A stretch of DNA of 64,000 bases, from the NCBI RefSeq assembly GCF_002067135.1, contig NZ_CP020105.1, positions 5,592,001 through 5,656,000 on the forward strand, given 5' to 3'. The notes below the pieces were generated by a model. It ran no database searches and had not been told where the DNA came from. It was given only the letters and a program-made list of their open reading frames with translations. This DNA is from Spirosoma rigui. Its GTDB lineage: Bacteria; Bacteroidota; Bacteroidia; Cytophagales; Spirosomataceae. Positions 1 to 64,000 of the stretch are shown here, one piece after another (position 1 is the stretch's first letter; each line of letters starts with the position of its first letter). The translations under genes were made by a program, and so were the position numbers.

Positions 1-4
1 AAGC

Positions 5-26
5 AGAGACGCATCATTGCGTCTCT
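5..26. repeat. Short perfect inverted repeat
   Basis: AGAGACGCA and its exact reverse complement TGCGTCTCT are separated by the four bases TCAT, a 9-bp stem. It lies about 30 bases before the first gene and has no T-run after it, so it is not a classical terminator. From memory, hairpins of the type GAGACGCA-TGCGTCTC recur between genes in several bacterial genomes, which would make this a REP-like element. That is recall and cannot be checked here, as there is only one copy in the window. Confidence 0.5.
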
Positions 27-58
27 ACGGGGCAATTCACCTACTTATTAGTCAATAC

Positions 59-928
59 ATGAAAATCACCCGCATTCTTTTACTCATTACCATACTCGGT
101 ATGGGCATAACCGCCTGTACATCAACGCAGAAAGACCAAACGCAGGCCACCGGCACTCAACGCATTGTCTGCGTAGCCAAGCAGCTTACGGAGATGATTT
201 ATGCGCTCGGCGCAGGCGACCAGCTCGTTGGCGTCGATCTGTCGAGTACGTATCCGGCCGCTGCCGGACAGCTGCCTAAGGTGGGGTACCACCGGCTGCT
301 CAACGCCGAAGGGATCATTGCCCTCAAACCAACGGTCGTCTACCACGATGGTAACGTAGCCCCCGAAGCCGTGATGCAGCAGCTCGAAAAGGTGGGCGTA
401 CCGATGAAGGTGTTTCCCGATGCGCATACCATTGCCGAAGCCAAAGCGCTGATGGATACGCTGGCCGCGCAGTTCGGTGCACAAAAACAGGCCGACAGCC
501 TGAAAGCGAAGCTGGACACCGATCTGGCCAAAGCCGCGCAGGAAGTGAAGCAGTATAAGACTACGCCCAGAGTAGCCATTATCCACTTCGGGCGGGTCAT
601 CAATAACTACCTGGTGATTGGCAAAGCGGGCACGGCGTCGTACATGCTCGAGCTGGCGGGTGGCAAAAACGTCATGGATACCCTCAAGGGCATGAAGCCT
701 CTCAGCCCCGAGATCATCAGCAAAGCCCAGCCCGACATTATCCTCGTCACCGATTTCGGCTACGACCGGATGGGTAATGCGGATAAGCTGGCGATACTGC
801 CCGGCATTGCCCTGACGCCCGCGGGTAAAAACAAGAAAATCTACCGCATCGAAGAACACGACCTCATTTACCTCGGTCCCCGCACCGGCGAGAATGTGCA
901 GATGCTCATGAAGTTGATTCACCAGTAA
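59..928 (+). CDS. hmuT: Haem ABC transporter, substrate-binding lipoprotein (HmuT-like)
   Basis: Periplasmic haem-binding component of an ABC importer, 289 residues. The ATG at 59 is preferred over an in-frame start at 17 because it begins a clean lipoprotein signal with lipobox ITAC (Cys20). The body is a TroA/FecB-type binding protein: RIVCVAKQLTEMIYALGAG near the N-terminus, then YPAAAGQLPKVGYHRLLNAE and LKPTVVYHDG, which match the conserved HmuT pattern (YPA...LPKVGY, then SAEG and LKP). It is followed by permease and ATPase genes on the same strand. The haem assignment rests on the HmuT-like motifs and the gene order T-U-V; a cobalamin or siderophore ligand is less likely but not excluded. 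Genes upstream of the window edge may belong to the same unit. Confidence 0.85.
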   Translation: MKITRILLLITILGMGITACTSTQKDQTQATGTQRIVCVAKQLTEMIYALGAGDQLVGVDLSSTYPAAAGQLPKVGYHRLLNAEGIIALKPTVVYHDGNVAPEAVMQQLEKVGVPMKVFPDAHTIAEAKALMDTLAAQFGAQKQADSLKAKLDTDLAKAAQEVKQYKTTPRVAIIHFGRVINNYLVIGKAGTASYMLELAGGKNVMDTLKGMKPLSPEIISKAQPDIILVTDFGYDRMGNADKLAILPGIALTPAGKNKKIYRIEEHDLIYLGPRTGENVQMLMKLIHQ

Positions 929-936
929 TCTGGTAG

Positions 937-978
937 GGTGTCGGGGCTGACCGGGCGGACGCTCCAGGACCCGACACC
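937..978 (+). promoter_or_regulatory. Intra-operon hairpin between hmuT and hmuU
   Basis: GGTGTCGGG (937-945) pairs perfectly with CCCGACACC (970-978). The stem ends nine bases before the hmuU ATG. There is no T-run. It could protect the 3' end of a processed hmuT message, giving more binding protein than permease, or impede translation of hmuU. Both roles are inference; only the stem is observed. Confidence 0.45.
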
Positions 979-987
979 ACAAAAACC

Positions 988-2055
988 ATGAAACTATCTT
1001 CTCTTTCTCCCGGTCAATGGTACGGTCTGCTGACTGCGCTGTTGCTGGTGTGCATTGTGGCGGCTCTACGTATTGGTGCGGTCGATTTATCCTTCAGCGA
1101 CATTTACCATAGTCTGCTGAACGGCCTGGGGCTGTCGACTACGGCTGTAGATCCTGTTTCGCAGGGACTGTTTTTGCAGATCAGGTTGCCGCGGGTGCTG
1201 CTTTGTGCGACGGTAGGCGCAGGATTGTCGGTATCGGGCGTGCTGATGCAGGCGCTGTTCCGAAACCCCATCGTGGAGCCGGGTCTGGTAGGTACCAGCG
1301 CCGGGGCGGCACTGGGGGCGGCCCTGGTCTTTGTGCTCGGCAAGAACATCAACTGGGCCTTCACCGATGCGCTCGGCTTGTTCCTGCTCCCCTGCGTTGC
1401 CTTTATTTTTGCGTTCATCGCCACGCTGATCGTGTACCGAATTGCGTCGGCCAGCGGAAAAGTGAATGTCGCCACGATGATTCTGGCCGGTATCGCCATC
1501 AACGCGCTGGCCACCGGTGGCACGGGCTTTCTGTCGTACATGGCCCGTGACCCGCAGGCGCGTTCTATTACGTTCTGGAATCTGGGCACGTTCTCCGGGG
1601 CCGACTGGACCCAGTTCGCTATCGTCTTTCCCGTTACGTTGGTGGGAATTCTGCTTTCGTTGCGGTTTACAAAGGCGCTGAACATTTTGATTCTGGGCGA
1701 GGACGAAGTGCGGCACCTCGGCTACAACATCGACCGGCTCAAGATTCAGGTGCTTTTGCTGAACACGCTGCTGGTCGCGATTGGCACGGCGATGGTTGGC
1801 GTCATCTCGTTTGTAGGGCTGGTAGTGCCGCACCTGCTGCGGTTGCTAAAAACGTCGGATAACCGCTTTCTTGTGATAGCATCGGCACTGCTGGGCGGGT
1901 CGTTGCTCACGCTGGCCGACACCCTGGCCCGGCGGCTGGTAGCGCCCGCCGAGTTTCCGATCGGCGTCATCACCGCGTTCGTGGGTGCCCCGGTCTTTAT
2001 CTGGCTGCTGATTCGAAACGCGCGTTCGTTTCAAAAAGGAGGATTTTATGCTTAG
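988..2055 (+). CDS. hmuU: Haem ABC transporter permease, FecCD family
   Basis: Inner-membrane permease of the haem importer, 355 residues, the usual length for FecCD/BtuC-type permeases with about ten membrane segments. The family pattern is visible: RLPRVLLCATVGAGLSVSGV followed by MQALFRNPIVEPGLVGTSAG near residues 64-105, then GTGFLSYMARDPQARSITFW and, towards the C-terminus, the coupling region GVISFVGLVVPHLLR. It follows hmuT by 59 bases across a 9-bp hairpin, and its last eight bases overlap the start of the ATPase gene, so the two are probably translationally coupled. Confidence 0.9.
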   Translation: MKLSSLSPGQWYGLLTALLLVCIVAALRIGAVDLSFSDIYHSLLNGLGLSTTAVDPVSQGLFLQIRLPRVLLCATVGAGLSVSGVLMQALFRNPIVEPGLVGTSAGAALGAALVFVLGKNINWAFTDALGLFLLPCVAFIFAFIATLIVYRIASASGKVNVATMILAGIAINALATGGTGFLSYMARDPQARSITFWNLGTFSGADWTQFAIVFPVTLVGILLSLRFTKALNILILGEDEVRHLGYNIDRLKIQVLLLNTLLVAIGTAMVGVISFVGLVVPHLLRLLKTSDNRFLVIASALLGGSLLTLADTLARRLVAPAEFPIGVITAFVGAPVFIWLLIRNARSFQKGGFYA

Positions 2056-2827
2056 GGCCGAACACCTGTCGTTCCGCATCGGCGACAAGACGCTCATCGA
2101 CGACGTATCGCTGTGCCTGACGTCTGGTACGTTCACGATGGTGCTGGGACCGAATGGGGCCGGTAAAAGTACGCTGCTCAAACTGCTGACCGGCACCGAA
2201 ACGCCCCGGCAGGGTCAGGTCTGGTACGGCAGCCAGCCGCTATCGGCCATTCCGCTGGCTGCGCAGGCCCGGCAAAAAGCGGTACTCTCGCAACTGCTGT
2301 CGCTGCCCTTCGACCTGAACGTAGCCGACGTGGTGATGATGGGACGCTATCCGTATTTCGACCTGAACCCAACCGATCGGGACAAGGATATTGTCGATAG
2401 CTGCCTTACCTCGGTAGGAATGCGGGCGTTCAGGTCCCGCGCCTTTGCGTCGCTGTCGGGGGGCGAAAAGCAGAAAGTTCATCTGGCGCGGGTGCTGGCC
2501 CAGCTGCACCGCTCCCCAGGCGACGAGTCGGTTAAGTACCTCTTCCTCGACGAACCCATCTCGGCCCTGGACATTCACTACCAGCACCAGATTCTGAGCC
2601 TGGTCCGGACGCTGGCGGTGCAGAATACGGTTGTGTTCGTGATTGTCCACGACGTGAACCTGGCCCTTCAGTACGCCCAAACGGTCATCCTGATGGATCA
2701 GGGTCGCATCTATGGCATGGGCGATCCAGATGAGGTGCTGACGGTCGATGCCATCGAAGCCGTCTTTAAGCTCCGGCCCTCTTTTGTGGCGCATCCCGCA
2801 ACCGGTAGGCGGGTGATAATCTACTGA
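2048..2827 (+). CDS. hmuV: Haem ABC transporter ATP-binding protein
   Basis: Cytoplasmic ATPase of the haem importer, 259 residues, typical for HmuV. Walker A is GPNGAGKST (residues 34-42), the ABC signature is LSGGEKQKVHLARVLAQL, and Walker B is YLFLDEPISALD, followed by the switch region VHDVNLALQYA. The start overlaps the end of hmuU by eight bases and is preceded by a strong Shine-Dalgarno AGGAGG at 2037-2042 with five-base spacing. Such a site is uncommon in this phylum and fixes this start. Confidence 0.93.
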   Translation: MLRAEHLSFRIGDKTLIDDVSLCLTSGTFTMVLGPNGAGKSTLLKLLTGTETPRQGQVWYGSQPLSAIPLAAQARQKAVLSQLLSLPFDLNVADVVMMGRYPYFDLNPTDRDKDIVDSCLTSVGMRAFRSRAFASLSGGEKQKVHLARVLAQLHRSPGDESVKYLFLDEPISALDIHYQHQILSLVRTLAVQNTVVFVIVHDVNLALQYAQTVILMDQGRIYGMGDPDEVLTVDAIEAVFKLRPSFVAHPATGRRVIIY

Positions 2828-2892
2828 TTATTCGGCATAAATGCACCGCCAGACTGGCACTTTCACCCGCCTTACCGGGCGGATATCAACCC

Positions 2893-2900
2893 TACCTTTG
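2893..2900 (+). promoter_or_regulatory. TAnnTTTG -7 box before the VOC gene
   Basis: TACCTTTG fits the Bacteroidetes -7 consensus TAnnTTTG exactly and lies 24 bases before the next ATG. I see no convincing -33 TTTG at the usual distance. A small hairpin CCGCC-GGCGG sits just upstream. Confidence 0.5.
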
Positions 2901-2923
2901 TCTACACCAAACCAGTAAACAAC

Positions 2924-3370
2924 ATGCAAAAAATCACGACATTCCTGACCTACAACGACCAGGCCGAAGAAGCCGCTACCCTGTACACGGCCATCTTTAA
3001 GGACTCAAAAATCATCCGCGTCACCCGCTCCGGACCAGCGGGGCCCGTTATGTCGGTCGTCTTCCAGCTCGACGGGCAGGAGTTTTACGCCCTGAACGGT
3101 GGCACTCATTTTACCTTTTCGCCCGGCATTTCGCTCTTTGTCCACTGCGACACGCAGGCGGAACTGGACGAGTACTGGGAAAAACTATCCGAAGGTGGTG
3201 CAAAAGGGCAATGCGGGTGGCTAACCGATAAGTTCGGTGTCTCCTGGCAAATTGTTCCGTCCCGGTTGGGCGAGCTTTTGGGCAATAAAGACCCGGAGAA
3301 AGCCAAACGAGCCATGCAGGCCATGCTAAAAATGACCAAACTCGACATTGCCGCCTTAGAAGCAGCCTAG
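2924..3370 (+). CDS. VOC family protein (PhnB-like)
   Basis: Small cytoplasmic protein of 148 residues from the vicinal-oxygen-chelate superfamily, in the PhnB or 3-demethylubiquinone-methyltransferase-like group. The opening QKITTFLTYNDQAEEAATLY with the following IFKDSKI, then MSVVFQLDGQEFYALNGGTH, SLFVHCDTQAELDEYWEKL and DKFGVSWQIVP are the standard marks of that group. The substrate is unknown; despite the old name, members are not shown to be methyltransferases. It has its own promoter box upstream and a strong terminator downstream, so it is probably monocistronic. Confidence 0.85.
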   Translation: MQKITTFLTYNDQAEEAATLYTAIFKDSKIIRVTRSGPAGPVMSVVFQLDGQEFYALNGGTHFTFSPGISLFVHCDTQAELDEYWEKLSEGGAKGQCGWLTDKFGVSWQIVPSRLGELLGNKDPEKAKRAMQAMLKMTKLDIAALEAA

Positions 3371-3396
3371 CCATCAAGACCTGAGTTGAAAAGCAA

Positions 3397-3443
3397 AGCG
3401 GGCAGGCGACCTCACCGGGGTTGTTCCTGCCCGCTCTTTTTTT
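3397..3443 (+). terminator. Rho-independent terminator of the VOC gene
   Basis: AGCGGGCAGG (3397-3406) pairs perfectly with CCTGCCCGCT (3426-3435) across a 19-base loop. A run of seven T at 3437-3443 follows. Confidence 0.88.
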
Positions 3444-3518
3444 GTGTACGTCCGTAGCGTGAAAACTGAGTAAAGCTCATTTACTTCACATCTCAGCCTT
3501 CTCATCACGTACCCCATC

Positions 3519-5597
3519 ATGCGTATCGATCTGTTACTTGCCAGCTTACTGCTCTGCCTGACGGGGGCGGGTGCGTTTGCCCAGTCGGTAGTGTCCGTCA
3601 ACTCACCTAACCGGGCCATACGGGTGTCGGTACAGACGGCTCCCACGGGTGAGGTAACCTATGCAGTCCGGTACAAAAACAAGCCGGTTCTTGAACCGTC
3701 AGGATTGGGTTTTGTACTGAGTAAACCTAAAACGTCACTCACCCGATTTACCATGACCCGCGTCGACTCATCCCGGCACGACGACACCTGGAAGCCGGTC
3801 TGGGGGGAAGTCAGCCAGATCCGGAATCACTACAACGAATTAGCGCTCACACTGCTCGACAAATCGGGTTCGGGCATCGGCCTGCTGGTCCGGTTTCGGG
3901 TGTTCGACGATGGTGTCGGCTTCCGGTACGAGTTTCCGCAGCAGACCGCGCTCAACCATTTTGTTGTCGACGACGAACGGACGCAGTTCAAGCTGGCTTC
4001 CGATCACCAGACGTTCTGGATGCCGGGCGATTACGACTCCAACGAATACCTCTACAATACAACGAAACTCACCCAGGTCGATGCCGTGGCGGCCGCCGAC
4101 CGGGAGAAAGATACGGCGCTGAAGTCGGTGATCGGTCCAAACGCCGTTCAGACGCCCCTTCTGTTCAAGACAGCCGATGGGCTGTATATCAGTCTCTACG
4201 AAGCCGCTGTGCTCAACTACCCGGTCATGCACCTGCAGCTCGACAAGAAAAGCCTGACGCTCACCGCCCAGCTGGTTCCCGACGCGGTGGGGAACAAAGC
4301 CTATCTGCAAACACCAGCCCAGACGCCCTGGCGAACGCTGATCATCAGCGACAAAGCCACCGACCTGCTGGCGTCCAAGCTCATACTGAACCTGAATGAG
4401 CCATCCGTCATTGCTGATCCGTCGTGGATAAAGCCGCAGAAGTTTGTGGGAATGTGGTGGGAGATGCACATTGGAAAAGCTACCTGGGAAAAGGCGGGTG
4501 GTAAACACGGCGCCAACACGCAGAACGTGAAAACGTACATCGACTTCGCGGCTAAATACGGCTTCCACGGGGTGCTCGTAGAAGGATGGAACGTAGGCTG
4601 GGAAGACTGGTTTGGCAACTGGAAAGAGGATGTGTTTGACTTCGTTACCCCCTACCCGGATTATAACCTCGACTCGCTCACGGCTTACGCCCAGTCGAAA
4701 GGGGTACGCCTGATCATGCACCACGAAACGTCGGGGTCGGTGACAAATTACGAACGTCGGATGGATGCGGCCTTTCAGTTCATGAACAAAGAGGGCATTA
4801 ATACCGTGAAGACCGGCTACGTAGGCCGAATTATTCCGCGGGGCGAACACCATGACGGTCAATGGATGGTAAACCACTACCAGCGTGTGGCCCAGAAGGC
4901 CGCGCAGTACAAGATCATGGTCGACTCCCACGAGTCGGCCCATCCCACGGGTTTGCACCGCACCTATCCCAACTGGATGGCCAGCGAAGCCGCCCGGGGC
5001 AGTGAATTCAACAACGCCCCAACCCTGGGTATCACCCCCGAGCATACCACCATCCTGCCCTTTACCCGGATGCTGGGCGGCCCTATGGACTTCACGCCCG
5101 GCCTGTTTCGGTTTAAGCTCAATCAGTTCGAAAGCAGCCGAACGCAGGAAGTTCGCACAACGCTCGCCAAGCAGCTCGCCCTCTACATTACGCTCTACAG
5201 CCCGCTGCAAATGGCCGCCGACCTGCCCGAAAACTACGAGAAACACCTCGACGCGTTTCAGTTTATACGGGATGTGCCGGTCGACTGGGACGACACAAAA
5301 ATTCTCGCAGCCGAACCGGGCGACTACGTAGTGGTAGCGCGCAAAGCGAAAGGAGCCGCCAACTGGTATTTAGGCGCGATAACCGACGAGAACAGCCGTG
5401 CTCTCCCCCTGACGCTGGACTTCCTGGAACCGGGCAAATCGTATGAAGCGGTGCTGTACCGTGATGCTCCTGACGCCGACTGGAAAACCAATCCCGACGC
5501 GTATGTGATTGAGCGAAAAACCGTTACGGCCAAATCAATGCTAACGCTATCATTAGCGAAAGGGGGCGGTTGCGCCATTCAGTTCGTTAGAAAGTAA
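3519..5597 (+). CDS. Glycoside hydrolase family 97, SusB-like alpha-glucosidase
   Basis: Exported enzyme of 692 residues, near the usual GH97 length, with signal peptide MRIDLLLASLLLCLTGAGAF. An N-terminal beta-sandwich (to about residue 290) is followed by a TIM barrel and a C-terminal beta domain. MHHETSG carries E403, DSHESAHPTG carries E472, and WMASEAARGSEFN carries E490 and E496. Their spacing (69, 18, 6) matches the catalytic and calcium-binding glutamates E439, E508, E526 and E532 of Bacteroides SusB as I recall them. This suggests the inverting alpha-glucosidase subgroup rather than the retaining alpha-galactosidase subgroup. It stands alone, without SusC/D beside it, so it probably acts on alpha-glucans imported by products of other loci. 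Confidence 0.92.
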   Translation: MRIDLLLASLLLCLTGAGAFAQSVVSVNSPNRAIRVSVQTAPTGEVTYAVRYKNKPVLEPSGLGFVLSKPKTSLTRFTMTRVDSSRHDDTWKPVWGEVSQIRNHYNELALTLLDKSGSGIGLLVRFRVFDDGVGFRYEFPQQTALNHFVVDDERTQFKLASDHQTFWMPGDYDSNEYLYNTTKLTQVDAVAAADREKDTALKSVIGPNAVQTPLLFKTADGLYISLYEAAVLNYPVMHLQLDKKSLTLTAQLVPDAVGNKAYLQTPAQTPWRTLIISDKATDLLASKLILNLNEPSVIADPSWIKPQKFVGMWWEMHIGKATWEKAGGKHGANTQNVKTYIDFAAKYGFHGVLVEGWNVGWEDWFGNWKEDVFDFVTPYPDYNLDSLTAYAQSKGVRLIMHHETSGSVTNYERRMDAAFQFMNKEGINTVKTGYVGRIIPRGEHHDGQWMVNHYQRVAQKAAQYKIMVDSHESAHPTGLHRTYPNWMASEAARGSEFNNAPTLGITPEHTTILPFTRMLGGPMDFTPGLFRFKLNQFESSRTQEVRTTLAKQLALYITLYSPLQMAADLPENYEKHLDAFQFIRDVPVDWDDTKILAAEPGDYVVVARKAKGAANWYLGAITDENSRALPLTLDFLEPGKSYEAVLYRDAPDADWKTNPDAYVIERKTVTAKSMLTLSLAKGGGCAIQFVRK

Positions 5598-5663
5598 AGG
5601 CGGTCATCTATAAGCCAGCACAATCGTTGCCGCTTGACGTGCGTTCTGCGTTCGGTTTGATTT

Positions 5664-5680
5664 ACGGGCTTAGAGCCCGT
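5664..5680. repeat. Short perfect hairpin between genes
   Basis: ACGGGCT and AGCCCGT are perfectly paired across the three bases TAG. It lies 67 bases after the GH97 stop with no T-run. It may be a weak terminator or a small palindromic repeat. Confidence 0.35.
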
Positions 5681-5750
5681 ACGGGCAGTTTACCCGAAAA
5701 CCTTCGGCGGGTTAACAGCCTCATGCGCTGGTTTTACCTATGTTTACCGC

Positions 5751-6269
5751 ATGAATTCATCCCTCGATACTGATCTGGCGCTGCTGGCGCTTCAGGAAGA
5801 ACAGCTTCAATTCGATACGTTCAGTGCCGACACGGCCTGGCAGGTAGGTATGCGCCTGAAAGAAGCCGTTGAAGCGCGGGGTAAGGCCGTCGCCATCGAC
5901 ATTCAGCTGTTTGGGCACCCGCTGTTTTTCTACGCCATGCCCGGCACTACGCCCGACAACATTGACTGGATACGACGGAAACGTAACGTTGTGGAGCGAT
6001 TTCATCAAAGCTCCTACGCTATCCGACTGAGGATGAAGACAAAGCAGATGACACTGACCGAGCAGGTAGGACTTCCCCTGCGCGATTATGCCGCTGCGGG
6101 TGGTGGCTTCCCCATCCGGCTTCGTGGCTCGTCCTGCATCGGTGCTATTACTATTTCGGGTGTACCGATGCGCGAAGACCACGGCATTATTGTGGAAGTA
6201 CTGGCAGCCTGGCTCAATATTCCCGTCAGCGAACTGGCACTGCCCCCCGCCGACAATATGGATGATTAG
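5751..6269 (+). CDS. UPF0303 / haem-degrading-domain protein
   Basis: Cytoplasmic protein of 172 residues, the usual size for the UPF0303 group (Haem_degrading Pfam domain, related to HbpS and GlcG). Recognisable segments are AVAIDIQLFGHPLFFYAMPG, TPDNIDWIRRKRNVVERF, RLRMKTKQ and the C-terminal SGVPMREDHGIIVEVLAAWL. Some relatives bind or slowly degrade haem, but the role of this subgroup is unsettled. The hmuTUV importer lies 3 kb upstream, though the two are not in one operon. Its stop is only five bases from the stop of the convergent pirin gene. Confidence 0.8.
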   Translation: MNSSLDTDLALLALQEEQLQFDTFSADTAWQVGMRLKEAVEARGKAVAIDIQLFGHPLFFYAMPGTTPDNIDWIRRKRNVVERFHQSSYAIRLRMKTKQMTLTEQVGLPLRDYAAAGGGFPIRLRGSSCIGAITISGVPMREDHGIIVEVLAAWLNIPVSELALPPADNMDD

Positions 6270-6274
6270 CTAAC

Positions 6275-7195
6275 CTATGATAAAGCCTGGGGCGATGGGT
6301 TGGACCCGGCCGGCCGCGAACGATCATTGGCAGGCAAGGGCACAAACTCGGCGTTATCATTGGGCGGCAGCGGAATACGGCCCGCCTGCCAGTCGGCTTT
6401 GGCCTGCTCGATACGCTCGCGGTTCGACGACACGAAGTTCCACCAGATAAACCGTTCGCCCAGCGGTTCGCCCCCCAGCAGCATGAGCGTGCTGCTTTCT
6501 TTGGCAATCAGAATTGGGTCAACGCCCTTGCTGAACACCAGTAGCTGCCCCACGCCATAGGTATCCCCATTTACTTCGACACTGCCTTTGGCTACGTAAG
6601 CACCCCGTTCGGGATAGCCGCGTGGCGGTCCAAAACGAGCGCCGGCTTGCAGGACAACATGGGCGTAGAACAGGGGTGAATGGGTAGCAACCCCGTTGGT
6701 AAGGCCGTAAGCATCCCCGGCAATCAGCCGCATCCAGACGCCCGTATCGGTAAAAATGGGCAAGGCATCGGGTTGATAATTGATAAACGTAGGCGCGTCC
6801 TCTTCGGCCGCTTCGGGCAGGGCCACCCAGGTCTGAACCATCTCGAAGGCGTTGTTGGCGAGCATGGCCGGGTCCTCGAATCGTTCGGAATGGGCAATGC
6901 CCCGCCCCGCCGTCATCCAGTTCACTTCGCCGGGCCGGATGATCTGCTGCACACCCAGACTATCGCGGTGGGTCACCTGCCCGTCGAAGAGGTAGCTCAC
7001 CGTCGACAGGCCAATGTGCGGATGCGGCAGCACGTCCATTTTTTCCAGTTCATCGGGCGTTTTGTGCACGGGTCCGGCATGGTCCATGAAGATGAACGGC
7101 CCCAGCATCCGGCGCAGCCGGTACGGTAAAATTCGTTTCACATCGAATCCATTACCGATGGACGCGGACCGGGCGGTGATGACTTGATCAAGCAT
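6275..7195 (-). CDS. Pirin family protein
   Basis: Bicupin protein of 306 residues. The metal site of pirins is complete: H58 and H60 in LPHPHIGLSTV, and H102 and E104 in WMTAGRGIAHSERF. Other family marks are GPFIFMDHAGP near the start and RGYPERGAYVAKGSVEVNG in the second cupin. Pirins variously act as quercetin 2,3-dioxygenases, redox-linked regulators or proteins of unknown role; the sequence does not decide between these. It is convergent with the UPF0303 gene and appears monocistronic. Confidence 0.93.
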   Translation of the reverse strand: MLDQVITARSASIGNGFDVKRILPYRLRRMLGPFIFMDHAGPVHKTPDELEKMDVLPHPHIGLSTVSYLFDGQVTHRDSLGVQQIIRPGEVNWMTAGRGIAHSERFEDPAMLANNAFEMVQTWVALPEAAEEDAPTFINYQPDALPIFTDTGVWMRLIAGDAYGLTNGVATHSPLFYAHVVLQAGARFGPPRGYPERGAYVAKGSVEVNGDTYGVGQLLVFSKGVDPILIAKESSTLMLLGGEPLGERFIWWNFVSSNRERIEQAKADWQAGRIPLPPNDNAEFVPLPANDRSRPAGSNPSPQALS

Positions 7196-7309
7196 GACGC
7201 AGTAGCGTTAACATCCCGTTTCGTTGTGACGGGCATTTGTCTGTTTTGAGCATTGAACGCGTTTGACCAGCGTTTGATTTCTCACTCCATACCCAGCAAA
7301 AACGCGCAC

Positions 7310-7635
7310 CTACTCACTCAGCAGTTTTTCGACTTCAGCTTTCAGAACAGGCAGGTGCTTTATTACAATGCCCCATACAACGTTGTCCGAAACAGAGTCG
7401 CATCCGTGAATAATTCGATTGCGGACGTCTACAAGTTTGCGTGAGTTGGTGATGGAAATAGTCAGATCCGGCTCATTGCTTCACCAATAATTTCGACATT
7501 TCGCTCAACCGCTCGTTTCGTACGCACGTCGGCCTGATAATTTGCGAACTCTTTAGGTCTGTCAGCAAAGAAGCTTTCAATTTCCAGTATGGCCGTTTGT
7601 ATGTCATACAGCCATGTTTTCACTTCATTGTCCAT
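7310..7635 (-). pseudogene. Decayed hepT-like HEPN (DUF86) ribonuclease toxin
   Basis: Reading from the ATG at 7635, the protein begins MDNEVKTWLYDIQTAILEIE and keeps the DUF86 pattern through KRAVERNVEIIGEAMSRI, then stops at 7462-7464. In another frame the family C-terminus continues: SITNSRKLVDVRNRIIHGCD and WGIVIKHLPVLKAEVEKLL, ending at 7310. The HEPN RNase motif RX4H (RNRIIH) is in the second part. Compared with intact family members, a few codons with a frame change are missing near 7458-7466. The start overlaps the mntA stop by 11 bases, the usual arrangement. The locus is visibly more AT-rich than its neighbours, consistent with transfer. A sequencing error is possible, but the partner gene is broken too. 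Confidence 0.82.
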
Positions 7636-7925
7636 AAACAAGTTGCCGTTGTTGATTGACAGACTGTCTGAAGTATGGGTTTTTAATCGCCTTTTCTTCC
7701 AGAAGATCAATGGGCCTTTTCAAGATATCCTGTAGCGAAAATTTGAAGTCAAAATAATTACCAGCGTATTCGGCAAGATCAATGGAGCGAAATCAACGAT
7801 TAGATCAATGTCGCTTTCATTGTTGAAATCATCAGTCAGAACGAACCAAAGGCATATATGCTTTTGACTTTGTGCATTTCACAAAGCCTGACTATTTCTG
7901 GTGTATACGCTTTAAGTCTATCCAT
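7625..7925 (-). pseudogene. Decayed mntA-like nucleotidyltransferase antitoxin
   Basis: From the ATG at 7925 the product reads MDRLKAYTPEIVRLCEMHKV and KSIYAFGS, then hits a stop. A one-base deletion near 7844 destroys the frame. Restoring it gives GS-VLTDDFNNES-DID, the minimal nucleotidyltransferase motif GSX10DXD. A second frame change near 7781-7790 separates this from LAEYAGNYFDFKFSLQDILK and RPIDLLEEKAIKNPYF at the C-terminus. Intact MntA proteins add AMP to HepT and block its RNase activity. With both genes disrupted the pair should be inactive. The frames and motifs are seen directly; the ancestral function is family knowledge. Confidence 0.82.
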
Positions 7926-8213
7926 TTCCACCAAAGGTGTTACCCGAGCACCGCACTATACACCCGTTCAATTTTTCCGGGTGCGAACAACCTACTCTAC
8001 TCAGCCTATTCATTAGCGGGACATTTAGTGCTGGCCGTTGCTAATATAACCTGAATTGAGCTACCAACGCTATCCCCAAAAGCCTCAGGGCGTCTAACAG
8101 GCCCGGCAGCACCGTATAATCTGCCCCAATCGACGGCAAGGATTGCCTGCATCAACCCGTCACAGCCTGATTTCTACTATCTTAGCCGGGACGAATTCAA
8201 CAACTGCCTCTCT
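7926..8213. other. Intergenic stretch with no recognised gene
   Basis: This stretch lies between the mntA remnant and the BNR-repeat gene. I see no coding pattern that resembles a family. TATCTTAG at 8178-8185, one mismatch from TAnnTTTG, may be the -7 box of the downstream gene. Confidence 0.4.
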
Positions 8214-11200
8214 ATGCGAAACACCCTACTTGTTCTTTACTCCATCCTATTGACGACACCGCTGCTGGCGCAGAAGCCTAAAATGGCCAAACCAGCCGCT
8301 ACGTCGGTCGTGGAGGGAGCTGCTAACAATGATCCTTACTTCAAGCCGGTCAAATGGCGCAACATCGGCCCCTTCCGCGGGGGACGCTCCGTGGCCGGCT
8401 CCGGCGTCAGCAGCGATCCGCAACTTTACTACATGGGTACCGTGGGGGGTGGTATCTGGAAGACGGAAGACGCCGGGATGACCTGGAACAACGTCTCCGA
8501 TGGCCAGTTGAAAACATCCTCGGTAGGAGCCATCGGCGTTTGTGAATCGGACCCCGCAGTAGTCTACGTCGGCATGGGCGAACACGCACCCCGGGGTGTC
8601 ATGACCTCCTACGGCGACGGCGTCTATAAGTCGACCGATGCCGGTAAAACCTGGCAACACCTCGGCCTCGACCTGACCCGCCACATTGCCGCCGTTCGGG
8701 TCCACCCCCAAAATCCCGACGTAGCATTCGTAGCCGCGCAGGGGGCGCTGCACGGTCCTTCGGCCGAACGGGGTATTTACAAAACCGTCGATGGCGGTAA
8801 GTCGTGGAAGAAAGTGCTGTTCGTGGATGAGAATACGGGCTGCAACGACCTGAGCATGGACATGACCAATCCGCGCATTCTGTATGCCTCCATGTGGGAG
8901 CATCGCCGGTTGCCGTGGCAGGTACAGAGTGGCGGCAAAGGCAGTGGCCTGTACAAGTCGACCGACGCGGGTGAGACCTGGACCAAGTTGGAGAAAGGAT
9001 TGCCTAAAGAACTGGGTAAAATGGGGATCTCGGTCTCCAAGGCCAACCCCAATCGGGTATATGCCGTGATCGAGTCCGACTCCAAAGAAGACAAAGGGGG
9101 CGTTTTCCTGTCGGACGATGCGGGCAAGAGCTGGAACCGGGTCAGCAAAGATCACCGCACCATTCAGCGGGCCTGGTATTACATCGAAATCTTCGCTGAC
9201 CCGGTGGACGAAAACGTCGTCTACGTACTGAATACGTCGGTGCTGAAATCCATCGACGGAGGAAAAACCTTTTCGACAATTCCCGGCTCGCACGGTGACC
9301 ATCACCACCTGTGGATCAACCCGAAGAACAGCAAGAACCTATTCCTGAGTAACGATGGTGGCGGGGCGGTATCCTTCAACGGCGGCAAATCATGGTCGTC
9401 GGAGAACAACCAGCCCACGGCGCAGTTCTACCGCATCAACGCCGACAATCACTTCCCGTACCGGATCTACGCCGGGCAGCAGGACAACAGCTCCGTGATG
9501 ATCGCCAGCCGGTCGACTACCGGCAGCGGTATTACGGATAAAGACTGGGAAGCATCGGCGGGGGGTGAGAGTGCCTTCATGGCCTTCAACCCCGACGATC
9601 CACGCTACGTTATGGGCGGCAGCTATCAGGGTACTATCGAAGTCCTCGACCAGCAGACCCACGAGGGCAAACCCATCATGGTATCGCCCATCCAGTACCA
9701 GGCGCTGCAGGCCAAGACAATGAAATACCGGTTTAACTGGAACGCACCCATCATCTGGTCGAAACACGAGCCAAAAGCGTTTTACCACGCCGGCAACCGC
9801 TTGTTCAAAACCACCGATCTGGGTAAAAGCTGGACCATCGTCTCACCCGATCTGACCCGTCACGACTCCACCAAACTGGGCTGGGGCGGGGCGCCCTATA
9901 CCAACGAAGGAGCAGGGGGCGAGAACTACGCGACCATCACCTACGTCCTCGAATCGCCGAGCGAAAAAGGGGTACTGTGGACGGGTAGCGACGATGGACT
10001 TGTGCACATCACCCGCGACGGGGGCGCCACCTGGACCAACGTAACCCCCGCCGGTTTGCCCGAGACGCTGATCAACTCCATCGAGGTATCACCCCACGAC
10101 AAAGCCACGGCTTACATTGCCACCACGCGCTACAAGGTTAACGACTTTGCCCCGGCCATCTACAAAACCACTGACTACGGAAAGACCTGGACCAAGATCG
10201 TTACGGGTATCCCCTACGGCGCTTTCACCCGCACCGTTCGTGAGGACCCTGAGCGGAAGGGCTTGCTGTATGCCGGTACCGAAACGGGCGTTTACGTGTC
10301 CTACAATGGCGGCAGCACCTGGCGGCCCATGCAGTTGAACCTGCCCGTCAGCCCCGTTACGGATCTGAAAGTACACCAGGGCGATCTGATCGCGGCCACC
10401 GCCGGCCGGTCGTTCTGGATTCTGGACGACCTCGGCCCCATCCGGCAGTACAACGAGAAAGGTAACCGGGACAGCCTGTTCGTCTATAAACCCGACGATA
10501 CGTATCGCGTATCGGGAAGCAGCGCGCTGGACAAGGTCGTTGACGAAGAGGATGAGGAGGATGCCGCCAGCAGCCCCGGCCGGAATGGCTTCGCCGGTAC
10601 CAACCCCTCGACCGGTGTTGTGATGTACTACCAGTTACCCGCCAAGGCCGACACCAGCGCTACGCTGACACTGGAGATTTTGTCGGAGCAGGGCGCACAC
10701 ATTCGCACGTTCAGCAGCAGGAAAGACAAGAAGTTCGTGGCGTTTCCGGGTGGCCCATCGCCGGAACCCACGCTGACCGTCCGGCCGGGCCTGAACCGCT
10801 TTGTGTGGGACATGCGGGCCGAGACCCTGCCCGCCATCGAGAAAGTGTTTATCGAAGGCAACTACAGCGGTCGCAAGCTGGCACCGGGCACCTACCAGGC
10901 CAAGGTTAAGTTTGGCAAGCAGGAGAAGACAGTCCTGTTCAAAATCCTGCCCGATCCCCGGCTCAGCCCCCCCCCCGCCGACTATGAGCAGCAGCAAAAA
11001 ACGCTGATCGCTATTGAAGAAGGGGTGAAAGAGATTCACCAGGGTGTGAACCGGATGCGGAAAGCGCAGAAGCAGATCAACGACCTCGTTGACCTCATCG
11101 ACGACAAGCCGAACCTGAAACCCCTGGCCGACGAAGGCCGGGCTATCGCCAAAAAGATTAAACAGTGGGAAGAGAAAGTGATTCAGCCCAAGTCGCAGTC

Positions 11201-11462
11201 GAACGACGATGTGATCAACTTTGAAAACAAGCTGAGCGCCGACTATATTTTCCTGAAGGGCGAAATGGACGTAAACACCCCTTACGTCACCGCCGGTCAG
11301 CAGGAGCGCGTGTCGGAATTGAACGCCATCTGGCAACCGCTCAAAACGGACATGAACATGCTGATTCAAAACGACATTGCGAAGTTCAACAACCAGTGTC
11401 GTCAGCTACAGGTCGATAAAATCACCGTACCGGACGTAGCAACGGCCATGCCAAAGCAATAA
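8214..11462 (+). CDS. Exported VPS10/sortilin-type BNR-repeat protein
   Basis: Large exported protein of 1082 residues with signal peptide [20 protein letters not shown]. Residues about 45-760 form beta-propeller repeats marked by many Asp-box or BNR motifs ([64 protein letters not shown]). This is the family often labelled glycosyl hydrolase or WD40/YVTN/BNR-like. The C-terminal 300 residues form a beta domain and a lysine- and glutamine-rich helical, partly coiled-coil segment. No catalytic residues can be assigned, so the hydrolase label should not be trusted. The gene is monocistronic and ends two bases before a long bidirectional terminator. Confidence 0.85.
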
Positions 11463-11464
11463 AA

Positions 11465-11537
11465 CGGCTAACCTGCGCCCACAAAAAAAGTGCCCTTCTC
11501 GCAGGAGGGCACTTTTTTTGTGGGCGCAGGTTAGCCG
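11465..11537. terminator. Bidirectional terminator with 32-bp perfect arms
   Basis: The arm at 11465-11496 is the exact reverse complement of 11506-11537, around a nine-base loop. The inner stem AGTGCCCT/AGGGCACT is flanked by seven A on the left and seven T on the right, so it works as a rho-independent terminator in both directions. It sits between convergent genes. Beyond the A/T tracts the arms continue to pair for 18 bp (CGGCTAACCTGCGCCCAC), far longer than termination needs. Confidence 0.93.
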
Positions 11538-11571
11538 CAGCGAGAGATCCGGTTTACGTTTAGCCTTATCA

Positions 11572-11910
11572 CTAGAGTTTAGCCAGCTCCTGTTGTTGAC
11601 GTTCCCGTATGAACTCCCGCCGTAGCTGATAAAGACCAATAATTTCGTCGATTTCCTGGTCCTGCCTCGTTAGCAGCGCTTCTTCGGCCTCGTCGCTCAG
11701 AGGACCCAGCTGGTCCAATAACCGCTGGTGGCTGGCCTCCAGTTTTTCGATGGCTTCCCGTTCCAGTTTGTAATGTTGTTTCCACTCCTGGACGTGGGCC
11801 CGAAGCAGATAAAGCCAGGGCGATTCGTCATCGGCGGGGGTGGGTACATTGACGAAATCAATGTGTTCCAACCGTCCCATAGATGTGGCCAACGGGGATT
11901 CTTGATACAT
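11572..11910 (-). CDS. Small hypothetical coiled-coil protein
   Basis: Protein of 112 residues if read from MYQESP at 11910; other in-frame starts lie at 11928 (MCHC) and 11880 (MGRLEH). I do not recognise the family. From about residue 35 it is highly charged and probably one long helical coiled coil: WLYLLRAHVQEWKQHYKLER, then LEASHQRLLDQL and RREFIRERQQQELAKL. There is no signal peptide or membrane segment. It is convergent with the BNR gene across the bidirectional terminator. The region upstream is AT-rich and holds an 11-bp direct repeat, so the gene is probably transcribed alone. Confidence 0.6.
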   Translation of the reverse strand: MYQESPLATSMGRLEHIDFVNVPTPADDESPWLYLLRAHVQEWKQHYKLEREAIEKLEASHQRLLDQLGPLSDEAEEALLTRQDQEIDEIIGLYQLRREFIRERQQQELAKL

Positions 11911-11928
11911 ACTTAAGCAATGACACAT

Positions 11929-12282
11929 GAAAATAACCCCAATTCGTACACACCCTTTTGCCGGTACGCATCTAGGTCTTCACATGGTATGACTGTTTTA
12001 AACACAAAACGTCACACAAATCTTCGGATTTTTATTTTAGAGTACAAAATGCGGCACAAAAAGGTTATTTATTTTATGTAAATGATCGTTTTTACACTTA
12101 CTATACACTCCTTTTGCTTACACTTACTTATTAAGTTAATCGCATCTGAGCCTTTCGCTTCAATGCGTTGTAGCCCTCCGGGCCGTAGCTGAAAGCTGCC
12201 CGTAGTCAACTGAGGCCGGCCGGTCTATGCAGTAAGCCGGTTACCGATTTCCCCCGGAGATGGTCATTTTCTCGGGCAGTTC
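11929..12282. other. AT-rich intergenic region with an 11-bp direct repeat
   Basis: No gene is seen. From about 11940 to 12140 the sequence is much richer in AT than the window average. TTACACTTACT occurs at 12092-12102 and again at 12118-12128, a 26-bp period. It may hold the promoter region of the small minus-strand gene ending its 5' side at 11910. The GC-rich part 12150-12282 shows nothing recognisable. Confidence 0.45.
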
Positions 12283-12645
12283 TTACCCCAGTATTAACAG
12301 GATAAGAGCAAGCAGAGCGGGAAGCCCCTGCTTCATAAAAATTGATTTATCGACGGTTATCCCCCCATAGAGCCCCGCGACGATGACACAGCTCAGGAAA
12401 AAGCTGGCCACGTTGATCTGCCATTCAGCATTCGTAATAAAAAGCGACCAGATGAGTCCGGCGGCCAGAAAACCATTGTACAGACCCTGGTTAGCCGCCA
12501 TCGCCCGGGTTGGCTCGAACAGATCGGGATGCAGCGACCTGAATACGCTACGTCCCTTCGTGGTCCAGGCAAACATTTCCAACCAGAGGATATACAGGTG
12601 CTCGAGGGCGACCAGCGCGATAAAAATCAGTGATAGCCAGTGCAT
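12283..12645 (-). CDS. DUF1304 small membrane protein
   Basis: Integral membrane protein of 120 residues, the normal length for DUF1304. The ATG at 12645 is chosen because the family begins exactly there (MHWLSLIFIALVALEHLYIL); a longer in-frame extension to 12867 has no family similarity. Four membrane segments are expected. The conserved pieces are ALEHLYILWLEMF, AANQGLYNGFLAAGL and VIVAGLYGGITVDKS. The function is unknown. It is divergent from the following large membrane-protein gene. Confidence 0.85.
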   Translation of the reverse strand: MHWLSLIFIALVALEHLYILWLEMFAWTTKGRSVFRSLHPDLFEPTRAMAANQGLYNGFLAAGLIWSLFITNAEWQINVASFFLSCVIVAGLYGGITVDKSIFMKQGLPALLALILLILG

Positions 12646-12826
12646 AAGACAGGATGGGTTAAGTAAATAGCCATACCAATGTACGGAGTGCGCCCGATCA
12701 AACCTATCCGGTCGCGCCCAACCAAATAGACGGTCTGCGCGTCTGCCAGATGAACAACGATCATTTTTAAAACTGGCGTGACTTTTGTAGCAGTATACCT
12801 TACATGAGTAAACTTTTCTGTGGGTG

Positions 12827-14674
12827 ATGCAACTGTTAAGTAGACAAAGTAACAACGTGCTTTCCATCAGAGCGCGCCGGCCCGCTTACTCTATGGGTAG
12901 CCAGTCCGACTGTGCACCCGCTGCTGACTATTCCTTCATTGCCCCGCCCCGGCTGACCACACCCGATTTCCTAGCCTCACCGATTACGGTTCATGCGCCC
13001 GCGCCTGACCCCACCCCCCGATATGGCCCTTCATTCCGCGAAATCACACTGGCTTCGCTGGCCTTGTTACCTATACTGGCCTATGCCCTCCTGGTGGGCC
13101 ATCTCCAGCATAACCTACCCATCTTCGACGATTATATCATTCAGCTCGAACTGGCCCGGTTGAAAGCGGAGCCCGCTTTTATGGACAAGATGGGTATTCT
13201 GTTCGGTCAGCTTAACGAGCACCGACTTGTTTACACCCGCAGCTGGTTCTGGCTGGTCCAGACCCTGCATGGCACCCTCTCTTATTCCACACTTATCGTA
13301 GTGGGCAACCTGTCGCTGGTGGGCGTCTGGCTTCTGCTGGTCAAACTTGTTCGCCGGAACACCCCCGCCCTGCTGGCTGCCATCCCCCTGAGCTGGATAC
13401 TCTTCCAGTTGCATTACCACGACAATTCACTCTGGGCGATGGCCTCGCTGCAGAACCTGACCATTCATTTGCTGTATGTACTACTGTTCGTCCTCGTTCT
13501 CCAGCCCGACCGGTTTTCCTGGGTAGCCAGTTGGGGCGTTGCTGCTCTGCTGTGCTTCACATCGGGTAACGGGTTTGTGGGGGTAGCGCTGGCGGGGGTG
13601 GCCCTGGTGTACCAGCGTCGGTGGCGCGACACGCTCTATTGGGCGGGCATGACACTGGTATTGTTTCTGCTGTATTTCTGGTCGTACGACCATCCGTCCA
13701 TTCCGCCAGCCGCCCACGCGATGGGCTGGCAGCACTGGGGAGCCGCCCTGCTGATTTTCCTGGGGTTGTACCTCGACTGCCTGCCGTCAACCTCCTTCGC
13801 GTATCACCTGCTGAATGGGTTGGCCATTTGTGTACCAGTTCTGACGCTTACGGGCTGGAGCAGTTGGCAGCTGTTTGACCATTGGAGAAGCCGAAAAGCA
13901 CTGTCGAACCGCGAAACAACCCTGCTAATTACCGTATTGATCGTGTTCTTTATCATGATCTCAGCCGCGGCAGCCGTGCAGAATCGCTGGGCATTCATGG
14001 GCTGGCGGGGCCTGACTGAAAGCCGGTACCGACTCTACTCGACCCTGTTTGTGCTGGCGGGCTACGTACAGTTCATTCGTTTCACCGTTGACCGGCGCTG
14101 GTCGGTCAATCGATGGGGCTGGGGCGCGCTGGGGCTGGTTATGTTGATGTGGGTGGGTATCTACCGCCAGCAGATTGGCGCGGCCTACCTGTTCAGCAGC
14201 CGCGCCTTACCCTCCTACCACAACTGGACCCAGATGCAGCCCGCAGCTACCCAGCGGCTGTTCGAAACGGTCTTCACCCCTACCGGCCAGGATGCGCGCA
14301 CGCTGGATCTTATCCGGCAAACGGTTGCCATTCGCCCAAACCAGTACCCATCGGTAGAGAAAAAGGTATCGTCCGTAACCGAGTTTGGTCATGAATATGT
14401 GATCCGTGGTAATGCTGCCACCGGCAACGCAGCGCTGCCGGACTGGACAATGCTGGTTTTCTGGTCCTCAGATCACTACCTCCTGTTTCCCGTCGAACCC
14501 TACCCCAACAGAGACCGATTCGCATTCTGGTTCCGGCAGCACTGGTTTGGCCATGGCTTCAAGGTTGGCGTAGCAAGGTGGCACCTTCAGCCCGTTCCCT
14601 ACCAGCTTGGCGTATTGACCAGCACCAGCAACCGACTGGCCGTGTGCCGCACTGCGCGCGCCGTTCATCCCTGA
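12827..14674 (+). CDS. Large polytopic membrane protein, possibly GT-C-like
   Basis: Protein of about 615 residues. The ATG at 12827 directly follows an in-frame GTG at 12824; a later Met (MGSQSD) is also possible. A proline-rich N-terminus of about 65 residues is followed by some nine or ten hydrophobic helices, starting ITLASLALLPILAYALLVGH. The first outside loop has NLPIFDDYIIQLELARLK and then LFGQLNEHRLVYTRSW, an acidic DD pair plus an EHR motif of the kind seen in GT-C membrane glycosyltransferases. The last 170 residues are soluble and probably periplasmic. I do not recognise the family with certainty; a lipid-linked sugar transferase is one possibility. Confidence 0.65.
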   Translation: MQLLSRQSNNVLSIRARRPAYSMGSQSDCAPAADYSFIAPPRLTTPDFLASPITVHAPAPDPTPRYGPSFREITLASLALLPILAYALLVGHLQHNLPIFDDYIIQLELARLKAEPAFMDKMGILFGQLNEHRLVYTRSWFWLVQTLHGTLSYSTLIVVGNLSLVGVWLLLVKLVRRNTPALLAAIPLSWILFQLHYHDNSLWAMASLQNLTIHLLYVLLFVLVLQPDRFSWVASWGVAALLCFTSGNGFVGVALAGVALVYQRRWRDTLYWAGMTLVLFLLYFWSYDHPSIPPAAHAMGWQHWGAALLIFLGLYLDCLPSTSFAYHLLNGLAICVPVLTLTGWSSWQLFDHWRSRKALSNRETTLLITVLIVFFIMISAAAAVQNRWAFMGWRGLTESRYRLYSTLFVLAGYVQFIRFTVDRRWSVNRWGWGALGLVMLMWVGIYRQQIGAAYLFSSRALPSYHNWTQMQPAATQRLFETVFTPTGQDARTLDLIRQTVAIRPNQYPSVEKKVSSVTEFGHEYVIRGNAATGNAALPDWTMLVFWSSDHYLLFPVEPYPNRDRFAFWFRQHWFGHGFKVGVARWHLQPVPYQLGVLTSTSNRLAVCRTARAVHP

Positions 14675-14685
14675 CCTCTTACGTC

Positions 14686-16980
14686 TCAGGTGTGATAACA
14701 CCGGACCTCCATTAGTGATGCAGGCACAAAGTCAGCCTGCCCCAATCCCTTTTTCTTCAGGTGGATTGTTAAACTACGCGTAACCACCGGCTGGGCGAAC
14801 CGAATGGTGTTGGCCGTCTGGTGATTGCCTGTCTGGTGGAAAATTCGCTCCTGCTGGTCGTTGCACACGACATAATCCGGTACGCAAAAGGGCGAAACCG
14901 TTTCGGGATGAATCATTATGACCGTTTCGAGGGGATGGTCGAAATCGGTGTCGAAGCGGAGTTCGACGCGACTGATCGACTGGGGTGTTGGCCAGCTCAG
15001 GGTTATCGCTGGATCAGTATCCGTCAGGTCGGCTACCCAGCCGTTGGGCTGGTGGGTTGGCCGTTGCACCCCGTTAAGAACATTTGACGGATTAAACAAT
15101 CGGATGCCGGATTCAATCCGCAACGCGATATTCTCACCGGCCGGCCGACGTTCGGGGCACCAGAACTCGAACGTATCGACGCCAATGTCTTCGGTGGGTT
15201 CCTGTTTACCGTAGTTGGAAACGGCCGCGTTTATCTTGTTAAATACCGACAATACGCCCGTTACCCGCAACTGGCTGTAGTGAAGCTGGACGTGTTCATT
15301 CTTCATGAACATAATGAACACGTAACCCGGCTCATCCAGCCGGGTGGTAAAGGCAAGGTTCAGTGCCTGTTTTCCCTTCGCAAGCGGAATCGTCAGCGTT
15401 TCCATCGTCACATCAGGAGTGTGATTAAAGGATTTGCTGCTCCGACGAAGTTCAACCGTCAGCGTTGTTGCCTGATCAGCATTGACGAAGGCAGTCATGT
15501 GGGGAATGACTCCGGCCGGTAGTGGCAGCATCTGCGCCGACGAATGAGTCAGCGACTTTAGCGGTCCGTTGGGGGGAAGTTCGGTCAGAACGAATTCGCT
15601 CGACGCGGTCAGCGTTGCCACCTGGGCTAAATCTGCCGTATCTTTCAGGTGCACACCTGGAATATGCTGGCCTGTTTTCAGCAGCTCCTGCTGCACCGTT
15701 ATTATCCGGGACGGGGCGGTCAGATCGCGCGGCAAGAGATGATCCCGCCGACAAACCGCAGCGGCCATACCCACCGCCTGCCCCACGTGAGCACCAGTCG
15801 CCATTACCCGCGATGAGCCAAAGGCCACGTGCGACGCGCTGATGATACGTCCGGCGAGAAACAGATTGTTGATATTCCGGCTGTACAGACAGCGGTACGG
15901 GATCTGGTAAATTCCTTTGCCGTGCCATTGATTGCAACCTGGCTTTTCGGAAAAAATACCATCGGCGGGGTGCAGGTCAATGGACCAGCCGCCGAAGGCT
16001 ACCGCGTCGGGGTGGGTGCGCTGCTCCACAATGTCCTGTTGCGTGAGCATATAATCGCCTTCGAACCGGCGACTTTCGCGCTTGCCCGGTATCTGCCCGA
16101 CCCATTCCAGCGTCATGGTGTCGGCTTCGGGAAACTGACCGGAGTTTTTGATGTAGTTCCAGACGCCGTATACCACCTTCCAGAGCTCCCATTTGATGGT
16201 TTCGGTATCGTGGACCGTATCGAGCCGACCACCGTATTCGATCCACCACAGTTGACAGCCGTACTCCTGCGCGTTAAATCGTTTGTAACGGGGAATTTTG
16301 GTGATGTCGTCCAGGGCGTAGGCTGGCGGCACGAAGCGTACGGGTCGTCCGGTATCTTTGGTATAGAAATAGAGGGAATGTCCCAGCAGTTCGCCGTACT
16401 CGGCCGTCGGGGCAAACTTCTCCCCGAACTCCTCCCGACCCTCGGCTCCCATGCGAAACGCGGCCCCCGCCTGAAATCCCACGATACCATCGCCGGAAGC
16501 ATCGCAGAAGAGCGGGGCGACCAACTCATAGCTGGTGCTATTCTGGCTGCAAAAAGCTTTTAACCCGCTGATCGTGTCGGCATCGGACTTCTCCATCTCA
16601 TACACGGCGGTGTTCAGCAAAAGTTTGATATTGGGCTCTAAAATGACTTTTTCGAGCAGGATCGTGTCGAAAATGAGCGGGTTACCCTCGGGGTTCCGGT
16701 AAAGGTTTTCGAGCAGCAGCTCGTCGATAACGCCCCCTTCGCGCGCCCATCGGTTGTTGTTGCCCATGTGCGACGTCGCGCCCAGCACCCATAATCGCAC
16801 TTCGGAGGAGGAGTTGCCACCCAGCACCGGCCGGTCCTGCACCAGGATAACGCTGATCCCCGCCCGGGCTGCCGTAATGGCACAGCAAACCCCCGACAGG
16901 CCACCACCCACCACCAGCAGGTCGGCCTCGTGGCGACTGGTTTTTAACGTTCGTTTATCAGTTACTTGCTCGCGTATCAT
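14686..16980 (-). CDS. FAD-dependent oxidoreductase (FAD_oxidored family)
   Basis: Protein of 764 residues. The dinucleotide-binding motif is DLLVVGGGLSGVCCAITAAR near residues 20-40, followed by QDRPVLGGNSSSEVRLWVLG, the hallmark of the family often mislabelled xanthan lyase. The FAD domain closes with NNLFLAGRIISASHVAFGSS and VMATGAHVGQAVGMAAA. The C-terminal third is a beta-sandwich-like extension. No signal peptide is evident, so it may act in the cytoplasm, probably oxidising a sugar or sugar acid from the locus; the substrate is unknown. It is the last gene of the six-gene operon and starts 23 bases inside the preceding GH2 gene, so translation is probably coupled. Confidence 0.82.
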   Translation of the reverse strand: MIREQVTDKRTLKTSRHEADLLVVGGGLSGVCCAITAARAGISVILVQDRPVLGGNSSSEVRLWVLGATSHMGNNNRWAREGGVIDELLLENLYRNPEGNPLIFDTILLEKVILEPNIKLLLNTAVYEMEKSDADTISGLKAFCSQNSTSYELVAPLFCDASGDGIVGFQAGAAFRMGAEGREEFGEKFAPTAEYGELLGHSLYFYTKDTGRPVRFVPPAYALDDITKIPRYKRFNAQEYGCQLWWIEYGGRLDTVHDTETIKWELWKVVYGVWNYIKNSGQFPEADTMTLEWVGQIPGKRESRRFEGDYMLTQQDIVEQRTHPDAVAFGGWSIDLHPADGIFSEKPGCNQWHGKGIYQIPYRCLYSRNINNLFLAGRIISASHVAFGSSRVMATGAHVGQAVGMAAAVCRRDHLLPRDLTAPSRIITVQQELLKTGQHIPGVHLKDTADLAQVATLTASSEFVLTELPPNGPLKSLTHSSAQMLPLPAGVIPHMTAFVNADQATTLTVELRRSSKSFNHTPDVTMETLTIPLAKGKQALNLAFTTRLDEPGYVFIMFMKNEHVQLHYSQLRVTGVLSVFNKINAAVSNYGKQEPTEDIGVDTFEFWCPERRPAGENIALRIESGIRLFNPSNVLNGVQRPTHQPNGWVADLTDTDPAITLSWPTPQSISRVELRFDTDFDHPLETVIMIHPETVSPFCVPDYVVCNDQQERIFHQTGNHQTANTIRFAQPVVTRSLTIHLKKKGLGQADFVPASLMEVRCYHT

Positions 16981-19012
16981 TCGTTGAGTCGATGGTTTGA
17001 GTAAGAATGGAAAAGCCGGTGGGTTTGATGATATCGACGGTCAATGTTTTGTCGAAACCACGTACCGGGACGGTGAGGTTAGCGCTCTGGCCCGGCTGTA
17101 AATCGGGAATCGTGAGCGTTGTTTTATCCGCTTTCAATTGATACTTTTTGAGGGCATAAGCCGGAAAATCAGGACGGGCGGTAACGCGCAATGTAACGGT
17201 ATGAACCCCCGCGCTGCCCGGTATCCAGCTTACTTTCTCGACGGTGACGGGGGCCATCCCGGTCTGGTGTACCTTGTAAAGCAGCCGTTTCGAGCGGTCG
17301 CCCCGCACGAGACCCCACGGGCGGGTGCCGTCTGGATTCGTACCGTCGTGCCGGCTCAGATAGTCATTGAACGACCACCACGACGCTCCGATCACGTAGG
17401 GCAGTTGCCGGATGTCGGTCAGAAACTTCTCGATATGTGTCACCTGACCCGCTTCACCGTCTTTTCCGTCGGCCCGCGTGCCGTACTCGCTGATAAAAAT
17501 TGGCTTGTCGGGGTAGAGCGCATGAATGTGTTTCAGGACGTTGGTGTGGTTGCCGTAGGTATTGGTCGACACAAAGTCGCAGTACTGAGTAGCTTCATCT
17601 TCCGGTTTTTTGGGCAGGATATTTAACCGCATGGACGCAAACGTGTACAGGCGTGTAGGATCGAGTTCGCGGGCGTATTGGATCATGTCTTTGGTCCACC
17701 GTTGTCCTGCGGGCTGTTCCGACAGGTATTCGTTACCCACGCTATACGCAATAATGCTGGGGTGATTCCAGTCGCGCTCGGCCATCTCACGAAACTGCTG
17801 CCGGAATTTGGTACGCATGGTGTCATTGTCCATCTGCCGGGGTGTCAGCTGCCAGTTGCCCGCTTCGCTGATGATGAGCATCCCGTTGCGGTCAGCCCAG
17901 TCGTATACCGTTTCCGAAGGCGTGTAATGCGTAAGCCGCTGGAGTTCCATGCCCGCTTCTTTCATCAGACGCATATCTTTTTCCACCACCCAATCGGGCT
18001 CCAGCGATCCCAGGCCCGCATAATCGACCACTCGATTTCCCCCGGCTACCTTGATGGGCTGTCCGTTCAGCAGCAGTTGCGCGTTACGGACGACCACACT
18101 CCGAATCCCGAAATGAGCGCGAACGGTATCGCTACCCGCCATCACGTGCACATCGTACAGCGTGGGCTGGTCAAGGCTCCAGAGCTTCACATCGGCCGCT
18201 TTCAGCACGGTTTCGGCTTCCAGTACAGTAGTCTGGTTCGGGGCTACCGAGCCCGTTTGCTGTTTCCAGGTCAGCGCAAGGGGCTTTCCGTTCTGCTCTA
18301 CCCGAAAAGACAGTCTGGGCGTGACGGCCTGCTTGCCCGCATTCCGAATGCGGGTTTTTATTTTCAGCGTAGCTGTGCCTTTGGCAAAATCAGGCGTGGC
18401 TTCGATCTTGTTATTTTCTACGTACACCTCCGGCTCAACGGTCAGATAAACGGGTCGGATAAGGCCGCCGTAGTTGACCCATCCCGGAAAAGATTCGGGC
18501 AGGTTATTGTCTTTGGCACCCGGTATGGTCGTCGTTTTCCAGGTGTTGTTGTTGACCGAAACAGCAAGGGTGTTTACGCCATTGGCATCCGTTTTCAGGT
18601 AGTCGGTAATATCGAACTGAAAAGGTGTGTAGCCCCCCTCGTGCGTCCCGACTTTCCGGTTGTTGATCCAGACGGTCGTCTCGTAATAGGCCGCATCGAA
18701 GTGAAGTATGACGCGTTTACCCGCCGTCGATTGAAACGGAAACGTCCGCCGGTACCAGGCCGTCCCGGTATAAAACTGGTAGCGCGGGTCGACGGAGAAA
18801 CAATGCGGGACAGTCACTTTATCCCACCGGTTCAGGGACGCATCGGTGCTGTACCAGTTGCCCCGTTCGCCCGCGTCGACGGGGTCCAGCGCAAAACGCC
18901 ACTCGCCATGCAGCGGAATGGCGTCCGGATCGCGCATAGTATACTGGGCGTAACCGGGAGAGACAAATGCTATCAGTAACAACAGCGTGGCTATAAAGCG
19001 TAGTAGTTTCAT
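16958..19012 (-). CDS. Glycoside hydrolase family 2 (beta-glycosidase)
   Basis: Exported enzyme of 684 residues with signal peptide MKLLRFIATLLLLIAFVSPG. Order of domains: sugar-binding jelly roll (GTAWYRRTFPF, YYETTVWINNRKVGTHEGGY), immunoglobulin-like domain (residues about 200-310), then the TIM barrel. Acid/base E428 lies in YSVGNEYLSEQP, and nucleophile E509 in IFISEYGTRADG. GASWWSFNDYLSR follows. The catalytic pattern fits beta-galactosidase or beta-glucuronidase, and the specificity cannot be fixed by eye. It lies 42 bases downstream of the symporter gene and overlaps the FAD oxidoreductase gene. Confidence 0.9.
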   Translation of the reverse strand: MKLLRFIATLLLLIAFVSPGYAQYTMRDPDAIPLHGEWRFALDPVDAGERGNWYSTDASLNRWDKVTVPHCFSVDPRYQFYTGTAWYRRTFPFQSTAGKRVILHFDAAYYETTVWINNRKVGTHEGGYTPFQFDITDYLKTDANGVNTLAVSVNNNTWKTTTIPGAKDNNLPESFPGWVNYGGLIRPVYLTVEPEVYVENNKIEATPDFAKGTATLKIKTRIRNAGKQAVTPRLSFRVEQNGKPLALTWKQQTGSVAPNQTTVLEAETVLKAADVKLWSLDQPTLYDVHVMAGSDTVRAHFGIRSVVVRNAQLLLNGQPIKVAGGNRVVDYAGLGSLEPDWVVEKDMRLMKEAGMELQRLTHYTPSETVYDWADRNGMLIISEAGNWQLTPRQMDNDTMRTKFRQQFREMAERDWNHPSIIAYSVGNEYLSEQPAGQRWTKDMIQYARELDPTRLYTFASMRLNILPKKPEDEATQYCDFVSTNTYGNHTNVLKHIHALYPDKPIFISEYGTRADGKDGEAGQVTHIEKFLTDIRQLPYVIGASWWSFNDYLSRHDGTNPDGTRPWGLVRGDRSKRLLYKVHQTGMAPVTVEKVSWIPGSAGVHTVTLRVTARPDFPAYALKKYQLKADKTTLTIPDLQPGQSANLTVPVRGFDKTLTVDIIKPTGFSILTQTIDSTNDTRASN

Positions 19013-19053
19013 TTGTAGTAGTTTGTTCGAAAACGCCTAAGGTCTTACCGACT

Positions 19054-20778
19054 TCATAGGTTTGTTTGAAATTGCTCTGTTTTCGGTGTTTCATCTATCA
19101 ACTGCACCCGCTGGGCGGCCCGCCACGGAATCAGCGCCAGCACGAGAACCACCGCCGAGATCGTCGCCGTTATACCCGCCCCTTCCGTCGTCAGGAAACT
19201 CAGCCCACCCAACATCAGCGCCGTAAACACCAGCGAGCCCGAAATGACGCGCAGCCCAAACCGGTTTTGTGTCCGCACCGCCAGCGCTTCCTCGGGCGAT
19301 TCGGCCTGGGCGTCGTCGCGCTTCTGCTGCCGGGCAATCAGGTACGCTTGGTATTCCTGCGCGATGCGGTCTTTCGACCGCTGCCCCATTTCGTAGCCGA
19401 GCAGCATCAGAAAAGGAAGTCCAATGCCAACGATGGTTTCCTCAGCCCGTGTCAGCTTGAAACCCAGTAACAGAGGAGCCAGAATTTTGAAGAATAAATT
19501 AGCCGTCAGGCTAATACCCGTTATCCAGAGCGTGGCCCGGCTGGTCAGGCGTTTGGAAAACAGGGCCCAGAGCGGGGGAGCCAGCAATGGCCCGCCCGAA
19601 ATGGACGATATACTCAGTACCACCTCAACGATACCGCCAGCGGCCGGCACCATCAGCGCAATACCGATCATGCCCAGTCCAAACAGCCACGATGAGCCAC
19701 GAGCCACCCGAATCAACTGCCTGTCGGAAGCGGTCGGGTTAATGAGCCCTTTGTAAATATCATTCGTGAACACCGCCGAAACGACGTTCAGGGCCGTGTT
19801 CGCGCTGGCCGATGTCGAGAAATACATGCCCGTCAGCATCAATCCCAGCAGACCCGGTGGCAGCACCAGTTTACAGATCATCAGGTAGGCATTCTCCGTA
19901 TCCAGACCGGTAAGGGAGGGGTTGATCACTTTATAGATCATCGGCGGCAGCATCCAGATCACCGGACTGATCAGGTACAGGCCCGCAAACAGAAACGCAA
20001 CTTTCCTGGCCGACCTCGGGCTGTCGACGCTGGTGTACCGTTGCACAAAGGTCCAGTTGCCACCGATGTAGCAGATGTGGTAGATCACAAAGGCGGCCAC
20101 AAAACCGAAGGTGTACTCGCCGTTGAGCAGGTTGAAGAAATCGTCGGGTACGGCTTGCACGAAGCCGTTAAGCCCCCCCACCCGATTGAGCGACAGCGGC
20201 AGCAGGATGAACACAGCCGCCGACAGCACTACGAACTGCAGAATATCCGTCACCATGACCGCCCAAAGCCCACCAACGGCCGTGTAAGCGATCATGAAAA
20301 AGCCCAGCCCGATGGTACAGGGCACCAGCGGCAGATTGAGCGATACGCTCACCAATTTCGCCACCGGGTACAGCACCGACCCTTTGATGAACAGCGATAC
20401 CAGCGTAAAAATGAAGATGTATACCTTTTGAACCGTCGTCCCCAGCCGTTCCCGGATAAACTCGGCGGCTGTCAGAGCACCCGTCTGTTTCCAGCGGGGC
20501 GCCAGGTATAAACCCGTCACCAGTGCACCGATGCACATAGTCCACTGAATGGTGATTGCCACCCAGCCGTGCTTGTAGGCAATAGACCCCCAGGCCACGA
20601 ACGTACCCGCCGAGAAGAAGCTCATGAACAGCGACAGTCCGCCAATGAACCAGGGCACGGCCTCGCCCCCCGCAAAGAATGACTTCAGGTTGCGACCCGT
20701 TCGGGCAAACAGCATCCCGATGGCCAGCACAAAGGCCGAAAAAATGACGATAACCGCCGTATCAATGGTTGTATTCAT
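19054..20778 (-). CDS. Sodium:solute symporter (SSS family)
   Basis: Inner-membrane secondary transporter of 574 residues with about 13-14 helices. The start at 20778 (MNTTIDTAVIVIFSAFVLAI) is preferred; the in-frame extension upstream lacks membrane-protein character. Family marks include NLKSFFAGGEAVPWFIGGLS, SFFSAGTFVAWGSIAYKHGW and TGMYFSTSASANTALNVVSA, with the residues that form the sodium site in the last. It probably moves the mono- or disaccharide, or uronate, released by the enzymes of this operon into the cytoplasm. It is 19 bases after the preceding gene, so it is cotranscribed. Confidence 0.9.
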   Translation of the reverse strand: MNTTIDTAVIVIFSAFVLAIGMLFARTGRNLKSFFAGGEAVPWFIGGLSLFMSFFSAGTFVAWGSIAYKHGWVAITIQWTMCIGALVTGLYLAPRWKQTGALTAAEFIRERLGTTVQKVYIFIFTLVSLFIKGSVLYPVAKLVSVSLNLPLVPCTIGLGFFMIAYTAVGGLWAVMVTDILQFVVLSAAVFILLPLSLNRVGGLNGFVQAVPDDFFNLLNGEYTFGFVAAFVIYHICYIGGNWTFVQRYTSVDSPRSARKVAFLFAGLYLISPVIWMLPPMIYKVINPSLTGLDTENAYLMICKLVLPPGLLGLMLTGMYFSTSASANTALNVVSAVFTNDIYKGLINPTASDRQLIRVARGSSWLFGLGMIGIALMVPAAGGIVEVVLSISSISGGPLLAPPLWALFSKRLTSRATLWITGISLTANLFFKILAPLLLGFKLTRAEETIVGIGLPFLMLLGYEMGQRSKDRIAQEYQAYLIARQQKRDDAQAESPEEALAVRTQNRFGLRVISGSLVFTALMLGGLSFLTTEGAGITATISAVVLVLALIPWRAAQRVQLIDETPKTEQFQTNL

Positions 20779-20797
20779 GGTTTGGTTATGCAAAAAA

Positions 20798-23371
20798 TCA
20801 CCGCAACTCCACTTCCAGCACGCTTTGCCCGAAACCCGGCAAATCCAGCGCAATGTCGCCCGAGGAAACGGCCTGCTTCGTCGAAAGCCAGCGAGCACCA
20901 GCAATGGTTTTCTGCATGACGGCCGGGTTCAGTTTTACCGTTGTCCGGGTGGCCTGCGCCCGGTTGTTCTGCAAAACGACATAGAGTTTTTTCTGATCGG
21001 TAGAGCGGGCCAGGATATAGTCGATGACCGGACTGCCGGCTTGTACCAGTCCATCCTGCATCAGGAGGGTGGCGGGTTGGCCATATACCGTCCCGGCACT
21101 GAATCCGTAGGTCTGATGCGGACCCACTTTGGGCGTGACAAACCCGCGGGGAAAGACCACCTTCCCGCCGGAGCGCAACTCGGCTTCGGCCATCAGGTAA
21201 TCCGTCAGCCAGCCGATCTGCCACCAGGCGTGGTGCGGATACGGCCCCGACCCTTTGTTCATCCGTTCCCAGTAATAGGACGCGACACTCGTTTTGGGAT
21301 CGACAAAGGCATCCCGGCCGATGGCCCCGGCCCGGGCCATATCCGCAAAAATCGGCTCTTTCGTCAGCTGGTACATCCGAATAAACAGACCTGCGTGGCT
21401 GCACAGTTGAATGGGGCCCAGCCGCGTAGCCGAACCGAATATGCCGCCATGCTCAAAGCTCAGGCCCGTCTGGCTGATTTCCCAGTCTTCGCGCGGAATC
21501 CCGTTGACAGTTTTCGGCTTGTGGCTGGCAATGGGGTGGGTATAAATAGACGTGGTGTAAATCTTGGCCGCCGTAATGGCCGACTGCTGATAGCGGACAT
21601 CTTTCGTCAGGTCATACAAATCCAGCAACGCCTGCGCCGACTGACCCGTAGCAAAATCGGGAGCGTAGCGGGCATCGCCACATACGCCCAGAAAACTGCC
21701 CGTCTCAACCGCGTTTTTGATGAACCAATCGGCCCCTTTGCGGGCAGCAGCCAGGTATTTCGGGTCTTTCAGGATTCGGTAAGCGACAATCAGGCCGTAG
21801 AACGTAGGACGTACATCCTGAATATCGGTAAAAATCTCTTTTTCCGTATTCCGGTCGTAAGCTACGGCCCACCGCCCGTCGGGTTTCTGCCAGGTCAGCA
21901 GCCGGTCAGCACCCAGTCGCAGCCGGTCGTTAAGCTCTGTGTTGGCGGGGTCAAAGAGGAGCATGTTGCCAATGTCGAGCATGGTGTAATACGTCAGGCC
22001 GATCGGCTCGACGACCGAGCCCCATTCCTCTACGAACTTCTTGGATTTCGCCAGATAATACTGCCCTTCGGGCGCTCCTTTGAAGAAGCTGTTGCCGGTT
22101 TCCTGCTGGGCCAGTTTGAAGTTTTCGGCGTAGGGAAGCACATTGTCGGTCAGGAGCGGGTCATGGGTGGCGTTGGCAAGCATCCACATGGCGCCATAGT
22201 CCGAGTTTTTCATAGCGTCCTTATCGGACCCGACCACGCCCCCCAGGTACGACTGTGCCCCCAGCTTCTTTCCCTCAAACTCTTCAATATTCCACAGCGA
22301 CGTTTTGGGGTCGGTCAGGTAGTGGTGCATTTTCGAGATACGGTCCGTCAGCGACTGGGTAGACTGCCGCAGCGCCAGCGTTTCCCTGAACTGATAGACA
22401 TCGTACACCGCGTGGTTCAGGGCTTTAAACCAATCGCCGTCGGTCAGGCTGTAGCGAAAGGTGTAGCTGATCGTCTGGCCAGGTTGCAGACTCGACTTTG
22501 GCTCGCCCAGAACGGGGTAATACAGCGTTGGCGACAACTGCGCTTTGCGGTTCATGTGCGACAGGCCGATCTCCCAGTCGATCTGGGTGCTTTTATCCTC
22601 CGCCCAGGGATCGCGTGACAGCCCCGGTTCGGGGATAACCGAAAGCGTCAACCCGTTTTTCGTTGTCACCATCGGGCAGAGCGTACTGGCGCATCGCTCC
22701 CGGTACACCGCCGGTATCGTCGGAATTCCGTGTCCGTAGGCGTACGCCAGCGCAAAATTCGGCTGGAGTTTATTCCCCTGGAAGTAACCGGGTATCGTGG
22801 CCCAGGCCAGATCAGGTTCGCTCACACGGGCCAGCGTTGGACTGGCCAGCGAAAAATAACCCGCCTTTTTTGCCGTGACCGTCTGTTTGACAACAATATC
22901 CGACGGGAATTGGGGGTCAAATGACCAGGCCGTACGAATGGTAGCCACGTCCGTCTCCTGCTGAAATAACAGGTTGTTCGGCCTCGTTTGCTTCGCTTCT
23001 TTCGGCAAGAAATACGTAGCGGTACCGGCTTTGTTCAGCGATACGGGGTTCGTGCTCTCGGCCCACTGTTTTTGCTGGTAATGGTATTTTTCGCTGGGAA
23101 ACGGTGTACCGGTAATATCCGTAAAGGTTGTGTCGGGTTTGTCGGAAGGTTTCTCAGCGGCATACAGCAGCGTATTTTCGCCGGAGGGCGTCGCCATATT
23201 CACCCAGCTGCCCCCTTTCCGAACGGCCACCTGACCAATGGCCCAGCCAGCCGGCGTGTTTTTCCAGCTGACTTTCACGCGCTCATTCGCCAGCGACAAC
23301 GTCTGGCCCGATTGAGCCAGTGCGGCTGTACAGCTGACCGTTAAAAGCGTTATTTTCCAGATTGACTGCAT
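20798..23371 (-). CDS. Exported probable (alpha/alpha) toroid carbohydrate enzyme, unassigned
   Basis: Protein of 857 residues. The start at 23371 is chosen because it opens a signal peptide (MQSIWKITLLTVSCTAALAQ); other in-frame Mets upstream lack one. Three parts can be seen: an N-terminal beta-sandwich (to about 330), a helical region typical of six-hairpin glycosidases and lyases (about 340-730), and a C-terminal beta domain ending GFGQSVLEVELR. Toroid-like motifs include WQKPDGRWAVAYDRNT, ADWFIKNAVETGSFLGVCGD, ARYAPDFATGQSAQALLDLY and PYPHHAWWQIGWLTDYLMAE. I cannot place it in a named GH or PL family, and similar proteins carry misleading names. Its place between SusD and the symporter makes it the likely polysaccharide-cleaving enzyme of the locus. 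Confidence 0.65.
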   Translation of the reverse strand: MQSIWKITLLTVSCTAALAQSGQTLSLANERVKVSWKNTPAGWAIGQVAVRKGGSWVNMATPSGENTLLYAAEKPSDKPDTTFTDITGTPFPSEKYHYQQKQWAESTNPVSLNKAGTATYFLPKEAKQTRPNNLLFQQETDVATIRTAWSFDPQFPSDIVVKQTVTAKKAGYFSLASPTLARVSEPDLAWATIPGYFQGNKLQPNFALAYAYGHGIPTIPAVYRERCASTLCPMVTTKNGLTLSVIPEPGLSRDPWAEDKSTQIDWEIGLSHMNRKAQLSPTLYYPVLGEPKSSLQPGQTISYTFRYSLTDGDWFKALNHAVYDVYQFRETLALRQSTQSLTDRISKMHHYLTDPKTSLWNIEEFEGKKLGAQSYLGGVVGSDKDAMKNSDYGAMWMLANATHDPLLTDNVLPYAENFKLAQQETGNSFFKGAPEGQYYLAKSKKFVEEWGSVVEPIGLTYYTMLDIGNMLLFDPANTELNDRLRLGADRLLTWQKPDGRWAVAYDRNTEKEIFTDIQDVRPTFYGLIVAYRILKDPKYLAAARKGADWFIKNAVETGSFLGVCGDARYAPDFATGQSAQALLDLYDLTKDVRYQQSAITAAKIYTTSIYTHPIASHKPKTVNGIPREDWEISQTGLSFEHGGIFGSATRLGPIQLCSHAGLFIRMYQLTKEPIFADMARAGAIGRDAFVDPKTSVASYYWERMNKGSGPYPHHAWWQIGWLTDYLMAEAELRSGGKVVFPRGFVTPKVGPHQTYGFSAGTVYGQPATLLMQDGLVQAGSPVIDYILARSTDQKKLYVVLQNNRAQATRTTVKLNPAVMQKTIAGARWLSTKQAVSSGDIALDLPGFGQSVLEVELR

Positions 23372-23441
23372 TAAGTAGTGGGTTAAAGGTAGTCTTGACA
23401 TACACCCGCCCCCGAAACACGGGCTATGGGCGCGGTACGGT

Positions 23442-24920
23442 TCATTTCCAGTCCGGATTCTGCTCCAGTTTCGGGTTGGCGTTGATCTCGTCCTGCGGGA
23501 TAGGGAAATACTTGTTCTTGGCCTGAACCGGGCGCGATGGATAAACACTGTTTACGGCCGAACTCAGCGCCGTCAGGTATTTGCCCGTCCGGGTGAGGTC
23601 GTACCAGCGGTCGCCTTCGCCGAATAACTCCCACGACCGTTCCTGAAGCACCGCGTCGACGAAAGCATCCTTTCCCAGACCGGGTGTTAAGTCGGCCAAT
23701 CCCGCCCGCTTCCGAACGACGTTGATAAACCCATAAGCCGCAGACGTAGCACCGTTTACCCGCGCTTCGGCTTCGGCCGCAATCAGGTAGATGTCGGCCA
23801 GGCGCAGGATGGGAATATTGGGTGTGTTGCCAACCGTCGAAACAGGGTCCTGGTATTTCCTGATCAGGACGCCCTGTGTGGTAATGGGGGTGATGCTACG
23901 CTGCGGAACAACCTTGTTGCTCTTGTCTACGTAAGTCGTGTCCAGCAGCAAGCGACGTTTGTCTACCGGGTTGAACGAATTGTAAAAGGACTGGTACGCA
24001 AACATCGACCCGAACGTGGTTTTCCCGTATTCCGGCCCGGCGCTGGCCGGAGGTCCCATAAGGCCCGTCAGCTGATTCCCGCGACTGGGGCTAAACCCGC
24101 CTTCCGACTCAAACGCCCACATGGTCTCGACCCGGGCCGCATCTTCCCGGTCGTACCGGTACACGTCCCGCACATCGGGCATCAACGAATATTTACCCGA
24201 GTTGATCACTTCCTGCGCTTTCTTCGACGCCGTTGCCCAATCGTCGTTGTACAAAGCCACCTTGGCGTACAAAGCCGCAACGGTTTCTTTCGACGGACGC
24301 CCTTTCTCGATGCCGGGACCAGATACGAGCCCGGCATTCGTGGCCTGGTCGAGATCGCTGTAGATCTGTTTATACACATCAGCCCGGGCGCTTTTGCCCA
24401 CAATGGCCTCGACCTGGTTGCTGCTGGCTTTGATCTTCACCGGCACATCGCCGAAGTTTTTGGTGAGCATCCAGTGGTAAAAAGCCCGCAGGAAGTACGC
24501 TTCCCCAATGATCTGCTTCTGGCGCGTGGCGTCCATCCGGGCGGCCGGGACTTTTTCGATAATCCAGTTCGCCTTCTCGATGCCATCGTAGCAGGATAAC
24601 CAGATCTGCTGGGGCGACTCACTGACCCGACCCGCGCTTTTCTGGGTCGTGTAGTTCGGGTCGTAGGTAAACAGCGTGAGCGTGTTGCGGCCAACCACCG
24701 CCCGGGGGTACGACTGGTCGGCGCTCAGGTCCGACACAATGGTCAGCACCGGCCCCACGGCCATATCGGCAATGGGGTCATATACCGCAATGAGCCCCTT
24801 CTCGGCATCAGCGGCTGTTTTGTAGAAAGCTTCGGTGTAAATGGACGAATAAATCGTTTCGTCCAGCTGGCAGGCGCTTAGACCGAAGAGGATGAGTATA
24901 GGAATCAGTCGTTTTTTCAT
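23442..24920 (-). CDS. SusD/RagB outer-membrane glycan-binding lipoprotein
   Basis: Surface lipoprotein of 492 residues with signal and lipobox ending LFGLSAC (Cys17). Typical SusD features are YTEAFYKTAADAEKGLIAVY, EAYFLRAFYHWMLTKNFGDV, LRLADIYLIAAEAEARVNG and the C-terminal LFGEGDRWYDLTRTGKY and NKYFPIPQDEINANPKLEQN. It caps the SusC channel of the upstream gene and binds the oligosaccharide. It starts 114 bases after the susC stop and is probably in the same operon. Confidence 0.95.
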   Translation of the reverse strand: MKKRLIPILILFGLSACQLDETIYSSIYTEAFYKTAADAEKGLIAVYDPIADMAVGPVLTIVSDLSADQSYPRAVVGRNTLTLFTYDPNYTTQKSAGRVSESPQQIWLSCYDGIEKANWIIEKVPAARMDATRQKQIIGEAYFLRAFYHWMLTKNFGDVPVKIKASSNQVEAIVGKSARADVYKQIYSDLDQATNAGLVSGPGIEKGRPSKETVAALYAKVALYNDDWATASKKAQEVINSGKYSLMPDVRDVYRYDREDAARVETMWAFESEGGFSPSRGNQLTGLMGPPASAGPEYGKTTFGSMFAYQSFYNSFNPVDKRRLLLDTTYVDKSNKVVPQRSITPITTQGVLIRKYQDPVSTVGNTPNIPILRLADIYLIAAEAEARVNGATSAAYGFINVVRKRAGLADLTPGLGKDAFVDAVLQERSWELFGEGDRWYDLTRTGKYLTALSSAVNSVYPSRPVQAKNKYFPIPQDEINANPKLEQNPDWK

Positions 24921-25034
24921 GGTTTGATAAGTTGTCTGAACGGGGATTTCTATGATCGTAAGGAGTTACGTGCTTAATGACTGCCTCTAACCGCTAGCAA
25001 TCATGAATATCCTTACAATCCGGTGACTCCCGGT

Positions 25035-28000
25035 CTAGAAAGTGACCTGCAGACCACCCAGGAACGAGCGGGCGGGTGGATAGACTAAGTTGTCGACGCC
25101 AATGACGGTGTTGCTACCCGCGTAGGTGTTGACCTCAGGGTCGAAGCCGGTGTAGTTGGTGAGCGTGAAGAGGTTGTTACCGCTGGCATACACCCGGATA
25201 CGCTGTATTCCTTTCACGTTGGGCAAGGTGTAGCCCAGCGTTATGTTTTTGCAGCGCAGGTATGACCCGTCTTCCACAAAACGGTTGCTCACCGGCAGGC
25301 GGTTGCCCAGAGCTGCACTGGCATACTCCTGATTCGGATTGGTTGGCGACCAGCGGTTGGCCGTACCGGCATACAGGTTGCGCTGCCCCAGGGGTGTTTC
25401 GAACGCAAACCGGGCCTGGTTGAAAATATCATTGCCCTGCGTACCGGAGAAGAAACCGCTCAGATCGAATTTTTTGTAGGCGAGATTGGTCGAAAAACCG
25501 AAAATGAATTTCGGGTTCGGGTTACCGGTTACCGTTTGGTCAGCCGCGCTGATGGTGCCGTCGCCGTTGAGGTCCTTCACTTTATGACCACCCAACCGAC
25601 CGTCGTAGCCCGGCAAAATGGTTTCGCCCGTCTGGTTGATGCCGTCAAAGACGTACGTTTTGAAAAGACCCAGTGGCTGCCCGACGCTCAGAATGCTGTA
25701 GGTCGTCACGAACCGCTCTTTGGTCGTACCTCCATCGAGATCGAGCACTTTATTGCGGTTGATCGTCGCGTTGGCCGACACATCCCAGCGCAGAGCCCCC
25801 TGTAAAATCCGGGCATTGGCGGCCAGTTCAACCCCTTTGTTCTCCAGCGAGGCAAAATTACCCGTTATGCTCCCGTACCCGGATGACAGAGGCAGGGTTT
25901 TGATGTAGAGCAGATCACGGGTCTTTTTGCTGTATACGTCGACCACGACACTCAGCCGATTGTTAAGCAAACTCAGGTCCAGACCAAGGTTAGCCTGCGT
26001 CGATTTCTCCCAGCGTAAATCAGGGTTGGCGATACCCGACGGATTGATACCGGTCAGATACGTGTGGTTGAACTGGTAGTCGCTCCCCGACGACGATACT
26101 GTTGCCAGCGACTGATATGGACTGATACCGCCCGCGTTGCCGGTCAGGCCGTAACTGGCCCGAAGTTTCAGGTCCGACAGCCAGCCCACATTTTTCAGGA
26201 ATGGTTCTTCGATGATTCGCCAGGCGGCCGATACCGCCGGAAAGAACCCGTATTTGTGGTTTGCCCCGAATTTACTCGATCCATCGGCGCGGGCGGTCAA
26301 ATCCAGAAAATAGCGGTCTTTGTAGCCGTAGTTGATCCGGCCCAGGTACGAATCCAGTCGTTCTTTTGTGCGGCTGCTGCTTACCGTTCGCGTCAGGGCC
26401 AGTTGCAGGGCCTCATTCTCGGTAGCATCGTTGGGGAAACCCGTAGCGTTGATAGTGTTGCCGTTTGCCAGGTTACTTTGCGTGGCAAACACGCCCGTAA
26501 ACTTAAGCGTGTGATGCTGCGCAAGCGTCCGGGTGTAGGTCAGGATACTTTCGTGAAGCAACACCAGGGCATTGGCGTTCACCTTGGCACCGGAGCCGGA
26601 ATTATCGTTGAGGTCGGCGGCATTGACGATGGAGCGGGGCGAGTACGTATTGCGCAGGCTGTTCTGCAAATCGACATTGAACGATGCCCGGTACGTTAGC
26701 CCCTTGAACAGATTGACCTCCCCGTACAAATTCGCCAGCGTGCGCTGAATACCGATCTGGTTCTTGATAGCCGCCAACCCCAGTGGGTTCGCTACCTCCC
26801 GGTACTGCCCGCCAGCCTGCTCGCCAAAGGGAAACAAGGTACCATCGGGCCGGTAAGGCTGTAAAGTTGGTGGCGCTCCCAAAGCCGCCCCAATGATACT
26901 GCTGGTGATGAAATCGCCATCGCCGAGGCTCGTCGTGCCGTAAGGAACGCCTTTGTTGATGGAGTAACTCCCCAGGATGCTCGTACCAATTTTTATCCGG
27001 TCGCTGACGCGATGGTCGACGTTGAGCCGGAGCGAATACCGCTCGAAGCCGGAATTGATGATGACACCTTCCTGATTAAAATAGTTGAGCGATAAGGCCA
27101 GCTGCGTTTTCTCCGACCCACCATTGACGGTAAGCTGGTGGTTCTGGATGGGTGCCTGACGGAAAACCAAACGCTGCCAGTTCACTCCCTCCCCCAGACT
27201 GGCCGGATTGGCGTAGTAATTATTTTTGAAGGCTTCATTTTCCAGTTGCGCAAACTGGGCAGCATTGAGTACAGGGATCGTTTTCGAAACTTTCTGAACA
27301 CCGTAGTAGCTCTCATAACTCACACTCGTCCGTCCCGATTTACCCCGTTTGGTCGTGATGAGTACCACCCCATTGGCGGCCCGCGAGCCATAGATAGCCG
27401 TTGCAGACGCATCTTTAAGTACCTCCACTGACTCAATGTCGTTGGGATTGATGGTCGACAGAGGGCTGATTTCCGTCAGGCCACCCCCGTTTGAAATCTG
27501 GATTCCATCGACAATGTACAGCGGCTCGGAGGTGCCATTGATGGAGTTGGTCCCCCGAATGCGGACACTCACGTTTCCCCCCGGCGCACCGGAGTTCTGT
27601 ACGATTTGAACGCCTGCCACCCGCGCCTGAATCCCCTGCGCTACGTTCACGACGGGCGTTTGGACCAGGTCGGTCGATTTGATGGACGCAATGGAGCCCG
27701 TCGTTTCAATCTTGCGCTGCGTACCGTACCCCACCACGACGACCTCGTTGAGGGAGCGGTCATCCGCTTTCAGGGCAATGTCGATGCGGCTGCGGCTGGC
27801 AACCGGCACTTCCTGGGATAGGTACCCGATTGACGAAAAGGTGAGCGTAGCCGTCGCGTCGTTTACCGTGAGGGTATACTGGCCGTCCGCGTTCGTTGTG
27901 GTTCCCTGCTGGGCTCCTTTCACGACAACGTTGGCACCGGGCAAGCCGTCGTTGGTACCGGCATCGGTAACCCGCCCCGTAATCGTGATGGTGCGCGGGG

Positions 28001-28079
28001 CCTGCGCCTGCCCCACTAGCGTGACCAGCACCAGACCTATCAGGCCAGCCACGGTTCGTAGTGATAAAATAGATTGCAT
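25035..28079 (-). CDS. SusC/RagA TonB-linked outer-membrane transporter
   Basis: TonB-dependent channel of 1014 residues, with signal peptide ending VTLVGQAQA. Next come a carboxypeptidase-regulatory-like domain (ITGRVTDAGTNDGLPGANVV), the plug start LNEVVVVGYGTQRKIETTGS and the SusC motif SVRIRGTNSINGTSEPLYIV. The 22-strand barrel follows and ends PPARSFLGGLQVTF. It is the first gene of the operon running 28079 to 14686. A promoter candidate lies just upstream, and the LacI gene is divergent across a 345-base gap. Confidence 0.96.
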   Translation of the reverse strand: MQSILSLRTVAGLIGLVLVTLVGQAQAPRTITITGRVTDAGTNDGLPGANVVVKGAQQGTTTNADGQYTLTVNDATATLTFSSIGYLSQEVPVASRSRIDIALKADDRSLNEVVVVGYGTQRKIETTGSIASIKSTDLVQTPVVNVAQGIQARVAGVQIVQNSGAPGGNVSVRIRGTNSINGTSEPLYIVDGIQISNGGGLTEISPLSTINPNDIESVEVLKDASATAIYGSRAANGVVLITTKRGKSGRTSVSYESYYGVQKVSKTIPVLNAAQFAQLENEAFKNNYYANPASLGEGVNWQRLVFRQAPIQNHQLTVNGGSEKTQLALSLNYFNQEGVIINSGFERYSLRLNVDHRVSDRIKIGTSILGSYSINKGVPYGTTSLGDGDFITSSIIGAALGAPPTLQPYRPDGTLFPFGEQAGGQYREVANPLGLAAIKNQIGIQRTLANLYGEVNLFKGLTYRASFNVDLQNSLRNTYSPRSIVNAADLNDNSGSGAKVNANALVLLHESILTYTRTLAQHHTLKFTGVFATQSNLANGNTINATGFPNDATENEALQLALTRTVSSSRTKERLDSYLGRINYGYKDRYFLDLTARADGSSKFGANHKYGFFPAVSAAWRIIEEPFLKNVGWLSDLKLRASYGLTGNAGGISPYQSLATVSSSGSDYQFNHTYLTGINPSGIANPDLRWEKSTQANLGLDLSLLNNRLSVVVDVYSKKTRDLLYIKTLPLSSGYGSITGNFASLENKGVELAANARILQGALRWDVSANATINRNKVLDLDGGTTKERFVTTYSILSVGQPLGLFKTYVFDGINQTGETILPGYDGRLGGHKVKDLNGDGTISAADQTVTGNPNPKFIFGFSTNLAYKKFDLSGFFSGTQGNDIFNQARFAFETPLGQRNLYAGTANRWSPTNPNQEYASAALGNRLPVSNRFVEDGSYLRCKNITLGYTLPNVKGIQRIRVYASGNNLFTLTNYTGFDPEVNTYAGSNTVIGVDNLVYPPARSFLGGLQVTF

Positions 28080-28112
28080 AGGGTAAGCAGCGTTAACTGC
28101 CTTTTTGGTTTA

Positions 28113-28141
28113 CAGGAATAGCAATATTAAAATAATACAAA
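28113..28141 (-). promoter_or_regulatory. Candidate promoter of PUL 1 operon
   Basis: On the minus strand TTTG (28141-28138) is followed 17 bases later by TATTCCTG (28120-28113), an imperfect TAnnTTTG box. Transcription would start near 28106, about 27 bases before the susC ATG. The -7 box has two mismatches, in keeping with a regulated promoter. Confidence 0.4.
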
Positions 28142-28291
28142 TTTCACAGAGTAACTGCGCGGTCAAATCCGATTTCTGATTTCGGTGGTTTTATCCACCT
28201 TAATTCAGCGGCAACATCTGGAAGCAGCGTATTTCCTTATTATTGGTTGATATTACGCTCCTGTCGTGATTCTGCAAAGATTTTTTTGGGT

Positions 28292-28341
28292 TATTTTATT
28301 GGGAATGTTCCCAAAATCTTGGGAACATTCCCAATAAAATA
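28292..28341. promoter_or_regulatory. Double-palindrome operator candidate for the LacI regulator
   Basis: A 23-bp arm (28292-28314) is perfectly repeated in inverse at 28319-28341 around AATC. Inside each arm lies a 12-bp near-palindrome, GGGAATGTTCCC at 28301-28312 and GGGAACATTCCC at 28321-28332, exactly 20 bp apart, about two helical turns. This suits a LacI-type tetramer or two dimers on one DNA face. It lies 84 bases before the divergent lacI-type ATG and about 210 bases before susC. I see no other copy in the window. Confidence 0.68.
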
Positions 28342-28424
28342 GAGTCATGGATAGAGTCAGCACGTTCGATTAATCCGTCGCGTAGCAGCAAAAATTAGTT
28401 TTATTATATTTTATTCGCAATTCT

Positions 28425-29471
28425 ATGGCGACTCATCAGACAACCATTATTGATATTGCCCGGGCGCTGGGCATATCCAAATCGACGGTATCCCGGGCAC
28501 TGACGGGTCATGCCAACGTCAACGAGAAAACGCGGCAGCGCGTCCTCGATATGGCTGCCCAGGTCGACTACCAGCGAAATCAGCTGGCGATTTCGCTATT
28601 GACCAATCGCACCGCTACGGTGGGCATCATTGTGCCCGAGTTCATCAGCTTTTTTTTCCCGAAGGTGATTATTGGAGCGCAGGAAGAAATGGCAAAATCA
28701 GGCTATAACGTAGTCATTTGCCACTCCAATGAATCGTACGAAACGGAGGTTGCCAACGCCAAAGCACTGCTAGCCAGCCGGGTCGATGGCCTGATCGTGT
28801 CGCACACCAAAGAGACGCGCAACTTCGACCATTTTAAAGTGTTTCAGCGGAAGGGCGTCCCGGTCGTATTTTTCAACCGGGTTTGTGAAGAAATGAACGT
28901 CTCGAATGTGACGGTCGATGATTATAACGGGGCGTTTCAGGCAGTGGAGCACCTGATTCAAACGGGACGACGGCGGATTGCACACCTCGCCGGGCCGGAT
29001 ACGCTCGCCAACAGCCGCAACCGGCTCAACGGCTATCGGGACGCCCTCCGCCACTACGGCTTACCCGTCGAACCGGAGTTGATAATCGCTTACGATTTGA
29101 ATCTGGACAAGGCCAACATCTACGTGAATCACCTGCTCAACCTGCCCAATCCACCCGACGCGCTATTTGCCATGAATGACCCTACCGCGCTCGAAGCGCT
29201 GAACGTAGCCAGACATCGCGGTATTTCCGTGCCCGACGAGCTCGCTATTGTCGGCTTCAGCGACGATCCGGTATCAGTTCTGATCGAACCGGGCCTGACA
29301 ACCGTGTCGCAGCCCGTTAATGAACTGGGCCAGCAGGCAGCCCAACTACTGCTGAACCAGCTCACGGACAGAGAAGGTGACTACCAGCCCGAGCGGATTG
29401 TGCTGCCTACGAGTCTGATCATCCGCGGGTCAACGGTAAGACCATCGGCTGGCTCCGGCAACGGGTACTAG
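28425..29471 (+). CDS. LacI family transcriptional regulator
   Basis: DNA-binding repressor or activator of 348 residues. The N-terminal helix-turn-helix is TIIDIARALGISKSTVSRAL (residues 7-26), followed by the hinge with NEKTRQRVLDMAAQVDYQRN. The periplasmic-binding-like sensor domain runs from TATVGIIVPEF to SLIIRGSTV, including PDALFAMNDPTALEALNVAR and VGFSDDPVSVLIEPGLTTVS. It is divergent from the six-gene sugar locus and is its probable local regulator, with the double palindrome at 28292-28341 as the probable binding site. The effector is unknown. Its stop immediately abuts the stop of the convergent phosphoesterase gene. Confidence 0.92.
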   Translation: MATHQTTIIDIARALGISKSTVSRALTGHANVNEKTRQRVLDMAAQVDYQRNQLAISLLTNRTATVGIIVPEFISFFFPKVIIGAQEEMAKSGYNVVICHSNESYETEVANAKALLASRVDGLIVSHTKETRNFDHFKVFQRKGVPVVFFNRVCEEMNVSNVTVDDYNGAFQAVEHLIQTGRRRIAHLAGPDTLANSRNRLNGYRDALRHYGLPVEPELIIAYDLNLDKANIYVNHLLNLPNPPDALFAMNDPTALEALNVARHRGISVPDELAIVGFSDDPVSVLIEPGLTTVSQPVNELGQQAAQLLLNQLTDREGDYQPERIVLPTSLIIRGSTVRPSAGSGNGY

Positions 29472-30290
29472 TTACCGGGCCTGCCGCAGCATGTCGGCGT
29501 ATGAATTGGGCAGCACACTATCCTCAATAGCCCGGGCAGCCCGTTCAACGTCATATGCTACCCGCACGAACTCTACACGTACGTCATCAGCCGAGCCCGG
29601 CCGGGCCAATCCCGGCCGAGCCCCTTCCTCAATCGTCAGCAGGACATAACCGGCGCGGGGATCGCCGTCTTTGGGTTTACCTACCGAACCAATATTGATA
29701 ACGTGACGAGTATAGGACGGCTGGTCAGCAACAGTTGTTTCGATGACTTTATGGTATGGCTTATGGGTATGACCAATGTACAGCATATCGGCTCCGGCGG
29801 CTTCCAGCATCCGGCCCAGGCTCTGGTCGGAGCGATCGGCAAACAGGTATTCGTTCACTTTTCGGGGGCTGCCATGCGCCAGCATCAGCGTAAACGGCGG
29901 TTGCTGCTGCCACAGCTGTTCGGGCGTATTGTCCAGTTCGAACTCCAGCCGAATGCGGGTTGGCAGGGTGCGCAGGTAAGCCCGCTCGGCATCGCCCACA
30001 GCCTGATTAGTGTAGGCAATGGATTGCTTGCCCATCGCTTTCTCAGCCTCCTCCCGGTAGGCACAGCCGCAGTCGTCGCTCCCCCGGCCAATACCATAGT
30101 CGTAGTTACCGGCGATGCAGGGAATACCGCGGCTGCGGATGATGTTAATTACCTCGTTGGGCCAGATATTGTAGCCAACCAGGTCGCCAAGGCAGTAGAT
30201 TCCATCAGGTGATCGGCGGTCAATGTCGGCCAGAACGGCCTCCAGCGCGGGAAGATTGGCGTGGATGTCGGAGAATAGAGCCAGTTTCAT
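29472..30290 (-). CDS. Metallophosphoesterase (YfcE/MJ0936-like) at the end of the ars operon
   Basis: Calcineurin-like phosphoesterase of 272 residues. The metal-binding motifs are complete: FSDIHAN (D8, H10), [25 protein letters not shown] and [13 protein letters not shown] in place of GNHE is common in this subgroup. The cluster Cys-Gly-Cys in [11 protein letters not shown] is unusual and could bind metal. Its ATG overlaps the acr3 stop by four bases (30287-30290), so it is translationally coupled to arsenite efflux. The substrate is unknown; this subgroup includes phosphodiesterases and Ap4A-type hydrolases. Confidence 0.85.
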
Positions 30291-31348
30291 GGAGCAGTCG
30301 GATTGAATGAGTTTCGTCGGTTAAGCGCTACGTTGACCAGCAGGATCAGTACAGGTACCTCGATAAGGGGACCAATGACGGCCGCGAACGCAACGCCCGA
30401 GTCGATGCCAAAAACGGCGATAGCTACGGCAATACCCAGTTCAAAATTATTGCCCGCTGCCGTGAACGCCAGCGACGTACTTTTGGCGTAATCGGCACCA
30501 GCGCGTTTGGCGAGGTAAAACGCCATGAAGAACATGACCACGAAGTAGATAACCAGCGGCAGCGCAATACGCAGCACGTCGAACGGTATCTGAACAATGA
30601 GTTTGCCCTTCAGGCTGAACATGAGCACAATGGTGAAAAGCAATGCCACGAGCGTAACGGGGCTGATGGCTGGCAGAAACCGCTGTTCGTACCAGTCGTT
30701 GCCCTTCAGGCGCGTCAGGCCCCAGCGCGAAAGCATCCCGGCCAGGAACGGAACACCCAGGTAGATGAATACGCTCTGGGCAATCTGGCCAATGCTCACG
30801 TCGACCGATACACCCCGCAGCCCAAACAGGGGCGGCAGGACGGTGACGAATACATAAGCATAGACCGAATAGAACAGCACCTGAAATACGCTGTTGAAGG
30901 CCACCAACCCCGCTACGTAGTCGCGGTCGCCGAGGGCCAGATCATTCCAGACAATGACCATGGCAATGCAGCGGGCCACACCAATCATGATCAGGCCGGT
31001 CATGTAATCGGGTTTGTCGGGTAAAAACAGAATAGCCAGCCCGAACATCAGCACCGGCCCGATGAGCCAGTTCTGCACCAGCGACAGGGTCAGTATCTTC
31101 CGGTTACGAAACACCTGCGGGAGCCGGTCGTAGCGCACTTTAGCCAGTGGGGGGTACATCATCAGGACCAGGCCAATAGCCAGCGGTACGTTGGTCGTGC
31201 CCGACTGGTAGGCGTTCAGGGTTTGCTCAATCCGGGGAAACAGGTTGCCCAGCAGGATGCCCAACGCCATCGCCAGAAATATCCAGAGAGTCAGGAAGCG
31301 GTCTAAAAAGGAAAGGCGTGGTCGTTGTATGAGGGGTTGACTTGTCAT
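30287..31348 (-). CDS. acr3: Arsenite efflux permease ACR3
   Basis: Inner-membrane arsenite exporter of the BART superfamily, 353 residues, ten helices. The family-defining cysteine is C127 in [20 protein letters not shown], and the conserved acidic site is [19 protein letters not shown] near the C-terminus. Other marks: [18 protein letters not shown] and [14 protein letters not shown]. It uses the proton gradient to expel As(III). It starts 12 bases after the arsO stop and overlaps the phosphoesterase gene, so it is well inside the operon headed by arsR. Confidence 0.95.
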
Positions 31349-31359
31349 TCAATCGTGAT

Positions 31360-32451
31360 TTATTGAGAACTATTTACTGGAGCCGCCAGATAGGCCCGTA
31401 CTTCGTCGGCCGTTTGCCGGGCCGACCGCCCTACACCAATCAGCGTAGCGGATGCGAACCCCGTCCATGATCCGTAACCCACCAGCCACAAGCCCGGCTC
31501 GTCAACGGCTCGGGTGCCGCTGGTGGCCACGCGTCCGGCGGCATCGACAATATCCAGCGGACGAAGGTGTTCGGTAGCGGGCTGAAAACCCGTACACCAG
31601 ATAATCACATCGATGGACTCAGACCGACCGTCGGGCCACACCACACCGGTTGGGGTCAGGCGCTGAAACGGGCGAACGGCATGGAGTACTCCCCGGCTGC
31701 GGGCGTCCTGCACGGAAGGAACCATGACAATGTGGCCCAGGTTACCAGCCGGTGATGGCCCATTGCCGTCCTGCAAGGCGCGGTACTGAGCCGTTGCCTG
31801 CCCGAACAGCACCCGCCCATCAACCTCGTCGGGCAGGAAAACGGGCTCGGTCAGGGTAACCCAGGTTGCATCGGCTACCCGGGATACGTCGGACAGAATC
31901 TGGGCGCCCGAGTTTCCCCCGCCAACAACCAGTACCCGCTTCCCGACCATCGACTCCGGCGACCGGTAGTGTGCCGAATGAAGCTGCACACCCTGAAAAA
32001 GAGTCCGGCCTGGATACGCAGGGATAACCGGATGTGTCCACGAACCGGTAGTGCTGATGACCGCCCGGGTCCGCCAGATGCCCGTATCGGTCTGTACGCT
32101 ATACACACTGCCGGAACGGCTAACGGCCTGAACAGTAACCGGACGCCGGACGGGCAACGCATAACGGGCTTCGTACCGCGTCAGGTAGTCAATCACATGC
32201 TGACGATCGGGAAAGCCCGTATGGTCGTCGGCGGGTCGGGGCATGGGCCAGCCGGGCAACGAACTGGCATCGGCGGGCGAGAACAACCGGAGTGAGTCCC
32301 AACCGTGGAGCCACGCCCCACCGGGCCGTAACTGGGCGTCGAGCAGGACGAACGGGTGCTGAATCCGGCGCAGGAAGTACCCCACGGCCAGGCCGCTTTG
32401 GCCCGCCCCGATGACAACGACGTCCGTCTCAACGATTTCTTTGGTGTTCAT
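31360..32451 (-). CDS. arsO: ArsO-type flavin monooxygenase
   Basis: NAD(P)H-dependent flavoprotein of 363 residues resembling ArsO and YUCCA/FMO-like enzymes. The FAD motif is [17 protein letters not shown] (about residue 12), with [20 protein letters not shown] downstream. The NAD(P)H motif is [14 protein letters not shown] (about residue 170). [17 protein letters not shown] and [20 protein letters not shown] mark the C-terminal part. ArsO genes are found in ars operons, and their exact reaction is unsettled. The symbol is supported by the arsR-arsM-arsN1-acr3 context as much as by the sequence. Confidence 0.85.
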
Positions 32452-32530
32452 GGATAACTGTATGATTGACTGGCGCAGGCCACTCGGGGCAACCGACTGG
32501 TGTTTCGGGACAGGTCCGCTCCGGCAGCAC

Positions 32531-33052
32531 TCATAGACCGGCTACGGTACTACGTCGTTCGAGCAGGACGGTATCGTGCCAGATGCCGAGATGCTTCACA
32601 ATTTTCTCCCGGTACCCCACTTCCCGAAAACCAGCCTGCTTGTGAACGGCAATGCTGGCTTTGTTTTCGGCGATCACCGTAGCCTGTATCGTCCACAACC
32701 CCAGTTGTTCGCTTTCCTTGATGAGTTGGTCAAGCAGCCGTTTGCCAATCCCCTGCCCCCGGTGCGATGCGGCTATGTAAACACTCACTTCGGCCACCCC
32801 CCCGTACACACACCGATCCGACACGGCAGACAGCAGCGCATAACCAACGACTTGACCGCCCTGTTCGGCTACCAGTTGCGGAGCCGCCATGTATTTGACC
32901 GCCATGTTATCGGGGGTGGGGGCCTGCGTTTCAAACGTAGCCACACCCGTATCGATCCCCTGTTGATAAATAGCCGCCAGGGTGGGCCAGTCGGTGGGCT
33001 GAACGGGGCGGATGAACAGCGCCGATGAGTCAGCTGGTAAGATACGTTCCAT
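32531..33052 (-). CDS. arsN1: ArsN1-type GNAT N-acetyltransferase
   Basis: Acetyltransferase of 173 residues from the phosphinothricin/arsinothricin acetyltransferase group. Marks are [34 protein letters not shown], the acetyl-CoA loop [17 protein letters not shown], and [20 protein letters not shown] followed by [10 protein letters not shown]. ArsN1 enzymes acetylate the alpha-amino group of arsinothricin, an organoarsenical antibiotic, and often also phosphinothricin. Its place in the ars operon supports that role here over a general amino-acid acetyltransferase. Confidence 0.88.
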
Positions 33053-33112
33053 GGATTTGTCAGCCTCTAACGTAGTGAATGATTTGACTGGTTTTCTGAT
33101 CGGTGTCGCACC

Positions 33113-34021
33113 TTAGCAACAGCCCCCGCCGGGGGTGCACACTGCCGCACCCGACGAACTCAGGTCAACGAGTTGCGCGGTGTCCGTTATCAAAACCGAT
33201 GCCCTTGCGTCGAGCGGCTTTTCGGCGTAGACCGTGATGCTGACAATCCGCGTGTCGGACTGGTGGTAGACCACCATTTCATCCGTACTCAGGTAGTTGA
33301 CCAGCAGGTCGTCGGGCAGGGAAATTGGCTTCTCTTTTTGCAGAACCAGCCCCGTGAAGCCGGCATCAGCAATCAACCGCAGGTAGTCGGCCTGCTGAAT
33401 GGCTCCGGAAACGCAGCCGGCATAAAGTTCGGCGGCCTGCCGAAGACTGGCGGGCAACTCACCCCGCAGCACGATATCCGAAATACTGAAATGGCCACCG
33501 GGCTTCAGCACCCGAAACATCTCTGCGAACACAGCCGCTTTGTCAGGTACCAGATTCAGCACACAGTTACTCACGATTACATCGGCCACAGCCTCGGCAA
33601 CGGGCATCTGTTCAATGTCGCCGTACCGAAACTCGACATTGTTGAATCCCAACGTATCGGCATTTTTCCGGGCGCGGCTGATCATGGCATCGGTGAAGTC
33701 AATACCAATCACCTTCCCCGTGGGGCCGGTTTCGTGGCGGGCCACAAAGCAGTCATTTCCCGCGCCCGATCCCAGATCGATTACCGTATCGCCGGGCCGG
33801 ATGTGCGCAAACTGCGTCGGTAACCCACAACCCAACCCCAGATCGGCCTCGGCAACGTAGCCAGCCAGCTGGCTGTAATCATCGGCCATAATACCCGGAT
33901 CGTCGAGTGTCGATCTGGTTGAAGAACCGCAGCAGGACGCCGTTTGGCGAGCGCGGCTTTGGTCGGCCACGGCGGTGTACGCGTTCCGAACCAGTGTTTT
34001 GGTGTTTTCGTCGGCAGGCAT
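33113..34021 (-). CDS. arsM: Arsenite S-adenosylmethionine methyltransferase ArsM
   Basis: Methyltransferase of 302 residues. The start at 34021 (MPADENTKTL) is chosen over a longer frame from 34141, which has no family similarity. The SAM motif is DTVIDLGSGAGNDCFVARHE. Cysteines expected for As(III) binding are present: C30/C31 (TASCCGSS), C65 (LGLGCGLPTQ), C153 (VSNCVLNLVPD) and C203 (YAGCVSGAIQ). The tail ends CTPGGGCC, common in this family. It converts As(III) to methylated arsenicals in the cytoplasm. It follows arsR with a 53-base gap that contains a sequence shared with the arsR operator. Confidence 0.93.
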   Translation of the reverse strand: MPADENTKTLVRNAYTAVADQSRARQTASCCGSSTRSTLDDPGIMADDYSQLAGYVAEADLGLGCGLPTQFAHIRPGDTVIDLGSGAGNDCFVARHETGPTGKVIGIDFTDAMISRARKNADTLGFNNVEFRYGDIEQMPVAEAVADVIVSNCVLNLVPDKAAVFAEMFRVLKPGGHFSISDIVLRGELPASLRQAAELYAGCVSGAIQQADYLRLIADAGFTGLVLQKEKPISLPDDLLVNYLSTDEMVVYHQSDTRIVSITVYAEKPLDARASVLITDTAQLVDLSSSGAAVCTPGGGCC

Positions 34022-34040
34022 GATAGCCGGGTTTATTGGT

Positions 34041-34050
34041 ATATTACGAT
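34041..34050. promoter_or_regulatory. Possible ArsR half-site before arsM
   Basis: ATATTACGAT occurs here, 20 bases upstream of the arsM ATG, and again inside the palindrome upstream of arsR (34434-34443). The ten-base identity suggests a second ArsR contact. Confidence 0.4.
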
Positions 34051-34074
34051 AAACTAAATCAAAAAAACGACTGC

Positions 34075-34401
34075 TCAACAGCAGGTTGCGGGTGACAAGG
34101 CAGTGAGCATCGTGCCGAATACCTGCCGGGTTTCTTCCCATACCGCTTCATTAATGCAGTAGCACACGCGGGGCGGGTCGATGTCGCCTTTGATGAGGCC
34201 AATGCGTTTCAGTTCTTTAAGGTGCTGCGAAACGGTTGCCTGCGCGAGCGGCAGTTCATCGACAAGATCGCCACAGACGCACGCTTTTTTGTCGAGCAGC
34301 AGCTGCAGAATGGCTACCCGGGCCGGATGGGCGAAGGCTTTTGCCAACTCGGCCACCCGGTTTTGATCGGCGGTAAATACTTCTGTTTTGGTGGTACCCA
34401 T
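34075..34401 (-). CDS. arsR: ArsR family arsenic-responsive repressor
   Basis: Winged-helix repressor of 108 residues, the usual ArsR size, starting at the ATG at 34401 (MGTTKTEVF). The As(III) site is C41 and C43 in KKACVCGDLVDELP, and the recognition helix is LAQATVSQHLKELKRIGLIK. The C-terminus ends SPATCC, giving further possible ligands. It heads the minus-strand operon arsR-arsM-arsN1-arsO-acr3-phosphoesterase and should release its operator when arsenite binds. A palindromic site lies 26-43 bases upstream. Confidence 0.94.
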   Translation of the reverse strand: MGTTKTEVFTADQNRVAELAKAFAHPARVAILQLLLDKKACVCGDLVDELPLAQATVSQHLKELKRIGLIKGDIDPPRVCYCINEAVWEETRQVFGTMLTALSPATCC

Positions 34402-34426
34402 GCCGCAAAGGTAGGAAAACCACATT

Positions 34427-34444
34427 AATTGTAATATTACGATT
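34427..34444. promoter_or_regulatory. ArsR operator candidate
   Basis: AATTGTAATATTACGATT has a perfect 10-bp palindromic core GTAATATTAC (34431-34440) with nearly symmetrical flanks. It lies directly upstream of arsR, where autoregulatory ArsR sites are normally found. Confidence 0.6.
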
Positions 34445-34955
34445 GATATTTTTTTCGGGTACTGTTTTTCGGTATCGCGCAGCCTGTTCCGACAAATACC
34501 TCTCTGAACACGCAGGCACGGCCAAACCCCAAAATACCGACATAACCTATCTGATTTATAGATACATAACGGTTAATAACTTCGCCAGCGAAGCGGGTCT
34601 TAATCCTGAATGCTGCGCTTATTTACTCTACTTTTAGTACGTCCGTATACGGTTGTAAACGAGTCTGCTGCTGGCCGTTGCGTCAATTATTCGGCAAAAA
34701 ATTGGGCCTCTTTAATTTGTTTTTAATCTTTGTATGCACTTATCTACTTTATGCTGCTACTTACGCCCCCCTGATCGCCCCTTTAAAAGACTGACGACCT
34801 CGTCAGATTCTTTGCGCGACTTCCTCCGTTTCCGGGGGGGCTCTATACGTTACGTCTCATTTTTTGTGATCCTTACTGGCTGTTTCAGCCAACGGATTGG
34901 CTATGCCCCCTACGGAGCTTTTGATTTTTCAACTTCAAACTCCTAATACAGACGT
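34445..34955. other. Intergenic region without a supported gene
   Basis: This lies between the arsR operator and the methyltransferase gene. AATCTTTG near 34725-34733 is close to a -7 box. A frame at 34734-34946 (70 residues) has no similarity that I recognise and is not called. CCGTATACGG at 34643-34652 is a small palindrome. Otherwise I see nothing. Confidence 0.4.
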
Positions 34956-35681
34956 ATGCAACCATCACTTAAAGAAAATGTCAATGCGTTCAACCTGAAC
35001 GTCAAAGAGAACGGTGGTTTTCTCTACACGACCAACGCCCAGTTCTCGTCGCACGTAGCGAACAAACGGATATCGGACGAAATATTCAAGTTCATCAAAC
35101 CTACCTATAAGACACTGGTCGATATTGGGTGTGGCGATGGGATGTACACCCACAATATCAAGCAGAACTTCCCCCATCTGGATGTATTCGGGTTCGATCC
35201 GGCGCGCACGGCCATTGAAATGGCGCAGCAGAAATACCCGTCGGTGCGGTTCGAGACGATCAATTTGCTCGACCCGGCGCTACCTGTTCCGGCAAAGAAG
35301 TACGACGTAGCAGTAATCAGGGGTGTTCTCCATCACCTCTCCGATCAGCAACTGGCGATCAGCAATGCCTTTAAACTGGCCGACAACTTGATCATCATGG
35401 AACCCAATGGCAACAACCCCATCCTGAAACTGATTGAGAAAACCTCGCGCTACCATATCGAGCACGAAGAACAATCGTTTTTTGAGTGGCAGCTCAAAGC
35501 CTGGATCAAAAAAGCGGGTGGCCGGATCGATACGTGGTCGTATGTAGGGTACGTACCTTTCTTTTTCCCCACAGCACCCGCCAAAATGATCTATGCCGTT
35601 CAGCCGCTGCTGGAAAAGATACCCGTACTGAAACATATTTTTTCGGCCCAGTTTATTGTAGCCTGTTCGCTACAGAAATAA
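34956..35681 (+). CDS. Class I SAM-dependent methyltransferase
   Basis: Cytoplasmic methyltransferase of 241 residues. Motif I is TLVDIGCGDGMYTHNIKQNF (about residue 52), motif II includes VFGFDPARTAIEMAQQKYPS, and RGVLHHLSDQQLAISNAFKL corresponds to motif IV. The C-terminus has hydrophobic stretches (WSYVGYVPFFFPTAP) that suggest a membrane-bound or lipid-linked substrate. It lies 53 bases upstream of a membrane glycosyltransferase gene on the same strand, so a role in modifying a lipid-linked or surface glycan is a reasonable inference. The substrate cannot be named. Confidence 0.82.
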   Translation: MQPSLKENVNAFNLNVKENGGFLYTTNAQFSSHVANKRISDEIFKFIKPTYKTLVDIGCGDGMYTHNIKQNFPHLDVFGFDPARTAIEMAQQKYPSVRFETINLLDPALPVPAKKYDVAVIRGVLHHLSDQQLAISNAFKLADNLIIMEPNGNNPILKLIEKTSRYHIEHEEQSFFEWQLKAWIKKAGGRIDTWSYVGYVPFFFPTAPAKMIYAVQPLLEKIPVLKHIFSAQFIVACSLQK

Positions 35682-35734
35682 TTTGACCGGCCTGCCCAAA
35701 GCGGTTGGGGGGCTACTACCATTGATTCTACATT

Positions 35735-37504
35735 ATGTCAGTAACCAAGCGGTCAGGTATCATCCTTGGCATTCTATTGATCGTTGCGTTCGCGCTCAGA
35801 GTTTATCAGTCGGGACGGTACGGTCTGTATCTCGACGAGAAGTTCACTATGGTCATTTCGCAGGGCGTAGTGATGGAAGGCTCTAACCAGCACGACGTTT
35901 TTTTTACACCGGGGAAGACCTACTTTACCCCGCGTGAATTCTGGCAGCCGAAAACGATCAACGACTTTATCGAAGCCAATATCCGGGGTGACATTGGCAA
36001 CAGCCCGGCCTACTATGCGGTGCTCTGGGTCTGGATGGAGATCTTCGGGCTGAGTGACTTCTCGGCCCGCTTCCCATCGGTTCTGTTCAGCACGTTGCTG
36101 GTGGGACTGGTCTACATCTTCGTCCGGCGGCACTTCCGGTCTGACTCGCTGGCGCTGCTCAGTGCGTCGCTGGCGGCTGTAGAACCGTTTTTTGTGGCTT
36201 ACAGCCACATGGCCCGCAACTACTCGATGAGCTTTTTTCTGACGCTGCTGGCTTCTCACCTGTTTCTGCTGATCGTTGAGCGGCTCAACCGCGACGCGTC
36301 GGCGCGGGGGCTGTACGTTGCCTACGGACTCACGGTTGCTACGGCCATCCTGTCGCATTACCTGACCGTTACGGTATTTCTCTGCCACGGCCTCTACGCG
36401 CTGTTCTTTATCCGGCCACCCCGCCGGTGGCTGGCGCTGATCGTTACGGGCCTGACCAGTCTGGGACTGGTATCGCTCTGGTTCGTGTTCGGGGGCGGCA
36501 AGTACACGTTTAAAACGCTGGCTTACCAGGCGCAGCTCTACAAGAGCGTGTCATTAACGAACCCCACTCACAATGAATTCGGCATGGTGCTCCCTGCCAC
36601 GCTGGCTAACGTCACGGAGCGATCGCTGCCTATCTGGGCCGATCTGTTCATTGTCTCAAACGGGCTGGGGCAAACCGACCGCCTGGGCTTCCGGTACCTG
36701 GCGCTGGCGTTTGCGCTGGGTCTGGTGGCCGCCTGGGTGCTGTACCGCTACAGCCGCCAGCCCCAGATACGCTGGTGGACCGTGGCTCTGTATGCCTTGT
36801 TACTGGTCGCTGGAATGCCTTTCTACGGGCAGGCCAGCGCCCAGTACATTGTGGTGTCAGCCCTACCATCGTTTCTGTACCTGCTGGTGCTGGCCGTACG
36901 GCGCATTAGACTGTCGGTGCCCAACGCGCTGCTGGTGTTCATTACCATGCTGGCCCTAATTCCTACGCTGTTTCTTATTGTGATGGCGTTTAAAAACGGG
37001 CATACCTACGGTATCACGCAGCGATACTCGGGCTTTTCGTTTCCATACTCAGTAATTATCGTCGCCCTCATGCTTCGCCAGCTGGTCCGGACACCCCTTC
37101 CCTTCCGGATCATTTTGCTGGCCGTGCTCCTGATTCAGTCGTATTTCGTGGCCCGGCTGCTCCATCATATTTACGAGGATCGGGACGTGAAGTACACCTA
37201 TTTCTCGACCCCGCGCCTGCCCAACCCCTACCAGTTGGCGGCCGACCGGATTAAGGCCAGCTACGCCCCGGGCGATACGGTGCTGTACCCATCGGTGCGG
37301 CTGTTTGCGCGCGACGAGGTCGAGAAAACGTTCTCGCCTTACTCCATTCAGGATGCCCAGCTCACGAATCTGTACCTGCCCAAAGAAGCCGACTACATCC
37401 AGCGCATGGATACCACCGAGGTTAACCGGATCAGGCTGATCCAAAAAGCATCCGGACAGGTGATTACGATTTTTGACTTTAAGGGCAAAAGCCACCGGTA
37501 CTGA
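35735..37504 (+). CDS. GT39/ArnT-like membrane glycosyltransferase
   Basis: Integral membrane protein of 589 residues with about 11-12 helices, of the dolichyl-phosphate-mannose mannosyltransferase or ArnT type (GT-C fold). The catalytic acidic pair is in YGLYLDEKFTMVIS in the first outside loop. GNSPAYYAVLWVWMEIFGLS, SDFSARFPSVLFSTLLVG and SHMARNYSMSFFLTLLASHL are typical of the family. The C-terminal 90 residues are soluble and probably periplasmic. It uses a polyprenyl-phosphate sugar as donor; the acceptor is unknown. It is probably cotranscribed with the methyltransferase. Confidence 0.83.
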   Translation: MSVTKRSGIILGILLIVAFALRVYQSGRYGLYLDEKFTMVISQGVVMEGSNQHDVFFTPGKTYFTPREFWQPKTINDFIEANIRGDIGNSPAYYAVLWVWMEIFGLSDFSARFPSVLFSTLLVGLVYIFVRRHFRSDSLALLSASLAAVEPFFVAYSHMARNYSMSFFLTLLASHLFLLIVERLNRDASARGLYVAYGLTVATAILSHYLTVTVFLCHGLYALFFIRPPRRWLALIVTGLTSLGLVSLWFVFGGGKYTFKTLAYQAQLYKSVSLTNPTHNEFGMVLPATLANVTERSLPIWADLFIVSNGLGQTDRLGFRYLALAFALGLVAAWVLYRYSRQPQIRWWTVALYALLLVAGMPFYGQASAQYIVVSALPSFLYLLVLAVRRIRLSVPNALLVFITMLALIPTLFLIVMAFKNGHTYGITQRYSGFSFPYSVIIVALMLRQLVRTPLPFRIILLAVLLIQSYFVARLLHHIYEDRDVKYTYFSTPRLPNPYQLAADRIKASYAPGDTVLYPSVRLFARDEVEKTFSPYSIQDAQLTNLYLPKEADYIQRMDTTEVNRIRLIQKASGQVITIFDFKGKSHRY

Positions 37505-37559
37505 TTTCCCGGTGGTTACAGACTGGTTATTCGTAGCCACGGGCAACGCGGTTTTCTTT

Positions 37560-37608
37560 AGCAACGGCGACGGGCGGTATCGCATGGATACCGCCCGTCG
37601 CCGTTGCT
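37560..37608. repeat. 22-bp perfect inverted repeat after the glycosyltransferase
   Basis: 37560-37581 is the exact reverse complement of 37587-37608 around the loop GCATG. No T-run follows on either strand. It lies 55 bases after the stop of the upstream gene and may serve as a 3'-end hairpin. A weaker stem CCACCGG/CCGGTGG spans the stop codon itself (37492-37515). Confidence 0.75.
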
Positions 37609-37765
37609 GGGATTGCTGCGGAATGGGACTCAACCACCATACGGACCTGGCATGCGGGCAACACCCCCACGCCAAGTTACGCCCGCCAGAGCACTATCCA
37701 GTTCCGGCAGGAGTTGCAAACGCGGTCCGATTCGGCAATGTGCGCAAAAAAACCGTCCTTTTCAG

Positions 37766-37773
37766 TATCTTTG
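37766..37773 (+). promoter_or_regulatory. TAnnTTTG box far upstream of the SulP gene
   Basis: TATCTTTG is an exact -7 consensus match. Transcription from it would give a leader of about 220 bases before the SulP ATG. The leader (37780-38003) holds small stems such as GACACG-CGTGTC and ATGGC-GCCAT, but I recognise no known riboswitch. A clear -33 TTTG is missing. Confidence 0.45.
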
Positions 37774-38003
37774 CACAACCATAGCGCTGCCCACTGTAGC
37801 GCCTGTATTTTCGATAGCTTCCCCGTGCAGCTTAGTCCCCCCTGATTTGCTTTCCTGACACGCTCGTGTCGTTCCTGCCCCGAGTTCCTCGTCGCAGCAC
37901 TACCTTCTGTTTTCCGTTTTTTTATTCATCCAGTCGCTTCCGTGGCCACGTTTCGTGCGTGCTGCCCGCGTGAGCCGTATGGCTTTGGGCCATCTTTTTC
38001 ATC

Positions 38004-39542
38004 ATGACATTTCGCGTAAACTTATTTGATTTCAGCCAGCCTGTTAAGTACCGAACCGAAATCCTATCGGGCCTCACCGTAGCGCTGGCCCTTATTCCCG
38101 AAGCCGTTGCTTTTGCGATGATTGCGGGCCTTTCGCCCCTCACCGGCCTGTATGCCGCTTTCACCATGGGGTTGGTCACCTCCATTCTGGGCGGCCGGCC
38201 GGGTATGATTTCCGGCGCTACGGGGGCCATCGCCGTCGTTATTGTAGCCCTGGCCAAATCGCACGGCATTGAATACATCTTTGCGGCCGTCATACTGTCC
38301 GGTCTGCTTCAGGTGCTGGCGGGCGTGCTCAAACTCGGCAAGTTTATCCGGCTGGTGCCGCATCCGGTTATGTTTGGCTTCGTCAACGGGCTGGCTATTA
38401 TCATATTTCTGTCGCAGCTGGATCAGTTCAAGGTTTCCGACAGCCGTGGAACAGCTCAGTGGATGACGGGTGTTCCCCTGCTGACCATGCTGGGACTTGT
38501 CGGGTTAACGATGCTCATCATCTGGGGATTACCCAAACTGACCCGGGTATTCCCATCGTCGCTGGCGGCTATTCTGGTCATTTTTGCCATAGTCGTTATC
38601 TTCAACATCGACACCCGGACGGTTGGCGATATTGCGTCCATCCAGGGTGGGTTCCCACCCTTTCATCTGCCCGCCGTACCGGTCAGTCTGGCCACCCTTC
38701 AGGTCATTTTCCCTTACGCACTGATTATGGCGGGCGTGGGTCTTATCGAAAGCCTGCTGACGCTGAACCTGATCGACGAACTGACCGAAAGCCGGGGGCG
38801 GGGTAACAAGGAATGCGTAGCGCAGGGTACCGCTAATATCGTGACGGGCCTGTTTTCGGGCATGGGTGGCTGCGCCATGATTGGACAGAGCCTCATCAAC
38901 ACCTCCTCGGGCGCGCGGGCGCGGCTGTCGGGCATTGTCGCATCAGTCATGCTGCTGGTCTTTATCATGTTCGGCGCGAGCCTGATCGAAAAGCTCCCCA
39001 TGGCGGCCCTGACGGGGGTCATGATCATGGTCGCCATCGGTACCTTCGAATGGGCCAGCTTTAAGATGATCGGTAAAATGCCGAAGTCCGACGTACTGGT
39101 TGGTATGCTGGTGGCGGCCATCACGGTGCTGCTTCATAACCTGGCGCTGGCGGTACTGGCGGGCGTTGTCATTTCAGCACTCGTATTCGCCTGGGATAAC
39201 GCCAAACGCATCCAAGCCCGAAAATTTACGGACCAGGCGGGCGTGAAGCACTACGCGATGTTTGGCCCCCTGTTCTTCGGCTCCGTAACGGCCTTCAACG
39301 AAAATTTCGACGTACTGAGCGACCCGGAGCAGGTGGTGATCGACTTCTCGGAAAGCCGGGTCACGGATATGTCGGGCCTCGACGCGCTGCACAAGATCAC
39401 GGAGCGGTACGGTCGGGTTGGTAAAACAGTCCGTTTGTCCCATTTGAGCCCCGACTGTCGCCAACTCCTGGCCAATGCCCACGCCGTCATTGAGGTCAAC
39501 ATCCTGGAAGACCCGGATTACCGCGTGGCGGTGGACGATTAA
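38004..39542 (+). CDS. SulP family anion transporter with STAS domain
   Basis: Inner-membrane transporter of 512 residues. The SulP core begins YRTEILSGLTVALALIPEAV and includes GLSPLTGLYAAFTMGLVTSI, GRPGMISGATGAIAVVIVAL and GMGGCAMIGQSLINTSSGAR. A cytoplasmic STAS domain follows from about residue 415 (VVIDFSESRVTDMSGLDALH). Family members carry sulphate, bicarbonate or dicarboxylates, and the substrate here cannot be decided. No carbonic anhydrase is fused. It appears monocistronic, with a long leader and a strong hairpin after it. Confidence 0.92.
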   Translation: MTFRVNLFDFSQPVKYRTEILSGLTVALALIPEAVAFAMIAGLSPLTGLYAAFTMGLVTSILGGRPGMISGATGAIAVVIVALAKSHGIEYIFAAVILSGLLQVLAGVLKLGKFIRLVPHPVMFGFVNGLAIIIFLSQLDQFKVSDSRGTAQWMTGVPLLTMLGLVGLTMLIIWGLPKLTRVFPSSLAAILVIFAIVVIFNIDTRTVGDIASIQGGFPPFHLPAVPVSLATLQVIFPYALIMAGVGLIESLLTLNLIDELTESRGRGNKECVAQGTANIVTGLFSGMGGCAMIGQSLINTSSGARARLSGIVASVMLLVFIMFGASLIEKLPMAALTGVMIMVAIGTFEWASFKMIGKMPKSDVLVGMLVAAITVLLHNLALAVLAGVVISALVFAWDNAKRIQARKFTDQAGVKHYAMFGPLFFGSVTAFNENFDVLSDPEQVVIDFSESRVTDMSGLDALHKITERYGRVGKTVRLSHLSPDCRQLLANAHAVIEVNILEDPDYRVAVDD

Positions 39543-39570
39543 CGAGCGTCCCGGTAGCCTTTTGTTCGGC

Positions 39571-39632
39571 AATCGGGCGTAACGTGAACAGGATGCGGAT
39601 GTTTCCGCATCCTGTTCACGTTACGCCCGATT
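39571..39632. terminator. 29-bp perfect hairpin between convergent SulP and GH32 genes
   Basis: 39571-39599 is the exact reverse complement of 39604-39632 around the loop TGTT. It lies between two stop codons facing each other and is the only structure there, so it probably ends both transcripts. It lacks the T-run of a classical rho-independent terminator. Confidence 0.7.
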
Positions 39633-39643
39633 ATCGTAATAAA

Positions 39644-41209
39644 CTACTGCGGGACAACAGCCTTGATCGGCGATACCCGTACGTTGCTGAACTCGGCGCT
39701 GCCGCCTTCGGCGAAGAACTCGATGCTACCCGCCGGCTGGGTTGGGAAGATCAGGTCGGTGATGACACGTTCGCCCTCGTTGGCGAATACCTCCACCACC
39801 GATTTATCGACGAAGATCCGGAGTTTGATCACGCCGTTCTGCAACGCCAGTGGGGTTTCTTCCACCGAGGCAAACTTCTTGCTGAACGAGGTGTCGCCCG
39901 ATTTGCGCCGGTCGAACTGGAGCTTACCGTTCACGTACTGGATTACCGTTTCTTCATCGCCGTTTTTAGCCAGCTTCACCCCCACCGTTTTGGCGGTGCC
40001 GGGTTTAATATCGACCGTCAGTTCGTAGGTATTATCGATGGCTTTTTCCACTACGATGCTATTGCTGCTCACCTTCATCGAGGGTTTCGTGGTGTTCACC
40101 GTTCGCAGACCGGCCACTGTAGCGATGGGCTGTTGCATGAGCTGAAGCCCCGCTGCAGTCCGTTTCAGGCTGATCTGCCGGGGCAGCGACATGGCTCCTT
40201 TGAACGGCGTTGTGGGTAGTTCATTGCCGTAGGCCCAGTTGTTGAGCCAGCCCACCATCAGGGGACCCGTTTGTCCGGCGGGCAGGTCATTGAACTGAAT
40301 GGCCGCATAGTAGTCCTTCCCCCAATCCACGACGTTGCTCACCGCCGGCGCAATGGGCCTGGGATTGGCAGGATCGAGTTTAAAGTTCTTTCCGTCGAAA
40401 TCGCCCACGAAATACTGCATCCCTACGTAGTCCTTCTGCGGGTGGCCCGCCGAAATAAACAGCACCCATTTGGTCTTGCCGGGCTCGTTCTGGATAGGAA
40501 CGGGCATCAGCGCCGGGCACTCCCACACCTTCGTTGTGTCGCCCTGCTGCCCGAAATGACTCAGCAACGTCCAGTTCTTGAGGTCTTTCGACTCGAAGAA
40601 AGCCACCCGGTGTTCCGTTGCCTTTACGGCCGACATAACCCATTTTTTCTGAGGAGCGTACCAGAACACGTTCGGGTCGCGAAACTCCTTGCTGTTCAGG
40701 TCCAGCACCGGGTTCTTATCGTATTGTTTCCAGGTTCGGCCGTTGTCGCTGCTGGACGCTACGTTCTGGTACTGCGCCAACTGTTTATCACCCTGGGTGA
40801 CGTTACCGGTATAGATCGCCACCATGCAATCTTTGGTACCGGCGGGGCACAAGCCACTGGTATTGTCTTTGTCGATGACGGCGCTGCCCGAAAAAATAGA
40901 CGTCATTGTCTTTCCGTCGGGGTGGGTAAACTCAGGAATAGCCACCGGCAGATGTTCCCACCGCAGCAGGTCTTTGCTCACGGCATGTCCCCAGCTCATG
41001 TGGCCCCACACGTTGGCGAAGGGGTTATACTGGTAGAAAATATGGTACTCACCGTTGTGGTAGAGCAGCCCGTTCGGGTCGTTGGTCCAGTTTTTGGCCG
41101 GGCTGAAATGGTACTGAGGCCGGTAAAAATCTGGCTTTTGTGCCGCCTGTCCATTGGCGAAATGGCTCATCAGCGCCAGTAGGGTAATCGGAAGAAATGA
41201 TTGTCGCAT
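39644..41209 (-). CDS. Glycoside hydrolase family 32, fructan beta-fructosidase
   Basis: Exported enzyme of 521 residues with signal peptide MRQSFLPITLLALMSHFANG. The three GH32 catalytic residues are present: nucleophile D44 in NWTNDPNGLLYHNGEYHIFY, transition-state stabiliser D178 in EFRDPNVFWY, and acid/base E230 in VWECPALMPV. A five-blade propeller is followed by the usual C-terminal beta-sandwich (from about residue 370). It hydrolyses inulin, levan or sucrose to fructose; exo action is likely but linkage preference cannot be read from sequence. It is the last gene of the fructan operon, 102 bases after the SusD gene. Confidence 0.95.
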   Translation of the reverse strand: MRQSFLPITLLALMSHFANGQAAQKPDFYRPQYHFSPAKNWTNDPNGLLYHNGEYHIFYQYNPFANVWGHMSWGHAVSKDLLRWEHLPVAIPEFTHPDGKTMTSIFSGSAVIDKDNTSGLCPAGTKDCMVAIYTGNVTQGDKQLAQYQNVASSSDNGRTWKQYDKNPVLDLNSKEFRDPNVFWYAPQKKWVMSAVKATEHRVAFFESKDLKNWTLLSHFGQQGDTTKVWECPALMPVPIQNEPGKTKWVLFISAGHPQKDYVGMQYFVGDFDGKNFKLDPANPRPIAPAVSNVVDWGKDYYAAIQFNDLPAGQTGPLMVGWLNNWAYGNELPTTPFKGAMSLPRQISLKRTAAGLQLMQQPIATVAGLRTVNTTKPSMKVSSNSIVVEKAIDNTYELTVDIKPGTAKTVGVKLAKNGDEETVIQYVNGKLQFDRRKSGDTSFSKKFASVEETPLALQNGVIKLRIFVDKSVVEVFANEGERVITDLIFPTQPAGSIEFFAEGGSAEFSNVRVSPIKAVVPQ

Positions 41210-41311
41210 ACGGGTACGTGTTAGGTAAAGATAAAGTGGGGAGTCGTCCCGACGTACTGCTGGTCGCTCCCCACAATAAATCGAATTACTAACCTAATCC
41301 TAATTAGTGCC

Positions 41312-43030
41312 TTAAAAACCGGGGTTCTGCTTATAGAGTCCTTTGGTGAAATTGATCTCGCGCTGCGGAATGGGCAGGTACTCGTCCCGGCCGGCCGTAA
41401 ACTTCGCTCCGCTCAGGAACGACCGCCGGGTTTTCTCCTTCGCCAGATACGCGTTCAGCGTCGGCTCCGCAATGCCCCAGCGCACGAGGTCAAAGAAGCG
41501 CGGGCTCTCGGTGGCAAACTCCAGCCGGCGCTCGAACTGAAGGGCCTTGCGGGCATAGTCCTGCGTCCAGCTGGCCGCCGAATAGGGTCTGATGAGGTAG
41601 TTGGATGGATTGGACCCATCCGCCTTTTTGGTACGTCCGGTGCTGGCAGCCGCCCGGGCCCGGATGGCGTTGATCAGCGGTAGCGCCGACGCTTGCTGGC
41701 CCAGTTCAATGTATGCTTCAGCCTGAAAAAGCAGTACGTCGGCGTAACGGATGATGTCTATATTCTTCGACGTACCGATGAAGGGTCCCTGCTTTTTATA
41801 GGTCGAACTGGTGGCCAGCTGCTGTTCTTTCATCGACTGGAAGAAGCCGTACACGCCCGGATCGCGCACCCAGCTGTTGCTGAATGGCAGAGCTGCATTG
41901 TACTTGTACGGATGCCCGTCGATACCAATCGTGTGGTCGACACGCGGATCGACCGTGGCAGTTTTAAAGTCGATCACGCCGTCGTTGAAGGTATCGAATT
42001 TAGGCAGACCATTGGCGTCCGTACCGAAGGCATTGGCCAGGTTCTGGCTGGGTTGGTGGAAGCCACAGCACCCGTACTGGGGCGCTCCGTGCGGGTAATT
42101 CAGCCCCGTTTCGAAGTTAAGCCGGCCGACGGTTGTGCCGTCGTTGATCGAGTACTGCACCGAGAACACCGACTCCACGCCGTTGTCGAATTCGGGCAGG
42201 AAGTTCTCGGCAAAATCGGGTTGCAGCTTGTACCGGCCCGAACTGATCACCATCTCCGTCAGCTTGACCACTTCCTGTAGCTTCGTCTTGTTGATACCCG
42301 TAACCCGGTTGTTATCGTCCTGCTCGTAGGCCTGGTACAGCCGCAGCTTGGCCAGGTACGCAGCCGCCGACAGCTTGTTGGCCCGCCCTACCTGCGTCTG
42401 GGTGACGGGCAGGTTATCTACGGCATACTGGAAATCGGCTGCGATCTTATCCCACAGCTGATCGTTGGTCAATGCCCGGTTCGACACCGTCAGAATCTCG
42501 TCGTTCGACAGCGTCTCGTCGACATACGGAATATTTTTGAAAAGCATCTTGAGCATGAAATGCGCATGGGCCCGCAGAAACCGCAGTTCAGCCAGCCGGG
42601 TCTTCTTCAACGGAAAATCGGTTTCGGAGAGCGCGTCGATCGACCGCAGCCCCACGTTGGCCCGGGAAATAGACTTATAATAATTCTCCCAGGTATAGGG
42701 GTGATAAAAACCGCCCCCCTGCTGGGGCTGCGTCAGGTTATACTGCTCGTAGAAGTTGATATCTTCCAGATCGGCAACTCCACCGCCCCCCTTGTAGGCG
42801 TCGTCGGACCGGACGCTGCCGTAGACCCACATACTGGCAATGGGCCCAATCATTTCGCCGTTGCCAACCGATGCATAGGCGGCCGTTACGAGCGCATCGG
42901 CATTGCTGGCGCTTTTGATATTATCGGACGACAGGGTACCCTGGGGCTGGTACTCCAGGAAGTCGCTACAGGACGAGAACAGACCGGCACCCGCCACCAG
43001 TAGCGTCGAAACTAGAATGTTGGTTTTCAT
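41312..43030 (-). CDS. SusD/RagB fructan-binding lipoprotein
   Basis: Surface lipoprotein of 572 residues with lipobox GLFSSC (Cys21). SusD marks are LRFLRAHAHFMLKMLFKNIP, IIRYADVLLFQAEAYIELGQ, FERRLEFATESPRFFDLVRW and the terminal YLPIPQREINFTKGLYKQNP. It pairs with the SusC protein encoded 18 bases upstream. The context (GH32, fructokinase, HTCS) makes fructo-oligosaccharides the likely ligand. Confidence 0.95.
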   Translation of the reverse strand: MKTNILVSTLLVAGAGLFSSCSDFLEYQPQGTLSSDNIKSASNADALVTAAYASVGNGEMIGPIASMWVYGSVRSDDAYKGGGGVADLEDINFYEQYNLTQPQQGGGFYHPYTWENYYKSISRANVGLRSIDALSETDFPLKKTRLAELRFLRAHAHFMLKMLFKNIPYVDETLSNDEILTVSNRALTNDQLWDKIAADFQYAVDNLPVTQTQVGRANKLSAAAYLAKLRLYQAYEQDDNNRVTGINKTKLQEVVKLTEMVISSGRYKLQPDFAENFLPEFDNGVESVFSVQYSINDGTTVGRLNFETGLNYPHGAPQYGCCGFHQPSQNLANAFGTDANGLPKFDTFNDGVIDFKTATVDPRVDHTIGIDGHPYKYNAALPFSNSWVRDPGVYGFFQSMKEQQLATSSTYKKQGPFIGTSKNIDIIRYADVLLFQAEAYIELGQQASALPLINAIRARAAASTGRTKKADGSNPSNYLIRPYSAASWTQDYARKALQFERRLEFATESPRFFDLVRWGIAEPTLNAYLAKEKTRRSFLSGAKFTAGRDEYLPIPQREINFTKGLYKQNPGF

Positions 43031-43048
43031 GATCGTAAGGGTTGGGGC

Positions 43049-46000
43049 TTAGAAAGACACGTTTAAACCGAATGTGAACGTGCGGGGTACGGGAATGGCG
43101 TTGACATCAACGCGCTCGGGATCAGGGCCCAGGAAGCTCTTGCTCTTCACCCAGAATACGTTCTCGACCATGCCATACAGGCGCAGGCTCGACAGGCCAA
43201 TGGCACCAATGGCGTCTTTGGGGAAGGTGTAGCCCAGCTGGATATTCCTGATTTTGAAGTACGAGGTGTTTACGTTGAAGTAGTCCGACGGACGTGTTTC
43301 GTTGTTGCCATCCGAGAGGGTCAGCGCCGGAATGCGGGAGCTTGTGTTCTGGGGCGTCCAGGCGTTGAACACACCCGGCCCTACGTTGTCGCGGCCCCGG
43401 ATGAAGTTGTTGTAGAATGTGTAGGAGTCAAACCCCGTCCGGCCCGCAATGCCGGAACCGAAGATGGACAGGTCGAAATTCTTGTAACCCAGGTCGAAGC
43501 GGGTACCGTATTCGAGGCCCGGCAGCGTCGTGCCGTAAAATTCCTGGTCCAGCGCGTCGATCCGGTTGTCGCCGTTGAGATCGCGGTACCGGATCCGGCC
43601 CGGAGCGGCACCCACCTGCTGGGCGTGGTTCGTCACCTCTTCCTGATTCTGGAAGATCCCATCCGTCCGGTAACCGAACAGGTCCAGCTGCGAATGCCCG
43701 ATGATGGTCGTCACGGCATTGCCCGCAAAAGCCGAGCGTACTTCTTCGGGTAACACCGTGATTCGGTCACGGAAGCGGGCAAAGTTCGTTGAGATGCTGT
43801 AGGTGAAGTCACCGATGGGCTTGCCGAAATACGCCAGCGACAGCTCGAAGCCCTTATTAGTCTTGGTGGCACCGTTTACGAATTTCAGCTGCCCCTCGCC
43901 CACCGCCGACGCGACGGGTGGTTTGATCAGGATATCCTTGGTTTGGCGCGTAAAGTAGTCGAACGAACCGGCTAAACTACCATTTAGAAAAGCGAAGTCC
44001 AGCCCGACGTTCAGCTCGTTGGTCGTTTCCCACTTGAGGGCGGTATTTTCACCCTGCGTCTGCACGAAGCCCGAGGGTAGCGTTCCCGTGCCGGCTCCGT
44101 TCAGGTCGTAGGCCGTACCTACGTTCCAATACTGATCGAAGAAGCCGTTGTGGCCGTTGGGCACCTGCGACGCCAGCGTACCGTAGCGCGGTTCGAACAG
44201 GCCAAAGCGGGCCAGATCGCCGATATCCTGGTTACCGATACGGCCCACCCCGGCGCGTAGCTTCAGGTTACTGATGGCCTTCACACCACTCATGAACGAC
44301 TCCTTGTCGATGCGCCAGCCCACCGAAGCAGCCGGAAAGAAACCGTAGCGGCTGTCGCTGCCGAAGCGCGACGAACCATCCCGGCGCAGGGTCAGCGCGG
44401 CCAGATACCGGTCGGAGAAGCCGTAGTCGATCCGGGCAAACTGCGACAGGAGCCGGCTGCCGGTGGAACTGCCGTTGCTGCTGGCGTTGCCGGATGCGGC
44501 ACTCAGCACGAAGAAATCTTCGGTCTGCACGGCGAAGTTCTCGCGGTACGACGTAACGTCGTCCAGGTTATCCCGGATGGCTTCGACACCCGCCAGCAGT
44601 TTGAACTGGTGATCGCCTATCCCGAAGTTATAGCGCAAGGTGTTGGTCCAGGCCAAACTCAGAAACTTGTTCGTGTTCAGCATCAGGCTGTTCAGTGAGC
44701 GGGCAATGAAGCCGTTCTGGAATGACTGTTCAATGTTTTTGTTGCTGTAGCCGGCATTGTCCATCCCCAGCGACGACCGGAAGATCAACCCGCGAATCGG
44801 CTCGATTTCGGTGAAGATGTTGCCGAACACGAACGTCCGGTTGATCTTGTCCCAGCGGTTGATGTACTGCATGAACAGCGGGTTATTCCGGTCGGAGTAG
44901 CCCGAGCCAACAGGACCGGCATAGTCGCCCGTTGCGGTATAGACGGGTATGGTCGGGGCCAGCGTAACGGCCAGGCCGGGCGTTGGCGCGCCACCGAGGT
45001 CGGTCGCTACGGGCGTTTCGCGGGAGGTAGTCATCTGCACATTTGCTCCGAACTTGAAGCGGCCGTCGAACTTACTGGTCAGGCCATTAATGCGGCCCGT
45101 CAGGCGGTTGTATCCCGTGTAGCGCAGCATACCCGAGTTGTTGAGGTAACTCACATTGACCAGCAGCGACGAGCTTTTGGTCCCGCCCGAAATGGTCAGG
45201 TCGTTATTGGTAATATAGCCCGTTTTGTAGACTTCGTTCTGCCAGTCGGTATCCCCAACAGGTACGTTCGGGTCGCCCCCCACAAATGGTTTCACGGTAA
45301 CCCCGTTCAGGACCGGGTTTTTAAAGTCTTTGTTCCAGTCGAACCCGTAGATATCGCCGTAGCCCGATGCCGGATCGACGCCATCATTGACCGATGCCTG
45401 CCACAGCGCCCGGCCCCGATCGACGGCGTTCAGCATCGTGAACCGCTGCGACTTCTCGGACTGCGCCGAAATGCTGGTGTTGAACTGCACGTTCAGCTTG
45501 CCGTCGGTATTGGCCCCGTTTTTTGTCGTCACGATGATGACGCCATTGGAAGCCCGCGAGCCATAGATCGACGCTGAAGATGCGTCTTTCAGAACTTGGA
45601 TGGACTGAATAGCCGTTGGGTTCAGGCTCTGGAACACCTGCGACCGCTTGGTAGGCATGCCGTCAATGATGTAGAGCGGATCGTTGTTGCCCAGCGTGTT
45701 CGCACCCCGAATCAGGATACGACTGGCATCACCGGAGGGCGTCCCCGACTTCTCAATGTAGAGGCCCGGCACCCGGCCCTGCAACGCCTGCATGGGGTTG
45801 CCCGAGCTGGTCACTTTGGCGGCTGCTACGTCAACAATGGCTACAGCCCCCGTCAGATCCTCCCGGCGGGACGTCGTATAGCCGAGTACGACGACCTCGG
45901 CCAGCTGCCCTCCTTCGACCAGCGAAATGGTCAGGTTGGTTTCGTTCCGGACGGGGATCACCTGACTCGTGTAGCCAATAAACGAGGCCGTTACGCTGGT

Positions 46001-46213
46001 GGCGCTGGCGGGCAGTGTCAGAGAGAACTTCCCTTTTGTGTCGGATACCGTACCCGTCAGGGTTCCGGTAATGACAATGTTGGCGCCAATGAGTGGTTCA
46101 CCGGTTTTGGCGTCCAGTACACTGCCCGAGACGGGGCGTTGTGCGAGTGCCAGTTGTGCGGTAACCAGCAGGACAGCTAGTGTAAGCAGGTAGTTTTTCA
46201 TATTCATAGACAT
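43049..46213 (-). CDS. SusC/RagA TonB-linked outer-membrane transporter (fructan)
   Basis: TonB-dependent channel of 1054 residues. The signal peptide is MKNYLLTLAVLLVTAQLALA (the annotated Met may be one of three close ATG codons). After it come the regulatory-like domain (VSGSVLDAKTGEPLIGANIV), the plug (LAEVVVLGYTTSRREDLTGA, RILIRGANTLGNNDPLYIID) and the barrel ending VPRTFTFGLNVSF. It imports fructan oligomers together with the SusD partner. It lies 44 bases after the fructokinase gene in the same operon. Confidence 0.96.
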   Translation of the reverse strand: MSMNMKNYLLTLAVLLVTAQLALAQRPVSGSVLDAKTGEPLIGANIVITGTLTGTVSDTKGKFSLTLPASATSVTASFIGYTSQVIPVRNETNLTISLVEGGQLAEVVVLGYTTSRREDLTGAVAIVDVAAAKVTSSGNPMQALQGRVPGLYIEKSGTPSGDASRILIRGANTLGNNDPLYIIDGMPTKRSQVFQSLNPTAIQSIQVLKDASSASIYGSRASNGVIIVTTKNGANTDGKLNVQFNTSISAQSEKSQRFTMLNAVDRGRALWQASVNDGVDPASGYGDIYGFDWNKDFKNPVLNGVTVKPFVGGDPNVPVGDTDWQNEVYKTGYITNNDLTISGGTKSSSLLVNVSYLNNSGMLRYTGYNRLTGRINGLTSKFDGRFKFGANVQMTTSRETPVATDLGGAPTPGLAVTLAPTIPVYTATGDYAGPVGSGYSDRNNPLFMQYINRWDKINRTFVFGNIFTEIEPIRGLIFRSSLGMDNAGYSNKNIEQSFQNGFIARSLNSLMLNTNKFLSLAWTNTLRYNFGIGDHQFKLLAGVEAIRDNLDDVTSYRENFAVQTEDFFVLSAASGNASSNGSSTGSRLLSQFARIDYGFSDRYLAALTLRRDGSSRFGSDSRYGFFPAASVGWRIDKESFMSGVKAISNLKLRAGVGRIGNQDIGDLARFGLFEPRYGTLASQVPNGHNGFFDQYWNVGTAYDLNGAGTGTLPSGFVQTQGENTALKWETTNELNVGLDFAFLNGSLAGSFDYFTRQTKDILIKPPVASAVGEGQLKFVNGATKTNKGFELSLAYFGKPIGDFTYSISTNFARFRDRITVLPEEVRSAFAGNAVTTIIGHSQLDLFGYRTDGIFQNQEEVTNHAQQVGAAPGRIRYRDLNGDNRIDALDQEFYGTTLPGLEYGTRFDLGYKNFDLSIFGSGIAGRTGFDSYTFYNNFIRGRDNVGPGVFNAWTPQNTSSRIPALTLSDGNNETRPSDYFNVNTSYFKIRNIQLGYTFPKDAIGAIGLSSLRLYGMVENVFWVKSKSFLGPDPERVDVNAIPVPRTFTFGLNVSF

Positions 46214-46257
46214 TAAGGGTACGTAATGATGGTCGACAAAGGCTGGCGCTGTCGGCG

Positions 46258-47154
46258 CTAGACGGGCAGCGCTGGCAGCAGGATCGTTGTCCGGATCGTT
46301 TCTTCGGTGAAGGCAGGGGTGGCCCCCCGCTGGGTCGCTACGTAAGCACCCGTAGCGCAGGCAAATTCAAGGGTCTTCTGCGCCGGTTCGTTCTGCACGG
46401 TTTTGTAGAGGAACCCCGCCAGGAAGGCATCGCCACTGCCGATGGTATCGGCCACCTCAACGGGAAAACCCACCTGGCTGTACAGACCACTTTCGTCCAG
46501 CAGTACGGCACCGTGCTCACCCAGGGTCACACACAATACGTCGAGCGCATAGCGGGCGCGCAGCTGGTGCATGGCCGCGTGCAGGTCCGACTCTTCGCCG
46601 TACCAGGCTGATAGCTCGATCAACTCATGTTCGTTCAGTTTGGCGATGTCGGCACGGTGCAGGAGTTCTTCCACCAGCCCGCGTTCGTAATGCGGGGCGC
46701 GGAGGTTTACGTCGAATACCTTACGCTGCGCTACGTCCAGCAGCGCCAGCAGGGTTTCGTGGGTTTGGGGACTGCGGGCAGCCAGGCTGCCGTAGACGAA
46801 AAAATCGCTGTTCCGAACAGCTTCGGTCAGGTTGGGTGCCTGCTGGATGTAGTCCCAGGCTACGGGCTGGACGATCTTGTAGGTTACCTCATTGGCATCG
46901 GAGATATTGGCTTTGGCAACGCCCGTCAGATGGGTTTGCCCGATCTGAATGAGTTCGAGCGGGAGGCCTTTTTGGGCAATAAAATCCAGCAGTTCGGTAC
47001 CCAGCTCGTCGCTGCCGACGCGGCTGATCATCTGGGCGTTGATGCCGAAGTTGCGGAGATCGGCGGCCACGTTCATGGGGGCACCGCCGGGTTGTTTGCT
47101 GGTGGGTAATACGTCCCAGAGGGTTTCGCCGAAGCAGGTGATGGTTGTGTTCAT
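46258..47154 (-). CDS. PfkB family fructokinase
   Basis: Cytoplasmic ribokinase-family sugar kinase of 298 residues. The N-terminal substrate motif is KQPGGAPMNVAADLRNFGIN, and the C-terminal PfkB signature with catalytic Asp is VADTIGSGDAFLAGFLYKTV. FGETLWDVLPT at the start is typical of bacterial fructokinases. It phosphorylates the fructose brought in by the adjacent MFS porter, feeding glycolysis. It begins 14 bases after the porter stop, so the two are coexpressed. Confidence 0.93.
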   Translation of the reverse strand: MNTTITCFGETLWDVLPTSKQPGGAPMNVAADLRNFGINAQMISRVGSDELGTELLDFIAQKGLPLELIQIGQTHLTGVAKANISDANEVTYKIVQPVAWDYIQQAPNLTEAVRNSDFFVYGSLAARSPQTHETLLALLDVAQRKVFDVNLRAPHYERGLVEELLHRADIAKLNEHELIELSAWYGEESDLHAAMHQLRARYALDVLCVTLGEHGAVLLDESGLYSQVGFPVEVADTIGSGDAFLAGFLYKTVQNEPAQKTLEFACATGAYVATQRGATPAFTEETIRTTILLPALPV

Positions 47155-47168
47155 ACGGAGCGAGTAGA

Positions 47169-48494
47169 TTAATGGACAACGAAGGTTCGTTCGATATTTT
47201 CCAGGCTGGTGCCTTTGGTTTCGGGCATGAGCCGGATCACGAACAGGAGCTGCAGTACCATCATGATGGTGAAGAACAGGAAGGTGTTACCCCCGCCGAT
47301 GTGCTCGGCCAGGTACGGAAAGGTGAAGGTGATGATGGCCGCCATGAGCCAGTGGGTGAAGCTGCCCAGCGCCTGCCCGCTCGAGCGGACCTCGTTGGGA
47401 AAAATTTCGGAGATGAACACCCAGATGACCGCTCCCTGCGAGAAGCCGAAGAACGCGATGTAGCCGAACAGCAGGAACGGTACGGTAAGCCCGCTGAAAT
47501 CTTCGACGTAGAACGCCCGTGCCACCAGCGCCAGCGTCACAATCAGCCCGACGGAGCCGATCTTCATGAGCGTCCGGCGACCAAAGCGGTCGATGAGGTT
47601 CATGGAAATCATGGTGAAGATGAGGTTGACCAGCCCAATCCCCGCCGATGACAGCAGCGCCGAACTCTTGCCCAGCCCCGTCATTTCGAAGATGCGGGGG
47701 GCGTAGTAGATGATAGCGTTGATGCCCGATACCTGGTTGAAGACGGCGAACAGCACCGCCAGCATGACGGGCGTGCTGTACTGCGACGAGAACAGCCGCG
47801 CAGCCGTGTGCTGCTGGTCGGCGTGTTGCTGCAGGGCCAGCAGGGTATCCTCGGCCGTGTCCGGGTCGATCATGTTCAGCACCGTGCGGGCTTCGGCAAC
47901 CTGACCTTTCACCAGCAACAGCCAGCGGGGGCTTTCGGGGATGTTAAGAACGGCGATCAGGAACAGCAGCGAGGGGAAGGCCTGCACACCCAGCATCCAC
48001 CGCCACGAATCGTCCGATACGCCCTGCAGCAGGTAGTTGGAAAGGTAGGCGATCAGGATACCCAGCACCACATTAAACTGGAACAGCCCCACCAGCCGGC
48101 CGCGCGATTTGGCGGGTGAAATTTCGGTGATGTACATGGGTGCCGCCACCGACGAAGCACCAACGCCTAACCCGCCCAGGAAACGAAAAACGAGGAAGAT
48201 ACCCCAGTTGGTAGCCAGCGCCGACCCAACAGAAGCAACCAGGTAGAGAACCGCAATCCAGAACAGGGTTTTCTTACGGCCCAGCTTTTCGGCCGGAATC
48301 CCCCCCAGCATGGACCCCAGTACCGTGCCGATGAGCGCAATGGATACGGTCAGGCCATGCTCCCAGGCGTTCAGCCCCCATAATGTTTGCAGCGATTGCT
48401 CGACGCCCGAAATAACGGCCGTGTCGAAACCGAAAAGAAATCCACCCAGGGCCGCGGTAATGGACCAGAAAAAAATACGCTGTTGCTGACTCAT
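47169..48494 (-). CDS. MFS sugar porter, probable fructose permease
   Basis: Inner-membrane proton-linked sugar porter of 441 residues with 12 helices. The ATG at 48494 (MSQQQRIFFW) is chosen; a longer frame from a TTG at 48536 would begin inside the promoter box. Sugar-porter signatures are GFLFGFDTAVISGVEQSL, EKLGRKKTLF, FRFLGGLGVGASSVAAPMYI, IPESPRWLL and FNQVSGINAIIYYAPRIFEM. The fructose assignment comes from its place between the HTCS and fructokinase genes. It is the first gene of the operon porter-kinase-SusC-SusD-GH32. Confidence 0.92.
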   Translation of the reverse strand: MSQQQRIFFWSITAALGGFLFGFDTAVISGVEQSLQTLWGLNAWEHGLTVSIALIGTVLGSMLGGIPAEKLGRKKTLFWIAVLYLVASVGSALATNWGIFLVFRFLGGLGVGASSVAAPMYITEISPAKSRGRLVGLFQFNVVLGILIAYLSNYLLQGVSDDSWRWMLGVQAFPSLLFLIAVLNIPESPRWLLLVKGQVAEARTVLNMIDPDTAEDTLLALQQHADQQHTAARLFSSQYSTPVMLAVLFAVFNQVSGINAIIYYAPRIFEMTGLGKSSALLSSAGIGLVNLIFTMISMNLIDRFGRRTLMKIGSVGLIVTLALVARAFYVEDFSGLTVPFLLFGYIAFFGFSQGAVIWVFISEIFPNEVRSSGQALGSFTHWLMAAIITFTFPYLAEHIGGGNTFLFFTIMMVLQLLFVIRLMPETKGTSLENIERTFVVH

Positions 48495-48533
48495 GGTTAA
48501 CGCATGAACTGGATTGTCTGGCAGTTCATGAGT

Positions 48534-48541
48534 CAAACCTA
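48534..48541 (-). promoter_or_regulatory. TAnnTTTG promoter box of the fructan operon
   Basis: On the minus strand TAGGTTTG is an exact -7 match, about 40 bases before the porter ATG. No -33 TTTG is present at the right distance, as expected for a promoter that needs an activator. A 21-bp-period direct repeat begins where the -33 element should be. Confidence 0.65.
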
Positions 48542-48568
48542 GCCGATCAGGGTGAAGACAGGCTTTTT

Positions 48569-48597
48569 GAAATCGCTCAAATAAATACAGAAATCGC
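48569..48597. promoter_or_regulatory. Candidate HTCS operator: 8-bp direct repeat, 21-bp period
   Basis: GAAATCGC occurs at 48569-48576 and again, exactly, at 48590-48597. The 21-bp spacing puts both half-sites on one face of DNA, as in AraC-family sites. The proximal copy starts 28 bases upstream of the -7 box, the position of a class II activator. The HTCS encoded next door has an AraC-type DNA-binding domain. Confidence 0.65.
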
Positions 48598-48611
48598 CCC
48601 GCAAATAATTA

Positions 48612-48624
48612 ACTGACAGTCAGT
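48612..48624. promoter_or_regulatory. Small palindrome upstream of the fructan operon
   Basis: ACTGAC-A-GTCAGT is a perfect odd-length palindrome with 6-bp arms. It lies 15 bases beyond the distal GAAATCGC copy. It could be a second regulator site; nothing shows which. Confidence 0.3.
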
Positions 48625-48653
48625 ATAGTTACCCAATGATCAACCGTCCTGAC

Positions 48654-48687
48654 TTTCGATTTTGATACGCTGGATTTCGGTTTTGAT
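48654..48687. promoter_or_regulatory. Second direct repeat with 21-bp period
   Basis: TTTCGATTTTGAT (48654-48666) and TTTCGGTTTTGAT (48675-48687) match at 12 of 13 positions and start 21 bp apart. The pair lies between the HTCS stop codon and the proximal operator candidate, about 115-150 bases upstream of the porter promoter. Confidence 0.4.
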
Positions 48688-48712
48688 TCAGTGGGTTACG
48701 GACCCGTCGGGT

Positions 48713-51505
48713 CTAGGCGCTCACCGGCGATTTGCGGTATTCGGAGGGGGTCCGTTTGGTATGCTGTTTGAAGAAGGTCGTAAAGTAAGCCGGGGAGTTA
48801 AATCCGGTCTCTTCAGCGATCTCGGCGATGGGTTTATTGGTTTCGCGCAGCAGGTACTTCGCCTTTTTCAACCGAATTTCGGTGAGGTAATCCATCACGT
48901 TCATGTCCAGCAGGGCCTGCACTTTTCGGTAGAGCTGCACCCGCGAGAGGCCCATCTCGCGACTCAGCATTTCGACCCCGAACGACGGGTCGCCAAGGTG
49001 CCGTTCAATGAGCGCCGTCAGCTCGTTGAGAAACTTCTTCTCGTTCCGGTTGCCCAGCTGCGGCAGCAGATCCGACGCAAAACGCTGCTGGAGTTTCTGG
49101 CGGTTGGCCAGTGTGGTACGCAGTGTTTCCAGCAGGTAGGTCGTGTTGAAGGGTTTGGTAATATAAGCGTCGGCCCCGGCGCGGGCACCTTCGATACGTT
49201 GCTCCATCTGCCCTTTGGCGGTGAGCAGAATGACGGGAATGTGCGACGTGCGAAGGTCGGCTTTGATGCGCTGGGTCAGCTGCAAACCGTCGATCGAGCC
49301 GGGCAGCATAATGTCGCTGATGACCAGATCAGGAATCGTTTCGAGGGCCCGCTCCCAACCCTGCTCGGCGTCTTTTTCGGCAATGATGTCAAACTCGGTA
49401 CCCAGCCGATTGGTCAGGAACGTACGTAGGTCGTCGTTATCTTCAATCACCAGCAGCGTACCTACCTGTTTGCCGGGTTGCGACAACACCGGCAGCAACT
49501 CCTCTTCGTCGTCCGTTTCAACCAGCGTCCGGTGGCGGGTGGCGGTGTTCACCCGCTCGCTCTCGTCCAGGTGCGCGCAACCCAGCGGCAGCAGGATCGT
49601 GAACGTAGTGCCCCGCCCCTGCTGCGATGCTACGTCGATGGTGCCGCGGTGCAGTTCGATAAACTCCATCGACAGGGCCAGCCCCAGCCCTTTAGCCAGG
49701 TTATAGGGCTGCGTACCGCTAAAAAACAGATCGAAGGCATGGTCTTTTTCTTCGGGCGTCATGCCTTCGCCGTTGTCTTCGACCTGAATCCGGACCTGGC
49801 TGCCGTCGCTGTCGAGTCGAACGTGGATAAAGCCACCTTTGGGCGTGTATTTGAAGGCGTTCGACAACAGATTGAACAGCACTTTATCCAGCTTCTCGGC
49901 GTCGAACCAGGTCAGTTGGGCCGACTGGGTGGTAAGCAACTGGAGGTCGATCCGCTTTTTCTCGGCCTTCCGCTGGAAGTCGGAAACGATATCGCGCACA
50001 AATGCGACCAAGTCCTGTTCCGACGCCCGCAGCCGCAGCTTTCCGGCATCGGTCTTGCGCAGGTCCAGCATCTGGTCGACCAGGCGCAGGAGCCGGTAGG
50101 CGTTCTTCTGCACCAGCAGCAGGCTGCTTTTCAGGTCGTGGGGCGCTACCGTTCGCTTGGCCAGCAGATCCTCGGTAGGCGTCAGGATCAGGCTGAGGGG
50201 CGTGTTGAACTCGTGGGAGATGTAGGAGTAAAACCGCAGTTTCTCTTCCGTCGCCAGCCGGGCTTGCTGCGACACCACTTCGATCTGGTTCTTCTGGGTC
50301 AGAATCTCTTCGTTCTGCTGTTCCAGCGTATGGTAGGCCGCCTGCTTGGACCGAAACAGGTAGAGCGCCCAGACACCGAGCAGAATAGCCACGATCAAAC
50401 TGCCCAGCGTAATGTACAGGGTTGTCTTTTGCGACGTATAGGTTTGGTTGAGGTCGCTGATCTGCCGGATCTGCCGTTCGATGTCGCTTTGCTGCTCAAT
50501 GACTTTCTCATTCTGGAGTTTCATGATCCGCACGTTCGTCGAATCGATCAGCGTGATGGGCAGCCGGTTCTCGCGTTTGAAAGGCTGCTTGTTCAGAATG
50601 GCGAGAGCTGTCCGGATGGCTTCCTTACCGCCCGTTGGGTACAGCACTGTAGCATCCAGAATGCGCTGGTCCACGAGTTCGATACCTTCGTTTTTACCCG
50701 GCAGACCATCGACACCGATGATCTTGACCTGATTGCCCATTCCCAGTTGCTGGCATACGCGGTGAGCTTTCAGTGCGGTACGGTCGTTCTGGGCAAAGAT
50801 GAGCTGAATGGCCGGTGTTCCCCGTAACAGCTTCGTCAGTGCGGTGGCAAACGAGCGTTTGTCCCAATCACCGTCCAGCTTCCGGACAAGCCGGATGCCG
50901 GGATGCGGCCGGAGGGCTTCCATAAAGCCGCGGTGCCGGTCCATGTCGGCCGACGAACCCGGCGACTCCCCAATCTCGACGACGTTCCCCGCGCCTTTGA
51001 GCAGGGCGTGGGCGTAGATTCCCGCCGTGCGACCCACCTCCACGTTGTCGGCACCTACGTAGGCCGTGTACTGGTCGGACGCGGTGCGCCGGTCGACCAC
51101 AATAACCGGAATACCCTGCTGGTACGCTTTTTCGACGACGGGCGTAATGGGCTGGGCAGCATTGGGCGAGACAATCAGCAGGTCGACCTGCTGATCGATC
51201 AGTTCCTGAATCTGCCGAACCTGCTGATCACTACGGCCACCGGCATCTTTGACGATGAATTCGACTTCGGGCGTAAACGACAACTCGCGGTTCATGCTCT
51301 CCTGCATGGTTTTGCGCCAGTTGTCGGTTTGCGTCCGCTGCGAGAAGCCAATCCGAAATGCCTTCTTCTGCGTCGAGAGCTGGCAACCGCCCACCAGAAG
51401 CCACAGTCCGATCAGCCCAAGCAGCCAGATGGCCCCGGACGGAAGAGCCCATGCGCTCAGTCGGTAAGCAGGTAGCGGGGCAGACCGGTTGGGTGGCTGG
51501 TTCAT
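48713..51505 (-). CDS. Hybrid two-component sensor/regulator (HTCS), fructan locus
   Basis: Single-protein signalling system of 930 residues. After an N-terminal hydrophobic segment, residues about 48-340 form a LacI-type periplasmic sugar-binding domain (FRIGFSQRTQTDNWRKTMQE, IVSPNAAQPITPVVEKAYQQ, VIVVDRRTASDQYTAYVGAD). Then come a membrane helix (ITLGSLIVAILLGVWALYLF), HisKA with SYISHEFNTPLSLI, HATPase_c (VLFNLLSNAFKYTPKGGFIH), a receiver with DLVISDIMLPG, and an AraC-type domain (IAEIAEETGFNSPAYFTTFF). The architecture is that of the Bacteroides fructose sensor BT1754, so fructose is the likely ligand. The N-terminal segment ends LLVGGC (Cys41), a possible lipobox. It lies 219 bases upstream of the porter gene on the same strand. 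Confidence 0.95.
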   Translation of the reverse strand: MNQPPNRSAPLPAYRLSAWALPSGAIWLLGLIGLWLLVGGCQLSTQKKAFRIGFSQRTQTDNWRKTMQESMNRELSFTPEVEFIVKDAGGRSDQQVRQIQELIDQQVDLLIVSPNAAQPITPVVEKAYQQGIPVIVVDRRTASDQYTAYVGADNVEVGRTAGIYAHALLKGAGNVVEIGESPGSSADMDRHRGFMEALRPHPGIRLVRKLDGDWDKRSFATALTKLLRGTPAIQLIFAQNDRTALKAHRVCQQLGMGNQVKIIGVDGLPGKNEGIELVDQRILDATVLYPTGGKEAIRTALAILNKQPFKRENRLPITLIDSTNVRIMKLQNEKVIEQQSDIERQIRQISDLNQTYTSQKTTLYITLGSLIVAILLGVWALYLFRSKQAAYHTLEQQNEEILTQKNQIEVVSQQARLATEEKLRFYSYISHEFNTPLSLILTPTEDLLAKRTVAPHDLKSSLLLVQKNAYRLLRLVDQMLDLRKTDAGKLRLRASEQDLVAFVRDIVSDFQRKAEKKRIDLQLLTTQSAQLTWFDAEKLDKVLFNLLSNAFKYTPKGGFIHVRLDSDGSQVRIQVEDNGEGMTPEEKDHAFDLFFSGTQPYNLAKGLGLALSMEFIELHRGTIDVASQQGRGTTFTILLPLGCAHLDESERVNTATRHRTLVETDDEEELLPVLSQPGKQVGTLLVIEDNDDLRTFLTNRLGTEFDIIAEKDAEQGWERALETIPDLVISDIMLPGSIDGLQLTQRIKADLRTSHIPVILLTAKGQMEQRIEGARAGADAYITKPFNTTYLLETLRTTLANRQKLQQRFASDLLPQLGNRNEKKFLNELTALIERHLGDPSFGVEMLSREMGLSRVQLYRKVQALLDMNVMDYLTEIRLKKAKYLLRETNKPIAEIAEETGFNSPAYFTTFFKQHTKRTPSEYRKSPVSA

Positions 51506-51794
51506 GGAGGAAAGGGTATTTTTCGGTAAAGTTTGCCGAAATACTATAACAAATTAAATACAAAGCGGGGCAATACCAACGGCTGCGTTCCGGTGGTGGC
51601 TGCGCATATGCGGCTGGAACCGGCAAAAATAACCAGTGTCCCCTAAATCCGCACGTGCCAGCCGACCGCCCGGCATCGGATACCTGTCCCATCGTCGGCA
51701 AACGGGCGGGCGACCGGAATTGTCAGTAGAAAAGAAACCGGTCTTGTCTTACTACGGGGAACAAACCAGTTCCTTATTCCAGCCCGCAACAGCA
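51506..51794. other. Divergent promoter region between HTCS and isomerase genes
   Basis: Both genes point away from this stretch, so it must hold both promoters. The AT-rich part 51525-51565 is the likely HTCS promoter. I cannot identify a clean TAnnTTTG box. No gene is seen. Confidence 0.35.
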
Positions 51795-52658
51795 ATGACA
51801 ACCCGCAGATCCTTTCTAAAAAACGCCGGCGGCAGCCTGGCCCTCGCCGGACTAGCGCCGGCAGCAATGGCCGGTACCGCCCCCCTGGCCAGCAAACCCG
51901 CGGCCGACGACCTGTTCAAGCTGGGGATAGCCGGGTACAGCTTCGTTAATTTCAAGCTGGACCAGGCACTCGAGATGATGAAAAAAGTAGATGTGCATTA
52001 CCTGTGCATCAAAGATTTTCACCTGCCTCTCAACAGCAACGCCGAGCAGATCGCTACGTTCCATCAAACGCTCAAAGATGCGGGCGTGACGGGTTATGCC
52101 GTCGGGCCGATCTACATGAAAACGACTCAGGAAATCGACAACGGTTTCGAGTATGCCAAACGGGTGGGTGTCAAGCTGATCGTTGGCGTACCCAATGAAG
52201 ACCTGCTGCCTTACGTCGAGAAAAAGGTAAAAGAGTATGACATGCGCTACGCCATTCACATTCACGGACCGGATATCAAGCTGTGGCCCAATGCGTCGTC
52301 GGTGATCGATGCGGTCAAGAACATGGACCCGCGGATGGGACTCTGCTTCGACATGGGCCACGACGCCCGTTTTGGTGATAACCCCATTGCCGATTTGGAG
52401 AAATACGCCAAACGCATTTTCGATATTCACCTTAAGAACGTTACGGCCGCGTCGAAAGAGGGCAAAACCTGCGAGCTGGGCCGGGGCGTCATCGATATAC
52501 CCGCCTTTGTGAGCATGCTTCGCAAAATAAAATACGACGGCTCGTGCAGCCTCGAATACGAGAAAGATATGAAAGACCCGCTGGCCGGCATCGCCGAATC
52601 GGTCGGGTATTTCCGGGGTGTGTGCGAAGCCACCAGACCCGGCAAACGAAAAGCATAG
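51795..52658 (+). CDS. Tat-exported sugar phosphate isomerase/epimerase-like TIM barrel
   Basis: Protein of 287 residues. The ATG at 51795 is chosen because it opens a twin-arginine signal (MTTRRSFLKNAGGSLALAGL); a longer frame from 51636 does not look like protein. The body is an AP-endonuclease-2-type TIM barrel: DLFKLGIAGYSFVNFKLDQA, VDVHYLCIKDFHLPLNSNAE, MRYAIHIHGPDIKLWPN, MGLCFDMGHDARFGDNPIAD, IFDIHLKNVTAA and YDGSCSLEYEKDM, with the His, Asp and Glu metal ligands present. Periplasmic proteins of this type may isomerise or cleave oxidised sugars. It lies 78 bases upstream of a Tat-exported oxidoreductase gene. Confidence 0.85.
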   Translation: MTTRRSFLKNAGGSLALAGLAPAAMAGTAPLASKPAADDLFKLGIAGYSFVNFKLDQALEMMKKVDVHYLCIKDFHLPLNSNAEQIATFHQTLKDAGVTGYAVGPIYMKTTQEIDNGFEYAKRVGVKLIVGVPNEDLLPYVEKKVKEYDMRYAIHIHGPDIKLWPNASSVIDAVKNMDPRMGLCFDMGHDARFGDNPIADLEKYAKRIFDIHLKNVTAASKEGKTCELGRGVIDIPAFVSMLRKIKYDGSCSLEYEKDMKDPLAGIAESVGYFRGVCEATRPGKRKA

Positions 52659-52736
52659 CCCGGACGCAGCCGCCTGCCAGCGCGCCCGGCCAGGATACAA
52701 CAGACTCATTCAGCCAATTAACTTCCTTTAGAACGA

Positions 52737-54080
52737 GTGGATAATTCAAGACGAACATTCATCAAACAAGCCGCCCTGGGAACGGCTACCCTCACCGTAG
52801 GCGGCATTGCCCCGGGTATGTCGGCCAAGAGCTACGCCAAGATCATTGGCGCCAACGAACGGCTTAACCTGGCCATTATCGGGCTGGGCCGGCGGCTGGG
52901 GGCCTACTACGACCCCATTGGCCGCAAAGACAGCAATGTCGAACTGGTGTACCTGTGCGACGTGATGAAGAAACAGCGCGAAGAGGGAGCCAAAAAGTTT
53001 TCGAAGTACATTACCAATACCCCCAAGCTGGAAAATGACATTCGCCGGGTCATTGCCGACAAGCAGGTCGATGCCATTTTCAACGCCACCCCCGACCACT
53101 GGCACGCGCCGGGTACCTGGATGGCGGTGCAGGGGGGCAAACATGTCTACGTCGAAAAACCCTGCAGCCACAACCCCCGCGAGGGCGAAATCCTGATCGA
53201 GTGCCAGAAGAAGTACGGCAAGATCATTCAGATGGGCAACCAGCAGCGGTCGGCCGTGGAGTCGATCGACGTCATTGGCCAGATTCATAACGGCGCCATT
53301 GGCACACCCTACAAAGCCGTTGCGTTTTACGTAGCGAACCGGGGCGAGGTGCCCATTGCCAAACCCGCCGGCATTCCCGACGGGCTGGACTGGGAGCTGT
53401 TTCAGGGCCCGGCTCCCCGAACACCCTATACACACGACACCTGGGACTACAACTGGCACTGGTACGGTTGGACCTATGGCACCGCCGAGAGCGGTAATAA
53501 CGCCACCCACGAACTGGACGTAGCGCGCTGGGCTCTACAGGTCGAGTATCCGGAATATGTAACGGTAGAAGCCGCCAAACGCGCCTTCCCGAATGACGGC
53601 TGGAAAGTATACGACACCATGGATGCTACGTTCCGGTTTCCCGGCAACAAGATCATCAAGTGGGACGGCAAGAGCCGCAATGGCTACAAAACCTACGGCA
53701 GCGACCGCGGCACCGTTATTTACGGCAGCAACGGCAGCGTGTACGTCGACCGGGACGGCTACAAACTGTACAACCGCGAGGGCAAGATGGTCAAAGACAG
53801 CAAGGCAACGGGTTCTGAAGCCGGTACGGCCCTGGGCGGTGGTGGCGACATGACCACGCGCCACGTCGTTAACTTTTTCGACGCCATTCGCGGCAAAGCC
53901 AAGCAGGCATCACCCATCGACGAGGGGGCCAAAAGTACGCTCCTCTGCCACCTGGCCAACATCGCCTACCGCACCAACAAATCGTTCGAAGTCGATACCA
54001 AGAACGGCCACATTCAGGATAAAGAAGCCATGAAGCTGTGGGGCCGGGAATACGAAAAAGGCTGGGAACCGAAGATCTGA
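52737..54080 (+). CDS. Tat-exported Gfo/Idh/MocA family oxidoreductase
   Basis: NAD(P)-dependent sugar oxidoreductase-like protein of 447 residues. It starts with GTG at 52737, opening a twin-arginine signal (MDNSRRTFIKQAALGTATLT). The Rossmann part is LNLAIIGLGRRLGAYY, followed by DAIFNATPDHWHAPGTWMAV and the family motif GGKHVYVEKPCSHNPREGEI with the conserved Lys. NWHWYGWTYGTAESGNNATH and ELDVARWAL lie in the substrate domain. Such Tat-exported members often carry a tightly bound cofactor. With the isomerase-like neighbour it may form a periplasmic two-step sugar-modifying pathway; the substrate is unknown. Confidence 0.87.
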   Translation: MDNSRRTFIKQAALGTATLTVGGIAPGMSAKSYAKIIGANERLNLAIIGLGRRLGAYYDPIGRKDSNVELVYLCDVMKKQREEGAKKFSKYITNTPKLENDIRRVIADKQVDAIFNATPDHWHAPGTWMAVQGGKHVYVEKPCSHNPREGEILIECQKKYGKIIQMGNQQRSAVESIDVIGQIHNGAIGTPYKAVAFYVANRGEVPIAKPAGIPDGLDWELFQGPAPRTPYTHDTWDYNWHWYGWTYGTAESGNNATHELDVARWALQVEYPEYVTVEAAKRAFPNDGWKVYDTMDATFRFPGNKIIKWDGKSRNGYKTYGSDRGTVIYGSNGSVYVDRDGYKLYNREGKMVKDSKATGSEAGTALGGGGDMTTRHVVNFFDAIRGKAKQASPIDEGAKSTLLCHLANIAYRTNKSFEVDTKNGHIQDKEAMKLWGREYEKGWEPKI

Positions 54081-54097
54081 GCAGGCTACCCCCTTCC

Positions 54098-54137
54098 AAA
54101 CGCCAAACGGCTCCCGATCGGGAGCCGTTTGGCGTTT
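54098..54137. terminator. 40-bp perfect palindrome between convergent genes
   Basis: 54098-54117 and 54118-54137 are exact reverse complements, with GATC at the centre. It lies 17 bases after the oxidoreductase stop and 14 bases before the stop of the convergent protease gene. The arms begin and end with AAA and TTT, so a weak bidirectional terminator is plausible. Confidence 0.75.
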
Positions 54138-54151
54138 ATACCGGCCGTCGT

Positions 54152-55648
54152 CTAGTTCGTAGACGTTACGGCCTTGAACGCGTTCACCCGACCGTGCCCG
54201 TAGGCTGGATCGCGACCCGGCTTGCCCAGATCGTCGGCCGACGCCCGCAACGCTGATTCCACTTTAGCCGGATCGAGCTGGCCACCGTTCTTCCCGATAA
54301 CCAGTGCCGCAACACCCGCAGCGTGGGGCGTTGCCATGCTCGTTCCCGCCGACCAGTAGTAGCCGTTGTTACCCGTGCTGAACACCAGATCGAATATGTA
54401 TACCGGTTGCCGGATACCGCCAATGGTAGCCACCTCGTTGCCGGGGTACTGGGTATCGCCACCCGGCGCGGCAAAATCGATTTCCGACGTACCGTAGTTC
54501 GAATACGAAGCGAGGTTATCGAGGAAAGTGCTGACCGGATTTTTTGCCCAGCCAATGGGTGTTGTTGCCGAAATAGACAGGACATGGGGCGCATCGGCCG
54601 GAATCTGCACCAGCGACCGGTCTTTGTTGCCGTTGATGGCATCGTTACCAGCGGCTGCGATCAGCGTTGTTCCCTGCTGGTAGGCATAGGTCGTTACTTT
54701 GTTAATGGCCACGATCAGTTCCTGAACGGCTTTGGTATCCGATACGATAAAATCGTCGGATGCATCGTCGGGCGTTCCGTTGTCGTCGATGAATTTGCCG
54801 TTCCGCGGAATACCCGCGCCGAGGCTCATGCTGATCACGTCGGCCCCCTGATTGACGGCGTGTACGATACCGCTCAATATCCAGGAGAAGTCGCCCGACC
54901 CCGAGTCCCGCAGGACTTTCACCAAAATCAGTTTGGCTTCCGGCGCTACGCCGATAACCCCAAGGCCATTGTCGGCCGCGGCTACGGTACCGGCGGTGTG
55001 GGTACCGTGGCTGAACGCATCGTTCGGAGCGTACTGAAGCACCTCGCCCGTTACAAAATTCTTACTCGCGCCCAGGTCGATGTTGGGTGCCAGGTCCGGA
55101 TGGTCAAGGTCGAAACCGGAGTCCAGTACTGCCACCCGCACACCCTTACCCCGGTAACCGGCATTCCAGGCCTCCGGCGCATCGATGGCGTCGTGGCCCC
55201 ACTGCAGGTCGAAATAGCGGTCGTTGTCGCCACTCACGGGCGGGTTGCCAAAGGCAGGATCAAACGCGATCTGCTTTTGCGCCGGGTCAAACCACTGGGC
55301 CGTAAAATCCGGAATGACCGAACGAACGCCCGTGATCTTGCTGGCTTTAGCCGCAAAATCAGGATCGGTCGACGTAACGGTAGCAATACCGACATCCGAC
55401 AGCACGGCGGTTAGTTTGCCTTTGACTTTAATTACCTGTTGATCCAGATCGGCGGGCAGTTTCGAGTTGCCCACGATAATGTACTGTCCCCGCTTGATTC
55501 GGACGGTTCCGTCGGCCAGGGCAGCGCCCGAGCGGGCTGCTGATGTTGATGAAGAAACGGGCACGAGATGGTCTTCATTGACGCAGCCCAGCGTCAATCC
55601 CACCGATGCAATAAGGGTAAAAACAGAACTTGTACGTAAGTTTATCAT
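54152..55648 (-). CDS. S8 family (subtilisin-like) serine protease lipoprotein
   Basis: Exported protease of 498 residues with lipobox LTLGC (Cys22). An inhibitor-I9-like propeptide (about residues 45-115, IKRGQYIIVGNSKLPADLDQ) is followed by the subtilisin domain. The catalytic triad is visible: Asp in VRVAVLDSGFDLDHPDL, His in FSHGTHTAGTVAAADNG, and Ser in GTSMATPHAAGVAALV, with oxyanion Asn in LIAAAGNDAING. It probably acts at the cell surface or in the periplasm. It is divergent from the sensor kinase gene and convergent with the oxidoreductase gene. Confidence 0.93.
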   Translation of the reverse strand: MINLRTSSVFTLIASVGLTLGCVNEDHLVPVSSSTSAARSGAALADGTVRIKRGQYIIVGNSKLPADLDQQVIKVKGKLTAVLSDVGIATVTSTDPDFAAKASKITGVRSVIPDFTAQWFDPAQKQIAFDPAFGNPPVSGDNDRYFDLQWGHDAIDAPEAWNAGYRGKGVRVAVLDSGFDLDHPDLAPNIDLGASKNFVTGEVLQYAPNDAFSHGTHTAGTVAAADNGLGVIGVAPEAKLILVKVLRDSGSGDFSWILSGIVHAVNQGADVISMSLGAGIPRNGKFIDDNGTPDDASDDFIVSDTKAVQELIVAINKVTTYAYQQGTTLIAAAGNDAINGNKDRSLVQIPADAPHVLSISATTPIGWAKNPVSTFLDNLASYSNYGTSEIDFAAPGGDTQYPGNEVATIGGIRQPVYIFDLVFSTGNNGYYWSAGTSMATPHAAGVAALVIGKNGGQLDPAKVESALRASADDLGKPGRDPAYGHGRVNAFKAVTSTN

Positions 55649-55718
55649 GTAAAGGCAAATTGGTTTATCTGCTCAATATATGTTTTCTCTATAGATTTAA
55701 AGTATTTATTTTATATCT

Positions 55719-55732
55719 CAAATGATCATTTG
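55719..55732. promoter_or_regulatory. 14-bp perfect palindrome upstream of the protease gene
   Basis: CAAATGATCATTTG lies 71 bases upstream of the protease ATG in very AT-rich DNA. It is a plausible repressor or activator site; the regulator is unknown. Confidence 0.4.
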
Positions 55733-55818
55733 TTATTAGTTAGTTCGAGCGCGCTTACGGTACCTGAGTAAAGACCGAAGTAGACCGTTTAAGCATTTAT
55801 ACGTACCAATAATTAACC

Positions 55819-55826
55819 TATTTTTG
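55819..55826 (+). promoter_or_regulatory. TAnnTTTG box without a convincing gene
   Basis: TATTTTTG is an exact -7 match nine bases before an ATG at 55835. The frame it opens (68 residues to 56041) is not recognisable as protein. The rest of 55649-56171 is AT-rich and holds no supported gene. Confidence 0.4.
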
Positions 55827-56171
55827 TACTCATAATGAAAAACACCTTTTCTTCAGCCAGTCACCCGTCCGTACATAACCGGCTGGCACGGGGGCACAGA
55901 CAGGCCTGGACAATCGTCCTTATCAGGTTACCTACAGGCAAATCATCAACCGGAAGTGCCTGCTGCCCTGCACACTATGCGTTGGTCAGGCAACCGGTAT
56001 CCAAACGTCCACTTCTAGCAGGGCAGGCTGGCTACGCGTAGCCGGAAACGAGCAACGTCGTTTTTTAGGCCAAATAATAGAAACCAGCAAATTACACTTC
56101 ACGAAATCAACTGTATAAACATATTTTTTAATAATATTAAAGTCATATTTAAGAATAGGTTACATTAAAAT

Positions 56172-59081
56172 ATGGATGAGTCCGGCTCGCGCTTGTTAGT
56201 ATCAGGTGGTATAGGCTTAGCCTGCTTCGTTCCATACTGGCTCCGCCGGGTCCTGACCGGGCAACGCGCGGGTCGGGCCGGCGCGCGAAACCGTGTAACT
56301 ACGGATTGTTCGCCCGCGCGTTACGTACCCGTTTGCGGCTGGCTTCCCCTCCTGCTGGTAGCCTGTTTTACCACCGCCAGCCACGCCCAGGCAGACCGGC
56401 AGCCCCTAGCCAGGCAGGGTGTCCTCGACCTGCGCAACGTCGACTTTTCAACCAGCGACGCCACACTCAGTGGCGACTGGAAATTTTACTGGAAGCAGCT
56501 TCGCACGCCCGGTCAGCGGGAGTCAGCCTTTGAGTATAGCCCATTTCCCCAACTCTGGTCGGCCGCCCGCTGGCAACAGCAGCCCATACCCAGCCAGGGC
56601 TACGCTACGTACGGCCTCACCATTCTGCTACCCGCCCGGTCGCCGGCACTCCTGCTCGACATCCCCGATCAGTACAGCAGCTACCGGCTCTTTGTGAATG
56701 GGAAGGACGTGGCGCATGACGGGCATCCGGCAACTACGGCGGCTGCTACCGTACCGCACTGGTCCAACCAGCTGGTTGCCCTGCCGGAGTCGGCCGACAC
56801 GCTCCGGCTACTGCTACAGGTCGCTAATTTCCACCACGCCAAAGGAGGTACCCGACAGGCCATCCGCCTTGGGCAGGCCAGTGTGCTGCAGCTGGACCGA
56901 ATAACGAACCAGGCGCTGGACTTACTGCTAGCTGGTTGTCTGTTCATGGGTGGTCTGTTCTTTCTGGGCTTTTTCGGACTGGGCCGCACCGAACGGCCAA
57001 TGCTCTATTTCAGTATCTTCTGCCTGGCCTACTGCTATCGCATCCTGGGTTCTGATCAGTACGTGCTTCACTCCATCCTTCCCGACCTGCCGTGGCAGCT
57101 TACCATCCGGCTCGAATACATCAGCCTTTACCTGGCGGTAGGCATATACGTCGTTTATACCCAGGCCCTGTATCCCGGCGATACCAACCCCTACATCACC
57201 AACCTGATGGCGGCCATCTGCTTCATCTGCGCCGGTACCGCCCTTGTCCTGAGTCCAATCCTGTTCACGCAGCTGATGAACCCGTTCCTGATCCTGATGG
57301 TCAGCTACATCGGTTATGCTACGTATGTCTACTGGCTGGCGGCCCGCCGTAAACGCTCCGGTGCTACGTATTCGCTGCTGGCAACGGGCTTTCTGATGGT
57401 TGCCTTCGCGCTGCTCATTCTGCAATATTTTGGATTGTACAGTCCACCAAAAGCCCTGCTGTTTGCGATCTACCTCAGTTTCTTCTTCTTGCAGGCGCTG
57501 GTTTTACCCTTCCGTTTCGCCTTTGCCCTGCGCGAAGCGCGCCGTACCGAAAAGCAGTTTCTGGCCAACATGAGTCACGAAATCCGAACGCCCCTCAACG
57601 CCATTATGGGCTTTTCGAACCTGCTGGAGACGACACCGCTGAGCAAGGAGCAACAGGAATTTGTGCGGTATATTCACACGGCGGGCAAGAACCTGCTTAC
57701 CATCGTCAACGACATTCTGGACGTTGCCAAGATAGAAGCAGGCATGGTAACGCTGGAAACAACGCCGTTCAGCATCCGTCCGCTGGTCGATTCCATACGA
57801 ACCATGCTGATGCCCGCGGCCAACGACAAGAGCCTGCAGCTCTCCGTCACGATTGACCCAACCCTGCCACCCGTTCTGCTGGGCGACCCAACGCGCCTGA
57901 CGCAGATCCTGCTCAACCTGCTCAGTAATGCAATCAAGTTCACCCAGCAGGGGGCCGTGACGGTACGGATTACGAAGCGCGACCAGACGGCCGACTCGGT
58001 GCGGGTGTGTATTGAAGTTAACGACACCGGCATTGGCATGAGCGACGATGCCCTGCCGCACATCTTCACTCGCTTCCGGCAGGCCAACGACTCCACCACC
58101 CGTCATTATGGCGGCTCGGGGCTGGGCCTGAGCATCGTCAAATCCCTGACCGAGTTGCAGGGGGGTACGGTGAGCGTCGCCAGCACACCCGGCCAGGGTT
58201 CGTGTTTCACGGTGGAGATCACCTACCGGATAGAAACCAATACTGCGGTTCAGCCCGTCGACACGACACCCATGCGCTGGGGAACAGACGGTCACGCGTT
58301 GCGTATCCTTGTCGTTGAAGACAACCTCATCAATCAGAAACTCGCGAAGGGCGTACTGACCCGGCTGGGGTATACGGTACTCGTTGCCGAGAATGGACAG
58401 GAAGCCATCGATCTGTTGACACCGGTCGATGCGGCCATCGACATTATTCTGATGGATATTCAGATGCCGGTTATGGATGGCTTCACGGCAACCCATCACA
58501 TCCGGCATACGATGCACCTGAAAACCCCGATCATTGCCATGACGGCGCATGCCCTGGCCAGCGAGCGTGAGCAGTGCCTGCAGGCGGGCATGAACGATTT
58601 CATTTCGAAGCCCTTCCAGCCCCGGGCGCTACAACAGCTCATTCTGAAACACGTCCGGAATGCCCCCGCGCCGGACGCTGACCGTTCTCCGGTGGCTGCG
58701 CCACCCCGTCAGCCGGCACCGGGTTTCTCATTCGAGCAGTTGGTGGAATCAGTCGATAATGACAGCGAACTGGCGTTGAACCTGCTGAAGCTCTTTTCCA
58801 GCCAGACACCCGACCAGATCCTTCAAATGCAACAGGCGTTGGCAGCAGCCGAAGGGGCGGTCATCAAACGGCTCGTTCACCTTCAGAAAGCTACTATTCA
58901 GCTACTCAACCTAACCGAAGCCCGGCAGCTGATCCAGTCCATCGAAGCAAAGTTTGCAGCCGATGCTCCGTTTGCCGATGTAGCTCCGCTGGTTTCGCAG
59001 TACCTGCTGCTGCTGGAAATCGAGTTGCGCACGATCGACGACTTCCTGACCACGAAGCATGACCCCGCCCCCGCCGACTGA
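56172..59081 (+). CDS. 7TMR-DISM hybrid sensor histidine kinase with receiver and degenerate Hpt
   Basis: Membrane kinase of 969 residues. After a signal-like segment (LPLLLVACFTTASHAQA, about residue 58) comes a beta-sandwich sensor (LRNVDFSTSDATLSGDWKFY, SSYRLFVNGKDVAHDG). Seven transmembrane helices (about 240-445), HisKA with FLANMSHEIRTPLNAIMGFS, HATPase_c (LLNLLSNAIKFTQQGAV, GSGLGLSIVK) and a receiver (LVVEDNLINQKLAKGVL, IILMDIQMPVMDGF) follow. The C-terminal helical domain resembles Hpt, but its site reads LVHLQKATIQ instead of HxLKG. The start is uncertain because about 45 residues precede the hydrophobic segment. The ligand may be a carbohydrate. Confidence 0.88.
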   Translation: MDESGSRLLVSGGIGLACFVPYWLRRVLTGQRAGRAGARNRVTTDCSPARYVPVCGWLPLLLVACFTTASHAQADRQPLARQGVLDLRNVDFSTSDATLSGDWKFYWKQLRTPGQRESAFEYSPFPQLWSAARWQQQPIPSQGYATYGLTILLPARSPALLLDIPDQYSSYRLFVNGKDVAHDGHPATTAAATVPHWSNQLVALPESADTLRLLLQVANFHHAKGGTRQAIRLGQASVLQLDRITNQALDLLLAGCLFMGGLFFLGFFGLGRTERPMLYFSIFCLAYCYRILGSDQYVLHSILPDLPWQLTIRLEYISLYLAVGIYVVYTQALYPGDTNPYITNLMAAICFICAGTALVLSPILFTQLMNPFLILMVSYIGYATYVYWLAARRKRSGATYSLLATGFLMVAFALLILQYFGLYSPPKALLFAIYLSFFFLQALVLPFRFAFALREARRTEKQFLANMSHEIRTPLNAIMGFSNLLETTPLSKEQQEFVRYIHTAGKNLLTIVNDILDVAKIEAGMVTLETTPFSIRPLVDSIRTMLMPAANDKSLQLSVTIDPTLPPVLLGDPTRLTQILLNLLSNAIKFTQQGAVTVRITKRDQTADSVRVCIEVNDTGIGMSDDALPHIFTRFRQANDSTTRHYGGSGLGLSIVKSLTELQGGTVSVASTPGQGSCFTVEITYRIETNTAVQPVDTTPMRWGTDGHALRILVVEDNLINQKLAKGVLTRLGYTVLVAENGQEAIDLLTPVDAAIDIILMDIQMPVMDGFTATHHIRHTMHLKTPIIAMTAHALASEREQCLQAGMNDFISKPFQPRALQQLILKHVRNAPAPDADRSPVAAPPRQPAPGFSFEQLVESVDNDSELALNLLKLFSSQTPDQILQMQQALAAAEGAVIKRLVHLQKATIQLLNLTEARQLIQSIEAKFAADAPFADVAPLVSQYLLLLEIELRTIDDFLTTKHDPAPAD

Positions 59082-59113
59082 GGGCTTTGGTTTTGCCGGG
59101 TCATCCGCAACGT

Positions 59114-60673
59114 CTACTGATTGAGGGGCAGCAGTACCCGGAACGTAGCGCCTTCGTCGGGACGCCCCTCTGCCTGGATGTACCCATTGTGGGCATCGAC
59201 CACTTTTTGAACGATGGCTAACCCGATACCCGTCCCCCCGTACTGGTTGGTGCGGCCGTGCAGGCGCTGAAAGACCTGAAAAATGCGGCTTGCATACTGC
59301 GGGTCGAATCCAATCCCGTTGTCGGTCACGTCAATCAGGCTGAAGAGCCGGTTGCGCGCGTCGACGGGCAGCGGCACGGGAGCCTCATACCCCCTCACCG
59401 TGCGGCCGCTGATGCTGATACGGGGGACCACACCGGGTCTGGTAAATTTCAGCGCGTTGCTGATCAGGTTCTGGAACAGCTGCCGTAGCTGCAGCTCGTC
59501 GCCGGTCAGCTCATTCAATCCGATCACGGTCACTACGGCCTGTTTCTCATCGATGGCGGTTTCCAGATCAGCCAGTACCCCGTCGATCAACGGCTGGGCG
59601 TCAATTTGCCGGAACAGCTGCGGTTTTGTCGTGAGCCGGGAATAGATCAGGATATCGCGAATCAGAATCTGCATCCGGCCCGCTGCTGACTGCATTCGTT
59701 CCACGTAGTCGGCCCCCTGCTGGTCCAGCCGGTCCGCATACTGGTTCTGGATGATGTCGCCGAACGACAGTATTTTCCGCAACGGCTCCTGCAGGTCATG
59801 GCTGGCTACGTAGGCAAACTGTTGCAGGCTTTCGTTGGAGCGTACCAGTTCCTGGTTGATCTGCCCTAACGTCTCGGCCTGTTTTTTCTGGATGGTGATG
59901 TCGTGAACAACCATCAGAAATCCATCGTGCAGCCTGGTTCCCGTCAGGTCCAGCCACTTATCCAGGTGTGGGTAGTAGCGCTCCCGCTGAAACCCCTCTC
60001 CGCTCAGAACGAGCTGTACGTAGAACGGAAACAGGTCGGCGTGGCTCTCGCCCCGGAAGCGCTCCCGAAAGGTGCGGCTGCTGATCTGCTCCCCCGGTTC
60101 CTGAAAGATCCGTTCGTAGGCTTCGTTGAAGAAAACCGCCCGGAAGTCGGTGATGGCCCCCGGTTGTCCAGCGGGCGTTTCCGGCTCCCGAACGGCTTCG
60201 TAGGCAACAATGGCGCTGGGCGACGTATGCAGCAGCTGACTCAGAAACGTAGCCTGCTGCTGGTAATTAATCTCCATCTGTTTGATTGCCGTGATGTCGT
60301 TGAACGTCACCACCAGCGCATCATCATAGCGGGCAATTCGCATGTCGAACCACCCGCTGACCCCATCGGCGAAGTACGGTTGAGCCGGAATCCGGTGCGG
60401 CTCTCCGCTATCCATCACCTGCTTGTAAACGGCAAACAGGCCGCTGCTTTTTGCCTGGGCGAAGTACGTCAGGTAACGCTGACCGCCCAGCTCGTGCGCG
60501 GGTTTACCCAGTATGGCCGCACCGGCATCGTTGATAAGACTGAATACAAAGTCGACGCACTCGCCCGATTCATTCCGGATAGCATCAAAAATGGCGACAC
60601 CCGTCTGGCTGTCGGTAATGATCTGGTGATAAAGCGCAGTATTGAGAGCGTGACGAGAATCGTTGAGAGTCAT
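59114..60673 (-). CDS. PAS-domain sensor histidine kinase
   Basis: Soluble histidine kinase of 519 residues with two PAS domains (about 15-130 and 145-265; for example YHQIITDSQTGVAIFDAIRN and TDFRAVFFNEAYERIFQEPG). A short coiled coil leads to HisKA with FAYVASHDLQEPLRKILSFG. HATPase_c follows, with LFQNLISNALKFTRPG, DNGIGFDPQYASRIFQVFQR and GTGIGLAIVQKVVDAHNG. No receiver or membrane segment is present, so it needs a separate response regulator, which is not in the window. It is convergent with the hybrid kinase gene. Confidence 0.9.
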   Translation of the reverse strand: MTLNDSRHALNTALYHQIITDSQTGVAIFDAIRNESGECVDFVFSLINDAGAAILGKPAHELGGQRYLTYFAQAKSSGLFAVYKQVMDSGEPHRIPAQPYFADGVSGWFDMRIARYDDALVVTFNDITAIKQMEINYQQQATFLSQLLHTSPSAIVAYEAVREPETPAGQPGAITDFRAVFFNEAYERIFQEPGEQISSRTFRERFRGESHADLFPFYVQLVLSGEGFQRERYYPHLDKWLDLTGTRLHDGFLMVVHDITIQKKQAETLGQINQELVRSNESLQQFAYVASHDLQEPLRKILSFGDIIQNQYADRLDQQGADYVERMQSAAGRMQILIRDILIYSRLTTKPQLFRQIDAQPLIDGVLADLETAIDEKQAVVTVIGLNELTGDELQLRQLFQNLISNALKFTRPGVVPRISISGRTVRGYEAPVPLPVDARNRLFSLIDVTDNGIGFDPQYASRIFQVFQRLHGRTNQYGGTGIGLAIVQKVVDAHNGYIQAEGRPDEGATFRVLLPLNQ

Positions 60674-60773
60674 ACGGAGAAGTCAGCCCTGACGGGCTGC
60701 AGTGTGGCAGGCAAATTAATCATTTTTCGGCGACGAGCCCGCCGAAACGTCCCGACGGAACCCGTTGGCGGGT

Positions 60774-61196
60774 TTATTCGCGCGCCAGTGCAATGATAAT
60801 CGCGCCCATCGCCATTAGCGCGGCTCCTACCATAACCTGCCCGTTCACTTTTTCCTTTAGAAAAAGGATGGCCAGTGTGATGGAAAACACGAGCGAAACT
60901 TTGTCGAGCGACGAGGTTCGTGATGCCTGCCCAATCTTCAGCGCGTGAAACGATAGCAGGGACGATATACAGGTGATCACGCCCGCCAGGATCAGGAAGA
61001 TCCAGTCGCGCCGTTCGATACGCGCCAGATCGCCGAGGCTCCCCTGCCGGATCACGACCGACCAGGACACCAGCAGAATACAGACCGACTGAATGGCGAA
61101 AGCCAAGGTTGAGTCGACATTTTTGATGCCCGCTTTGGAGAGCGTAATCACCAGTGCCGTTGCGAACGCTGCCAGCAGCGAGAAGAGAATCCACAT
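60774..61196 (-). CDS. EamA family small transporter
   Basis: Membrane protein of 140 residues with a single EamA repeat and five hydrophobic helices, half the size of ordinary two-repeat DMT transporters. The start MWILFSLLAAFATALVITLS and the segments FAIQSVCILLVSWSVVIRQG and LFLKEKVNGQVMVGAALMAM are typical, including the conserved KEKVNGQ turn. It must dimerise to transport. The substrate is unknown. It is divergent from the sulfatase gene. Confidence 0.85.
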   Translation of the reverse strand: MWILFSLLAAFATALVITLSKAGIKNVDSTLAFAIQSVCILLVSWSVVIRQGSLGDLARIERRDWIFLILAGVITCISSLLSFHALKIGQASRTSSLDKVSLVFSITLAILFLKEKVNGQVMVGAALMAMGAIIIALARE

Positions 61197-61432
61197 CCCG
61201 TTAGTTACCGTTATCGTGTACCCGGTTTATACGCGCTGTGGAGACGGAGTGGTTAAAAATCCGACTTAATGGATTAACTTTTGTTCATTCGAAGCCCAAC
61301 AACCTGCTGACGGATGCGGCTTATCCCGTTGGGTATAAAAAGTTGACAATCTATCCCTCGCTCAAGAGTAGCCATCGTTCACCCGTCGCTTACCGGTTAG
61401 ATGAATACATTACCTGCTTATCTTTAGTCCGT

Positions 61433-62989
61433 ATGCGCGTCCTTTTTCTGAGCATTGCTGGTTTCCTTGCCCTGACTGGCCTGTTGGCAGCCTTCCGCCC
61501 CCCCGTACCACTACCGGGTCAAGCCACCGGGAGCAGCCGGTTCGCAACCAGACCCAAAAACATCATTTATATCCTCGCCGACGACCACCGGTACGATTTT
61601 ATGGGGTTCACGGGTAAAGTGGCGGGACTGAAAACTCCCAGTCTCGATCGACTGGCCAGCGAAGGTGCCCACGTACGCAATGCATTTGTCAGCACGGCGC
61701 TCTGCTCACCCAGCCGGGCCAGTATCCTCACCGGCCAGTATGCTCACACCCATAAAGTGGTCGACAATTTCGCCCCGCTCACGCCGGGACTGAAGTTCTT
61801 CCCGCAATACCTGCGGCAGGCGGGGTATAAAACGGCATTCCTGGGCAAATGGCACATGGGCAACACCGATGATGCACCCCAGCCCGGTTTCGACTACTGG
61901 CTTAGTTTCAAAGGCCAGGGTGTCTATTACAACCCTACGTTCAACATCAACGGCAGGCAGGTAGTCCACAGCGACAGCAGCTACACCACCGATCTGCTCA
62001 CCGACTATGCCGTGAAGTGGCTGAATTCGCTCAATAAAGACAAGCCATTCTGCCTGTACCTGTCGCATAAAGCCGTCCATGCTGAGTTCCAGCCCGCCAA
62101 ACGACACCGGGGTATGTACCGGAACATGCCCATCAATTATCCCCAGACGATGTACCTGACAGCCTCCGATACCAGCAAGGTCTGGGGGCCTAAACCGGCG
62201 CTCAGCCCGGAAGTCAAAGCGCCGGCAGTGAACATGGCCGATATGCCCAACTGGGTCAAGCAGCAGCGCTACAGCTGGCATGGCGTGGATTACCTCTACC
62301 ACGGAGCCATTGGCTTCAACGAATTTTACCGGCAATACTGCGCGACGCTGATGGGCGTCGACGAGAGCGTAGGCCGAATACTGGCATGGCTCGACGAGAA
62401 TAACCTGTCTGAAACGACGATGGTCGTTTACATGGGCGATAACGGGTTCAGCTTCGGTGAGCGGGGTTTGATCGACAAACGGCATATGTACGAAGAGTCC
62501 ATGCGGGTGCCGCTGCTCATCCGTTGCCCGGCCGTGATCAAACCCGGTACCAAACTGGAGCAGGTTATCCAGAACGTCGACATTGCCCCTACGTTTCTGG
62601 CCTATGCAGGTCTGCCAAAACCCGCTCAGATGCAGGGAAACTCGTTCTTGCCGTTTCTGAAGGGTGCAACCATCCCCTGGCGCGACCGGGCGTTCTACGA
62701 ATACTACTGGGAAGCCGATTTTCCGCAAACACCCACCATGTTCGGCGTCCGAACGGGCCGCTACAAGTACATTTTCAACCACGGCGTCTGGGATGCCAAC
62801 GAACTCTACGACCTGCAAACCGACCCGCAGGAGGTGAACAACCTGATCCGGAGCGCCGATCATCAGGCCATTGCCCAGGACCTGCGTACGCAGGTATTCG
62901 ACTGGCTCGAATCGACGAACGGCTTGCAGATTCCGCTCCACCCGATTCGACAAAAACGGTTCGATCACCGTTATAAGGGTACGTATTGA
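61433..62989 (+). CDS. Exported sulfatase (type I, formylglycine-dependent)
   Basis: Sulfatase of 518 residues. The ATG at 61433 is chosen because it opens a signal peptide (MRVLFLSIAGFLALTGLLAA); TATCTTTA at 61419-61426 is a near -7 box. The residue converted to formylglycine is C91 in TALCSPSRASILTGQYAHTH. Metal and sulphate ligands lie in IIYILADDHRYDFMGF, AFLGKWHMGN and MGDNGFSFGERGLIDK. It cleaves sulphate esters, probably from a sulphated glycan, but the substrate cannot be read. A formylglycine-generating enzyme gene begins six bases after its stop, so the pair is one transcription unit. Confidence 0.94.
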   Translation: MRVLFLSIAGFLALTGLLAAFRPPVPLPGQATGSSRFATRPKNIIYILADDHRYDFMGFTGKVAGLKTPSLDRLASEGAHVRNAFVSTALCSPSRASILTGQYAHTHKVVDNFAPLTPGLKFFPQYLRQAGYKTAFLGKWHMGNTDDAPQPGFDYWLSFKGQGVYYNPTFNINGRQVVHSDSSYTTDLLTDYAVKWLNSLNKDKPFCLYLSHKAVHAEFQPAKRHRGMYRNMPINYPQTMYLTASDTSKVWGPKPALSPEVKAPAVNMADMPNWVKQQRYSWHGVDYLYHGAIGFNEFYRQYCATLMGVDESVGRILAWLDENNLSETTMVVYMGDNGFSFGERGLIDKRHMYEESMRVPLLIRCPAVIKPGTKLEQVIQNVDIAPTFLAYAGLPKPAQMQGNSFLPFLKGATIPWRDRAFYEYYWEADFPQTPTMFGVRTGRYKYIFNHGVWDANELYDLQTDPQEVNNLIRSADHQAIAQDLRTQVFDWLESTNGLQIPLHPIRQKRFDHRYKGTY

Positions 62990-62995
62990 TTCAGC

Positions 62996-64000
62996 ATGAT
63001 AGGTGGTAAGCACATTCAAAGAGCCCTGATTGGCAGCTTCCTGATGGCTATTGTCTGGGGGTGTCAGTCGGCCACAACCGACAACACAGGCAACCCGGCC
63101 GGTACCCGCCAGCCCCCCACCCGACCGGCCCGTACCGGCCGCACCACCGATATGGTCTGGATTCCGGGTGGCACCTTTCAGATGGGTGCCGACGAGTTTC
63201 CCGATGCCCGTCCGGTACATGCCGTTACGGTGCCGGGTTTCTGGATGGATACCCACGAAGTGACCAATGCCGAGTTCAGCCGATTCGTTGCCGAAACGGG
63301 CTACGTCACCGTAGCGGAGCAGCCGCTCAACCCCGCCGACTACCCCGACGTACCGGCTGAAAAACTTGTGCCCGGCTCGGCGGTGTTTACGCCCCCCACC
63401 CAGTCGGTATCGCTGGCCAATCCGCTCCAATGGTGGCAATACGTCGGCGGAGCCAACTGGCGGCACCCCAAAGGGCCGAACAGCACAATCGAAGGCCATG
63501 AACAGGAGCCGGTTGTCCATGTCTCGTATGCCGATGCGGTGGCCTACGCCACCTGGTCTGGCAAACGCCTGCCCACCGAAGCCGAGTGGGAATATGCGGC
63601 CCAGGGCGGCAAAGGACCCCGTACCTATTATTGGGGGACGGAGCAGAAACCCGGCGGCAAATGGGTGGCCAATATCTTCCAGGGTGACTTCCCCAACCGC
63701 AACACCCACGAAGACGGATTTGCCGAAGCAGCTCCCGTGAAAACATTCCCGGCTAACCCCTACGGGCTGTATGACATGGACGGCAACGTGTGGGAATGGT
63801 GTCAGGACTTCTACCGTCCCGACTACTACCCGAGCGCTCCGTCGACCAACCCGCAAGGTCCAACAGACAGCTACGACCCCGACGAGCCGGGCGCGGTGAA
63901 ACGGGTCCAGCGCGGGGGCTCATTTCTGTGTAGCGACCAGTACTGCACTCGCTACAAAGCCGGCAGCCGGGGCAAAGGCGAAGAAAGCAGCGGTAGTAAT
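62996..64000 (+). CDS. Formylglycine-generating enzyme (SUMF1 family) lipoprotein, partial at window edge
   Basis: The frame is open from the ATG at 62996 to the end of the window (335 codons, C-terminus missing). It begins with a lipoprotein signal (GSFLMAIVWGC, Cys23). The FGE-sulfatase domain starts MVWIPGGTFQMGADEFPDAR and includes GFWMDTHEVTNAEFSRFVAE, KRLPTEAEWEYAAQGG and YGLYDMDGNVWEWCQDFY. The two active-site cysteines are C312 and C317 in RGGSFLCSDQYCTRYK, with the five-residue spacing of human FGE. It should therefore be a true converting enzyme, unlike many SUMF1 relatives without these cysteines, and it activates the upstream sulfatase, apparently from a membrane-anchored position. 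Confidence 0.92.
   Translation, partial: MIGGKHIQRALIGSFLMAIVWGCQSATTDNTGNPAGTRQPPTRPARTGRTTDMVWIPGGTFQMGADEFPDARPVHAVTVPGFWMDTHEVTNAEFSRFVAETGYVTVAEQPLNPADYPDVPAEKLVPGSAVFTPPTQSVSLANPLQWWQYVGGANWRHPKGPNSTIEGHEQEPVVHVSYADAVAYATWSGKRLPTEAEWEYAAQGGKGPRTYYWGTEQKPGGKWVANIFQGDFPNRNTHEDGFAEAAPVKTFPANPYGLYDMDGNVWEWCQDFYRPDYYPSAPSTNPQGPTDSYDPDEPGAVKRVQRGGSFLCSDQYCTRYKAGSRGKGEESSGSN

Follow-up and report, generated by a model that had tools for sequence, protein, structure and literature searches.

Direct repeats are a recurring prediction for HTCS operators in Bacteroides; repeats averaging 21 bp are predicted for 16 HTCSs of B. thetaiotaomicron, with a 16+5+16 arrangement for HTCS_Man, and the predicted fructose HTCS regulon includes an inner-membrane transporter and a kinase (PMC3878776). 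In the fructan PUL of B. thetaiotaomicron, the ChIP signal of the regulator BT1754 is strongest over the 3' end of the BT1754 gene itself (PMC3404733), and the 300 bp before BT1763 give BT1754-dependent induction (PMC9845299). Parts of HTCS regulators also gel-shift two other PUL promoters (PMC11253607). The locus described here, situated in the window (the whole 64-kb stretch of DNA that was analysed), is like the operators of HTCS_Man, HTCS_Fru, and others in its direct half-sites, its period of about 21, and its position upstream of a PUL operon (PMC3878776). With BT1754 it shares the sensor type, and its distal pair of half-sites (D) corresponds in place to that strongest ChIP signal, at the HTCS gene's 3' end (PMC3404733). 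However, compared with the Bacteroides operators, the window contains two pairs, D and a proximal pair (P), with a palindrome (C) between them and a stepwise spacing. In the case of BT1754, the site is not resolved to the base, whereas D here is predicted to drive the porter operon, whose first gene lies downstream of the HTCS.

Two further types of promoter bear comparison. The IHF-assisted promoters of Proteobacteria place an IHF-type consensus between the promoter and an activator site farther upstream. A candidate site of this kind lies between D and the promoter in the window, but it is symmetric, and it is weak in the window itself; to our knowledge, IHF proper is not established in the phylum of the window. 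AraC at araI1-I2 and XylR utilize direct half-sites separated by about two turns, with the proximal half-site beside the -35/-33 region. The araI1-I2 layout resembles the position of P, to which the window adds an upstream operator. Unlike AraC and XylR, the regulator in the window is membrane-bound, the promoter is of another type, and the extra upstream pair is present without the long araO2 distance. XylR-like direct repeats are also mentioned in PMC12125979.

The genome of the window is a single contig of 5.83 Mb, and the genes of the locus follow one another on the minus strand, as assigned by Pfam, in the order HTCS, sugar porter, PfkB kinase, SusC, SusD, and GH32 hydrolase:

48713..51505, minus strand: HTCS gene, 930 aa, BT1754 type (sensor type, COG1879, according to PMC3878776)
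47169..48494, minus strand: sugar porter (MFS), first gene of the probable operon
46258..47154, minus strand: PfkB kinase, fructokinase-like
43049..46213, minus strand: SusC-like TonB-dependent receptor
41312..43030, minus strand: SusD-like protein
39644..41209, minus strand: GH32 fructan hydrolase

The HTCS contains in one chain a Peripla_BP_4 sensor, HisKA, HATPase_c, Response_reg, and an AraC-type HTH (Pfam), which is the BT1754-type combination of a sugar-binding-protein sensor, kinase, receiver, and AraC HTH and agrees with the AraC-type domain previously ascribed to this protein. Judged from its sensor type and its PfkB kinase and GH32 neighbours, the HTCS is probably a fructose binder. 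The porter start (ATG 48494) was picked via homologues, the ORF list having an upstream TTG instead. Among 150 family genomes, 94 contain an HTCS match at E<=1e-100, weaker matches of about 38% identity being other HTCSs, and 79 contain a porter match at E<=1e-170; the porter upstream regions compared number 70, collected in two batches of 30 and 40. The closest named relative by HTCS is Spirosoma utsteinense (88%), in a comparison possibly not covering the window's own genome. Many Dyadobacter HTCS matches have one stop codon within the matched span, which may only be the natural gene end.

The putative regulatory elements lie between the HTCS gene and the porter:

48675..48690, minus strand: D1, distal half-site TGAATCAAAACCGAAA (period-21 pair matrix and genome profile)
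48654..48669, minus strand: D2, distal half-site CGTATCAAAATCGAAA, 21 bp from D1 (period-21 pair matrix and genome profile)
48606..48623, minus strand: C, palindrome CTGACTGTCAG (48623-48613) with a one-mismatch IHF match TGTCAGTTAATTA (48618-48606) (family consensus and IHF scan)
48585..48600, minus strand: P1, proximal half-site GGGGCGATTTCTGTAT, containing the 48590 copy of the repeat (register relative to the box)
48564..48579, minus strand: P2, proximal half-site TGAGCGATTTCAAAAA, containing the 48569 copy of the repeat (register relative to the box)
48541-48534, minus strand: -7 box TAGGTTTG, exact TAnnTTTG (sequence; consensus as quoted in PMC7366714)
48503..48530, minus strand: inverted repeat CATGAACTG-N10-CAGTTCATG at the probable transcript 5' end (leader comparison)

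The earlier note had singled out an 8-mer repeat beside a promoter box, and its observations are exact: GAAATCGC occurs twice on the plus strand (48569-48576 and 48590-48597) with a period of 21, beginning 28 bases from a box that matches the sigma-ABfr consensus TAnnTTTG at -7. The absence of a -33 element is likewise confirmed by eye, no TTTG being visible near -33; according to PMC7366714, no -33 TTTG was identified in Flavobacterium johnsoniae either. When the 220-bp stretch upstream of the porter is shuffled 4000 times with dinucleotides preserved, some 8-mer recurs at a distance of exactly 21 bp in 0.175% of the shuffles, at 19-23 bp in 0.875%, and at 9-60 bp in 8.6%. Across the 64-kb window, 8-mers are repeated at 21 bp from 9 start positions in 5 separate places; the GAAATCGC repeat alone is therefore weak evidence, conservation must decide, and the promoter position is what counts. 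The exact pair is found in only one of the 70 porter upstream regions, while the region of S. utsteinense retains 7 of the 8 letters as a CGATTTC pair, and GAAATCGC as a conserved recognition sequence is thus rejected. What survives of the proposal is the direct half-sites with a period of 21 at a class II position upstream of the -7 box: in the related loci the letters are lost, but the site is kept in 53 of the 54 box-bearing loci. The view that HTCS target sites can seldom be recognised by eye calls for a qualification, since predicted motifs for 16 B. thetaiotaomicron HTCSs date from 2013 (PMC3878776). The earlier interpretation is right in kind and incomplete: it overlooks D, the palindrome that separates D from P, and the constancy of the spacing, and the functional region extends beyond the span then considered, to about 48503-48690. 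The only other direct pair of GCGATTTC in the genome (spacers 11-15 scanned) lies at 3016873-3016902, with a spacer of 14.

D is a direct repeat of two 16-bp sites with a period of 21 (48690-48654), located at the 3' end of the HTCS gene (48713) on the side of the porter. A period-21 pair was fitted to 62 porter regions, leaving out the window and seven of the 70 (five from genomes with no HTCS, the second copy of a porter, and a porter situated 9 kb from its HTCS), and gives the half-site TGTAACAAAATTGAAA. With this matrix, D in the window scores 38.3 bits versus 3.9 for the next place in 64 kb; a 50-site matrix from outside the Spirosoma list, which takes in a number of P pairs as well as the divergent Spirosoma loci L074 and L081, gives 36.4 for D and -1.1 for the next place. 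A score of at least 20 is reached by 60 of the 63 porter regions that do not serve as controls, and the other three contain a period-20 pair (19.7, 17.5, and 12.3), the relatives' scores being partly circular and all counts inflated by relatedness. The porters of genomes with no HTCS, mostly more distant (70-80% identity), do not reach 20 in any of the five cases (maximum 1.0); the second porter copy scores -5.7, the porter 9 kb from its HTCS (L093) scores 11.2 without a clear D, and the top among 1000 mononucleotide shuffles used as controls is 11.95.

In addition, a 37-position D profile, built on 35 of 48 D pairs, finds a single match in the 5.83-Mb genome (E 6.5e-7), the next having an E of 0.65. 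Within the genus, 30 of 36 genomes contain a match and 32 contain the HTCS; D is present before the regulated operon in 30 of the 32 HTCS-bearing genomes versus none of the four without HTCS, three of which are incomplete (71-84%). In the two HTCS-bearing exceptions (G690 and G698), the profile search finds no D at E<=0.05. Simultaneously, D accompanies the porter where the HTCS lies kilobases off or on another contig (L103, L104, L117, and L122), and accompanies the kinase in one locus where the porter is missing (L116). Among 14 class-level HTCS loci, a pair scoring at least 21 is found in seven and none in the other seven. Both D and P form the direct repeat of about 21 bp that is predicted for HTCS operators (PMC3878776), and D is predicted to be the main, stronger operator of the adjoining HTCS, situated 90 bases upstream of P. 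A third half-site, TGTATCAAATTTTAAA, occurs about 46 bp after D1 in some Dyadobacter loci, such as L066, L070, and L072.

Between D and P, the family consensus is YAANNNNYTGATWATCARNNNNTTR, derived from 97 of 105 loci, the eight left out being those whose best pair is P or lies elsewhere. The best match to the C core starts 65-67 or 75-78 after D in 85 of the 97 loci, the outer TAA and TTA being unused in choosing it, and both halves of C agree with the IHF consensus TAAnnnnTTGATW / WATCAAnnnnTTR (PMC10380432). An exact WATCARNNNNTTR lies between D and P in 61 of the 97 loci versus 1.5% of shuffles, with 0 of 96 in a control stretch, and chance is thereby rejected for the locus set; with one mismatch allowed, 90 of 97 loci match versus 27% of shuffles. 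C in the window has one mismatch to WATCARNNNNTTR, and its left TAA is displaced by one base; S. utsteinense matches exactly. Meanwhile, the genome of the window contains one PF00216 match at E<=0.001, a protein whose best score, 61 bits, is to IHF beta but falls short of the curated cut-off. Since this gene is single, its product would form a homodimer, suited to a symmetric site.

A possible, though rather unlikely, alternative is that C is an ordinary site for a palindrome-binding regulator, such as a Crp-like protein, and that the spacing reflects separate polymerase contacts. C is indeed palindromic, and a palindromic Crp-like motif occurs at several Bacteroides sugar promoters (PMC3878776). 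However, the Bacteroides Crp motif, wwwTATGTTnTAnAACATAwww, is unlike C (PMC3878776), which led to the rejection of a Crp-like site of that kind; the flanks of C supply both halves of the IHF consensus (PMC10380432), and the one PF00216 protein described above also speaks against this alternative. Genome-wide, the palindrome occurs with up to two mismatches at 57 places versus 11 for the reversed pattern, and 11 of 15 places fetched have no overlapping ORF of at least 100 aa. The neighbours of the examined places are mixed and reveal no PUL-wide rule for the palindrome; the IHF-like palindrome may be a general bending site of the group.

P lies closer to the promoter, and both GAAATCGC copies correspond to positions 4-11 of its half-sites P1 and P2. 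The box-anchored set comprises the 54 of 70 porter regions, from 14 genera, that could be assigned to a genus and carry a box within range. Pairs were sought 41-75 bp ahead of the box, and in 53 of these regions the best one begins at a distance of 57-59 bp from it. P in the window (48600-48564) is the best pair register between -170 and -60, yet its score is low at -3.8, a value equalled or bettered at 36 of 127,928 places. Three kinds of observation bear on its nature besides this fixed register. With the D matrix, P pairs in other genera reach 33.7 bits. A 29-base block across P1 and P2 is identical in S. utsteinense with the flanking spacers diverged, D and the stretch from the box to the leader being likewise kept between the two. 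Furthermore, exact period-21 repeats with different letters occupy the P region of five other loci (L047, L051, L094, L095, and L097). On these grounds, P most likely represents a weak operator of the HTCS that has retained its geometry through changes in its letters.

It is unlikely that D is the only HTCS operator, with the GAAATCGC repeat arising by chance and the proximal stretch serving as a core-promoter or polymerase contact element. The single occurrence of the exact pair among 70 regions would fit this explanation, as would the score of -3.8 for P in the window against 38 for D, and the TATTTGAAC-like letters near P2, which are better conserved than P1. Against it, the D matrix gives 20-34 bits for P pairs at the same place in other genera, the 29 identical bases in S. 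utsteinense span both half-sites between diverged spacers, and other lineages possess period-21 repeats of their own. That a second regulator binds P while the HTCS binds D is very improbable: P2 has its own signature, TTTGAACGAAT, unlike D at several positions, but P shares with D the period, the orientation, and, in several genera, the half-site matrix, and no other regulator gene adjoins the porter within the window (Pfam).

The spacing of these elements changes in steps. In the 54 box-anchored loci, the distance from D to the box is 146-150 in 34, 156-160 in 8, and 170-172 in 12, with nothing between. P starts 89-91, 99-102, or 110-112 after D in 38 of 39 loci, which are those of the 105 with a P pair of at least 10 bits. 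The D-C distance takes the values 66 and 77, and that from C to P takes 23 and 34, each changing by about one whole turn. All these steps are close to a turn of DNA, although shared descent means that fewer of them are independent. For Dyadobacter, P picks made without the box as anchor were set aside as unreliable, some best picks lying at 89-91 instead of 112, and the spacing claim therefore rests on the box-anchored table. Two cases combine features of different lineages: S. endophyticum (L129 and L074) has a Dyadobacter-like HTCS (53%) with a spacing of 170 bp, and a Flavobacterium sp. SUN052 contig (L128) has a Spirosoma-like HTCS (60%) with a spacing of 148 bp. These cases suggest that the locus was transferred together with its promoter.

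Downstream of the box, the leader carries the inverted repeat listed above. Among 13 Spirosoma leaders, three of which align poorly, 7 of 9 pairs have changed on both sides, and 82.6% of cells are paired versus at most 41.1% when the alignment is slid. Among nine relatives outside this set, the inverted repeat is absent from three. It may form a hairpin at the 5' end of the mRNA or act as another palindromic operator.

The computations show D, its single occurrence, and its association with the presence of the HTCS, together with the constant position of P, the family palindrome, and the stepwise spacing; HTCS binding, activation, bending, and looping are what we infer. Taken together, the stretch is probably the promoter of a fructan operon, with the GAAATCGC repeat falling within the proximal of two direct-repeat operators for the adjoining fructose-sensing HTCS, and is best read, from its DNA and that of its relatives, as a phased, probably bent, two-operator activator promoter. 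With the -7 box placing the transcription start near 48527, P1 would extend from -73 to -58, P2 from -52 to -37, C would lie near -91, and D would extend from -163 to -127. Fructose would activate the membrane-bound HTCS, whose AraC-type domains would bind D as a dimer (strongly, over 16+5+16 bp) and P weakly, beside the -7 box. Given the position of P2 at about -52 to -37, the monomer there could contact RNA polymerase and substitute for the missing -33 element. Simultaneously, an IHF/HU-family protein that bends the DNA at C would carry the D-bound HTCS to P and the polymerase, likely aiding polymerase recruitment; such bending would require D, C, and P to keep their DNA faces.

This type of HTCS operator is already known, and the new details are the two-operator layout, the IHF-like palindrome, and the three narrow spacings. 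In the literature searched, outside which most subscription journals lie, none of the papers listed joins an HTCS with looping or helical phasing, or integration host factor with HTCS, Bacteroides, and polysaccharide utilization, and no layout of two operators around a central palindrome, spaced in steps, was found. The way in which a membrane-bound HTCS reaches its DNA, and the influence of the bound regions on regulation, are named as future topics in PMC3404733. In this locus, the operator, the probable bending site, and the promoter are placed to the base, and natural variants of the spacing occur in steps of about one turn; the model can therefore be tested with few promoter constructs. 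The D profile is, in addition, a means to find fructan HTCS targets outside Bacteroides. Tentatively, and with somewhat less than even confidence, the fructan HTCS promoters of several Bacteroidota families could be phased switches, in which HTCS dimers at D and P are joined via a symmetric site, lying between D and P and bent by an IHF-like homodimer; if so, a membrane-bound activator would act through a DNA loop.
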